The notes under the pieces: generated by a model
Database searches by the model: none
The model's input: the letters and a program-made list of their open reading frames with translations, nothing else
What the model was told of the DNA's origin: nothing
DNA from: Bacteroidota bacterium
Lineage (GTDB): Bacteria; Bacteroidota; Bacteroidia; B-17B0; Aurantibacillaceae
Assembly (NCBI GenBank): GCA_030684395.1
Contig: JAUXTT010000001.1
Coordinates: forward strand, 1-64,000
Direction of reading: 5' to 3'
Length of the DNA stretch: 64,000 nucleotides
Position numbers and translations under genes: made by a program
In this document: piece after piece, positions 1-64,000 of the stretch
Layout of the letters: every line of letters begins with the position of its first letter
Numbering within the stretch: position 1 is the first letter of the stretch

Positions 1-429
1 TTCGATTGGGGCTGCAAAAGTAACAATCTTTTTTCATTCACCAAAAAATATTTTAATTATTTTAAAAATATTTTTTTTCCTCTGTTACTCCTGTTTCCCG
101 ATCAAATAACGTGTTGTTTTCGGGGGTGCAAATGTACTCACGTTTTCTCAATCTGCAAGTGTTGAATTAAGAAAAAGTTAAATTATTTTCTAATTGACTG
201 ATTTTTAAGAGGAAAAATTTATTCTAAAATTGATCGAAGATTATGGCAAATCAAAAAGCCGTCGCAGATTACTCGCGATTTCGCTGATTTTATTTTTTAA
301 AATAATTAAAATGTGGTTTTCTATCTGTGAAATTCTCGTAATCCGTGGCTAAACAAATTTTAATTTACTATTACAGCTTTATCAATAGCATTTTGTTTGG
401 CCAGCCCAGCTACACATCTGCTAATTTTA

Positions 430-1650
430 TCAAAGCCTTATAGCTTTCTGAATTTTATTCTGACTTTCTTTACTTACACCGCTTTCTTTCCCGATTTTCT
501 TCCATAAAGAAACGGCTTCAGCAACCTGATCTATAATTTGGCTGGCTTTATTAACCCGGAAATCCTTAGCCAATTCCATCAATTGTTGTTTACCCGGATT
601 CCTGCTTTCGCCTGCAACCATTGTACTGTGCCAACCATGAGATGAAGTAGAAAAAGTGAGGTCGTAGGCAGGCGCTAATTTCCAATTACCCTTTTGATCC
701 ATTAAAAAAGAAATATTTTTACTGTGATCGTCTCTGTTATGTGCAAACACATTAAACGCAGCAATACGTAAAATTTTTTCATAAGCCACTACATGTTTCT
801 CTAACTGGAACGCGCAATCCATAAGGTTGCCATAATCCATATTACTTAAACGAAAGTCATCATGCATTAAACCCGCAGCCGAATGCAAATGCAATCGCTC
901 ATTTTTCACTCTATCAAAGCGTTTTGTACCGAAATATGATTTACCTGACTTACCTGTAAACAACCTGCAATCACTCATTTCAATCCCGGCGTCCAATGCC
1001 ATTTTATAATAAGCGAACTCTATTTCAGCGCTATCATAACTATCAATTGAAGCAGGAAATTTTATTATCCAATGCTCATATCCTTTAGGCAAAACTGCTG
1101 AACCATGCATCAAATGCTTTGTTTTGGGATTAAATCCAATTAAAATTTTTGGACGTGCGCCACCCGAGGAACCACCCAAACTATAAAGTTCTTCGAGTAT
1201 TTCCGTAGCAGTTCCTTCTAAAACATGATTCATGGCTTTAGCAATACTATCCAGATCCATGGTAAATTTTTCCAGATGATCTTCCCTTACTTCCGGACGA
1301 TAGATCAAAGCTCCCATTCCTGTGGCGCCTACATAGGATAAACGAGTAAGTGGAGAAATGGTATTAATTGCAATACCTCTTTCAGCCAGGGTTCTGTCTA
1401 ATAATAATCTTCCCCACCCATCAGGTATAGAGTCTGCAAATACCCCGTACAAACCTTCAAAAGGATGTTGATCAGCCGAATATATTTTATCAGCTGACTT
1501 CAATTTGAAAGGTGAAATCTCCATCCCTTGTTCAAGGAAATCAACATAATACTTAAAATAGATCCGGCGGTCCTCTGCAACTAATTCTCCTACTTCAAGT
1601 TCTTTACCTGCCAAGTGGATGGAAACTATTATTTTTTTAATTTGCTCCAT
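430..1650 (-). CDS. hipA: HipA-like serine/threonine kinase toxin (type II TA)
   Basis: 406-aa ORF with HipA-type motifs (GSSGGARPKILIG, WIIKFPAS, AHNRDDHSKNISFL, APAYDLTFS); directly abuts an XRE antitoxin-like ORF upstream. Confidence 0.88.
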   Translation of the reverse strand: MEQIKKIIVSIHLAGKELEVGELVAEDRRIYFKYYVDFLEQGMEISPFKLKSADKIYSADQHPFEGLYGVFADSIPDGWGRLLLDRTLAERGIAINTISPLTRLSYVGATGMGALIYRPEVREDHLEKFTMDLDSIAKAMNHVLEGTATEILEELYSLGGSSGGARPKILIGFNPKTKHLMHGSAVLPKGYEHWIIKFPASIDSYDSAEIEFAYYKMALDAGIEMSDCRLFTGKSGKSYFGTKRFDRVKNERLHLHSAAGLMHDDFRLSNMDYGNLMDCAFQLEKHVVAYEKILRIAAFNVFAHNRDDHSKNISFLMDQKGNWKLAPAYDLTFSTSSHGWHSTMVAGESRNPGKQQLMELAKDFRVNKASQIIDQVAEAVSLWKKIGKESGVSKESQNKIQKAIRL

Positions 1651-1937
1651 TACTTACGGGTTTTATCGCTAAAGAGTTTTTCAATGTTCTTCAAATTTTC
1701 CTGTGGTTTTAAGACCTCATCGAAATCACGTAAACGATCCAACACGTGCATTAATTTTAATAAAGACTCCAATGAAATTTGCCCGCTTAACTCAAAGCGC
1801 TTGAGACTGCCCAGGGAAACGCCAGATCTATCAGCCAGTTCAGCTTGTGATAATCCCAACTCTTTCCGGACGTTTCGAAGCCGTTGAGCAAGTTCTTGTA
1901 AATAATCAGCAGGTCTTTTATTGATACCGTATCCCAT
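1650..1937 (-). CDS. hipB: HipB-like XRE-family antitoxin/repressor
   Basis: 95-aa HTH protein (LGLSQAELADRSGVSLGSLKRFE) abutting hipA. Confidence 0.85.
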   Translation of the reverse strand: MGYGINKRPADYLQELAQRLRNVRKELGLSQAELADRSGVSLGSLKRFELSGQISLESLLKLMHVLDRLRDFDEVLKPQENLKNIEKLFSDKTRK

Positions 1938-1940
1938 ATT

Positions 1941-2002
1941 TTGGCTAATATATTAGTCAAATATAATGATATTTACCAATAATAGCTAATATATTAGCCA
2001 TT
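1941..2002. promoter_or_regulatory. Paired palindromic operators for hipBA
   Basis: Two near-identical palindromes TTGGCTAATATATTAGTCAA (1941-1960) and TAGCTAATATATTAGCCA (1983-2000) just upstream of the HipB start. Confidence 0.7.
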
Positions 2003-2030
2003 TATTACATGAAGCTATTAATTAATCAGC

Positions 2031-3194
2031 TTAATTAACTTTCACTAATGAAGCGAGACTTATCGCTTTTTCCTTCACCGCTTGCACATCGGCATTGGTG
2101 TTTCCGTAGGTTAAAATCACTCCCATTCTTCTGTATTTACGGGTAAAAGGTTTTCCAAATATCCTGATGTCGGTGTTTTTATTTTTCAATACTTCTTCGA
2201 TACCGCTATACACGGGCACTTTATTGTCTTCATGTGCAAGGATTACTGCAGAAGCTCCGTTTCTTTCCAAAATAATCTCGGCAATCGGTAATCCTAATAT
2301 AGCACGTGCATGTAATTCGAACTCGCTCCAGTTCTGCGTTCCGGCCAGCGTTACCATGCCTGTATCGTGCGGACGAGGGGATAATTCAGAGAAATAAACT
2401 CCTTTATCCGTTAAGAAAAACTCTACACCCCAAATACCTGCGCCGGTTAATGCTTTGGTAACTTTAGCTGCCATATCCTGTGCATCTTTTAAATCAACAT
2501 CACTTATTGCGCATGGTTGCCAGCTTTCCTGGTAATCTCCACGCTCTTGTCGGTGACCTATTGGCGGGCAAAACAAAGTATTACCCGAGTGTTGTGTTAC
2601 TGTAAGTAGAGTTATTTCCGAATTAAATTTAATGAATTCTTCAATGATCACTTCTTTGTAATCGCCACGCGAGCCTTCCATTGCGTAGTTCCAGGAATTC
2701 TCAATATCACTTTCTGATTTCACTACACTCTGTCCCTTTCCGCTGCTGCTCATCAAAGGCTTTACTACGCAAGGAATTCCAATAGTACGAACTGCTTTGG
2801 TGAAATCTTCCAATGTTGTTGCGTATAAATAATTTGCCGTACGTAATCCTAATTCTTTAGAAGCAAGATCACGAATGGCTTTTCTATTCATTGTAAAGTT
2901 CGCTGCCTTTGCACTTGGCACAACGGTAATTCCTTGTTTTTCGTAATCGTAAAAACGTTCTGTTCGAATTGCTTCAATTTCAGGAACTATTAAATCGGGT
3001 TTATGCTTAGCAACAATTTTATCCAATGCATCTCCATCCAGCATATTAATAACTTCAAACTGATGAGCCACCTGCATTGCGGGAGCCCCCTCGTAACTGT
3101 CAACTGCAATTACGTGTTGACCTAAACGCTGAAGAGCGATCACTACTTCTTTTCCAAGTTCACCGGAGCCTAAGAGCATTACTTTTTTTTGCAT
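2031..3194 (-). CDS. purT: Phosphoribosylglycinamide formyltransferase 2 (formate-dependent)
   Basis: 387-aa ATP-grasp protein; [54 protein letters not shown] motifs. Confidence 0.92.
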
Positions 3195-3308
3195 AGGAGT
3201 TTTTTGAGGGAATAAAGATAAAGTCTTTTTCGCAATAATAGCTGAACGTCAATTTGTCTTCCAAACGGCTTCTATCTTTATTTTTTTGAAGCCAAAAAAG
3301 TAACACCC

Positions 3309-3494
3309 GCCCGAACGACTGATCGTTCAGTCGGGCAGGAAAAACCTTGCGCCTGCATTATTGGCCCCACACATTCTCGCTCAAACATGCACTGTATGGT
3401 TGCCGTCCACTTTTTATTCGGTTCCGGATTTTTGGTCGGTGCGCGGGGTACCGACGCCCCGCAAAAAATCTCACGGAACACGAATAAAGTGGAC
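3309..3494. repeat. GC-rich structured intergenic element (nested inverted repeats)
   Basis: GCCCGAACGACTGATCGTTCAGTCGGGC palindrome (about 3309-3336), then outer arms GTCCACTTTTTATTCGGTTCCG (from 3405) and CGGAACACGAATAAAGTGGAC (to 3494) enclosing GATTTTT...AAAAAATC and GCGGGG...CCCCGC. Confidence 0.6.
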
Positions 3495-3596
3495 CCTCGC
3501 TTTAATAAAGCTAGGGCGCATTTCGAAACAAGATGATTTCGTTTAATTTAGTGTTATCTTTACAAGACCTTAAAAATTAATCTAATTTCAAAATCA

Positions 3597-4991
3597 ATGA
3601 AAAAAGTAATTTTGCTCCTAATTCTGATCACACAAAAATTGCTATCTCAAGAAATAATTTACAACGAAGATTTTTCTACAAATAATAACAAGTGGTTTTC
3701 CAATGAAACAGCCGATTATTTTATTGGAATTTCAAATGAAAAGTATGTAATGTCTTCTAAAAATGGTAACTGGTATTACTCAACAAAACCCATTAATATT
3801 GATACCAAAAAAGATTTTACAATTGAAGCGTCTGTATCAAAAATTAGCGGAACCGATAATTATTTCTATGGATTAATGATAGGCGCATCTTTTAAGACTC
3901 CAAATCCTTTTTATTTATGTGGTATTACAGGTAACGGCGAATGTGCCTTTAGTAAAAAAGACGCTAATAACTTACCGGATTTGATTCATGGAACCAATTT
4001 AAACTGCATAAATAAATATAATTCCAAGAACGAATTGTGCCTAAAAAAAATCAACAATGAATACATTTTCTACATTAACAATACCAAAGTAGGCAGTTGT
4101 CCTTTTGATGATTTCTTTGATAATCATATTGGTTTCGTGATATTTTCTGGTGATAAAACACTAAAAGTTGAATTTGATGATTTTAAAATTTCCTACAATA
4201 CTCCTAAAATCGAATCACAAATACCTTTTAGAAAACCCGAATCCGATGAAGTAAAAAACAATGCTGCAAAAACTGAAATAAATATAACTGGAAAAAACTA
4301 TGCTTTAATAATTGGCAATAATGCATATCAAGATCCTGCAATTTCAACATTAAGTGAACCCATTAATGACGCAACCAAACTTTATAATGTTCTAACAACA
4401 AAATACACCTTTGAAACTCAAAATGTAATGCTTTTAAAAGATGCTTCTTATGTTCAGATGATTGAAGCATTTGACAAGCTGAGCAACAAAATAACACCAA
4501 ACGACAATTTGTTAGTTTTCTATGCAGGGCACGGCTGGTGGGACGAAACAAAAAACTTAGGATATTGGCTACCAATTGATGCGAAACAAAGTAGCACAGC
4601 TTTTTGGATCGCAAACAGTCGAATTAGTGATTATATGAGTAGTATAAATTCAAAACACACCTTATTAATTGCTGACGCTTGTTTTAGCGGTAGTATTTTC
4701 AAAACAAGAAGTGCGTTTGCCGACGCACAACCAGCAATTAACAAGCTCTATGAACTACCAAGCAAAAAAGCCATGACTAGTGGGAATTTAAAAGAAGTTC
4801 CAGACAAAAGCATGTTCCTGCATTTTTTAGTTAAAAAATTAACTGAAAACAATGAAAAATACTTGTCATCGGATGTGCTGTTTTCAAGTTTCCGACAAGC
4901 TGTTCTAAACAATAGCCCTACAGAACCTCAATACGGCACAATCCAAAATGCCGGCGATGAAGGTGGTGAGTTTATATTTATAAAAAAATAA
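3597..4991 (+). CDS. Secreted caspase-like (peptidase C14/metacaspase p20) protein with N-terminal LamG/concanavalin-like region
   Basis: Signal peptide; ALIIGNNAYQDP, VFYAGHGWWDE (His motif), LLIADACFSGSIF (Cys motif). Confidence 0.85.
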   Translation: MKKVILLLILITQKLLSQEIIYNEDFSTNNNKWFSNETADYFIGISNEKYVMSSKNGNWYYSTKPINIDTKKDFTIEASVSKISGTDNYFYGLMIGASFKTPNPFYLCGITGNGECAFSKKDANNLPDLIHGTNLNCINKYNSKNELCLKKINNEYIFYINNTKVGSCPFDDFFDNHIGFVIFSGDKTLKVEFDDFKISYNTPKIESQIPFRKPESDEVKNNAAKTEINITGKNYALIIGNNAYQDPAISTLSEPINDATKLYNVLTTKYTFETQNVMLLKDASYVQMIEAFDKLSNKITPNDNLLVFYAGHGWWDETKNLGYWLPIDAKQSSTAFWIANSRISDYMSSINSKHTLLIADACFSGSIFKTRSAFADAQPAINKLYELPSKKAMTSGNLKEVPDKSMFLHFLVKKLTENNEKYLSSDVLFSSFRQAVLNNSPTEPQYGTIQNAGDEGGEFIFIKK

Positions 4992-4997
4992 TCCTCT

Positions 4998-5669
4998 TTA
5001 AAACTTAATCTTAATGGTGAGATTGGTGCCGGATGTTTTGGCAACGATGATGTTAGTTGCGTAACCTGCTACTAAGCCAATACCGCCTCCGATAAGACAT
5101 TGAATACGTCGTTTGCTTCTTGCTTGACGTTCATACCCGAGAATGTATGGATCGTGATCAATTAAATAAGGATTAGAAATAGTGTTGTGACGAATACGCA
5201 CTTTAGGTATTCCGCATAAACCCATATATGCAAAAGGGAGAACCGGTCCTAATAAGTTTCCACTTAAACCGCCTGCAAAACCACATGCCATTGAACCAAA
5301 AAAAGAGCCTCTGGCTTTAAAACCTTTTTTAGCATCGCGTTCGCCTGCCATAAAATAGTTCATCTCATCGCGGGTAAATTCGTTTCCAATTGCTGTGTCC
5401 TGCGTGTAATAGTACACCAAATCACCTGTGGAATAATGAACTGAAAACAGGTCATCATTATCAACGGTAAAACGTTTACTGGTGTCTTTAAGATCTTTAA
5501 TGGTAACTCCTCCAAGAAGTGTATCTAATACTTTAGAAACATAGATCTTTCCATTCATTAAGAATAAAGTGTCTTTGTTTTCCTGTGCAGAGATCTTTCC
5601 CACAAAAAGTAAAGCGATAATTAAAAGCAGTGTATTACGCATTACACAAAGATAAGAGAATTTATTCAT
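4998..5669 (-). CDS. Hypothetical exported/membrane protein
   Basis: 223-aa ORF with N-terminal hydrophobic signal and Gly-rich membrane segments. Confidence 0.6.
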   Translation of the reverse strand: MNKFSYLCVMRNTLLLIIALLFVGKISAQENKDTLFLMNGKIYVSKVLDTLLGGVTIKDLKDTSKRFTVDNDDLFSVHYSTGDLVYYYTQDTAIGNEFTRDEMNYFMAGERDAKKGFKARGSFFGSMACGFAGGLSGNLLGPVLPFAYMGLCGIPKVRIRHNTISNPYLIDHDPYILGYERQARSKRRIQCLIGGGIGLVAGYATNIIVAKTSGTNLTIKIKF

Positions 5670-5766
5670 TCATTGAACCTACGATTTAGGAACACACCCC
5701 TCCCTCTCTTGGGCAATACAAAGTTTCCTCCGAAAAGAAAAAGCGTATTGGTGACGCATATCGCCA

Positions 5767-8700
5767 TTACTCTTCCCCTTCAATAGTTTCGCAATGATAC
5801 AAATGTGGTTTTTTAGAAGTAGGTTTTGCTAAGGTGCCGCCTTTCTTTTTTTCTTCCAGCATCTTTGAGATGATACGAACACGTTCTTTTTTCAGGTTCT
5901 CACGAAGAATTACATCTTCCTCATTATCGAAATAGATGATACCGTCTACAATTGTTTTTTCAGCCTTTGCATAAATACTTAATGGATTGTCGCTCCACAA
6001 TACAAGATCTGCAACCTTCCCTGTTTTTACTGTTCCTACTTTATCATCGATGTGTAACATTTTTGCTGGATTCAAAGTACATAGTTTCCATGCTTCTTCC
6101 TCGCTTAACCCACCGTACTTAACTGCTTTTGCTGCTTCCTGGTTTAGTCTTCGCCCCATTTCGGCATCGTCGCTATTGATAGAGGTAGTTACATTCATTT
6201 TTGTTAAAAGAGCTGCGTTATAAGGAATAGCATCATTTACTTCATACTTGTAAGCCCACCAATCAGCAAAGGTTGAAGCAGCTACTCCGTGCTCTTTCAT
6301 TTTATCTGCCAATTTATAACCTTCCAAAATATGTGTAAAGGTGTTTACTTTAAAACCCATGCTATCAGCAACATTCATCAACATATTGATTTCGCTTTGC
6401 ACATAACTGTGACAGGTAATAAAACGTTTTTTATTTATGATCTCAACCAGGGCATCTAATTCCAGGTCTCTGCGTGGGGTAATTTTATTTTTGTCTTTTG
6501 ATGACTCAACTAGTTTCATATTCTTTTCGTACTCTTTCGCACGAATAAAGTAGTCGTAGTACACCTGCTCCACTCCCATACGTGTTTGCGGGAAACGTAC
6601 ATTGTTATTCTCTCCCCAGTTAGTTTGTTTTACATTTTCGCCCAATGCAAATTTTATAAAACCATCTGCTTTTTCATATTTTAAATCTTCTGGAGCAAGG
6701 CCCCAACGCAATTTAATAAGAGATGCTTGCCCTCCAATAGGATTAGCCGAACCATGCAGCAACTGGGCACTGGTAACACCACCGGCTAACTGACGATAAA
6801 TATTAATGTCTTCTGAATTTATAATGTCCCCAATTCTAACTTCAGCGCTGGATGCTTCTGTTCCTTCATTTACTCCTTCACTTATGGCGATATGCGAATG
6901 CTCATCAATAATACCTGCCGTTAAATGTTTTCCTTTGCCATCAATCAGTTTAGCGAATGCCCCTTTAGGTGCATCAATATTTGGTGCAATACGAACTATC
7001 TTCCCATCCACGATATAAACATCGTGTTCCTTCAAAATCCCAACTGTATCATTTGTCCAGATAGTAGCGTCTTTAATTAATATGGCACCTAAACGGTTCT
7101 TGTATTTTTTGATAATGTTTTCTCTCTTCTCCGGTTTACCAAAGGCTGTAAAAGGATAAAACACTTCTCCTATTTCCGGGGTATCCTTTTTATTTTCTTC
7201 TTTCTTTTTAGGTGGATCAAGGTCAGTTGTCTTTGCTAATGTAAAATCGAACCAGGTTCCGTCAGGCTTTTGTCCGCTGCCGTTGAAGGACTTGGTTATT
7301 TCATTATAATTTCCCGACAACCGAAACAGAGACACCGAATCGGTATTAAAACTAAAAGAGGCAATATTGCTTTTGAATACAAAACTTGCTTTTGTTTTAA
7401 TTGTATCCTTTGTATAAATAATCATTTCGGGGGCATCTATCTCACCTTTGATCTCTGCCTTTACTTTTTTATCACCAAAAGAAAGATCGTATTTTGCTCT
7501 TACGTCTAACTGATTGTAATCTCCATAAATGTATCCGTTTCCCTTTACCCAGGTTTCGTATATAACTGCATTGTCTTCAAATAAATTGGTGGATGCGATG
7601 AAAAAATTTGCCATCATCCCTTTTTTCAGGCTTCCGGCTTTATCAGCAATCCCCAGGATCTGAGCCGGAGTTGCAGTAAGTGCTTTCAAAGCGTTCTTTT
7701 CTGTCATTCCATACAATACGGCTTTACGCAAATTTTTCAGGAATATTTTTTTTTCTTTCAGATCGCAACTGCTCAATGCAAACTGAATTCCGTTTTCCAA
7801 TAGAATTTTAGGATTAGCGGGAGCCATTTCCCAATGTTTTAAATCAGCCGTTGTAACCAGCTCCGCATCGTAAGGATCTTCTACGTCCAGGGCATCGGGA
7901 AAATTCAGCGGAATAATGTATTTATTAAAAGTGTTAAAGATTTCATCTACTCTTTGATACTCATCACCTCTACCTTTGATAATGTATTTTACTTTGAACT
8001 CATCACCGATCTTATCTGCACGTAAGGCATTTAGTTTATTACTTACTTCAAAGATCTGAGGAAGGCCCTGCAAATTATTAAATGCTTCCAAAGAAATATT
8101 ATACTCAGCTTTAGTTGCAGGCTGTGTTTTGTACCATTCTGCATCCAGGTAAGTTTGACGTAATAAAGCAATAGACCCCATCAGCGATGAAGGATAATCC
8201 TGCGTTGATGTTCCTTTTTTAAATGAATAAAAAGCGGCTGCTTTATCCATAATAATATTTTCGTTCTCGCGATTATTTGTCAATGCTACTAATGCTCCGC
8301 TTCCTCTTACAATTCCATCCTTTTGAGAAGTGAGTGCCAGGCCGAATCCGAGTTTACGCAACTCGTCTGCCTGTTTATCGTTGTTGGTGTATAATTTAAA
8401 TGCATCTACTTCCGGCTTTACTGCCTGATTCCACCCGTAAGCTCCTTTAGTGTTGGTTTCCATTTGAGGAGCACCTCTTCTGCTCACATTAGCTTTTATT
8501 TCGGGCATTCCGTAATCACTATATAATTCTATGAATGCAGGATAAATATGCTTTCCTTTCAAATCTTTTGCAATTGCACCTGCTGGAACAACTACCTTTT
8601 CTCCTGCTTCTACCACAAGGCCATCCTTCACAACGAGCGTTGCATTATTGATTACTGTTTCAAAATCAACATGCAAGGTGCAATTGATAAACGCATAAGT

Positions 8701-8802
8701 GGTATGGTTTGGATCAGCTGCTCCGTTGTTTTGAAAGGTTACCTGTGCTCTGGAAAAAATAGTCGCAAACAGGAAGAGAAAAATATAAATAGTACGTGTC
8801 AT
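5767..8802 (-). CDS. Tandem amidohydrolase-domain protein, exported
   Basis: 1011 aa; second domain has GIIDEHSHIA metal motif, INSDDAEMGRRL and GTVKTGKVADLVLWSDNPL; first domain has amidohydrolase-like architecture (KHIYPAFIELYSDYG, AGSLKKGMMANFFIAS). Confidence 0.85.
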   Translation of the reverse strand: MTRTIYIFLFLFATIFSRAQVTFQNNGAADPNHTTYAFINCTLHVDFETVINNATLVVKDGLVVEAGEKVVVPAGAIAKDLKGKHIYPAFIELYSDYGMPEIKANVSRRGAPQMETNTKGAYGWNQAVKPEVDAFKLYTNNDKQADELRKLGFGLALTSQKDGIVRGSGALVALTNNRENENIIMDKAAAFYSFKKGTSTQDYPSSLMGSIALLRQTYLDAEWYKTQPATKAEYNISLEAFNNLQGLPQIFEVSNKLNALRADKIGDEFKVKYIIKGRGDEYQRVDEIFNTFNKYIIPLNFPDALDVEDPYDAELVTTADLKHWEMAPANPKILLENGIQFALSSCDLKEKKIFLKNLRKAVLYGMTEKNALKALTATPAQILGIADKAGSLKKGMMANFFIASTNLFEDNAVIYETWVKGNGYIYGDYNQLDVRAKYDLSFGDKKVKAEIKGEIDAPEMIIYTKDTIKTKASFVFKSNIASFSFNTDSVSLFRLSGNYNEITKSFNGSGQKPDGTWFDFTLAKTTDLDPPKKKEENKKDTPEIGEVFYPFTAFGKPEKRENIIKKYKNRLGAILIKDATIWTNDTVGILKEHDVYIVDGKIVRIAPNIDAPKGAFAKLIDGKGKHLTAGIIDEHSHIAISEGVNEGTEASSAEVRIGDIINSEDINIYRQLAGGVTSAQLLHGSANPIGGQASLIKLRWGLAPEDLKYEKADGFIKFALGENVKQTNWGENNNVRFPQTRMGVEQVYYDYFIRAKEYEKNMKLVESSKDKNKITPRRDLELDALVEIINKKRFITCHSYVQSEINMLMNVADSMGFKVNTFTHILEGYKLADKMKEHGVAASTFADWWAYKYEVNDAIPYNAALLTKMNVTTSINSDDAEMGRRLNQEAAKAVKYGGLSEEEAWKLCTLNPAKMLHIDDKVGTVKTGKVADLVLWSDNPLSIYAKAEKTIVDGIIYFDNEEDVILRENLKKERVRIISKMLEEKKKGGTLAKPTSKKPHLYHCETIEGEE

Positions 8803-8856
8803 TTGTCTTTTTTGAATAGCAACAAATATATGGATTTGAATGGAATTGAGAATCGT

Positions 8857-9495
8857 TTATATTAACTGTTCCAACAGTCCTGATATCTCCTCAGCCATAT
8901 TCAAAACCATAAAATGACCTCCATTCTTAACAGCAAAATCGGCTTTCACATTCTTAAATGGAAGGATTCTATCTTTTGTTCCGTGAATGTGCTTTACCTG
9001 AGGGTAAACTGTTGTATTTTCCCAGTTCACAATAACATTGATGGCCCATTTCAAAAAACGCTCATCCATTTCTTCTAATATTTGTTTTAAGAGATTCTTG
9101 TCAAATGCTGTCTCAACTCCAAAAAGCCAGTTATTTATAAAATTACATTTCTTGATGAAGAAGGCGGGAATCAATTTGTGTACTTTTAAAGCTCCAAGGA
9201 ACCTATATAGAGGGGGAATTTCATTTTTTGTTTTAGCGGAAGAAATCAGAACCAGTTTTTTAACTTCAATCTGTTTTGCAATTTCCATTGCCATAATTCC
9301 ACCAAAAGAAAGTCCTATCAAAACAGGTTCTTTATCCGTAATTGCTCTAGAAATTCTTTTAGCGTATTCTTCTATTGATTCGTTTTGAAGAGGTGATATC
9401 CATGGAATATGAGTCACCTTGTTTTCACCAAAATCTATGTTTTGAAACACCCGATGATCGGCTCCAAGGCCACTGAAAATATATATAGTTTTCAT
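8857..9495 (-). CDS. Alpha/beta hydrolase
   Basis: GLSFGG nucleophile elbow; FSGLGADHRVF; HIHGTKDRILPF; C-terminal NGGHFMVL His. Confidence 0.75.
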   Translation of the reverse strand: MKTIYIFSGLGADHRVFQNIDFGENKVTHIPWISPLQNESIEEYAKRISRAITDKEPVLIGLSFGGIMAMEIAKQIEVKKLVLISSAKTKNEIPPLYRFLGALKVHKLIPAFFIKKCNFINNWLFGVETAFDKNLLKQILEEMDERFLKWAINVIVNWENTTVYPQVKHIHGTKDRILPFKNVKADFAVKNGGHFMVLNMAEEISGLLEQLI

Positions 9496-9562
9496 TACGG
9501 GTTCTATTTATACTAAGCTCTGTTTAGCAGGCACAATATACAAAATTAAAAAAATCAACCAC

Positions 9563-11032
9563 TTACTTCGGCTTGACCTTTGTGATCCGGATTGGTTTAA
9601 TATTTTTATTAAAAGCGCTTTTGTCCAGAACGATCCCGCCTTTTGCTTTTGCCAAAGCAATGATCTGAATGTTCCTTTTTGTTATCAAAATCTTATGCAA
9701 ACTGATATTTTCAATAGAAATATTGGCGTCGAGCTTATGTCCTACTTTACTGTCCTCTATTCCCTTATCCATCAGCAAAGGAATCCTGTCTGTTAAAGAA
9801 TCAAGCGGAATCTTCAATCGTTTCTCCATTATGCCCGGCAAACTGTCGTGAAGAAACCAATCAGCTGTTTGCAACAAAGCATTCTCGGTATTTACATCAT
9901 ACTTTATTTTATTGATTCCAATTTTATTGGTAATAGAATCGTAATAAACCTTTCCTGTGAAATAAACATCACCCTTCATGTGTCCTCCCAAATTTAGTTT
10001 TAATGCTATGGCACTATCTGTTCCATATAGTTCAATAGATTTAACCTTAACAGCAAATCCTTTGTACTTAAATTTAATATCTTTTATTCGCTCGTTCATT
10101 TTTCTATTTGCAAGGTCAAAAGGTATAGCAGCAGCTATGTATAACTCCACTTTGTTTTCCAATCCTTTTTGTGATTGTGTATAAGGCGGGAGTTTTACGT
10201 TTACTAAACCGGCAGTATCTGTATCAAACAATATTTGTGTTTTGGTATAACAGGCAACTTGAATGCAGATGGTTCCGGGGCCCTTGTCAATCATTTGTCC
10301 GGATATAGATTCACATCGACTGCGCAGCCAAACCAATACCTCTTTTTTATTGATACGTATGGGTTTTTGAATATCCATCCAGATCTTCGTAATGGCCCTT
10401 TTTAATTCAATTTTCTCACTTACTGCTTTGTCAAAGTTTTTTGTTAGCTCCGTTTCCTTCACTTTCATTAACGCGTCCACATTCTCTTTGAGGTTGACTT
10501 TGATAAATGCAATTTTTAGAAACGGATCATTGATCCAAATAATCTCTTTGATCCTTGTTTTTGTTATTAATTTCCAATCGCTGCTGATCGAAATTTCAGT
10601 TCTTAATTTCAGGATCAGGTCACCTTCAACAGGTTCTTTATTAGAATAGCTTTTTCTGCCTATTTTTACTTTTCCTGTTCCCGACAAATGCAAAGGCACT
10701 TCCATTTCGAGGTAAGGCATTTGCCATTTTATTTTTAATGGTGCTGATTTAGTGATATCCAGATCAACCACGTCTCCACGCTTATTTACATTTAAAGATG
10801 CACTGAAAAATTTTCCCGAAATAGCGGTGTTCAATAAAGTGCTTAATTCACTTACTTCAAAATCTACCGGAAAAATAAGTTCAGATAATGGAATTGCCTG
10901 TGTTGTATCAAGGGTTGTTTGAACAGGAGGTATAGGTTCTATTTTTACCCGCGTTAAAAAAAAGTAAGCCACTACGATGAGAAAAATCGTTAATAATGTG
11001 AGTATTATATTTCGTATGGTTTTACGTTTCAT
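9563..11032 (-). CDS. DUF4403-like hypothetical membrane-anchored protein
   Basis: 489 aa with N-terminal TM segment; family name from recollection. Confidence 0.55.
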   Translation of the reverse strand: MKRKTIRNIILTLLTIFLIVVAYFFLTRVKIEPIPPVQTTLDTTQAIPLSELIFPVDFEVSELSTLLNTAISGKFFSASLNVNKRGDVVDLDITKSAPLKIKWQMPYLEMEVPLHLSGTGKVKIGRKSYSNKEPVEGDLILKLRTEISISSDWKLITKTRIKEIIWINDPFLKIAFIKVNLKENVDALMKVKETELTKNFDKAVSEKIELKRAITKIWMDIQKPIRINKKEVLVWLRSRCESISGQMIDKGPGTICIQVACYTKTQILFDTDTAGLVNVKLPPYTQSQKGLENKVELYIAAAIPFDLANRKMNERIKDIKFKYKGFAVKVKSIELYGTDSAIALKLNLGGHMKGDVYFTGKVYYDSITNKIGINKIKYDVNTENALLQTADWFLHDSLPGIMEKRLKIPLDSLTDRIPLLMDKGIEDSKVGHKLDANISIENISLHKILITKRNIQIIALAKAKGGIVLDKSAFNKNIKPIRITKVKPK

Positions 11033-11130
11033 TTAAGAATTCAACTTTCAAATAAGGCGCAATGTACCACTAAATACAGGGGATTGAATCCATTCTTAAG
11101 CCAATAGTTCACAAAACAATTTTTTTTAAT

Positions 11131-11163
11131 AAAAAAGGGCAAACATAATGCCTGCCCCTTTCA
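11131..11163 (-). terminator. Rho-independent terminator after the PKD protein
   Basis: AAAGGGGCA...TGCCCTTTTTT hairpin on the minus strand after the stop at 11182. Confidence 0.5.
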
Positions 11164-11181
11164 AAATTATTGATTTAAAAA

Positions 11182-14100
11182 TTACTTTACAACTGATACT
11201 CTTAAGTTTTTTGCAGAGTTTCCGCAACTTACTCTTACATGATATACACCGTTTGCAAGCTCAGTTAAAGAAATATTTTCTTTAACCACATTGGCATTTG
11301 CAAACGCTGCTTTGATAAATACATTCTTACCTACCTCATCAAATACCTGAATCAATACCGGTTGATTTCCGAGATTATCAGCAGAAACTATAAGATCAAA
11401 CATTCCATTATTTGGATTTGGAAGTACTTGTGCATTTAATTTTATTTCGTGATTTGTTATGCCGGTAATTCCGTTATTTACAATATTTGAACGGGACGAA
11501 TTAAAATTAGCTGTTAACATAGAATAGTTAGTAGCACCACTCATTAGTTTCATAGAAGGTGAGCAGTTTGTACCCAACAATTCCAGCTGATAATAAACCG
11601 CACCTACAGGAGGTGCAAGATCAGTGTACGAGTTATTAGACCCTGACACGGTTGTAAGAAGCGTTAAATTACCCGGCGAAGTTCCTCTGTAAATATTATA
11701 AGAGGTAACAGCTACCCCTTCATAATGATTCCATAATAGGTTCCATGTAGATCCCGCTCCTGCATTGATGGTAAGATGAATTGTTTTGTGATGTGTACTC
11801 AACAATGTTTCAGTACCGCAAGTATCTTTTAGCGATAACTTGTATCGGTAAAACTGCTGATTAGGATTTGAGTTATTATCAAGGAATGTACTGAAGGTTG
11901 TGTAATCTTGCGCACCTATTCTATCAAACTGATTCGCAATTATTCCTTCCTTGTATATAATGAATGAATCAATCTCGGTTGTCACAGGTTTATTCCATAC
12001 CAAAAGATTTTTTCCGGTTAAACTATCAACACCTGCAATACAAATATCAGGAGGCGCTGCTGAAGAAGCGTTCAAAGTATAACTTGCACTTGAAGTACAT
12101 CCTGCTGCATTATTTACCGTAACACTATACACTCCTGATGCGTTTACTGAAATACTTTGTGTAGTTGCGCCTGTACTCCATGAGTAACCTGCATATCCGC
12201 TGTTTGCCTCTAAGGTTGCGGTACCCGATCCACACAAGGAAACACTTCCTTGCGGAGTGATAGTTGGTGTGGTAGGTGCTGCATTAAATGTAACACCTAC
12301 CGGCTGAGAAACTACTGTACAGGAACCATCATTTATAGAAATAGAATAGTTACCCGGGAAAATTGCATTGTAAGTAGAAGAGTTTGCGCCGCTGATTGGT
12401 GAACCGTTAAAGTTCCACTGATAAGCATACGTAGGCCCTGTGTTCGATTGTAAAAGAACGGTGTCACCTGTACAGCCTGATGTTCCGTTTGGTGCAGTTA
12501 CTGTAGATGTTAATGTACATGTTGTTCCACCTGTACAGAAAATATAACTTCCCTGGAATAATGTATCTGCACAACCTGTCGCAATACTCACTGCAACAAG
12601 TGTTACATCATAAGTTCCATTATACTGATAGGTATGGAACACAGTTGCATTATTTGAGTTGGTTGTTGTTCCGTCGCCCCAATACCATGTAAAGTTATAA
12701 CTCGCCATGGAAGGTGTACTGTTTGTAAACTGCGTTACAAACGGCGGTGAAGTATGTAATTGCGGTGCCCCTGAAAATGCAGAACTGAAATTTGCTTCAC
12801 CAACATTTACCCTTATGGTATCGCTGTCCGTACATCCGTTAGCAGTTGACATAGAAACAATATAATCAGTTGTTGAAATCGGATTAGCAACCGGTGCAGA
12901 AGTAGTTGTTGAAGACAAGCCTGTTGATGGCGACCATGAATAAGTTAAAGGGCCAATATAAAAAGCCGACCCAAGTGTTGTAGTTAAAGTAGAATTAGTA
13001 CCACAGGTAATATTTTTATCTACACCGGCATACACTCCCACATTAGCAACAGTGATCTTGATTGAATCTGTTTTTGTACAACCGTTCGAGCGTGTTGCAG
13101 TTACGGTGTATGTTGTGGTAACTGTTGGTGTGGCTGTTACCGAATCATTATTGGTCATGTTTAATGTGGCTCCGGGTGACCAATCGAACGAAGCTACCAA
13201 AGCTCCGGTGGCCACAAGATTAACATCAGAACCCGAACAGGTAGTATAACCAACCGGCCCGGCATCTACTGTAGGCAATGGGTTCCTTACGACCGTTTTT
13301 GAATCTGTTACCGAACAACCATTGGCACCTGTTGCTGTTAAAGTATAGGTTGTTGTGAAAACAGTGGAAGCTATAGTAGTTGCATTTAAAGCAGTAGGAT
13401 TAGTAAACGATGCTGTTGGAGTCCATGCATAAGTTGTTCCGTTTGATGTAGCTGTTGACATTACTGTTGACTGCCCCGAACAGAGAGTGGTATCATTGCC
13501 CGCAAATACTGAAGGTAAAGGTAAAATATTCACAACTACTCTGTGTGTGTCTTTACATCCTCCGTAATTAGTAACAGTACATATATAAGATATAGCTGTA
13601 CTTGTACTTGTTGAACCTGTGGTATTATAATAATCAGGACTGTTTACAGAAAGACTAGTTGTTGGCGACCACGAAAAGGTGTTAGACGGGAATCCTCCTG
13701 CATCATCCGGAAGATCACAAACCAGAGCCATAGCTGTGGATGGTGAGCCGGGGCATCTGGTTACACTTGTTGGTCCCGAAAGATGCGGTTTTTCCCTTGT
13801 ATACAAATAAATATCTTCGCCAGTATTGGCAAGGTCAGATGTTTTAATGCGGATACTTGGGTATTGATAAACATAACCGGGAAGTGTACAATAAATATAT
13901 CCGGGAGAAGAACTCGTTAGCGTTCCTATAGTGATCGGGCTCGCAAAAATTCCCGTTGCCAGCGTATCAATTTCAACTGTATATACATTTCCGGGATTTA
14001 AATCGTAGGATGGTAATGCATATACTCTTAATGTATCTCCATCAAATTTGTTCGAGCATTTATCTGTTCCTTCGGTTGGGTAAAGAATATTGATACTTCC

Positions 14101-15441
14101 ATTTTTCAAAACAGCGATATCCACGGCTGCTCCGTTCGAAGTTTCAGAGTTTCCATTCCCGAAATTATATGTTCCCGAAAATGTTCCAAGGGAATAAACG
14201 TTACCGGCAGTATCTAAACCAATACCTGCAGAGTTAGTTGTTGAAGCGGCAGAAGAACCGTATCTCCAAAGAATTGAACCCCATTTTTTTGAAAGTTTTA
14301 CGTCATACATTCTTGTAACACCGGATCCATTGTGACTCCATACAGTGCCTGATGAATAACCATGTGCAAAGATATTTCCGAAACGATCCTGACGGATTTT
14401 ATCTACAGTGGTGCTGCTTGACCCTCCTCTTGTATACCAGTACCATGTATCAATCGGACTGAATTTAATGATGACTGCATCTTTTGAAACCGCTGGCAAT
14501 GTTGCGGGAGTTCCTGTATAGTAATCATTACCAATGCCCATCGATCCTCCATATTCAGCAGCCAGATAAACATCACCAGCTGCATCGCAAATAATGTCTT
14601 TTCCTTCATCTGTTCCTGTTGAACCGTAAGTGACATATTCTGTGCTTGATGATTGTCCGTTACTCACATTTGCAGAGAGGTAAAAAATATCTAAACCCCC
14701 ATTATTTAAATGTGCACTACTTAAAGGATAAGGATAGAAACCACTTGTCCATGAACCAGCTACATATACTTTCGTTCCTGCAGGATTCAGGGAAATTCCA
14801 TATCCCTTACCCCCCGCTCTACCGGTTACATTACCACCCGCATTCCACAATAGGGCGTTGGCTGCACTCAACTTTTTTAAATAAAAATAACTTCCGCCGG
14901 AAACCATGTATCCGGTTGAAATAAGATCATTTGTAGCAGTGATCACAAAGGCCGACAGGTAATAAGCTTCGCTGATACCGCCATCCTGTAGTTTGGTCTG
15001 CAGCACACCTGCTGAACTATAAGCTACATAATACGTATTCTGATTTGTTGAAGCGTAATGATCCATTGAATCCGTTGTACTTATATACAATCGGTTTGAA
15101 TTAAAATTTCCACCAAAATAAATATTGTTGTTCGGAGCAATGTAAACATAGGTTCCAACATCGGCAAGTGCTCCACCTACTCTTTTAGCCCATTGCCAGA
15201 CACCGTCTTTATCTATCTTTGCAATGTAAGCATCTGTTGATCCTAAAGAAGTAAGCGTATCCAGACCAATAACGGTTGTTCCAGAAAATGAACCTGTAAT
15301 ATAAGAGTTACCATATTTATCGGTTGTAATACTTTCTGCAGTTTCCGCTACAGTTCCACCGGCTCTTTGCGACCATAATGTAATTTGTGCATTAATTGCA
15401 AATGAGATCAGCGTAAGTGGTAAAAGTAGTAGTTTTTTCAT
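11182..15441 (-). CDS. PKD/SBBP-repeat cell-surface protein with T9SS type A C-terminal sorting domain
   Basis: 1419 aa; signal peptide; SBBP-like beta-propeller repeats (GNSYITGSFSGT), repeated PKD-like modules (TTTYTLTATGANGCSVTDS), C-terminal LPNPNNGMFDLIVS...NGVYHVRV...RVSVVK. Confidence 0.85.
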   Translation of the reverse strand: MKKLLLLPLTLISFAINAQITLWSQRAGGTVAETAESITTDKYGNSYITGSFSGTTVIGLDTLTSLGSTDAYIAKIDKDGVWQWAKRVGGALADVGTYVYIAPNNNIYFGGNFNSNRLYISTTDSMDHYASTNQNTYYVAYSSAGVLQTKLQDGGISEAYYLSAFVITATNDLISTGYMVSGGSYFYLKKLSAANALLWNAGGNVTGRAGGKGYGISLNPAGTKVYVAGSWTSGFYPYPLSSAHLNNGGLDIFYLSANVSNGQSSSTEYVTYGSTGTDEGKDIICDAAGDVYLAAEYGGSMGIGNDYYTGTPATLPAVSKDAVIIKFSPIDTWYWYTRGGSSSTTVDKIRQDRFGNIFAHGYSSGTVWSHNGSGVTRMYDVKLSKKWGSILWRYGSSAASTTNSAGIGLDTAGNVYSLGTFSGTYNFGNGNSETSNGAAVDIAVLKNGSINILYPTEGTDKCSNKFDGDTLRVYALPSYDLNPGNVYTVEIDTLATGIFASPITIGTLTSSSPGYIYCTLPGYVYQYPSIRIKTSDLANTGEDIYLYTREKPHLSGPTSVTRCPGSPSTAMALVCDLPDDAGGFPSNTFSWSPTTSLSVNSPDYYNTTGSTSTSTAISYICTVTNYGGCKDTHRVVVNILPLPSVFAGNDTTLCSGQSTVMSTATSNGTTYAWTPTASFTNPTALNATTIASTVFTTTYTLTATGANGCSVTDSKTVVRNPLPTVDAGPVGYTTCSGSDVNLVATGALVASFDWSPGATLNMTNNDSVTATPTVTTTYTVTATRSNGCTKTDSIKITVANVGVYAGVDKNITCGTNSTLTTTLGSAFYIGPLTYSWSPSTGLSSTTTSAPVANPISTTDYIVSMSTANGCTDSDTIRVNVGEANFSSAFSGAPQLHTSPPFVTQFTNSTPSMASYNFTWYWGDGTTTNSNNATVFHTYQYNGTYDVTLVAVSIATGCADTLFQGSYIFCTGGTTCTLTSTVTAPNGTSGCTGDTVLLQSNTGPTYAYQWNFNGSPISGANSSTYNAIFPGNYSISINDGSCTVVSQPVGVTFNAAPTTPTITPQGSVSLCGSGTATLEANSGYAGYSWSTGATTQSISVNASGVYSVTVNNAAGCTSSASYTLNASSAAPPDICIAGVDSLTGKNLLVWNKPVTTEIDSFIIYKEGIIANQFDRIGAQDYTTFSTFLDNNSNPNQQFYRYKLSLKDTCGTETLLSTHHKTIHLTINAGAGSTWNLLWNHYEGVAVTSYNIYRGTSPGNLTLLTTVSGSNNSYTDLAPPVGAVYYQLELLGTNCSPSMKLMSGATNYSMLTANFNSSRSNIVNNGITGITNHEIKLNAQVLPNPNNGMFDLIVSADNLGNQPVLIQVFDEVGKNVFIKAAFANANVVKENISLTELANGVYHVRVSCGNSAKNLRVSVVK

Positions 15442-15583
15442 AATTGGTTTTTGTTTGATTTCTTAAACAAGTTGTTTGATGAACAAACAATCTAAATTAC
15501 AAAATAATCCTTAAAACCAAGATAAATTGAGTTATCGTAACTCTGCTTTAAGAAAAGCAAGACAAATGAGCTAATTAAACAAA

Positions 15584-15611
15584 AAAAGGGCAAATTTTCA
15601 TTTGCCCTTTT
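15584..15611 (-). terminator. Rho-independent terminator after pntAB
   Basis: AAAAGGGCAAA-TTTTCA-TTTGCCCTTTT hairpin after the pntB stop. Confidence 0.65.
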
Positions 15612-15628
15612 AATTTTAGTTCTTCGAA

Positions 15629-17041
15629 TTAACTATGGTGTTTCTTTAAGAAGATAAGAATTTTTTCTACACTTTCTTTAGCATCGCTGTAAAGCATTTC
15701 AGTGTTTGCCTTGTAGAATAAAGGGTTTTCTACACCTGCGTAACCTGAAGACATTGAGCGTTTCATCACAATTACTTTCTCAGCTTTCCATGCTTCAATA
15801 ACCGGCATACCATAAATAGGGCTTGATGGATCATCTTGTGCACCAGGGTTCACAACATCATTAGCACCAATCACCATTACAACATCTGTATCGGATAATT
15901 CTGCATTGATCTCATCCATTTCTAATACGATATCATAAGGTACGTTTGCTTCTGCCAACAATACATTCATATGTCCGGGCAAACGGCCTGCTACAGGGTG
16001 AATGGCGAATCTTACCATTTTCCCTGCTTTACGTAATGTTTGCACCATATCATGAATAGGATACTGTGCTTTTGCAACAGCCATTCCATATCCCGGAACA
16101 ATTACAACAGATTTAGCTTCTTTTAATAACTCAGCAACCTCTTCGTGATTAAGCGAAGTAACTTCGCCTTCCATAGCTGTTGCTTCGCCTGTTGCGGCAA
16201 CGGCTCCAAAACCTCCAAGAATAACAGAGAAAAAAGATCTATTCATAGCTTCGCACATAATAATAGAAAGAATTGCTCCTGAACTACCAACCAAAGCTCC
16301 GGTTACAATGAGCAAATCGTTTCCTAACATGAAACCTGCAGCTGATGCGGCCCAACCTGAATAAGAGTTCAGCATAGAAACTACTACCGGCATATCTGCC
16401 CCTCCAATTGCCATTACCAACATCACTCCAATAAAACATGCGATGGCTGTCATAATATACAAATAGATCATTCCGCTTGTTCCTTCTGCCATTGAAAACA
16501 TAACACCCAATCCAATAGAAGCAAGAACTAAAATGATATTTACTGCATGTCTTCCAGGATAAAGTAAAGGTTTACTTCTAACCTTACCTTCTAATTTCCC
16601 CCAGGCAATAATAGAACCTGTAAATGTAATAGCGCCAATAAAAACACCGATAAATACTTCTACCAAATGTATAGTATGCTCTGTTGAACTTAGTTTGTGT
16701 GTTGCAGGATCAAGGTACGAGCCAAAACCAACCAATACTGCAGCTAATCCAACAAAACTATGTAAGATGGCAACGAGTTGTGGCATGGAGGTCATTTCAA
16801 CTTTACGTGCTAACAAGGTTCCAATAATTGCAGCTACCGAAATACCTCCAATAATATAAACATGGCCTTCAACGCCTTTACCTAAAACGGTTGCAAGAAT
16901 GGCAATTGCCATACCAATGATACCATAAAACACACTACGCTTTGCCGATTCTTGCGAGGATAGACCTCCCAAGCTCAAGATAAACAGGATACTTGCGAAT
17001 AAATATGCTGCTGTTTGAATTTCCTTTTCTATAAAAATCAT
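15629..17041 (-). CDS. pntB: NAD(P) transhydrogenase subunit beta
   Basis: 470 aa, polytopic, [50 protein letters not shown]. Confidence 0.95.
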
Positions 17042-17099
17042 AATCCTAATTTAAACCTTAATTATTTTATTGTATTGCGTCGTTGAAACTAACGCTTTC

Positions 17100-18641
17100 T
17101 TATTTTTTAAACATTTTCAACATACGGTGGGTAACTACAAATCCACCAACAATATTAATGCTGGCTACCAAAATAGCAACTGACGCTAAAACGGTCATAA
17201 TCAAAGAATTCGATAGGTCATCTTTTGTCTGCAATAAACCACCAACGATGATGATGCCGCTAATAGCATTGGTAACCGCCATTAATGGAGTGTGAAGTGA
17301 ATGCGATACATTCCAAATTAATTGCCAGCCAATGAACACAGCTAATACAAATACCGTGAAGTGTTGCATAAATTCGCTTGGTGCAAATTGCCCCATAGCC
17401 AATAAAAGCAAGCCAATTACACTCAACTTAATGATCATGGAAGTAGCTTCTTTTTTATTTTTTCTTGCAGCTACTATTTTCGGATCTTCTACTTCAACTA
17501 CCGTAACTTTAGCTTTAGGAGGGCTCACCGGAAGTGGCTGTGGCGGCCAGTTGATCTTCCCATTGTAAGTTACCATTGCTCTTGAAACAACAGCATCTTC
17601 CATGTCGATCTTCCATTTTTCCGCTTTACCCATGTCATCTAATAAATGGCATAAGTTATTCCCGTACAATTGTGAAGCTTGATTTGGCAACTGATTTAGT
17701 TTACCAACGATGGTAACACCGTTATCAGTTGTATATACTTCGCCGTCTTTAGTTAACACACAATTACCTCCTGTTGATGCAGCAAGATCCACAATAACAG
17801 AACCCGGTTTCATTGCAGCAACATGGTAATCTAACCACAATTTTGGGGCTGGCCTCCCAGGTATCTGCGCCGTCGTAATTACTATATCAACTTCTTTTGC
17901 CTGTTCCAGGAATAATTTCATTTCAGCCTCAATGAACTCCTTACTCATTTCTTTTGAATAACCGGATGAAGTTGCACCGTCTTCTTCGATTTCAACTGTA
18001 AGGAACGATGCTCCCATCGATTCAATCTGCTCAGCAACTTCTTTACGTGTATCAAATGCCCTAACTATTGCGCCCAATGAATTTGCAGCTCCGATAGCAG
18101 CTAAACCCGCCACACCTGCCCCAATCACCAATACTTTTGCAGGTTCTACTTTTCCGGCAGCTGTGATCTGACCGTTAAGGAATCTTCCAAAATGGAATGA
18201 ACCTTCTATTATAGATCTGTATCCTGCAATATTCGCCATTGACGACAATACATCCATCTTTTGTGCTCTGGAAATACGCGGAATGGCATCCATTGCCACG
18301 GCATTTACTTTTTGCTCAGCAAGCTTTTTAAGTAAGTCCTGATTTTGCGCAGGCCACAGGTAACTCAATAATACCAAGCCTTCCTTCATCAAACTTACTT
18401 CTTCCACAGAAGGTTCTTTTACCTTTAGTACAATATCAGAGGCACCATAAATATCGGCAGCGGTATTCACTATTTTGGCTCCTGCTTCTTCAAATTCTTT
18501 ATCAGAAAAATTTGCTTTTAATCCTGCGTTATGCTGAATATAAACTTCAAACCCTTGTTTTTGCAGTCGTTTAACCGTTTTTGGAGTTGCAGCAACTCTT
18601 AACTCGTTTGGGAATATTTCGGATGGAATTCCTACTTTCAT
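17100..18641 (-). CDS. pntA: NAD(P) transhydrogenase subunit alpha (AA+AB fused)
   Basis: 513 aa; [49 protein letters not shown]-terminal TM segments. Confidence 0.95.
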
Positions 18642-18862
18642 AGTTGACTATTTAATATTATTAATTTTTCTTTCATTATTACCATTGGTATTAATGCTAA
18701 TTATGGAGATTCTTGAACAAAATTTCAAAGGGACAAAGAAAGAAAAATATATGGCAGCTTGCTAACAAATATTAACGTCTGAAGCGTATAGATACTCACA
18801 ACTTTTAAACCATCATATAAAGGTTTTTTCCGTATCTTCACGCCTTATTTTAGGCTGAGATT

Positions 18863-21256
18863 ATGTGGAAGGCGTTAACAAGATCATTACTAAGGAATAG
18901 ACTTACTTATATAACGGTGGTTTTAATGCTAACCGTATTTTTTGGTTATCATGCAACCAAGATCGAATTATCATATAATTTTGCCAAAATCCTTCCTGAA
19001 AAAGACTCCTCCTTTATTGCTTATCAAGAATTTAAAAAACACTTCGGCGAAGACGGAAATGTAATGGCTGTTGGTGTTCAATCGAAAGATATATTTAAAA
19101 CAGCGTTTTTTAACGATTGGGTTAAGCTTACCCAGGACATCAAAAAAACAGCAGGTATAAAAGAAGTGTTATCTCTGGGTAATGCCTACGACTTTACATT
19201 CGACGATTCACTTGAGAAATTTAGTGTGGTACCTTTGATTGACACACTCCCTTTGAAAGAAAGTGAAGTAAAAGATATTGAAAAAAAAATAAACAATCTT
19301 CCTTTTTACGAGGGTGTAATTTATAGTCAGGAGAAACAAGCCACCATTCTTGCTATTACATTTAACGATAAAGAACTGAATTCTTCACGCCGTATTGATA
19401 TTGTAGATGAGATAGAAGCTCTTTGCTCTAATTTTTCGGCAAAACATAAAACAGAAATGCATTACTCTGGCATGCCTTACATTCGTTCTGCTGTAATGAA
19501 AAAGGTTTCGGGAGAAATGAAATTATTCTCCTTACTTGCTATTCTTGTTACGGCAATTGTACTTTGGATTTTCTTCCGTTCTTTCTCTACAGTAATCTTC
19601 TCCTTACTTGTTGTAATTATTGGAGTGGTATGGGCTTTGGGAATTATGCATTTATGCGGTTATAAAATCACTATCCTTTCAGGATTACTTCCTCCTTTGA
19701 TTATTGTAATTGGAATCCCGAATTGTATATTTTTTATTAATAGATACCACAGAGAATATACTAAACACAATAATAAAATAAAAGGCATTTCCCGTATGCT
19801 GGAAACCATGGCCATTACTTTGTTTTTGGCTAATGTTACAACAGCAATAGGTTTCGCGGTTCTTTATTTCACCAACACTGAATTACTTGTTGAATTTGGT
19901 GTTGTATCCGCTATTAATGTGGTAGTTACCTATTTGATCACATTGATATTGATCCCAATTATCCTCAGTTATCTGCCCGAGCCTTCAGCCAAACACACCA
20001 AACATGTTGACGGGAAACGCATCAATGGCTTTATTCAATTTGTTGATTACCTTGTTCGGAATAAACGCAAGCAGATCTATATTGTTACCTCCATCATTAC
20101 CGGTTTAGGTTTGTGGGGAATGACCAAGGTTAGTGTAATTGGGTATGTGGTGGATGATCTTCCGGAGAAAGATAAAGTTTATACTGATCTTAAATTTTTT
20201 GAAACAACCTTTAATGGAATTTTACCATTTGAAATTACCATCGACACTAAAAAGGAAAATGGTGTTTTTGCAGATAACGCAAAAATTGTTTACAAAATAA
20301 AAGCACTGGAAAAAATCTTCGCTAAGTATGAAGTTTTCTCCAATCCGCTTTCTATTGCCGAAGGAATTAAGTTTTCTTATCAGGCATTCAGGGGAGGTGC
20401 TCCAAAATATTACATGGTTCCCAGTATTGGGGAATTAAAAAAACTAAAAGATTATAGTGAAACCGTTAAAGGAAAAGAAAATAAATTTACCGGATACATT
20501 GATACAAGCAGGCAAGTAACCCGGATTAGCTATCGAATGAGTGATATCGGTTCTAAAAAAACGAAGGAACTTATTGCTGAACTGAATCCAAAGATCGACT
20601 CACTATTTGAAGGAACGGGAGCAAAAGTTTCATTAACCGGTCATAGTCTTACCTTTTTAAAGGGAAATGATTATTTGTTGGATAACTTACTTGAAAGTTT
20701 ATTGATCGAAATTATTTTGATCGCATTAGTAGGTTTGGCACTTTTCCGTTCATGGAAGATTATTGTGTTATCAAAATTACCATGTCTGATTCCGTTAGTA
20801 ATTACTGCCGGTGTAATGGGGTTTTTGGATATTCGTTTTAAACCATCTACTATTTTGATCTTTAGTATTGCATTTGGTATTGCTTCTGACGGAACTATAT
20901 ACTTCCTTACAAGATACCGGCAAGAATTAAAACACAACAAACTCATCACTGTGCCGCAAGCCATTTCAATATGTGTGAAAGACATTGGTGTGAGTATGGT
21001 TTATACAGCAATTATTTTATTCAGTGGCTTCTCTATTTTTATCTGGTCGAGCTTTGGAGGTACTGTTGCTTTAGGTGTCCTAATCTCCTTAACATTATTA
21101 GTTTCCATGTGTACAAATTTAATTCTATTGCCTGCTATTCTTATTTCCTTATCTAATGTAATCTCACGTAAGGAAATTGAAGAAAGTGATGCTGTTATAA
21201 CTGAAGATGAAACGGAGGAAGTTGAAACAGTAATTGGTAAAAAAGAAGATGACTAA
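18863..21256 (+). CDS. RND/MMPL-family transporter
   Basis: 797 aa, two repeated TM blocks, SIAFGIASDGTIYFLTRYRQEL, characteristic MMPL layout. Confidence 0.85.
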   Translation: MWKALTRSLLRNRLTYITVVLMLTVFFGYHATKIELSYNFAKILPEKDSSFIAYQEFKKHFGEDGNVMAVGVQSKDIFKTAFFNDWVKLTQDIKKTAGIKEVLSLGNAYDFTFDDSLEKFSVVPLIDTLPLKESEVKDIEKKINNLPFYEGVIYSQEKQATILAITFNDKELNSSRRIDIVDEIEALCSNFSAKHKTEMHYSGMPYIRSAVMKKVSGEMKLFSLLAILVTAIVLWIFFRSFSTVIFSLLVVIIGVVWALGIMHLCGYKITILSGLLPPLIIVIGIPNCIFFINRYHREYTKHNNKIKGISRMLETMAITLFLANVTTAIGFAVLYFTNTELLVEFGVVSAINVVVTYLITLILIPIILSYLPEPSAKHTKHVDGKRINGFIQFVDYLVRNKRKQIYIVTSIITGLGLWGMTKVSVIGYVVDDLPEKDKVYTDLKFFETTFNGILPFEITIDTKKENGVFADNAKIVYKIKALEKIFAKYEVFSNPLSIAEGIKFSYQAFRGGAPKYYMVPSIGELKKLKDYSETVKGKENKFTGYIDTSRQVTRISYRMSDIGSKKTKELIAELNPKIDSLFEGTGAKVSLTGHSLTFLKGNDYLLDNLLESLLIEIILIALVGLALFRSWKIIVLSKLPCLIPLVITAGVMGFLDIRFKPSTILIFSIAFGIASDGTIYFLTRYRQELKHNKLITVPQAISICVKDIGVSMVYTAIILFSGFSIFIWSSFGGTVALGVLISLTLLVSMCTNLILLPAILISLSNVISRKEIEESDAVITEDETEEVETVIGKKEDD

Positions 21257-22151
21257 GAGCCTTCCAATAAAGCAACTACAAAACATTGTTGTTAAGAATC
21301 ATCTTAAGAACTTTTTTTTGATTGCTTTGGGAATAAGTTCTGCAACTATCGGGTTAAAAGGGTTTCTTCTCTCAAATGATTTTCTGGATGGTGGTGTAAC
21401 GGGAATATCACTTCTTACTAATCAGCTAACCAATATAAACATCTCTATACTGATAGTTGCCATAAACATTCCATTTATATTTATAGGCTGGAAACAGATT
21501 TCTCTTGAGTTCGCTATAAAGACACTTATCTCAATTATTACATTGGCTATTTGTTTGTCTTTTATTGAAATCCCAATCAACATTGATAAAAAAACGGATA
21601 CGTTATTGATATCTGTTTTTGGTGGTTTTTTTTTAGGAGCCGGAATAGGGCTTTGTATCAGAGGAGGCAGTGTAATTGACGGAACGGAAATTCTAGCCAT
21701 AGCACTAAGTAAAAAATCCTCTCTTTCGGTTGGTGATGTTATTTCCATTATTAACATCATCATATTTTCATCTTCGGCGTATTTAGTTGGTATTAAAATC
21801 GCTTTGTATTCGATGCTAACTTATTTTGTGGCTTCTAAAACGGTTGATTTTGTTACTAATGGTATTGAAGAATATATTGGAATTACAGTGGTTTCAGAAA
21901 AAGCAGATGAAGTAAAAGACATTATTATAAAAAATTTAGGTCGGGGAGTTACAGTATATAAGGGCGAATCAGGATTTGGAAGCACGGGTCATAAAATCGA
22001 AGACAGAAAAATATTGTTTTGTGTGGTTACCCGATTGGAAACGCACAAAATTTTAGTTGAAATTGAAAAAGTGGATCCAAAGGCTTTTGTAATTCAACAT
22101 TCTATAAACGAAACCAAAGGCGGGATGATAAAAAAAAGGCCTTTGCATTGA
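21234..22151 (+). CDS. YitT family membrane protein (DUF2179 C-terminus)
   Basis: 305 aa; N-terminal TM domain (SNDFLDGGVTGISLL), C-terminal RGVTVYKGESGFG. Confidence 0.88.
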   Translation: MVKKKMTKSLPIKQLQNIVVKNHLKNFFLIALGISSATIGLKGFLLSNDFLDGGVTGISLLTNQLTNINISILIVAINIPFIFIGWKQISLEFAIKTLISIITLAICLSFIEIPINIDKKTDTLLISVFGGFFLGAGIGLCIRGGSVIDGTEILAIALSKKSSLSVGDVISIINIIIFSSSAYLVGIKIALYSMLTYFVASKTVDFVTNGIEEYIGITVVSEKADEVKDIIIKNLGRGVTVYKGESGFGSTGHKIEDRKILFCVVTRLETHKILVEIEKVDPKAFVIQHSINETKGGMIKKRPLH

Positions 22152-22152
22152 T

Positions 22153-23730
22153 TCAATCAAAACTCATGGTTCCCAGTCTAAATTTATTCTTTCCGGCAGC
22201 ATACATAAATATTGAATTGCTACTATTTTGATAACACAGGTTTGGTCGTAAAACTATTTTCTGAACGCTCTCCTTGAACAATCGTTCTGTTTTAAGCTCA
22301 CCGGTGCTACTTATGGTTGCTAACACGGTTACTCCGCCATACATGTTTACATACCTCTTGGGGCCATATTCATCACTACCTCTTAAATTTACAGGGTTGT
22401 CATTATAAATAAAATACAAATTACCTCCTTTGTAAAGAGAGACATAAGACATACTATAATCAATATCACAATTTTGGTCTTTTGGAATTATTCGTAGCCA
22501 GTTTATCTTCTGGTTTTCGTCGAGGTCAATAACTAAAATAATATCGCAGCCACGCGGCCAACGATTGTAATAATACGGAGAAACGTAATACCTGTTTCCC
22601 ATGTAATAATTATTGTAAAAACCATTCCAATCATTACCGTTTCCTCTTTGCTCGGCTATAATTTTTATGTGCCCATCACTTATTACAATATCATCTATTA
22701 CATAGTCGTTACCAGATTCATATGTTTGCCAACCTCTATTCTTCGTGAGTAATTCTTTCAGGTGATCACTCGTGAAATATTCAAGCACGGGCTCGCTAAA
22801 CTTTCCTCCTTCTCTATCAAAATACATGGTAAAGCAACCCTGAATATTTGCAAATTTTTTATTCCCCATAAAACCTGCAATGGCAAAGCCTTTGTTAGTA
22901 GCAACAACACGGATGTTGGAAGCAATATAATCAGGGTCTGCCGTTTCAATAGTATATTCCAAAACAGTTTTTGTTGCATGGGAATAATAAATAAGTTTAT
23001 GAGTAGTAGGAGTTGCCCCGTTTTTCGACTCAATAAAATCAGGTTTTCTACTATCAACTACCATTAATATATCATCGGCACTGTTTTGATTTATTGAAAC
23101 CAATTTACTCGACCTTGTTTCACTGCCCAATTGAAATTCCTTCTTTTCAATTAAACTCATGTTAGAATCCCAAAAACTGATAATGGTTTTTTGTTTTTTC
23201 GAATATAATCCGGTGCGGGTGAAATAGGTTATAAACTGCCCGTTTTCGTTATAAAACTTAGCATTGTATTCCCCTTTCGCGTCTTCACTATCTTTTGGGT
23301 TCGAATCCATTTTTTTTGTTGAAACAATATTCCCGTTTTTGGGATTAATCTCCGACAGGTAAAGATCAAAGGAGTTTTCCAGCTTGTTATTTTGTTGAGT
23401 AAAAGCAAACAGTTTATTTGAGTAAACGAAAAAATAAAGCACCCGTAAAGATTTCAGTGTATCATTGTGTAATAATTCTATTTCCTTAGAAAAAAGCAAA
23501 GCACCGGTCTTAGGGTTAATAGCATCAATAGTATGTATCTCTCTTAATTGAAACCCATAACCAAATCTGTACAAATAAATAGTTGAATCAATTTGCCCAA
23601 CCATATAATCGTGCCTTTTAGCATTATCAGGAACCTCCATGGTAGGCCCCCAGGAATATTTTTGTGCCGTTCCCGCTTTCGGAACAATAATAAAACTGAA
23701 CAAAATAATATAAAAAGCCGGCTTTAACAT
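22153..23730 (-). CDS. Hypothetical exported protein
   Basis: 525 aa with signal peptide; no family recognised. Confidence 0.6.
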   Translation of the reverse strand: MLKPAFYIILFSFIIVPKAGTAQKYSWGPTMEVPDNAKRHDYMVGQIDSTIYLYRFGYGFQLREIHTIDAINPKTGALLFSKEIELLHNDTLKSLRVLYFFVYSNKLFAFTQQNNKLENSFDLYLSEINPKNGNIVSTKKMDSNPKDSEDAKGEYNAKFYNENGQFITYFTRTGLYSKKQKTIISFWDSNMSLIEKKEFQLGSETRSSKLVSINQNSADDILMVVDSRKPDFIESKNGATPTTHKLIYYSHATKTVLEYTIETADPDYIASNIRVVATNKGFAIAGFMGNKKFANIQGCFTMYFDREGGKFSEPVLEYFTSDHLKELLTKNRGWQTYESGNDYVIDDIVISDGHIKIIAEQRGNGNDWNGFYNNYYMGNRYYVSPYYYNRWPRGCDIILVIDLDENQKINWLRIIPKDQNCDIDYSMSYVSLYKGGNLYFIYNDNPVNLRGSDEYGPKRYVNMYGGVTVLATISSTGELKTERLFKESVQKIVLRPNLCYQNSSNSIFMYAAGKNKFRLGTMSFD

Positions 23731-23799
23731 GAGTCTATTTTATATTAAAATTAGGTACATAATATGGCTTTTGCAAACAATCTTCGGTATATAAATAGC

Positions 23800-23807
23800 T
23801 ATATTTG
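23800..23807 (+). promoter_or_regulatory. Bacteroidetes-type -7 box (TATATTTG)
   Basis: TAnnTTTG consensus 29 bp before the Gre-like ORF; -33 element not convincingly spaced. Confidence 0.35.
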
Positions 23808-23835
23808 CCCTGCAAGATAATATAACAATTAACGG

Positions 23836-24291
23836 ATGAACATAGATTTTAAATATCAGGTGTACGAAACATGTTTGGCTGCCATAGATGGAAAAATAGA
23901 GCTGATGCAAAATGAGCTATTCAACATCATGGATGATGGAAATAATGAATCAAAAAGTTCGGCCGGCGATAAACACGAAACTTCCAAAGCCATGAATCAA
24001 TTGGAGCAGGAGAAATTAGCCGTTCAATTGGATGAGTTGGAAAAACAAAAGGCTGAATTACAAAAAATTGATCTAAGCCTTGATTTAGGATATATTATGA
24101 AAGGAAGTTTGGTTTTAACCAATCAAGGTTATTTATTTGTAGCTATTGGATTGGGTAAAGTAAAAGTGAAAGACAATTTAATTTTTGCCGTTTCTACTAC
24201 TTCGCCCTTAGGAAAAGAGATTATTGGACACAAGCGTAATGAAGAGGTGGAAGTGAATGGTATTAATTATGAAATAAAAAAGATCTGGTAA
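23836..24291 (+). CDS. GreA/GreB-like transcript cleavage factor family protein
   Basis: 151 aa; N-terminal coiled coil with SSAGDKHETSKAMNQLEQEK and a C-terminal compact domain (SPLGKEIIGHKRNEEVEVNG). Confidence 0.65.
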   Translation: MNIDFKYQVYETCLAAIDGKIELMQNELFNIMDDGNNESKSSAGDKHETSKAMNQLEQEKLAVQLDELEKQKAELQKIDLSLDLGYIMKGSLVLTNQGYLFVAIGLGKVKVKDNLIFAVSTTSPLGKEIIGHKRNEEVEVNGINYEIKKIW

Positions 24292-24366
24292 CAAAAACCT
24301 GATTTAAGGTATGATTTTTGCTTTTTCAGGGCGCCTCTAAAAATATCGAATCAAAAAACAATTGAT

Positions 24367-25692
24367 ATGAAAAAATTCTTACAAAGTAAAGTATTCAAAT
24401 TAATAGCTTCAGTAGGTTTAGCTATTCTAATTTTCTTTATTTGTCCGCCCTGCTATAGTAAAATGTGGCTAGGTGGAATTTTAGCTTTACTGCTGATCTT
24501 CATAAACGCATCCGATTTTTTCGCACGTTTTACCTGGTTAACTCATGTGTGCAGGTTTTTAGTTGGAGGTTTGTTTATCTTCTCAGGCTGGATCAAAGCA
24601 AACGACACGGTTGGCTTCGGATACAAACTGGAAGAATATTTTGAAGTTTTTAAAGAGGCAACAGGCTGGGGAATGTTTGAATCCTTTGCTCACATTGCGC
24701 AACCACTGGCAACAGTTATCTGTATCTCCGAAATGGCTTTGGGCTTTTTACTTTTAATTGGTTTATTACGCAACTTAACATTATGGTTATTAATGTTGCA
24801 GATCGTGTTCTTTACTTTCCTTACCTTTTATTCGGCATGTTTCAATAAGGTTACTACCTGCGGTTGTTTCGGCGATTTCCTTGTACTTAAACCATGGACC
24901 TCTTTCGGAAAAGATGTGGTACTATTGGTTTTGATCACACTCTTATTTGTCGGAAAAGAGAATATCAATCCTTTATTCAACAGGAACTTCATTAATACAT
25001 CTCTTGCAACAGTATTTGTCATTTTATCAACCTGGTTTCCAATATACACCTTCCGTAACTTGCCCGTAAAGGATTTTAGGGCCTATGCTCCGGGCAAAAG
25101 TATTTGTGATGGAATGAAACCCGGACCAAAGTTTAAACCTGCAGTATACGAATCACGTTTTATTTACAAGAATATTAAAACAGGTGAGAAAAAAGAATTC
25201 ACAGATAAAAATTACCCATGGCAAGACACTTTGAACTGGGCTTATGATTCAGCCTTGGGTTCTATGGAAATTACTCCTGCAGAAGATGCTCCTAAAATTG
25301 TTGATTTTAGTTTGAGTGATATGGATGGAAACCTGATTACAGACAGTATATTGAATATGAAGGGTTACAGCTTCTATATTGTTTACTGGAATTTAGACAA
25401 AGCAGAAAATGATGCGAGTGTTCATGCAAGAATTAATGACTTTTATGAATTGTGTAAGAAAAACAATATTCCTATTATGGCATTAACATCTTCGAGTACT
25501 GATCAAATCAATGATTTTAAACACAAACACAATGCATTGTATGATTTTGTAAGTGCAGATGGAACCGTTTTAAAAACAATGATCCGCTCAAATCCGGGAT
25601 TGATGCTAATGAAAGATTGTAAAGTTATTGCCAACTGGCATTATAACAACTGGCCTTCTTTTAGCGAAACAAAAGATAACTACATGAAGTAG
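24367..25692 (+). CDS. DoxX/MauE-type membrane protein with C-terminal thioredoxin-like domain
   Basis: 441 aa; FLVGGLFIFSGWIKANDTVGFGYKLEEYFEVF and a TlpA-like C-terminal segment. Confidence 0.75.
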   Translation: MKKFLQSKVFKLIASVGLAILIFFICPPCYSKMWLGGILALLLIFINASDFFARFTWLTHVCRFLVGGLFIFSGWIKANDTVGFGYKLEEYFEVFKEATGWGMFESFAHIAQPLATVICISEMALGFLLLIGLLRNLTLWLLMLQIVFFTFLTFYSACFNKVTTCGCFGDFLVLKPWTSFGKDVVLLVLITLLFVGKENINPLFNRNFINTSLATVFVILSTWFPIYTFRNLPVKDFRAYAPGKSICDGMKPGPKFKPAVYESRFIYKNIKTGEKKEFTDKNYPWQDTLNWAYDSALGSMEITPAEDAPKIVDFSLSDMDGNLITDSILNMKGYSFYIVYWNLDKAENDASVHARINDFYELCKKNNIPIMALTSSSTDQINDFKHKHNALYDFVSADGTVLKTMIRSNPGLMLMKDCKVIANWHYNNWPSFSETKDNYMK

Positions 25693-25759
25693 CAGGCCAA
25701 TTTGATGATGTATTGATTTGATAATTTGAAAATGAATCCATACTTTCAATTCTTAATTT

Positions 25760-26581
25760 ATGATTCTTAATTCTCTTCTATATTCTGCCATTCAAGCCTC
25801 TGTTAAAGCAGGTAAACATATTGAATACGTTTATCAGCATCCGGTGGAGATAGAATACAAGAGTGATGACACACCTGTTACGATCGCTGATAAACAAGCC
25901 AATGAGATCATTGAAAAAGAATTAATCATTACAGGCATTCAAGTTTTGGGAGAAGAAGGAATTCATCATTCCTATGAAGAAAGAAAAAACTGGAGTCAAC
26001 TATGGATAGTTGATCCATTGGATGGGACAAAAGAATTCATTAATCGTAATGGTGAGTTTACAGTTAACATTGCCCTCGCTGAAAATGGTGAACCTACAAT
26101 CGGAGTGATTTTCTCCCCTATTTTTAAAGATCTGTATTTTGCTTCCAAAGAGGTGGGCTCTTATAAATTAGACAGGCATGTGTACGTAGAGAATATAGAC
26201 AAATTTGCAAACCTTACACTAGAAGAAATTATTTCGCTTTCTATCAAACTTCCTTTACAACAATTACCTGAAGTTCATACCATAGTGGCAAGCCGCTCAC
26301 ATCCTAACGTAGAAACGAAACACTATATTCAAAACCGTAAACAGGAAAAAGACAAGGTAGAACTTATTTATACAGGTAGCAGTATTAAGATGTGTTTGAT
26401 TGCAGAAGGCAAAGCCCACGAATACCCACGTTATGGAAGAACAATGGAATGGGACACCTGCGCAGGTAACTGTATCTTAAAATACGCTGGTGGTGAGATT
26501 ATTTCTTTGGAAGATAATTTACCCCTTCGTTACAATAAAGAAAACATTGAGAATCCCCACTTCCTGGCATTCCGACAATAG
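25760..26581 (+). CDS. cysQ: 3'(2'),5'-bisphosphate nucleotidase (inositol monophosphatase family)
   Basis: VLGEEG, LWIVDPLDGTKEFINRNGEFTVNIAL, EWDTCAGNCILKYAGG. Confidence 0.9.
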   Translation: MILNSLLYSAIQASVKAGKHIEYVYQHPVEIEYKSDDTPVTIADKQANEIIEKELIITGIQVLGEEGIHHSYEERKNWSQLWIVDPLDGTKEFINRNGEFTVNIALAENGEPTIGVIFSPIFKDLYFASKEVGSYKLDRHVYVENIDKFANLTLEEIISLSIKLPLQQLPEVHTIVASRSHPNVETKHYIQNRKQEKDKVELIYTGSSIKMCLIAEGKAHEYPRYGRTMEWDTCAGNCILKYAGGEIISLEDNLPLRYNKENIENPHFLAFRQ

Positions 26582-26691
26582 CACGCAGATGACACTGATT
26601 TTTTATGATCTTAGATGATTTGTATAATATCACTGTGCTTAACAACTTACTAAATCATAATAAATCTACCTGATCAGCGTCATCTGCGTGC
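26581..26691. repeat. MITE-like intergenic palindromic repeat
   Basis: GCACGCAGATGACactGAT (26581-) and ATCagcGTCATCTGCGTGC (-26691) form terminal inverted repeats of a 111-bp unit; partial internal complementarity. Confidence 0.65.
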
Positions 26692-26741
26692 CATAAAAAT
26701 AATTTGTAACTTTTTTTAACGTTCTGCATTATAATTTACAA

Positions 26742-27503
26742 ATGCAGAACTTAATCGCCATATCACTGACCTGTTTATTCACTTTCAGTCCTCCCCAGGC
26801 GGTTAAATACGATGTGCTTTTTGCAGATGAATATAAAAACGCGCTTAACTATACTTCAAAAAATGTAGATGCGTTTAAACAATCTTCTATCAAATACAAT
26901 AACGATCCGCAATTACTTACTTCCATTGTATTTCCGGAACTGATGCGTTATTCACTTATCAAAGATATTCTGGAAACAAGTGCGTTGGAACTCGCATACA
27001 TTGACGGAGGTTGTGAAGTGGCAGATTTTTCTATCGGACGTTTTCAAATGAAACCCTCTTTTGTTGAAGATCTTGAACGACAAATTGAAACGAACGATTC
27101 ATTAAAGAAAGTATATTCCATTATCCTATCTTTCAAATCAAGTGAAGAGAAAACTATACGTGCAGAGCGTTTGAAAAGATTAAGCTCTTTGAACTGGCAG
27201 GTAATTTATCTCAACTGTTTCGCTTCTGTGGTTAAAAATAAATTCCCTGAGCAAACATTTGCTACTGTATCCGATAAGATCATGTTCTACTCTTCAGCTT
27301 ATAATGGCGGTTATCACAAAACCGCTAAGCAGATCGTGAACAATGAATGTGCAAAGTATTATCCTTATGGCACAAAATACAAAGGTGATCAATATTCGTA
27401 TGCAGCTGTAGCCGATTATTTTTACATAAAAACTTACAAGCAGAAGACGCTTTCTCTCAAACCAGACCGCGAAGCAGCATTGATGCCTTTGAAAAACAAG
27501 TAG
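26742..27503 (+). CDS. Exported lytic-transglycosylase-like hypothetical protein
   Basis: Signal peptide; SIVFPELMRYS, DFSIGRFQMKPSFVE, SSAYNGGYHKTA reminiscent of the SLT/lysozyme fold. Confidence 0.5.
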   Translation: MQNLIAISLTCLFTFSPPQAVKYDVLFADEYKNALNYTSKNVDAFKQSSIKYNNDPQLLTSIVFPELMRYSLIKDILETSALELAYIDGGCEVADFSIGRFQMKPSFVEDLERQIETNDSLKKVYSIILSFKSSEEKTIRAERLKRLSSLNWQVIYLNCFASVVKNKFPEQTFATVSDKIMFYSSAYNGGYHKTAKQIVNNECAKYYPYGTKYKGDQYSYAAVADYFYIKTYKQKTLSLKPDREAALMPLKNK

Positions 27504-27532
27504 AGAATCAATAACAGTAAAACCAACACCAC

Positions 27533-28996
27533 ATGAAAACCACAAAACAAATTACTCTCTACGCGGGAGTAGGAATTCTATTCGTTATTTTATTGTTTGC
27601 CGCCTGCAACAATCAAGCTAAATTAACTACTACAGAATCTATTTCCGTTTTAAAGCCTGCCTTTAAAGGAATAGACATTGCTTCTTCCAATTTTATTATT
27701 GACCCATCGGTTACGGATACCATCACAACAACACGTGGATCAAAGATCATTATTCCTGCGGGAGCATTGCAGGACGCAGAAGGAAATCCGGTAAAGGAAC
27801 CCTGCATTATCTCTTACAGGGAATTTATGGATCCGGCTGATATTATGTTATCAGGAATTCCTATGAATTTTAAAAACAAAGATGCAAACATCAGCAAAAA
27901 TTTTACCTCAGCAGGCATGTTTGAGTTAACGGGAAAAACCCAAAGTGGGAAAGAAATTAGTGTTTCAACTCAAAATCCTTTGTCTGTGCAACTAGCATCT
28001 AATGTTAGTAAAGCGGGGTATTCTAACTTTTACCTCAACGAACAAACGGGCGAATGGGTTTACACAGGCGAAGAACAAATGATCAAAAACTTAGACAAGA
28101 TAAATTTGAACGAGCAGATAGAGAAACTAAAAAAAGTAAGTGCATTTGCAGGAAAAAATTATTTTGTAATGAGTACCTCAGCGATGCTCGATATTTTTTA
28201 TAACGACAACAGAGATAAAATTTACAGATACTACGATCAAAAGAAACCACGTTTACCAAAACGTTTGTTAAAATATGGCGTAAAATCAAGTGAGCTGTAT
28301 TGTTGGAATAACGTTATTCTGAACAAAAAGGAGGAGGCTGCCAGCTTTATTGTATGGGAAAATGTAAGTGGTAAAAAATTTCCTGATTGGACAAAAGGAA
28401 TGAGTGCACAAGTTGAAAACATCAATGGCAATTTACATGTACTAAAAGTGAGCACTGAAGGGAAAGACACATTTAAAACAAAGATCCGTTCTGTAATGCG
28501 CATCAAACACCTGTTTGCCTTTGCTCCTGAATACTGGGCCAGCAGCCATGATGAAGCAATGGAGAAAATAAAACAAGAAGAAAAAAGAATGGCAGCAATG
28601 GCGGATGTTTTCAGAACATTGGAAGTAAGCAAATTCGGGATCTATAATTGTGATAAATTTTACAGTGTCCCTGAAGCATTTGTAATAAAAGCGCACTTTA
28701 TTTTCCCAGCAGGTAACGAAACTTTTAAACCTGAAAAAATATATTATGTAAGCAACAGGGATAAAAGTTTAATCACTTACACATACGATGAGTTAACAGA
28801 AATAACTCTGTGCAAAGATCCAAGCGCAGTATTGTTGACTGTTTTAAACAACAACATGCTTGCAGAAGTTTCCGCTAACACACTTGTAACTATTAATGGA
28901 AATAAAAACGTAAAACAGCAGCACACTTTTAGCTTTAAGGAGAAAGCGAAAATAAACTCACCGGAGGATATTAAAAAGTATTTCAGGAATAGTTAG
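27533..28996 (+). CDS. Hypothetical lipoprotein
   Basis: 487 aa; lipobox LLFAAC; follows the transglycosylase-like gene. Confidence 0.65.
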   Translation: MKTTKQITLYAGVGILFVILLFAACNNQAKLTTTESISVLKPAFKGIDIASSNFIIDPSVTDTITTTRGSKIIIPAGALQDAEGNPVKEPCIISYREFMDPADIMLSGIPMNFKNKDANISKNFTSAGMFELTGKTQSGKEISVSTQNPLSVQLASNVSKAGYSNFYLNEQTGEWVYTGEEQMIKNLDKINLNEQIEKLKKVSAFAGKNYFVMSTSAMLDIFYNDNRDKIYRYYDQKKPRLPKRLLKYGVKSSELYCWNNVILNKKEEAASFIVWENVSGKKFPDWTKGMSAQVENINGNLHVLKVSTEGKDTFKTKIRSVMRIKHLFAFAPEYWASSHDEAMEKIKQEEKRMAAMADVFRTLEVSKFGIYNCDKFYSVPEAFVIKAHFIFPAGNETFKPEKIYYVSNRDKSLITYTYDELTEITLCKDPSAVLLTVLNNNMLAEVSANTLVTINGNKNVKQQHTFSFKEKAKINSPEDIKKYFRNS

Positions 28997-29126
28997 AATG
29001 GGGCGAGTACCGGGTTGTTCTCTGCACTGATACTGCTTCCGGGCTTCCCGGTATAAACGCCCAAATACTGATCAATAAAGTATTGTATAGTTAAGATACT
29101 ATTTCATTTACATTATTACAAATCAT

Positions 29127-29414
29127 TCAAAACAATTTGCATATAACTTTATGATCTGTAACAACGAAAAATACTACCCACATAATTGCACTAAGCAGGC
29201 TAAGTAAACAAGCCATAACAATCCGTTTCCAAACATGGATTGAGGTATGAAAAAAAGGGATCAGGAAATTACCCAGCAAACAAATCAATCCTGTAATAAA
29301 ATAGATCTCACCGCCCGGTTTGCAAGAGTATGAAGCAGTAATGACAGCAAGAATTACCTGAATAATATGTAGGAGAACAAAAGCACTAATTAAAATCACA
29401 CTTTTTGTTTTCAT
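29127..29414 (-). CDS. Small hypothetical membrane protein
   Basis: 95 aa with several hydrophobic segments. Confidence 0.55.
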   Translation of the reverse strand: MKTKSVILISAFVLLHIIQVILAVITASYSCKPGGEIYFITGLICLLGNFLIPFFHTSIHVWKRIVMACLLSLLSAIMWVVFFVVTDHKVICKLF

Positions 29415-29426
29415 TGACGCCGGGTT

Positions 29427-30149
29427 TTACTTCACCTTAAAAGCAACAAAGAAATAATTGTTTGCCGCTGCGATTAATTCAAGATCGATATAGAATGAAC
29501 GAACAAAATCAGTGTAAGCCAAAAATTCACTCTGGGGAACGGCAAACTCATCAAACATAATGATATCACCTTTTTTTAGGTAAGGTGCAAGCATAGTTAA
29601 TACGTAAAGTGTAGCAGAGTATAGATCCGCATCCAGGTGAATTACCTTTCTTTTAGAATTATCCTGCTTCAATTTCTCAATAAACCCGGGAAGTGTTTGC
29701 TGAAATAAACCGGTATAAAATGTAACCCGCTTATCATCAATCCCGGGTGGTTTATTTCCGTTACTCATGGCGCCTGCCTTAAACGGACCCCAATCTTCTG
29801 GCAAACCTGTAAATGTATCAAAGCCATGAAACTCTGCTTCTGCATTTGTATTATGCTCCACCCACCATTTAAAAGACTGCCCCGCAGCTACACCAAACTC
29901 CAGGTAATTAATTCTATCATTTACTTTTTCCTCTTCAAAAAGAAATTCATAAAGCTTATAACGCTTACTGTAATCCCATCCTTTTGTATAGAAGTCATTA
30001 AACTTAATCTTTGGTTGTTTGCGATGCCATTCAGAAATCTTTGAAAGATAAATGATGTTCAACATCCCGTGTTTAAATGGGACAAATCGGTGCAAGCCTC
30101 TACGAATAAAGTTTGCTTTAAATTTTCGTATGAATGATAAACTTGCCAT
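29427..30149 (-). CDS. TylF/macrocin-O-methyltransferase-like class I SAM methyltransferase
   Basis: YLEFGVAAGQSFKWW, FHGFDTFTGLPEDW, KVIHLDADLYSATLYVL, IIMFDEF. Confidence 0.8.
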   Translation of the reverse strand: MASLSFIRKFKANFIRRGLHRFVPFKHGMLNIIYLSKISEWHRKQPKIKFNDFYTKGWDYSKRYKLYEFLFEEEKVNDRINYLEFGVAAGQSFKWWVEHNTNAEAEFHGFDTFTGLPEDWGPFKAGAMSNGNKPPGIDDKRVTFYTGLFQQTLPGFIEKLKQDNSKRKVIHLDADLYSATLYVLTMLAPYLKKGDIIMFDEFAVPQSEFLAYTDFVRSFYIDLELIAAANNYFFVAFKVK

Positions 30150-30200
30150 TGGGTATTTCTGGTTTCTGGTTTTTTATTTCTTGTTTATAGGATATATACC

Positions 30201-33200
30201 CTACAAATACTTTTTTAATACTGCTTCTTTTTGTCGTGGAATTAAACTGATTTGTTTTTCTAAAGCAGCTATCTTTTTCTCTATTTTTTCAATTTCTGAA
30301 ACTATCTTTTTCTGCTCGGAAAGTGGCGGGAGAAGGATTTCATAATTTTCAATAAATGACTTTGGAACTCTTCTATGTCCTGATGCTCCAGTCATTACTT
30401 TTTCAGCATTATTCCTGAAATCCTTTGATTGCGTAAAATGGAATAAAATTTTTGGTAGTAGTTTTTCTTTATTAGCTCTCAGAACAAAAAATTCAGTACT
30501 CCCAAAACCAATGTTGTTCTGTAATTTTGAAACTAATGCACCTTTCCCGTTTTCTGTACAAGGTGTTATTTTTGCAACTAAAACATCGCCTTCTTGAAAA
30601 AATGTAAAGCCCGTTTTTACCTCTCTTAATTTCCTCTTTTGAAGATTTACAATTTCACCTTGATTACTGACGTCTGCCATACTTAAAAAAGAAACATCAG
30701 TATCGTTACTAAATTTTGAGACTTCGCTCTTGCTAGGGTTTATTTCAGCAAGTAAACTCTTCAATGGTACTTTGCTATTCTTTGAAAATAAACTATTGAT
30801 TGAGTTTTTTAATGTTTCAACTTCCTCTACCGCCTTCCCTTCTTTTCCTTCTAAGGCTTCAATTTCTTTAACTATTTTTTCCTGAATGTTTTTAGGAGGA
30901 AGGGGGATTTTTATGTTTGCTATTGTTTGAATTGTTAATTCGATTTGCCCACTTTGTCCCATTGCCATCTCTTCAATAGTTTTAAAACCAATTGATGCTA
31001 AAGATTGTAAAATATAATCAGGAAGTATTTGAGATTTATCCGATCTTAAAATAGTAATGTGACTGTCTGCAACAAAAATCCCTTTGAGATTAAACAATGT
31101 AACTCTACCCGCAGTCCCCACGCCCGAAGAGTTAATAAGGATATCGCCAGGTTCTAATTTTCTTTCATCTAATATAAAACCATCTTCAACATAATGCCTT
31201 TCAGAAAAATCAAAAACTTTATATCCCCTTGCCTGTCCTGATTTTATAATTTGTATAGAAGAATTTCCATATTTAGTCGATTTTCCCCTCTTTAAAAAAA
31301 CAGCAACATCCTCCAACCTTACTTGATCCCACTTACTTTCAATCTTTACTTTTTTTTTAAGAGCTAACGAAATGTTTTTTTCAAAATCTACCCGATCAAA
31401 AGTTAGCATATCTACTAAGTTATGACGAGTAACATTATTTTGCATAGCCTCATCTATAGGAGAGTCAAAATCACCTTGAAACGCTTTGTAAATATAAGTA
31501 CTTGCCTTTTCCGGATTATCAAAAATTTCCGGATCAAATAATTCTGTGCAATCTTCAATATTTTTGCCTCTTTGAATGGGGTGTATACCTTCACTTCCTC
31601 TCCGGTTACTAAATTCGTATCCTAAAAAGTGTTTTTCAGCATCTTTCTCCCCGCTTTTCACCAATACTACTTTTTGAGGATAAGCAATAATAAAGTAAAA
31701 CAATTTGTCCGCTTCCTTTTCCAAAAGCAAAGTCCAAAACTCTTTGTCATTCTTAGCTTTTAGTTTCTTTTTATATTCTATATAAATTTCGTGTTCCGTT
31801 ATATTTTTATTTGGTGCTTTTTGCAATAAGCTTACATAATCAGTAAACTTAATTCCTTCCCACACATGGTTTACATATTTTGTTACAGGTTTTTCGATGC
31901 CGTTTAAAGTAACATCCTGTAAAGCAGTAAAGAATTTTTTTACTGCTATTTTAAGATTGATGCTTTCATAGTTGTTTCTTCTTCTTAAAAATAAGGTAAC
32001 CGTATTGGTTCCTGTTGCCATAAAGGTATTGGAACCCAACTCTGTAATTCCAACAATATCAAAATACTGTAAAATTAACTCACGTGATTTTGAGTAAATA
32101 CCTGTATTGCTTAATATAGAGCTTGGCAAAATAATACCTGCAACGCCTCCATCTTTCAATAATTGTTTGGTACGCTCAATAAACAAACACTCTATTTCAG
32201 AACTGGTGTCTGTTAGTTTATTATACAATTCAAAGTCTTCGTTTTTATAAAAAGAACGTGCTGCATTTTTAAAAGCCGAAACTGAATAAGGCGGGTTAGA
32301 AACAATAATATCAAACTGCTTATTGTCTTGCGGAAAATCTTTATCTGTTTTTAAAAGTTTACCCTTGTAATCAGGATGATTAAAACGGGCCAATCCATCG
32401 GAGTGAATTACATTTGCCAAACCATCACCGTGCAAATAACAGCCTACTTTACCAACCTTAACTAAACGATAATCCTTTTCAATTCCATACACATAATCAA
32501 TAGCCCAGGCAAAATGGTCATCCTGCCAGTTTCTTATTTTTTTTGCAACACTTGGATGGTATTTTTTATTATCCTTGTTTTTAATCAGGCGTTGCAGTTC
32601 ATGCATCGTTTCTGTTAAAAAATGCCCGCTTCCTGCTGCGTAATCCATTACATAAGGCAATAACGTGTCATTATCGATTTTTGCAGCTGCTAATTTAGCC
32701 TCTAAAATAGTATCAATTGGTAAGCTTTTGATTACAAATTGTGCTACAGGAACCGGGGTAAAAAACTGACCTGATTCTTGCTTTAAGCCTGTTGTTAAAA
32801 GTAATTCGAAGAAATCAGAAAGGTATTGCTGCTTTTTTGTGTAACGAAGTTTGAATTTTTGCAATAGCTCAACAATTTCTTTTACAACAATAGCATTTTC
32901 GTTAAAAGACTGTTCATCATAAACATCTTTAATAGCAAACTCATTGTTTTTTTCTAAACGGATTTTATTAAAATCATCTAAAATTTTATTTCTTAAATCT
33001 TCTGTTAAATCTTTAAAATACTTATTATTGAATTCTGTTTCTGAAAAATCGGTGACTACCTTTTCCAAAAATTCATACATTCCGTTTTTATATAAATCCG
33101 TTAAACGAATCTGAAAACTTCTATGATCGTCAATTCCTTCGAGCCATTGAAAGCCAAGTTCATTATCTGTTCCCTCGTTGATTTTCTCGTCGTATATTTT

Positions 33201-33965
33201 ACAAAGAAACAAAGTAAAAATTCTATTGAAGGCATTTCCTTTATCAGAAACTACATTATGTCGAAGGATTTCTAAAAAACGATTAAAAATAAAACCGCTA
33301 TCTTCTTGTCTTATTTCTTCAAGATCATTAATTGTTAAAGCTTTGCTTTCAAAATTATACGGCTTTACCCAGGAATCAAATACCCCATTGTCTTTGGTTA
33401 ATTTATTCCATTTCTCATAAAAATCCTTTACATCCCCGCTTTTATATTCTTCCTCTATTTTTACGATTTCATTTTTATAAATAATTTCTTTGCCGTTTAA
33501 TTCAGACGTATACAACATTACCAAATCAGCTTTATTACTGAATTTAAAATAGGTAAAAAGTTGTCCACCGTCTTTTTTTATGCGGGTAAATTCTTTATCA
33601 AATTCTTTACCGTACGTTTTACACTCTATTAAAAGATATTCAGAGCCATCCTCATGGGTTACACAAACATCTAATCTTCCGGAAAAACCATGCCCTGCCG
33701 GATAAACTTTCTCAAGAGAAATATGTTCAGGTTTATAACCTTTTTCCAACAAACGATTTACGCATTCTAAAACCACTAAATCTTCAACCTTAGTTATATT
33801 TTGCGAATCCTTCCCTTGAATTTTTATTTTTCCACCAAAATGAATGGTTTGCTTCTTTAAATCAACTTCAACAGCGTACTTATTCTTATACTTTTTACTA
33901 AAAATATCAGAAGTATTTTCTTTAGCAGAAAACCCAATTACAACTATGAACTTCTTAATTTCCAT
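30201..33965 (-). CDS. Single-polypeptide Type I/IIG-like restriction-modification enzyme (nuclease + N6-adenine methylase + two specificity domains)
   Basis: 1254 aa; N-terminal PD-(D/E)XK-like GRLDVCV...LLIECKTYG; methylase MDYAAGSGHFLTET and DIIVSNPPYSV; two HsdS-like TRD modules ending IPLPPKNIQEKIVKEIEALE and LLPPLSEQKKIVSEIEKIE. Confidence 0.88.
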   Translation of the reverse strand: MEIKKFIVVIGFSAKENTSDIFSKKYKNKYAVEVDLKKQTIHFGGKIKIQGKDSQNITKVEDLVVLECVNRLLEKGYKPEHISLEKVYPAGHGFSGRLDVCVTHEDGSEYLLIECKTYGKEFDKEFTRIKKDGGQLFTYFKFSNKADLVMLYTSELNGKEIIYKNEIVKIEEEYKSGDVKDFYEKWNKLTKDNGVFDSWVKPYNFESKALTINDLEEIRQEDSGFIFNRFLEILRHNVVSDKGNAFNRIFTLFLCKIYDEKINEGTDNELGFQWLEGIDDHRSFQIRLTDLYKNGMYEFLEKVVTDFSETEFNNKYFKDLTEDLRNKILDDFNKIRLEKNNEFAIKDVYDEQSFNENAIVVKEIVELLQKFKLRYTKKQQYLSDFFELLLTTGLKQESGQFFTPVPVAQFVIKSLPIDTILEAKLAAAKIDNDTLLPYVMDYAAGSGHFLTETMHELQRLIKNKDNKKYHPSVAKKIRNWQDDHFAWAIDYVYGIEKDYRLVKVGKVGCYLHGDGLANVIHSDGLARFNHPDYKGKLLKTDKDFPQDNKQFDIIVSNPPYSVSAFKNAARSFYKNEDFELYNKLTDTSSEIECLFIERTKQLLKDGGVAGIILPSSILSNTGIYSKSRELILQYFDIVGITELGSNTFMATGTNTVTLFLRRRNNYESINLKIAVKKFFTALQDVTLNGIEKPVTKYVNHVWEGIKFTDYVSLLQKAPNKNITEHEIYIEYKKKLKAKNDKEFWTLLLEKEADKLFYFIIAYPQKVVLVKSGEKDAEKHFLGYEFSNRRGSEGIHPIQRGKNIEDCTELFDPEIFDNPEKASTYIYKAFQGDFDSPIDEAMQNNVTRHNLVDMLTFDRVDFEKNISLALKKKVKIESKWDQVRLEDVAVFLKRGKSTKYGNSSIQIIKSGQARGYKVFDFSERHYVEDGFILDERKLEPGDILINSSGVGTAGRVTLFNLKGIFVADSHITILRSDKSQILPDYILQSLASIGFKTIEEMAMGQSGQIELTIQTIANIKIPLPPKNIQEKIVKEIEALEGKEGKAVEEVETLKNSINSLFSKNSKVPLKSLLAEINPSKSEVSKFSNDTDVSFLSMADVSNQGEIVNLQKRKLREVKTGFTFFQEGDVLVAKITPCTENGKGALVSKLQNNIGFGSTEFFVLRANKEKLLPKILFHFTQSKDFRNNAEKVMTGASGHRRVPKSFIENYEILLPPLSEQKKIVSEIEKIEKKIAALEKQISLIPRQKEAVLKKYL

Positions 33966-34063
33966 TTATTAACATAAAAGTATAATTTAAAAATATACAT
34001 TTCAGCTACGAAATATAGCATTTGAAAATTCTACTTATGAGCAATTGTATTTTAATAACCTAA

Positions 34064-36880
34064 TTACTTGCTCAAATATAAATTTCTCTCGCTATAGATC
34101 TGCTGGAAATATTCGTCCTGCAAACTATCAATAAAATAAATTGCTTCTCCTGTTGATTTCATTTCCGGGCCTAATTCTTTCTGGATCTCAGGGAATTTTT
34201 CATAACTGAAAACCGGAATCTTAATGGCATATCCTTTTTTACGAGGATTGAATTTAAAATCTTTCACTTTCTTTTCGCGCAACATTACTTTTGTAGCATA
34301 GTTCACATAAGGCTCATCATAAGCCTTTGCAATGAATGGGACTGTTCTACTCGCACGCGGGTTTGCCTCTATAATGTAAACAATCTCATCTTTAACTGCA
34401 AACTGGATATTTATTAAGCCAACAGTTTTTAATTCAATAGCAATTTTCTTTGTGTGCGCTTCAATTTGTTTAATCACGTTCTCACTCAGATCGAATGGAG
34501 GCAACACTGCAAAACTATCGCCACTATGAATCCCCGCTGGTTCAATGTGTTCCATAATTCCAATAATATAAACATCTTCACCATCGCAAATTGCATCCGC
34601 CTCTGCTTCAATAGCACCTTGTAAGAAATGATCCAATAGTACTTTATTCTCAGGAAGATCGTTTAACAATTTCACAACGTGTTGTTCCAACTCCTCTTCA
34701 TTGATAACGATTTTCATACTTTGCCCTCCCAACACATAACTCGGACGAACTAGCAGCGGAAACCCTAATTCTTTTGATAATGTAATTGCTTCCTCAGCGT
34801 CTTCTATCACACCAAATTTAGGATATGGAATATTATTAGCTTTTAATAAATTAGAGAAACTTCCTCTGTCTTCGGCAAGATCCAATGATTTAAAGTCGGT
34901 ACCTATAATTTTAATACCGTACCGCTCCATCTTCTCTGCTAATTTCAAAGCTGTTTGTCCGCCTAGCTGAACAATAACACCTTCCGGCTTTTCGTGAAGA
35001 ATAATATCGTAGATATGTTCCCAGAAAACAGGCTCAAAATATAATTTATCGGCAGTACTGAAATCAGTTGAAACAGTTTCCGGATTACAATTGATCATAA
35101 TGGTTTCATAACCGCACTCTTTAGCGGCCATCACTCCATGAACACAACTGTAATCAAATTCAATTCCTTGTCCGATACGGTTTGGGCCGCTTCCAAGGAT
35201 AATTACTTTTTTCTTATCACTTCTTACACTTTCATTCTCATCTTCAAATGTAGAATAGTAATAAGGTGTTTTCGCTTCAAACTCTGCTGCGCAGGTATCT
35301 ACTAATTTGTAAACACGATTAATATTTAAATCGCTGCGCTTACGATATACTTCACTTTCCAGGCAACGCAAGAGATGTGCAATTTGTCTATCTGCATATC
35401 CTTTTTGTTTTGCTTCGTACAATAAATCGCGTGAGATAGTATGTAAATGATGCTTTGATATTTCCATTTCCAAAGCAATTAATTCCTCGATCTGCTCAAG
35501 GAACCACATATCAATACGTGTAAGTTTTTGAATTGTTTTGATGGAGATGCCCAACTTCATTGCATCGTAGATCATAAACAATCGGTTCCAGCTTGGGCGT
35601 TCTAAAGCGGTAAGTAATTCCTGTTGATTGGTTATCTCTTTTCCATCAGCACCTAAACCATTTCGTTTAATTTCCAGCGACTGACAAGCTTTTTGCAAGG
35701 CTTCCTGAAAACTTCTTCCAATAGCCATTACTTCACCAACTGATTTCATCTGGAAACCCAGTTCGCGGTTGCATCCCTTAAATTTATCAAAGTTCCAACG
35801 TGGAATTTTCACAATAACGTAATCCAATGTAGGTTCAAAATATGCGGAGGTAGATTTAGTGATTTGATTGATCAACTCATCTAAGTGATACCCTATAGCT
35901 AATTTAGAAGCAATTCTCGCAATGGGATAACCGGTTGCTTTACTTGCTAATGCAGACGAGCGGGACACACGTGGATTAATTTCAATTGCAATAATCTCTT
36001 CGCTTTCATCCGGGTTTACAGAAAACTGAACATTGCATCCGCCTGCAAAATTTCCGATTGAGCGCATCATTTTTATTGCCATGGTACGCATTTTTTGATA
36101 CGTACTATCGCTCAATGTCATCGCTGGAGCCACCGTAATACTATCTCCGGTGTGAACACCCATTGGGTCAAAGTTCTCAATGGAGCATATAATTGCTACG
36201 TTATCGTTTGCATCACGTAACAACTCCAACTCATATTCTTTCCAACCCAAAACCGCTTTATCAATAAGTACTTCATGAATGGGAGATGTTTGTAAACCTC
36301 TGTTCAATAATGCGTCAAAATCTTCTTTGTGATATACAACACTTCCACCGCTTCCACCTAACGTGAAGGACGGGCGAATAACTAATGGAAATCCGAATTC
36401 CTGTGCAATAGATTTTCCTTCTAAAAATGATTTCGCGATTTTTGAAGGGGCCATAGCAACTCCTATTTCATTCATGCGCTGGCGAAACAGGTCGCGGTCC
36501 TCTGTTATTTTTATGGCATCTACATCCACACCAATCATCCTAACACCATATTTTTTCCAGATTCCAAGATCCTCACATTTCATAGCAAGGTTAAGACCTG
36601 TTTGTCCACCCATAGTAGGAAGCACAGCATCAATTTTTTGTTCTTCCAGGATTTTTACAATGGATTTAACTTCCAAAGGCAGCAAATACACATGATCGGC
36701 TGTTACTTTGTCGGTCATAATAGTTGCCGGATTGGAGTTGATCAAGCTTACTTCGATCCCTTCTTCTCTTAAACTATTAGCAGATTGTGATCCTGAATAA
36801 TCGAACTCGCATGCTTGCCCAATAATGATGGGGCCGCTACCGATTATTAATACATGTTTTATTGAATTATCTTTAGGCAT
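34064..36880 (-). CDS. carB: Carbamoyl-phosphate synthase large subunit
   Basis: 938 aa; duplicated ATP-grasp halves, LIIGSGPIIIGQACEFDYSGSQ and ILGSGPNRIGQGIEFDYSCVH. Confidence 0.95.
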   Translation of the reverse strand: MPKDNSIKHVLIIGSGPIIIGQACEFDYSGSQSANSLREEGIEVSLINSNPATIMTDKVTADHVYLLPLEVKSIVKILEEQKIDAVLPTMGGQTGLNLAMKCEDLGIWKKYGVRMIGVDVDAIKITEDRDLFRQRMNEIGVAMAPSKIAKSFLEGKSIAQEFGFPLVIRPSFTLGGSGGSVVYHKEDFDALLNRGLQTSPIHEVLIDKAVLGWKEYELELLRDANDNVAIICSIENFDPMGVHTGDSITVAPAMTLSDSTYQKMRTMAIKMMRSIGNFAGGCNVQFSVNPDESEEIIAIEINPRVSRSSALASKATGYPIARIASKLAIGYHLDELINQITKSTSAYFEPTLDYVIVKIPRWNFDKFKGCNRELGFQMKSVGEVMAIGRSFQEALQKACQSLEIKRNGLGADGKEITNQQELLTALERPSWNRLFMIYDAMKLGISIKTIQKLTRIDMWFLEQIEELIALEMEISKHHLHTISRDLLYEAKQKGYADRQIAHLLRCLESEVYRKRSDLNINRVYKLVDTCAAEFEAKTPYYYSTFEDENESVRSDKKKVIILGSGPNRIGQGIEFDYSCVHGVMAAKECGYETIMINCNPETVSTDFSTADKLYFEPVFWEHIYDIILHEKPEGVIVQLGGQTALKLAEKMERYGIKIIGTDFKSLDLAEDRGSFSNLLKANNIPYPKFGVIEDAEEAITLSKELGFPLLVRPSYVLGGQSMKIVINEEELEQHVVKLLNDLPENKVLLDHFLQGAIEAEADAICDGEDVYIIGIMEHIEPAGIHSGDSFAVLPPFDLSENVIKQIEAHTKKIAIELKTVGLINIQFAVKDEIVYIIEANPRASRTVPFIAKAYDEPYVNYATKVMLREKKVKDFKFNPRKKGYAIKIPVFSYEKFPEIQKELGPEMKSTGEAIYFIDSLQDEYFQQIYSERNLYLSK

Positions 36881-36897
36881 AAAATGGCTCTGAACAA

Positions 36898-36916
36898 GTC
36901 CGATAGCTTATCGGAC
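36898..36916. promoter_or_regulatory. Perfect palindrome upstream of carB
   Basis: GTCCGATA-GCT-TATCGGAC, 8-bp stem, 17 bp upstream of the carB start. Confidence 0.4.
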
Positions 36917-37074
36917 GCGCAAAATTAATGGATTAGCCCGATAAATGAGCAATTTGTTAAAGATTTGTTGAAAGTATTGGGGATGTGTGATTTTTGATCC
37001 TGATTTCTTACTTTAGACTTATAGTTAAATAGGCTATTTGTATATCAGGAATCCAAAATCAAACATCTAAAATA

Positions 37075-37872
37075 TTAATAAGGGCTTTGTTTACGAATAA
37101 TCCGGGAGAAAAGCTTGGGAAAAAAACGTTTTACAAAAACAGCCTTTAATTCTTTTCCCCCTATCAGAACTTCTTCTTTCCCTTTTTGCATAGCCACCAT
37201 GATCTCCTTCGCACATTGCTCCGGGCTCATACTATTTACGTGGCTTTCATCCATTTTACCATGTACTGAACCGTCTCCGGTTACTGCATTTAACGATACA
37301 TTGGTCTTAACTTTTCCGGGGCAAACGATCAATACTTGTATTCCATTTTTTTCATTCTCCAGTCTCAACGACTCATAAAATCCGTGCAATGCGTGCTTGG
37401 CTGCGGAATAAGATGAACGCAAATAAAATCCGAACTTACCGGCAATACTGCTAATAGTAACAATGTGCCCGGATTTTTGCTTAGCCATGTACTTTAATAC
37501 CAGTTTACTTAAAGCAATATTGGCGAAATAATTCACCTCCATTATTTTGCGGTCGAGTTCCAATGGAGTGTCAATTGCCTCACTACGTTGGCTAAAACCA
37601 CCATTATTAATCAAAACATCTATTTTCCCAAAATGAGCGATTGCCTTTTCTACTTTTTCATTGAAAGAGTTTATTTCTATCAAATCAAAAGGAAGTAAAA
37701 GATAATTTTCAGAAAGTAAACCGGCTGCTTTAGCAACCCTTTTCAGCTCTTCTCCTCTCCTGGCCGACAAAATTATTTTTGCTCCCGTTTTCGCAAACTC
37801 GTAAACAAGAGCTTCTCCAATCCCTGAAGAAGCGCCCGTAATCCAAACTATTTTATTTTTAAAGTCTTTCAA
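37075..37872 (-). CDS. Short-chain dehydrogenase/reductase
   Basis: ITGASSGIGEALVYEFA, NNGGFSQR, YSAAKHAL. Confidence 0.9.
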   Translation of the reverse strand: MKDFKNKIVWITGASSGIGEALVYEFAKTGAKIILSARRGEELKRVAKAAGLLSENYLLLPFDLIEINSFNEKVEKAIAHFGKIDVLINNGGFSQRSEAIDTPLELDRKIMEVNYFANIALSKLVLKYMAKQKSGHIVTISSIAGKFGFYLRSSYSAAKHALHGFYESLRLENEKNGIQVLIVCPGKVKTNVSLNAVTGDGSVHGKMDESHVNSMSPEQCAKEIMVAMQKGKEEVLIGGKELKAVFVKRFFPKLFSRIIRKQSPY

Positions 37873-37937
37873 AATATGGCCCGCGGATGGCGTAGATTGT
37901 TATGATTATAATATGATTTTATCTTGAAACATAAACG

Positions 37938-38699
37938 CTAGAACCGTACGTCATAATCCCACAGGCTCACTAATACTTTCTCTCCTTTGTAACCTGCCTT
38001 TGTAGCGGCTTTAAACAATTCTGCTTCGGTTTTATATTCTTTACTCTTTTTATCTTTAACACCATAAAGTATGTATGAAACAAGATCTCTGTTCGTATCA
38101 TTTTGAGGCGAAGAAATTCTCATCATAATCAAACTCCTATCGTAATTGATTGCGGAAATATTAAAGACTACGTTTTCTTCACCCTCTGGTGCGGTTTCCA
38201 TATCAACCACATTTTCCTCATTAACAAGGGTTCCATTGTCTTTTGAATCCCAACAATGAATGGCGTAGGGATAAATTAATGGCATACGTGCAAAACCGGA
38301 AGTTCCAAAATAAGTATAAAAAGAATTGGGAATAGCACCGCTTACTAATTTAGATTCTTCTTTTATAAACTTTATCTCCGGATTGCTACATGTATCTTCC
38401 AACAAATAAAAGCGGTTATCATTCAATAATCCCGCATCGTTAGCTTGAGGAGAGTATTCATCCAGACTATCAATTAAATTCCCAAAAGGTTCAACAACTT
38501 TTTCTTTTACTTTAGCTACTACAGTTGTAACTGCAAAATAAATAGAACAAAGCAAAGCAATAGCCCCTACACCGAAAGTAATAAAACCACCATTTCTTGT
38601 TTTAGGTTTATTCGACGACAGACCTACCACAGCCAATATTAAACCTGCCAAAACCATAAGGGCTGAGAGAAAAATCGCTAAGAAAAATAAAAAAAACAT
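37938..38699 (-). CDS. Hypothetical membrane protein
   Basis: 253 aa, two N-terminal TM segments. Confidence 0.6.
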   Translation of the reverse strand: MFFLFFLAIFLSALMVLAGLILAVVGLSSNKPKTRNGGFITFGVGAIALLCSIYFAVTTVVAKVKEKVVEPFGNLIDSLDEYSPQANDAGLLNDNRFYLLEDTCSNPEIKFIKEESKLVSGAIPNSFYTYFGTSGFARMPLIYPYAIHCWDSKDNGTLVNEENVVDMETAPEGEENVVFNISAINYDRSLIMMRISSPQNDTNRDLVSYILYGVKDKKSKEYKTEAELFKAATKAGYKGEKVLVSLWDYDVRF

Positions 38700-38966
38700 A
38701 TGCTATTTTAAATATGGGTTAGTATAAGTTAAGCATTACAATTGTTTGAAAGGCTAGTGTTTTCTGCTATTAAAGCTGGGACAAGTATTACACCCGTTTT
38801 TCTTACGAAAAATAAAACAACCTTGTGTAAGCAACGACAATGAAATTATTGCCAGAAAAAAAACGATATAGGATCTATTACGTTTAAGCATGGTTTGGTA
38901 AAAGTACAAAAAATATGCTTAAAAACAAGATTGCTCAATCGGTTTATTCCGTAAATTAGCAACGTT

Positions 38967-39710
38967 TTGAAACTCTTTTATCATACCGGAAAGTACTTTT
39001 TGCTACTGAAACGTGTTTTCGGCAAGCCCGAAAAAATTTCTGTTTATTACAAGCAAATTTTACATGAAATTGATTCACTCGGGATTGGGTCGCTTGGTTT
39101 GATAGCGATCATTTCTGTTTTTATGGGCGGGGTAATTACCATTCAGTCCGCGTACAACTTCACAAGCCCTTTTATTCCTTTATATGCAGTTGGTTTGGGA
39201 ACCCGCGAATCTATCGTTTTGGAATTTTCTCCCACCATCATTAGTCTTATCCTTGCAGGGAAAGTAGGATCTAACATAGCTTCAGAAATTGGAACTATGA
39301 GGATCTCTGAGCAAATAGATGCATTGGAAATTATGGGAATTAATTCGGCAGGTTATCTCATACTTCCGAAAATTGCAGCTGCCATGTTTATTAATCCCTT
39401 TCTGATAGTGATAAGTATGTTCTTAGGTGTATTAGGTGGATATGTGATGGGTGTAGCAACAGGGGCTTGTACATCTTATGAATATATTTTTGGAATCCAA
39501 TCGTTTTTTGTTCCATTCAACATTTATTATTCACTTACAAAAACCATAGTTTTTGCATTTATTATCACCTCGGTTGCCGGATATCAGGGCTACTATACTT
39601 CGGGTGGTGCATTGGAAGTTGGAAAGGCAAGTACACGTTCGGTGGTTTACAATAGCATTTTAATTTTGATCATGAATTTAGTTATTACTCAAATAATGCT
39701 CGTAGGGTGA
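38967..39710 (+). CDS. mlaE: MlaE-family ABC transporter permease (TTG start)
   Basis: 247 aa; GTREKIV-like GLGTRESIVLEFSPTIISLILAGKVGSNIASEIGTMRISEQIDALEIMGI is diagnostic. Confidence 0.9.
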   Translation: MKLFYHTGKYFLLLKRVFGKPEKISVYYKQILHEIDSLGIGSLGLIAIISVFMGGVITIQSAYNFTSPFIPLYAVGLGTRESIVLEFSPTIISLILAGKVGSNIASEIGTMRISEQIDALEIMGINSAGYLILPKIAAAMFINPFLIVISMFLGVLGGYVMGVATGACTSYEYIFGIQSFFVPFNIYYSLTKTIVFAFIITSVAGYQGYYTSGGALEVGKASTRSVVYNSILILIMNLVITQIMLVG

Positions 39711-40459
39711 TAGAAATTAAAAATCTAAATAAAGCCTTTGGCGACCGTAAGGTAGTAAATGATGTTTCCTTTGTGTTTGAAACAGGAAAAACCAATTTGG
39801 TTATTGGAGAAAGTGGCTCAGGTAAAACTACCATTTTAAAAATGATGGTTGGCTTACATGTTCCGGATAGTGGAGATGTGGAGTATGATGGAAGATCTTT
39901 TACTCATAGTTCCGAAAAAGAAAAGCAGGAAGTAAGAAAAGAAATAGGAATGCTTTTTCAGGGAGGGGCATTATTTGATTCGCTTACTATAGAACAAAAC
40001 GTTGCATTTCCTTTAGATATGTTTACCGAAATGAGTTCTGAAGAAAAAACGGAACGTGTAAATTTCTGTTTACAAAAAGTAAATCTCGAAGGAAGAAATA
40101 AGTTGTATCCGGCCGAACTATCAGGCGGAATGAAAAAAAGGGCTGCTTTGGCAAGGGCAATAGCCAATAATCCTAAATACTTGTTTTGTGATGAGCCTAA
40201 TTCGGGACTTGATCCAAAAACCTCCCTTGTGATTGATGCTTTGATAAAAGATGTAACACTGGAATTCGGAATGACCACCGTAGTTATTACACATGACATG
40301 AATTCGGTAATGGAAATTGGCCAGAATATTTTATTTCTGTACAAAGGAAATATGTGGTGGCAGGGAAACAATAAGGAGATTCTTACAACCGACAATCAGG
40401 AAATTCTTGATTTCGTTTACGCTTCGGAATTTTTGAAACAGTTAAAGCCAAGGAAGTAA
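39707..40459 (+). CDS. mlaF: MlaF-family ABC transporter ATP-binding protein (GTG start)
   Basis: Walker A GESGSGKT, signature LSGGMKKR, Walker B YLFCDEPNSGLDP; overlaps mlaE by 4 bp. Confidence 0.9.
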   Translation: MIEIKNLNKAFGDRKVVNDVSFVFETGKTNLVIGESGSGKTTILKMMVGLHVPDSGDVEYDGRSFTHSSEKEKQEVRKEIGMLFQGGALFDSLTIEQNVAFPLDMFTEMSSEEKTERVNFCLQKVNLEGRNKLYPAELSGGMKKRAALARAIANNPKYLFCDEPNSGLDPKTSLVIDALIKDVTLEFGMTTVVITHDMNSVMEIGQNILFLYKGNMWWQGNNKEILTTDNQEILDFVYASEFLKQLKPRK

Positions 40460-42172
40460 TACCTTGTTATATCCAATTAATCTTGTATTTTTGCAATCCA
40501 CAATTCGGAGACTTGTCAGAGTGGTCGAACGAGCAAGCCTGGAAAGTTTGTATACGGGTAACTGTATCGAGGGTTCGAATCCCTCAGTCTCCGCTGAAAG
40601 GGACTTAGGCTCAAAAAGAGACCTAAGTCCCTTTTTTATTATAGCAAAATCGCCCGTGTGTCGGGCGATTTCAGCAATAATCTCATTTAAATCCGGAGTT
40701 CGAAATGCCCCCTTTTCCTTGTCATATACCAAACCGTTAGGAAAGATTATATTTTGCAGTTTCTCCTTGAGGCTAATACTGCCCTCTACCCAAATTTTAC
40801 GCAGGTTTCGGCACAATAGTGAGGCTTCATTTAGCATTTCTTTTAGGTTCGAAATGTAAATCCCGCAACCATCGATTTCCTTCTGCAAATTCGCAAGATC
40901 CGCCATGTATTTTGCTAAGAAACGGTCGTAGGTTTCTTTTGGCATTTCTTCTTTAATAAAGTGTTTCTCTTCAAGTTTTTCAATGTTCCTTTTTAGCTCC
41001 GCCATTCGGTTTTTAAGCTCTTTTTCCTTCTCTACGTTGCCTTTGTTCAGTTCGTAATAAGTGCTTTCTAATTCAATTAAAATAGCTTCATTCAAATCCT
41101 CTTTAATTTGGTAGTTCTCCAAGTCGGTGGCGAATAATTCATGCATCGACTTGGCGCTTTTGTTACACTTGCATCCGTTTGTTCGGCATTTATAGTAATA
41201 GAGATTCTTCTTTTTTACTATATAACCCGTATAAGGCTGATCGCAATCGGCACATTTCACAAATACTTTCAAAGGAAGATTAATGTTTTCTAATTTATGC
41301 GGTACTCCATATTTAGTAGATGAAGAAACAATATCGTTCACTTTCATAAACTCTTCTTTTGAAATCATTTTTTCATGAACACCATCCACAATTTTTCCAT
41401 TCAGCATTCCGTGAGAAATTAAACCGCAGTAAAAAGGGTTGATAAAAATTTTATGCAATTGTTGTTTGTACATTTTCACTCCTTGTGCCTGAAGTTTCAA
41501 AATAATTTCTTCATTCTTCAAGCCTTGTATTTTCCATTCCCAAGCTTTCTTTATTTTCTTACCATCTGCATTCACAATTATTTTGCGTTCACCGTTCGAC
41601 CGTACAATATCATAACCTTGCGGTGGCTTCACTACCCAAATACCTTTTTCAAACTTCGCTTTCATTCCTGCCATCGCAACTTGTTTGCGTTGATCGTTAT
41701 CCCATCGCCCAAACAATAATTGCATATCATGAAACAAAACTCCGCTAGCATTAGAAGTATCTATCGGTTCAGTTACTGCTTTAATATGTACGCCATGCTT
41801 TTCTCTTAATTCATCGGCAATAGAAATTGCTTTCCCTCCAGTCCTGCTGAAGCGAGTCATTTTGTAAACTAAGATAGTTCCTATTTTACCTTTGCTTTGC
41901 CGAATAAAACTAAGCATACTCTGAAATTCTTTTCTCGCATCGGTTTTAGCACTTTCATAAGTGTCACCAAAACGAGATACAATTATTAAATTGTTTCTTG
42001 CCGCATATTCTTCAATGGCTTTCCGTTGCGTTTCCAAGGAATCGTTCTTATCGAATTGCCCTTTGCCGGAAACCCTTGTGTACATAACAACTAAATTGCC
42101 TTCCACTTTTTTAACTGTAGTTGTACTAAACCTCCCAAACTTTAATTCAATTAGTTTTTCATCTGTTGTCAT
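40442..42172 (-). CDS. Large serine recombinase (site-specific integrase)
   Basis: Resolvase domain [48 protein letters not shown]; zinc-ribbon [11 protein letters not shown]...CRTNGCKC; coiled-coil C-terminus. The last ~50 codons are antisense tRNA-Ser/flank. Confidence 0.9.
40464..40493 (+). promoter_or_regulatory. Putative Bacteroidetes promoter of tRNA-Ser
   Basis: TTGT (40464) and TATTTTTG (TAnnTTTG, 40486-40493) with ~18 bp spacing, ending 13 bp before the tRNA. Confidence 0.5.
40507..40593 (+). tRNA. tRNA-Ser(GGA)
   Basis: Acceptor GGAGACT/AGTCTCC + G discriminator; anticodon stem CAAGC/GTTTG with loop CTGGAAA (anticodon GGA); long variable arm TATACGGGTAACTGTATC; GGTTCGAATCC T arm. 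Confidence 0.95.
40574..40595. repeat. Left direct repeat (candidate attL core)
   Basis: TTCGAATCCCTCAGTCTCCGCT, identical to 62067-62088. Confidence 0.85.
40600..40637 (+). terminator. Rho-independent terminator of tRNA-Ser
   Basis: GGGACTTAGG...CCTAAGTCCC followed by TTTTTT. Confidence 0.85.
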
Positions 42173-42189
42173 TTTACTCCTTTTTTTTA

Positions 42190-42378
42190 TTAAGCTGCTT
42201 TTTTATATTCTTGTTCTATTTTCTTTTTATTTAAATGCGCATAAAAAATAATAGCCAAATTTTTTACAGCAAATAATATTTCTTGAGCCTGTTCATCAGA
42301 AATATTTTCATAATTTTTCATTCTCTTAATTTTAGCAACACTCAACCCTTCGTGCTTCTTGCTTTCAATAATTTCCAT
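42190..42378 (-). CDS. Small hypothetical protein
   Basis: 62-aa ORF upstream of the recombinase, same strand; IKRMKNYENISDEQAQEILFAVKNLA. Confidence 0.5.
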   Translation of the reverse strand: MEIIESKKHEGLSVAKIKRMKNYENISDEQAQEILFAVKNLAIIFYAHLNKKKIEQEYKKAA

Positions 42379-42403
42379 TTCTTCCCACTCTTTTTCACAA
42401 TTC

Positions 42404-42520
42404 TTACTTCTTTATCTTTCTCGCTTTAATTGAAGTACGGCACTCTTTTCCAAACGTGGTAGCAAATTCTGCTAAAGTTTTAATGGCAATAACTACCGCC
42501 ACAAAAACTTGCACGTTCAA
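42404..42520 (-). CDS. Possible small single-TM protein (TTG/GTG start)
   Basis: LNVQVFVAVVIAIKTLAEFATTFGKECRTSIKARKIKK; hydrophobic stretch plus basic tail; no ATG. Confidence 0.3.
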   Translation of the reverse strand: MNVQVFVAVVIAIKTLAEFATTFGKECRTSIKARKIKK

Positions 42521-42553
42521 AATAAAGATGCCATACTCTAATCCCTAATTATT

Positions 42554-42769
42554 TTATTCTTCAGATTCTTCCTCGCTTTCGTAGTAATCATCGAGTAGTT
42601 CGCTTAACGTAAAAACGTTTGCTCGTTCTTGTTTTTCGTAACTGACTTCAATTAGTATATCTCCTTCTTCGTTAACGCCATTTATTTCATTCGTTAATTC
42701 ATGCTCCGCTAATGCTTCAGCAAATTCTGTTATAAAGTCGCTTGGCACTTCAAATTCTTTCGTTCTCAT
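42554..42769 (-). CDS. Small acidic hypothetical protein
   Basis: 71 aa, strongly acidic C-terminus (DDYYESEEESEE). Confidence 0.5.
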   Translation of the reverse strand: MRTKEFEVPSDFITEFAEALAEHELTNEINGVNEEGDILIEVSYEKQERANVFTLSELLDDYYESEEESEE

Positions 42770-42813
42770 ATTTTTCTTTTTTAATTGTTATTTTTTCTTT
42801 TTGTTTTCCCTGT

Positions 42814-42830
42814 AATCTACTTGGTAGATT
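42814..42830. promoter_or_regulatory. Candidate operator palindrome
   Basis: AATCTAC-TTG-GTAGATT perfect 7-bp inverted repeat upstream of the 71-aa ORF. Confidence 0.35.
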
Positions 42831-43013
42831 TGTTGGCGATCTGTTTCTTACTTTCCTGTTCATCTTCTTTTTTGTTTTTACACGACAAAGTAAAGTCAAG
42901 TCATTTTGGTGCTTTACCGGTTTGGGAAGATTTTTCCATATTCTTTCAGATTTTTTCGTGTATGGCAGTTAACGGCACGTTTGGGCAGGTAAATTTTGAG
43001 TCTGAAAACACTT

Positions 43014-43130
43014 CGGGATTATCGGGGGATTATCCGGGGGGAATCGGGGGCGATTACGGGATGATTGTGGAAATGCTGCATTTTATCGGGGATTACCGAA
43101 AAATACTCCGGGGGGATTGCGGGGGGATTA
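43014..43130 (+). repeat. G-run repeat array (GGGGATTA-like units), G-quadruplex-prone
   Basis: Runs GGG/GGGGG/GGGGGG/GGGGG/GGG at 43015-43060 separated by 4-7 nt, then GGGG (43088), GGGGGG (43110), GGGGGG (43121). Confidence 0.75.
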
Positions 43131-43281
43131 AAAACCAATAAGGTGAATCTATTAAATTCAATTAGGAGGCATTTAAGTATAGATAATACAGGTATAATCC
43201 TGTTTTTTGACATAGACTGACCACAAAAGAGAAATCTCAGTGATTTTTAATTGCATACTTGCTAAAAAAGGCCGCAGTTTA

Positions 43282-44466
43282 TTATGCTCTTGAAATTTCA
43301 AGTTCATTTAGAATAAATTTTGAAACCTTCTTGAAACCTGATTCGGAACTATAACCACCAAAAGTTCCACCAACCAACCAATCGTCACTTGTTATTTTGC
43401 TCTCATTTATTTTCTCGTCAAAAAGTTGTAAAGACTCCTTATTTAAGCCATGAATATTTGAATTAACTTTTCCACTAACAATTGATCCAAGAATACCATT
43501 AATAGCTTTCGCTCCCATAGTTCTTTGAATATAATATTGTGGGTTATAATAAATTTTCTTTGATTCATAGAAAAGGTCAATTTGAGTTTCACCTTCCTTG
43601 AAACAATATTTCCATTTATTTTTTACTGTTTTATCCCAAGCCTTGTGAATGAATTCCGCGATCTTTTCCCCTGAATCCATTGAATACTTTACAAGCCTTT
43701 CACCTTCCAAAGCTTTGTATTTCTCATGATCATTAATTTTAAGGTAAGAATCAACAACTGACCCAATAGATTCTCGAAAGGCATTTACCCCAATAATTCC
43801 AATAACTTGTTCATCATGAATTCCAAATTTCACGGCATTATTCCAAACACTATCTTTAATTTTTTCATTTAAACAAAACGACCCTTGAATAGAAATATGT
43901 TCGTTTATTTCTTTTTCCTTAAAATCCTTTTCCAATATTCGATAATTAAATCTTGCCAATTCAATTAGGTCAACCTTTAATCGCTTACCCTTTGAATTTA
44001 TGTCATAAAATATTTCCATTTCTATGGAACGCTTACTTGGTTTAGTCACCAATATAATGACATTAAAAAGGAAGTTCCGTAATTCTGATTTTTGTTTAAT
44101 GGCCTCACGCATCGCAATTATTCTATGCTGACCATCCACAATTCTAAATATTTTTCTTTTGCTCGGAAGTTTTGAAGAATCAATAAAAAATTGACCAGAT
44201 TTGTTTCCTAAAAAGCTTTCAGCATCTTTTTCATCAACAGCCAATACAATAGACGTAGGAAATAAAAAATCTTTGTTTTTAAGAATATAATCCTTAATTC
44301 TATTATAATGGGATGGCTCCGGTTCCCTTTGATAACCGTCAGGAGTTTGCCCATAAATTAAAACCTGACTATTGTTATCTATGATTTCATGAGGCAATAT
44401 CGCTGATAAATAACGATAATTAGTTTGCTTAAAATCAAAAGTCGAATAATTTATTATTTTGCTCAT
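43282..44466 (-). CDS. DGQHR-domain protein (DndB-like)
   Basis: 394 aa; FRIVDGQHRIIAMREA motif; GYQREPEPSHYNRIKDYI. Confidence 0.75.
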   Translation of the reverse strand: MSKIINYSTFDFKQTNYRYLSAILPHEIIDNNSQVLIYGQTPDGYQREPEPSHYNRIKDYILKNKDFLFPTSIVLAVDEKDAESFLGNKSGQFFIDSSKLPSKRKIFRIVDGQHRIIAMREAIKQKSELRNFLFNVIILVTKPSKRSIEMEIFYDINSKGKRLKVDLIELARFNYRILEKDFKEKEINEHISIQGSFCLNEKIKDSVWNNAVKFGIHDEQVIGIIGVNAFRESIGSVVDSYLKINDHEKYKALEGERLVKYSMDSGEKIAEFIHKAWDKTVKNKWKYCFKEGETQIDLFYESKKIYYNPQYYIQRTMGAKAINGILGSIVSGKVNSNIHGLNKESLQLFDEKINESKITSDDWLVGGTFGGYSSESGFKKVSKFILNELEISRA

Positions 44467-44474
44467 TTAAATTA

Positions 44475-45962
44475 CTATTTTAATATTGTTATAATATCTT
44501 GAATAAAATCTCTTTCTTTCTTAAAATTGATTTTTTCTTTGAGTTTAATTGCATTTAAAAGATTAGATAGCACTTCTCTGCATAGTTTGATTTCAGAATC
44601 ATTTAGACCCTCATTACTTATTTGATCGGCATAATTACCTTCTAAACGAATATTCAAAAATAAAAGATCAAGGAATTGTGGGAACCGTTTGTTCTTTATA
44701 TCGATAATTTCTAATTCACCATTTACAAATATCATAAAGTTATAATGCTTTATAAAACTACTTGGTGACAGGAATATGTTTGGAGAAGGCTGGTATTTCA
44801 ATAATTGTGAAATGTAATTTTCTATTTGATCATGTATTTCTTTATCGTTTAACCCTGGGAATTCAATTTTTATTTTAGAATGTAAAAAATCAAACAATAG
44901 AGAGAAGTAGCTTTGTAACTTAGAATCTATATTTTCTTTGGTTATTTTTGCAGGTGTCCATAGCCACCCAAAAACAACAGATTCAAAGATCTTTAAATCA
45001 TACGACTTATTTCTTATTTTTATATACTGCTTATTAAGTTCCTTATTGGCTTTATGGGTGAAGTGTTTAATTTGTAAATCCCTTGCAACAATTCTTTTGT
45101 TAGAGTGAATATAAAATAAGGCCTCAGAAAAACTATCAATTTTATAGCCAATACCTCCAAGTTTTTCAGTTATTTTTTTCGAGTAGTTGTCATCAAACCA
45201 AGACAGAAACGTTATCGCCTTTGAGTTCGATTTGAATTCTTTGTTAGCATTCCTTACACTTACTAAAAAATCATCAATTTGAAAAAGTAGTTTTCCAATA
45301 TGATTCATTGTGGCTTGAGTTGTTTCCCTTACTGGAGAAACGAAATAATCTTTATAAAATATGGAATGTTCCATGTCACCCCAAGCAGAAACAATTTTGC
45401 TTTTTATTTGTAACTCAAAAGCTTGGTCATTTGAAATGGTTCCTTTTATTTTATAAATTTCTAAGCCATTTTTCATTATAGTAGGTTGTGCGGCTAAATC
45501 CTTTTCATCCAAAACAATATGTTGAGACTTAAGAATAGCTTCATTGCTTCTTAGAATTGAAAGAATTTTTTTGCAATCCTGATTGAGATCTGTCAAAATT
45601 TTAACTCCAATAATATCATCACATTTTTTAAAGGCAAGCTTTATTAGATTTTTTTGCCGTTTAACATCCGCGCCTGATTTAAACTTAAAATCTTTAAAAT
45701 GGGTTTGCAATAAATTTGAACGGTAAAATTTCTCCTTCAAACTGTCGGGTTCCTTTATTCGATGTACTAATGAAAAATATTTCAAATCTCTAACACTATT
45801 TTTGGAAATCAGACCATATTCTTCACCCTTATCAATAATTAAAGTTTTTAATTTAATCTCAATACTCTTCGCATCAATTTCAAGTTCGTCCAAGAAATTT
45901 TTGTCTGAGTAGATTTCTACCAGTTCGTTAATTAATATTTTTTCTGTCTGAACTAAATCCAT
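44475..45962 (-). CDS. RelA/SpoT-fold nucleotidyltransferase-like protein
   Basis: 495 aa; RIKEPDSLKEKF, CDDIIGVKIL, FELQIKSKIVSAWGDMEHSIFYKD resemble (p)ppGpp synthetase motifs. Confidence 0.7.
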   Translation of the reverse strand: MDLVQTEKILINELVEIYSDKNFLDELEIDAKSIEIKLKTLIIDKGEEYGLISKNSVRDLKYFSLVHRIKEPDSLKEKFYRSNLLQTHFKDFKFKSGADVKRQKNLIKLAFKKCDDIIGVKILTDLNQDCKKILSILRSNEAILKSQHIVLDEKDLAAQPTIMKNGLEIYKIKGTISNDQAFELQIKSKIVSAWGDMEHSIFYKDYFVSPVRETTQATMNHIGKLLFQIDDFLVSVRNANKEFKSNSKAITFLSWFDDNYSKKITEKLGGIGYKIDSFSEALFYIHSNKRIVARDLQIKHFTHKANKELNKQYIKIRNKSYDLKIFESVVFGWLWTPAKITKENIDSKLQSYFSLLFDFLHSKIKIEFPGLNDKEIHDQIENYISQLLKYQPSPNIFLSPSSFIKHYNFMIFVNGELEIIDIKNKRFPQFLDLLFLNIRLEGNYADQISNEGLNDSEIKLCREVLSNLLNAIKLKEKINFKKERDFIQDIITILK

Positions 45963-45973
45963 AAATGGTCGAA

Positions 45974-46048
45974 TTAATTACATACTGGGGTCAATTCCTC
46001 TTTTGTGAAATGTTCTAGTATATTCTCTTTATATTCTGTAAGGTTCAT
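45974..46048 (-). CDS. Possible microORF (24 aa)
   Basis: MNLTEYKENILEHFTKEELTPVCN, in the gap between two operon genes. Confidence 0.25.
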   Translation of the reverse strand: MNLTEYKENILEHFTKEELTPVCN

Positions 46049-46052
46049 TTTT

Positions 46053-46136
46053 TTAGTAGTATTCTTTTAATTCCCGAAAAGCCCCTGCTTTAGCAAAATT
46101 ACAATTTAAAACCTTGCCACCAAAAGGAGTTCTCAT
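46053..46136 (-). CDS. Possible microORF (27 aa)
   Basis: MRTPFGGKVLNCNFAKAGAFRELKEYY; ATG overlaps the stop of the upstream gene (TAATG). Confidence 0.3.
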   Translation of the reverse strand: MRTPFGGKVLNCNFAKAGAFRELKEYY

Positions 46137-47287
46137 TAATCGAGCTCTAAAGTATTGAGGCAATAAGTTCTTTTTGCGAAAAGCGATGTAAAATTTTGAC
46201 TATCTATTAACCCGTTTTTATTTTTTAAATTTATTTCTTCTTCAAAATATTTTAAATCCGCGGTGTTGGGAATTTCTCCGCAGTCCATTTTTTGAAAAAT
46301 CAGCATTGAAAGTTTTCTTTGTAACTCTTTTTTTGATTTAAAATATTCTTTTATTAATTCTTGAAAAGAAAGATCGTTATAATTTCTAAAATAATCAATT
46401 GAATCATGTTTTGCATTATTAAACCTATCGACTTGGTTTTTATAACCCTGAGAAGCATTAATACTGCTTTTTTCAAAATTTTCTCTCGTTATTAAAAAAG
46501 GAGGTAAAGAATATTCACAAAATATATCTTTAAGGTTAGCTTCTAGAATTAAAAAAACAGCATTAATATTAACTGAAAATTCGCTACTCTTTAATTCCAT
46601 CAATGCCGATAGTTTATTTAACAAAAATATTCTTTTGATGTCATCTGAGGATTTGGAAAAGTACATGTTCCAATATTTTGTATAATGAAAAAGTGTAATT
46701 GCAATTTCATTTTCACTTTTATTTTCAAAAACCTTTTGTTCAATCCAATTACAAAGTTTATGAATGGTTTGATGTCTTGTTTTATTTTCACTATTCCAGT
46801 CATTCAAAGTTAATTGTATAGTTTTTTCAAAAAAAGAGAATAAAAAATCACTAATTTTAATATTGACTTTACTTGTATTCTTTTCCTTAATAAAGTTAAG
46901 TAAACCATATTGATCAATGAATTTATCAGGTTCACTTTCCAATATTACTTCTCTTAAATGATAAAATAACTCATCGGTACCATTTTCAAAATATATCGAT
47001 TTAACGATATTTTCGAATTCAAAATCTTTAAGGAGATTCAAAACCTCTATATAATCTGATTTTTTTTGACTAACTATTTTATTGTTTTCAGTAAATAAGT
47101 CAGCGTTGGTATTAGAATTTGAAATACCAATTTGAATAGGAGCTTTAAAATAATCTTTTAATCTCTTTAATGTTTCGTCTTTTAAATATTTATTATAATG
47201 CTCTACCCTTGCATCATGGGACATTCCTTTCATATCACTATGAAATTTTATTCGAACAAAATTTTCGTTTTTTATTAAAAAACTCAT
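46136..47287 (-). CDS. Operon-embedded hypothetical protein
   Basis: 383 aa, overlaps the drmB-like gene by 4 bp; no PLD HxK motif seen. Confidence 0.7.
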   Translation of the reverse strand: MSFLIKNENFVRIKFHSDMKGMSHDARVEHYNKYLKDETLKRLKDYFKAPIQIGISNSNTNADLFTENNKIVSQKKSDYIEVLNLLKDFEFENIVKSIYFENGTDELFYHLREVILESEPDKFIDQYGLLNFIKEKNTSKVNIKISDFLFSFFEKTIQLTLNDWNSENKTRHQTIHKLCNWIEQKVFENKSENEIAITLFHYTKYWNMYFSKSSDDIKRIFLLNKLSALMELKSSEFSVNINAVFLILEANLKDIFCEYSLPPFLITRENFEKSSINASQGYKNQVDRFNNAKHDSIDYFRNYNDLSFQELIKEYFKSKKELQRKLSMLIFQKMDCGEIPNTADLKYFEEEINLKNKNGLIDSQNFTSLFAKRTYCLNTLELD

Positions 47288-49398
47288 TGTATTACTTCTT
47301 TAAAAAATCCCTTATTTTCATCAACAAGAATTCGTCTATCTAAATATATATTTCTATGCTCACACGAAGTTTCACTCACAAGACTACATGAAAAGCAGGA
47401 AGCGAAATTTAATTCAAATAACCCTTGTCCCTCAGATTCCCAACATAATGGGTCACTGTTACAGATAGTCGCTCTTCTTAATGCGCTCTGAATTAAACTC
47501 AATAAGTTCTTTGGCCTAGTTTGTGCGATTAGCCCTCCCATACTTCCTTCTGCCCCTTCTGCCGTATATATCATGCATCCGTACATTTTATATTTTGCGT
47601 CATTTGAAACATAAATTCTTTCAGATAATGAAGCCGTTGGGTAACCGCATTTAAACTCTAATTCTCTCATAATAAGATGAGCAAAAGTATGAACAATATA
47701 TAACTGCCAATTGTTCTCCAATCCATATTTGATAGCGCCTTCTGAAAAAGGGTCACTATTTTTAGATAGTTTTTTTAAATTCTCATTCAATAAAACAATG
47801 GCGTCAGAATTAGCAAATTCATTTATTAGTTCTTCTTTAAAAGAAAAAAAGATCCCTTCTCCGTAATTTTCAACAACTGGATAAGCCTCTACGCTATTTT
47901 TTTGTTTACTACTAAAAATATTTTTTGAACTGATATTATCTGCATCAGAATCCACAGGCACAACTCTAGAAAAATCAAGTTGTGCTGAAGTTATTTTCAT
48001 GTTATCTATTCTAAGTATTCTTGAAAAATACTTTTCTATATTAGAACCGTTAATATTAATAGTAACGTCTTTTACCTTTAAGTGCTCATTGACTTTATCA
48101 ATATTTATTTCTTCCTCTCCCTTTAAAGCAAGTGCTCTATATTCTTCAAACCGATAAAGTACGTCCTTTTCTGAATCATGAATTACTTCAAGTGGAGGGT
48201 TATTTTGAATTTCTGCTTTTAAAGAAGTCATCATACTATTTATTCTCATTGCTTCTTCAAAGTTTTTATCATCCATAGCTAATTCCAATTCTTTCTCAAG
48301 CCCATTCAATTTTAATGTTTTTTCATCCAAGAATAGTTCGTCCGGCATATAAATACTTGAAAGCATTCTAGAATAATAAAGATTATTTCCAGTTGTTAGT
48401 GCTACCTTCATTGCTTTAGTTGACAAACATGTTTCAAAAGGGGGCATTTGATTTCTTGATCCTGGATTTCCAGAATGATACTTTAGTTCCCCATTGTTAG
48501 ATGTAATTGCTTCCCATGGTTTATGTCCGGGACATTTTATTTTCACACTCATTAACCCCTTTAATGAAGTCTGTCTTCCACAGTTTTCACATTTCAACCA
48601 CTTTCCATCAAAACCCGAAGCATTAGCAGTGCTGGAAGTAATTTTTATTTGTGTCTTTGATTTATCATCGGTGCCACAACAATACTGCGATTTAAATAAC
48701 TCTATTGGTTGTTCAGAATTAATTTCCATTGGAGAATCTGTTCTCCATCGTAAATACTTAGACCATGGAAAATCGCTTATATGACCATGTTCACAGATTA
48801 ATACAATATTATCCTGTACTAAATTCTTTAAATAACCTTTTTCCGTTTTATACTTAGGTGGGAAAAATCGAGCAGCAGATTTATACTCATCCTCATCTGC
48901 TTTTTTATCTGATTTAATCCAATCTTTATACCATTCCTTATATGATTTGTAATGATGGCTACTATCAGCGAATATCTTTGGCATAAATGAGCTATTGATT
49001 GCTAATTCATTACCATTATTTTTTATTTTATTAGAAAAATCCTGTATGGTTATATCTGGTATTAACACCAAATATTTCAATTCTGTTAATCCTTTTCTGT
49101 TAATTAATGATTTGAGTAGTCTAGTGTCGTTGGAAATACCAATACCTCCATTTTCAGATCTTCTTGCATGTTCAAAAACATATTTTTTTATTTCTTTCTC
49201 CTTGACTCCTGTTTCTATTGCGGACTTTTGAATATCAAGTATTTTTTTTAAGAAACCCCACTCCTCAATACATGAAACAATTATACTTCCATATGCTGTA
49301 TGTACTATTGAGCCGGGGCCTCCATATGCAGATAGAAGTTTAAATTTACTAATGGCTTCGTTTGCTTGAGTATTATCAAAATATTGTTTTGCTGCCAT
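47284..49398 (-). CDS. drmB: DrmB-like DUF1998-domain protein
   Basis: 704 aa; LLSAYGGPGSIVHTAYGSIIV N-terminus; Cys clusters (CENCGRQ); C-terminal EGAEGSMGGLIAQTRP...CWESEGQG...CFSCSLVSETSCEHRN. Confidence 0.78.
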   Translation of the reverse strand: MAAKQYFDNTQANEAISKFKLLSAYGGPGSIVHTAYGSIIVSCIEEWGFLKKILDIQKSAIETGVKEKEIKKYVFEHARRSENGGIGISNDTRLLKSLINRKGLTELKYLVLIPDITIQDFSNKIKNNGNELAINSSFMPKIFADSSHHYKSYKEWYKDWIKSDKKADEDEYKSAARFFPPKYKTEKGYLKNLVQDNIVLICEHGHISDFPWSKYLRWRTDSPMEINSEQPIELFKSQYCCGTDDKSKTQIKITSSTANASGFDGKWLKCENCGRQTSLKGLMSVKIKCPGHKPWEAITSNNGELKYHSGNPGSRNQMPPFETCLSTKAMKVALTTGNNLYYSRMLSSIYMPDELFLDEKTLKLNGLEKELELAMDDKNFEEAMRINSMMTSLKAEIQNNPPLEVIHDSEKDVLYRFEEYRALALKGEEEINIDKVNEHLKVKDVTININGSNIEKYFSRILRIDNMKITSAQLDFSRVVPVDSDADNISSKNIFSSKQKNSVEAYPVVENYGEGIFFSFKEELINEFANSDAIVLLNENLKKLSKNSDPFSEGAIKYGLENNWQLYIVHTFAHLIMRELEFKCGYPTASLSERIYVSNDAKYKMYGCMIYTAEGAEGSMGGLIAQTRPKNLLSLIQSALRRATICNSDPLCWESEGQGLFELNFASCFSCSLVSETSCEHRNIYLDRRILVDENKGFFKEVIQ

Positions 49399-49402
49399 AA
49401 CT

Positions 49403-52400
49403 TTATTGTTGCACTGTTTTAATAACTACTGATGGATCTATTTCTCTTAAAGAATAACCAACTTTCCAATGAGTTGGATAATTATTATCGCTTGAAGTAA
49501 TAAACAAGGAATTTTGCTTCACGTCTTTTCTATACAATAATTCAGGCATTGGCTCACTTCCTTGTAATCTTTTTATCCAATAATCTAAAAGCATTTCAAC
49601 CTTATGATTGAGGTCAAGTAATTCCTCGTTTGAAATAATTCCATCAACATTTGATTCTACACTACTAGTTCGACTTTGCAAATAAGTATTTAGCTTATTT
49701 GCATTCGTTTCAATTTCAACAATTTCAGCAGTAATTAATTTTTTGATTTGCTGAATTTTACTGTCATCTATATCTGATGCGTCCGCATTGTTCATTAATT
49801 CAAGAGTACTATTATGCCTTATCATTACAGATAAAAACATTGCTAAATACCGCTCCATTGCTTTACTTGCAAATGGTGTCACTGAGATGGGCTCCACATA
49901 ACTATAAAATTTCTCATGAAATTCTTTGAATTTTTGATAATGGGAGATATCTCTAGATCTGAATGGATGATGGACAGTAAAAACAATGCCTTCTTTACTT
50001 CTCGCAACCCTACTTGATGCCTGAATATATTCAGCAATATTTCTAGGCATTGAACTTATTATCATAGTATTGAACCTAGAGACATCAATACCAACCGAAA
50101 TCATGTTTGTTGAAATCACAAACTCAGGAGGATTATTTGAATTCAATTTAAATTTCGTTCCGTCCTTTGAAATTAAGCTCCACTTTTTTTCAATGCTAGA
50201 CAAGTTAGATTTTACATTTTCACCTGTCAACCTACCAGTAAGTTCAGAGTAGTCAATTAAACTTTCATTCCTTATCAGTTTATCTAGAAAACTCCAAAGA
50301 ACAGTATTTTTTGTAATAAAATTTACATCCCCTGGCAAATAATGACTTAACTGGGATTGCGTCTTACCTACATCTTTTAAACTATTGAAATAGGATAAAA
50401 CTGTATGGTAATAATCAAATGCTTCCTGATGTTCTTTTAATAACTCTGGTTTTTCAAAAATCTCGTCATTTGTATAAGTTGCCTTTAAATATTTTAACCT
50501 GTGTGCAAGAGCAATAGAAGCAATCCTTAATTGCATCCAAACTTGCGTCTTTCCAACCGGTAGAATACCAATATATTTTCTGTTCGCTAAATATTCATTA
50601 ATATTCTCTTCATTTCTTTCATAATATGCAAAAAATGAATCGTCAGATAAAATTCCTTGTTTCGGAAATATTTCAGACCGCCTATTAAATAATGCAAATA
50701 TTTGTTTGTCAGTATTTCTCGTTGTTGCTGTAGAAGTAACTATTTTGGGTTTAATATTATTTTCTGTGCATAAATAATCGATACTCTTTTCAAATAGACC
50801 TACGGCTGACCCTAATGGACCTAACAATAAATGCAATTCATCTTGGATTATTAGTTCAGGAGGCAAAGTATCATAATTGTAGCCTTTACCAAACAATCTC
50901 CTGGAGTCTTTATTTGCTTCGGATTTTGAGGTTGATACATTGTTGGCTAAAGCAGCAAATTTATCTACCGTACCAAATAGCAAGGTTGGGGGAAACTTAT
51001 ATATATCGTCATCAAATAACTTAAAAGGTAAGCTGTAATTATTTGCTGCCCTATTATTATCACCCATACCTTTGAAAGTGCATGATGAATTATTGCAACA
51101 AATGTTTAATTGATCATCTTGTCCGTAAATCATCTTTCCTTTTGAACTTGAAGTAGCTACATTGCTTAAATCTTTGTCGATGAATAAATCACTACCACAC
51201 CAAGGACATTCAGTAAAAGGTAAATTAGTGCTAACCTTTTTTTCGTTTTGGACAAATTGAGCTATTTTCTCAAGTTCCTTTTCCATACTTGTATCATTTG
51301 GATTACCTGAGCCTTTCCATTGATTTGGCAACGAACCGGAACCAACAAATAATCCAATAGTAATTCTTCCCTCTCCAAGTTTACAAGAATGAGGTATTGT
51401 AAATTTATCTTTACGAATAGCTTCCAATGCACAAATTAACATAGTTGCCCTTTGGAACTGTTGCAATGTTAATAATCTTAATGTATAACGCATTAATACA
51501 GTTGTACCATTTGCTCTTGCTCCTTTTGTAAACCTCCTATATCCTATTGTAAATGCTATAATCCCTAAGTAGGCTTCTGTTTTACCACCACCGGTTGGAA
51601 ACCAAACTAAATCTGCAATTTCATTTCTTTCCGGCCATCCTTTAGAAAAAATATTCTCTACCGTTTTATCATCAATATCAGGTCGTACAAACGCATCGAT
51701 ATTTAGTAAAATAAATGCAATTTGAAATGACCGCCATTTATAATCTTTTTGAGTCCCATCACTATTTTTACCTAGATCGACGTTTTTATAAAACTCTTCT
51801 GTATTTGAATTAAGAACAAATGGTTTATTTATACTATGATGTAATTGCATAAACATTGCTGTATTCATCAATCGAAACGCAGCCATTGCTTTAGAGTCCT
51901 TACTTAGCAACGTAATATTTCTAACTAATCTAATCTGATCTTTATTACATGCCAATAGTTGCTTATTTAATAACACCCTCTCTTCACTCTTGAGTAAATT
52001 ATCCTTTTGAAGTTCTATCTTTTTCTCCTCTATCCAAATTTTATACTCATTTACAAAATCTTTCAATCCACCTAAAACAACATCATCCTTTATCTCGGAT
52101 AAAGTTGAAAGATACCGCATAGACAAAATAGAGTCGTTTTTAAGTCTAGGAACAATAGTATTATCTACTATTTTGCTAGGTTTAAAATCCACTTTAGGCG
52201 TTTCTTGCTCAGGCAGAAATTCTGTGGCAATGAATTTTAATTTATTGTTTTCACCCCAATTTACAGAGGTATTGTAGCCCTCTCCAAAATCATGGTAGTT
52301 TCTGTAGAGTAATTTATTGAAGTTATCCTCCTCATCAAAATCCAATAATTGTGGTGGATTGTATTGTTTTAGAGTCTTCTCTTTAGTCTCATTAATTTTT

Positions 52401-64000: not shown

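Follow-up and report, generated by a model that had tools for sequence, protein, structure and literature searches.

The question raised by this locus is whether a protein resembling the (p)ppGpp synthetases, whose gene follows a DNA-defence operon, is an alarmone-type effector of that operon or part of something else. The gene lies in a window of 64,000 nucleotides from a Bacteroidota bacterium (the window being the whole stretch of DNA analysed here), and the original prediction had proposed a divergent alarmone synthetase or other nucleotidyltransferase effector, embedded in the operon and possibly released when its DISARM-like machinery is inhibited. The gene and its main features, together with the basis of each assignment, are the following:

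44475..45962, minus strand: RelA/SpoT-fold protein of 495 aa with an ATG start, opening gene of a two-gene cassette that is completed by the gene of a DGQHR-domain protein (PF04607 match and AF2 model).
45720..45761, minus strand: ATP-donor motif R68-I-K70-EPD-S74-LKE-K78-FY-R81, that is, RIKEPDSLKEKFYR, residues 68-81 (homologue alignment and FaRel2 spacing).
45615..45617, minus strand: catalytic Asp D116, within DDIIGVK(IL), invariant among homologues.
45450..45488, minus strand: rebuilt G-loop QPTIMKNGLEIYK, residues 159-171, in the place of ..GYRSxH (aligned to RelP QHPKENGYRSLH; without Tyr in 16 of 16 homologues).
45351..45419, minus strand: FELQIKSKIVSAWGDMEHSIFYK, residues 182-204, carrying the catalytic Glu E183 (homologue alignment).
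44481..45329, minus strand: C-terminal all-helical region, residues 212-494 (AF2 secondary structure), poorly conserved and variable among homologues.

The Pfam family RelA_SpoT (PF04607) matches residues 67-205 with 41 bits (E = 2.5e-10), above the Pfam cut-off of 27 bits, so that the motif resemblance to the (p)ppGpp synthetase fold noticed originally is not due to chance, and the motifs quoted at that time lie at the expected places. The structure prediction proposed as a check was run and points the same way: the AF2 model of the RelA-like protein, which like that of its DGQHR partner is a monomer built on a shallow alignment (13 and 12 sequences, respectively), has a mean pLDDT of 80 and a pTM of 0.51, with pLDDT values above 85 over most of the first 200 residues, and its top matches in the PDB are RelP and RelQ (E about 1e-5, TM by target 0.6-0.7). 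The synthetase fold is therefore predicted, and the outcome that would have spoken against the prediction, a model lacking it, did not occur. The Pfam score, the predicted fold, the ATP motif RxKxxxSxxxK and the catalytic D and E place the protein in the RelA_SpoT superfamily, where it forms with its RelA-like homologues one clade of the tree (support 100/100). The host genome also encodes a separate long RelA/SpoT protein.

The donor side of the active site looks intact. R68, K70, S74 and K78 are unchanged in 13 aligned homologues, and the spacing of R68/K70/S74/K78/R81 is the same as that of the FaRel2 ATP residues R64/K66/S70/K74/R77 (PMC11782079). D116 and E183 occupy the positions of the catalytic acidic residues of the synthetases, and E183, Q185, K187, W194, H199, Y203 and K204 are invariant in the aligned homologues; the ATP-site residues, D116 and E183 are kept in proteins with only 20-52% identity to that of the window.

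The acceptor side is different. The alignment of the family profile with Staphylococcus aureus RelP (PDB 6EWZ) sets RelP QHPKENGYRSLH over QPTIMKNGLEIYK, with Y replaced by L167, S by I169 and H by K171, and places NGLEIYKIKG at the G-loop, which bears out the earlier remark that a canonical YxSxH G-loop is missing. The tyrosine of this motif occurs in none of the 16 family members, which carry L (9), H (2) or S, R, N, K and F (one each) at its position and retain the Asn-Gly and a subsequent Lys/Arg; the QIRT motif has become QIKS in the family. Among 27 other Bacteroidota RelA_SpoT proteins taken as controls, 23 show YxSxH, one YRGIH and three, from one bacterial family, GWxA[LI]K. This last motif marks the G-loop of a second divergent RelA-like class of 357-366 aa, present in one bacterial family (L078, L079 and L080, from genomes G006, G001 and G016), in which the serine of the ATP motif is changed to E (RVKAEEEIWNKV).

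Enzymes with the RelA/SpoT fold pyrophosphorylate guanosine or adenosine nucleotides as well as tRNA ends, and to our knowledge the G-loop tyrosine is used in each of the characterised cases discussed here. FaRel2-Y128F is catalytically compromised, the mutants PhRel2 Y143F and FaRel Y175F having been used likewise (PMC11782079), and phage protection by CapRel is lost in Y155A (PMC9712102). Since the family lacks this tyrosine, whose change to Phe compromises FaRel2 and whose loss abolishes CapRel protection, and since the donor and catalytic residues are invariant, a changed acceptor would account for the family better than canonical (p)ppGpp synthesis does, and the enzyme may also be catalytically dead. 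Canonical toxSAS activity would be less likely for the same protein, because a residue needed by CapRel and FaRel2 is absent from all 16 homologues. An unusual toxSAS could still be imagined, in which a tRNA pyrophosphokinase would act on the 3′-CCA end, with Lys171 and the N-terminal helices holding A76 instead of the tyrosine and the DGQHR protein as antitoxin. The fold and the donor-site spacing shared with FaRel2 agree with this idea, as do the helices that the AF2 model places ahead of the synthetase core, similar to those of FaRel2, whose N terminus anchors the tRNA (PMC11782079), but the tyrosine mutants of FaRel2 and CapRel and the lack of Tyr in every homologue make it unlikely. A synthetase domain without pyrophosphate transfer, which would sense or bind ATP or an alarmone and leave the role of active enzyme or nuclease regulator to the DGQHR protein, seems more doubtful still: the loss of the acceptor-stacking residue and the change from QIRT to QIKS would fit, but R68, K70, S74, K78, D116 and E183 are invariant in very divergent homologues, and an inactive enzyme should have lost at least the D or the E in some of them.

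The second gene of the cassette has these features:

43282..44466, minus strand: DGQHR-domain protein of 394 aa, DndB/DpdB-like, ParB superfamily, 8 nt downstream of the RelA-like gene (PF14072, TIGR03187).
44122..44136, minus strand: DGQHR motif, residues 111-115, invariant in 12 partners.
44326-44337, minus strand: GYQR motif, residues 44-47, invariant in 12 partners.

This partner reaches 65.7 bits with PF14072 and 82 bits with TIGR03187 (cut-off 58.85), and stays far below the equivalog cut-offs of DndB (26 bits versus 328) and DpdB (44 versus 300); no companion dnd or dpd genes were found beside the cassette among the neighbouring genes in the window. It also matches GmrSD_N weakly. A sequence search of the PDB gave chance matches only, and the comparison of its model with solved structures a weak ParB-N match (best PDB hit, E 0.024), the ParB fold being thus a putative assignment by sequence families. 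In the literature, DpdB figures as a ParB-like ATPase, and DndB is presented as a negative regulator that belongs to the ParB superfamily (PMC12839542). Regarding the control of the RelA-like protein, its modelled C-terminal region of ~280 aa could possibly act as a sensor, the DGQHR protein being the likelier regulator. Directly downstream of the DGQHR gene, positions 43010-43130 hold 11-nt-like units (GGGATTATCGG with its variants) in an array that is G-rich in the plus strand and gives no Rfam match at the gathering score.

The association of both genes is a tight one. The DGQHR gene lies directly downstream of the RelA-like gene, in constant order, in 14 of 14 uninterrupted cassettes, with a spacing from -29 to +13 nt (13 cassettes measured, two similar Lactococcus copies counted once). 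The matrix of distances for one protein is correlated with that for the other at r = 0.966 (Mantel p = 1e-4), a value to which host relatedness contributes. Among Bacteroidota, the RelA-like query was found in 3 of 398 genomes and the DGQHR profile in 3 of 299, these being the same three genomes, and a search of viral contigs with DGQHR as the sole query recovered two more RelA-like partners. A dedicated and conserved adjoining partner, as expected of a toxSAS, is therefore provided by the DGQHR gene, with the exception of a distant homologue from Acetoanaerobium (L004, with Phe in its G-loop), whose record shows no DGQHR partner. More distant DGQHR proteins of viral contigs adjoin other genes, indicating that DGQHR proteins have other partners as well. 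Another conserved trio, formed by a Dam-like DNA methylase, a small predicted membrane protein and a distant DGQHR protein, was seen in viral contigs (L022, L023 and L024).

Cassette loci were detected in Polaribacter, Flavobacterium, Chryseobacterium, Chitinophagaceae and metagenome contigs, in three IMG/VR contigs and in the Lactococcus plasmids pUCCL630B and pLLNCDO702C, with RelA-like homologues of 382-542 aa; some of these loci are on chromosomes of Bacteroidota. The Lactococcus plasmids are conjugative and mobilizable, and carry the cassette near an abortive-infection gene, ABC-three-component genes and the LlaJI restriction-modification system. Two loci are labelled as Arthrobacter (L013, 36% G+C, which may be a contaminant) and Burkholderiales (L012, a metagenome bin with 30% G+C), phylum labels that are not relied on here; in the former (L013:6413-9325), the cassette is just downstream of a restriction-like gene, that of a PLD-helicase-DUF3427 protein. 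The INPHARED phage records gave no match to the RelA-like or DGQHR proteins of the window or to a prophage-type RelA-like protein, and the samples of actinomycete and gammaproteobacterial-class genomes contained no full-length members beyond the seed genomes, apart from which a single short hit (G668, L029) was obtained. The RelA-like proteins have no match among the models of PADLOC 2.0.0. The RelA-DGQHR pair was not found in the papers covered on DGQHR, DndB/SpoT, toxSAS/ParB and DISARM/RelA, and the words RelA, SpoT and DndB are absent from a YprA-helicase survey of DISARM relatives. Provisionally, the pair can be regarded as a previously uncatalogued two-gene mobile cassette.

The operon that precedes the cassette is composed of the following elements:

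57729..59450, minus strand: C5-cytosine methyltransferase, DrmMII-like (PF00145, 142 bits; PADLOC MTase_II and DrmMII).
56058..57725, minus strand: NERD nuclease-helicase protein (PF08378).
53713..56067, minus strand: 784-aa protein without a convincing Pfam, PADLOC or NCBIfam match.
49403..53713, minus strand: DrmA homologue, helicase (PADLOC DrmA, E 9e-175).
47284..49398, minus strand: DrmB homologue (PADLOC DrmB, E 2.7e-59).
46136..47287, minus strand: 383-aa protein between drmB and the cassette, without a convincing Pfam, PADLOC or NCBIfam match.
45963..46135, minus strand: gap of 173 bp between this operon and the cassette (from the sequence), the upstream genes abutting or overlapping each other.
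46094..46124, minus strand: Bacteroidota-type promoter TTTG-N19-TAATTTTG ahead of the cassette (pattern scan; chance P about 0.007 in 173 bp).

PADLOC detects here both DrmA and DrmB of DISARM, and no PLD or DrmC match was found among the neighbouring proteins scanned; DrmC is often missing from DISARM and dispensable (PMC9142583). Upstream of the operon there is an XRE-like helix-turn-helix regulator (59501-59776), and the opposite strand shows a TTTG-N-TAATTTTG pattern (59733-59765). On the same far side, the gene at 59796-60923 has a 39%-identical homologue (L007:2622-3260) at ~7 kb from the cassette of a Chitinophagaceae bin.

Whether the cassette belongs to this operon can be judged by comparison with other genomes. 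Outside the window, the cassette follows the same DISARM operon only in Flavobacterium tructae, where contig C85 (homologue of the 784-aa protein, DrmA, DrmB and homologue of the 383-aa protein) overlaps by 95 nt with contig C100 (end of the 383-aa gene and RelA-like gene), and where, as we infer, the DGQHR gene at the start of a third contig adjoins the RelA-like one. The identities between both species are similar for DrmA (54%), DrmB (55%) and the RelA-like protein (52%), which points to an old shared arrangement. In favour of the RelA-like protein as the abortive effector arm of a DISARM subtype, released upon DISARM inhibition, stand precisely this common drmA-drmB-383aa context and the parallel divergence. 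However, the RelA-like gene is missing from 17 of 19 genomes with DrmA and is therefore not a regular DISARM component. In G053 and G376, which hold the two next-closest DISARM operons, the genes extend from the NERD-helicase to DrmB and no further, with neither the 383-aa gene, present in F. tructae, nor the cassette. All the other cassettes are without DISARM at their loci, and the seven genomes searched gave no DrmA match. In the operon of G376, the end of a methyltransferase is visible ahead of the NERD-helicase, and in both operons proteins of ~830 aa occupy the position of the 784-aa gene.

The 173-bp gap speaks in the same direction. The pattern TTTG-N19-TAATTTTG, which we take to be the Bacteroidota promoter consensus, suggests that the cassette likely has its own promoter. 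The pattern recurs upstream of only one other cassette locus (L009), and nothing in common was detected when inverted repeats shared upstream of the cassettes, in the manner of a DndB-like operator, were sought. Two short ORFs of 27 aa (its start overlapping the preceding stop) and 24 aa, which look like remnants, occupy positions 45985-46137, and in F. tructae the gap ahead of the RelA-like gene is only about 44 nt. Given the gap with its promoter consensus and the DISARM operons devoid of a cassette, the latter is best regarded as a module of its own, placed behind DISARM as an optional addition. The effector arm of DISARM becomes by this evidence highly improbable, and with it the proposed release upon inhibition of the DISARM-like machinery, as the near-constant neighbour of the RelA-like gene is the DGQHR gene, which the original prediction had not linked to it. 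What stands of that prediction is a divergent protein of RelA/SpoT fold, pyrophosphotransferase-like, whose donor site is intact and whose acceptor site is altered, next to true DrmA and DrmB homologues; its embedding in the operon is reduced to a distal position after the gap, and its belonging to DISARM finds no support.

Operon and cassette share, in any case, a larger unit with the following marks:

40442..42172, minus strand: large serine recombinase (PF00239, PF07508).
40574..40598, plus strand: 25-nt direct repeat, 3′ end of tRNA-Ser(GGA), at one island end.
62067..62091, plus strand: second copy of this repeat, identical in 24 of 25 nt, at the other island end.

These repeats enclose the recombinase, the DISARM-like operon and the cassette in about 21.5 kb, a region that fits a mobile defence island. 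The recombinase ORF crosses the tRNA gene in antisense direction, and excision would therefore alter the C-terminus of the recombinase.

As a whole, the explanation that we favour, with a probability somewhat above one half (about 0.55), is an autonomous mobile cassette of effector and DGQHR protein, placed behind a DISARM-type operon, in which a silent pyrophosphotransferase not directed to GTP/GDP would be freed on an infection cue and would stop growth or phage production. With ATP as the donor, the RelA-like protein would pyrophosphorylate an acceptor other than GTP or GDP, an activity that would harm the cell or the growth of the phage. The DGQHR protein, with a putative nucleotide-binding fold of the ParB/Srx type (as DpdB, DndB and, more distantly, GmrSD), would hold the enzyme silent until a cue frees it; plausible cues are phage or modified DNA and a change in the nucleotide pool. 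The cassette would then constitute a toxin-antitoxin-like abortive-infection unit, which may back up the neighbouring DISARM without depending on it. Pairing and co-inheritance would look the same whether the DGQHR protein inhibits the enzyme, activates it or forms a complex with it, and the order of effector followed by regulator differs from that usual in toxin-antitoxin systems, where the antitoxin comes first. More tentatively, the cassette could represent a new class of phage-defence module, with the DGQHR protein as a ParB-superfamily NTPase that recognises DNA or a modification of it and gates the RelA-fold enzyme, whose acceptor would be new, neither GTP/GDP nor the tRNA CCA end, but for example a nucleic-acid end, another metabolite or a protein.

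That the donor chemistry is retained in a conserved family whose acceptor site has been rebuilt suggests a new acceptor, and a partner from the superfamily of DNA-modification systems means that the pair may link the sensing of DNA or nucleotides to growth arrest. Having two genes only, and a copy on plasmids of dairy Lactococcus, for which phage assays are routine, the cassette is a cheap and well-defined candidate for cloning.

A last point concerns the known systems. Judged by sequence, the RelA-like family is toxSAS-like in its build, but lacks the toxSAS G-loop and has a different partner. With FaRel2, PhRel2 and CapRel it would share the synthetase fold, the spacing of the ATP-donor motif, the catalytic D and E, a second protein or domain as partner and mobile or phage-related loci, whereas the absence of the YxSxH tyrosine, the length of 382-542 aa, the helical C-terminal region and a DGQHR partner, where FaRel2 and CapRel have antitoxins of the pZFD type, set it apart. 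The housekeeping small alarmone synthetases RelQ and RelP are its best matches in sequence and structure, but they carry GYRSxH and QIRT in chains of about half the length (209-255 aa), in contrast to the NGxx[IF]x[KR] and QIKS of the family. The partner resembles DndB and DpdB of the Dnd and Dpd DNA-modification systems in passing the PF14072/TIGR03187 cut-offs and keeping the DGQHR and GYQR motifs, and departs from them in its equivalog scores and in the lack of dnd or dpd genes beside it. The neighbouring operon is like DISARM in its DrmA, DrmB and C5-methyltransferase, and unlike it in having no DrmC model match, a NERD-helicase, the 784-aa protein and an optional RelA-DGQHR cassette. Finally, in GmrSD, BrxU and SspE, where a DUF262 NTPase gates an HNH nuclease, a related ParB-like NTPase part is also tied to an effector, whereas the effector of the cassette would be pyrophosphotransferase-like, encoded by a separate gene, and not a nuclease.
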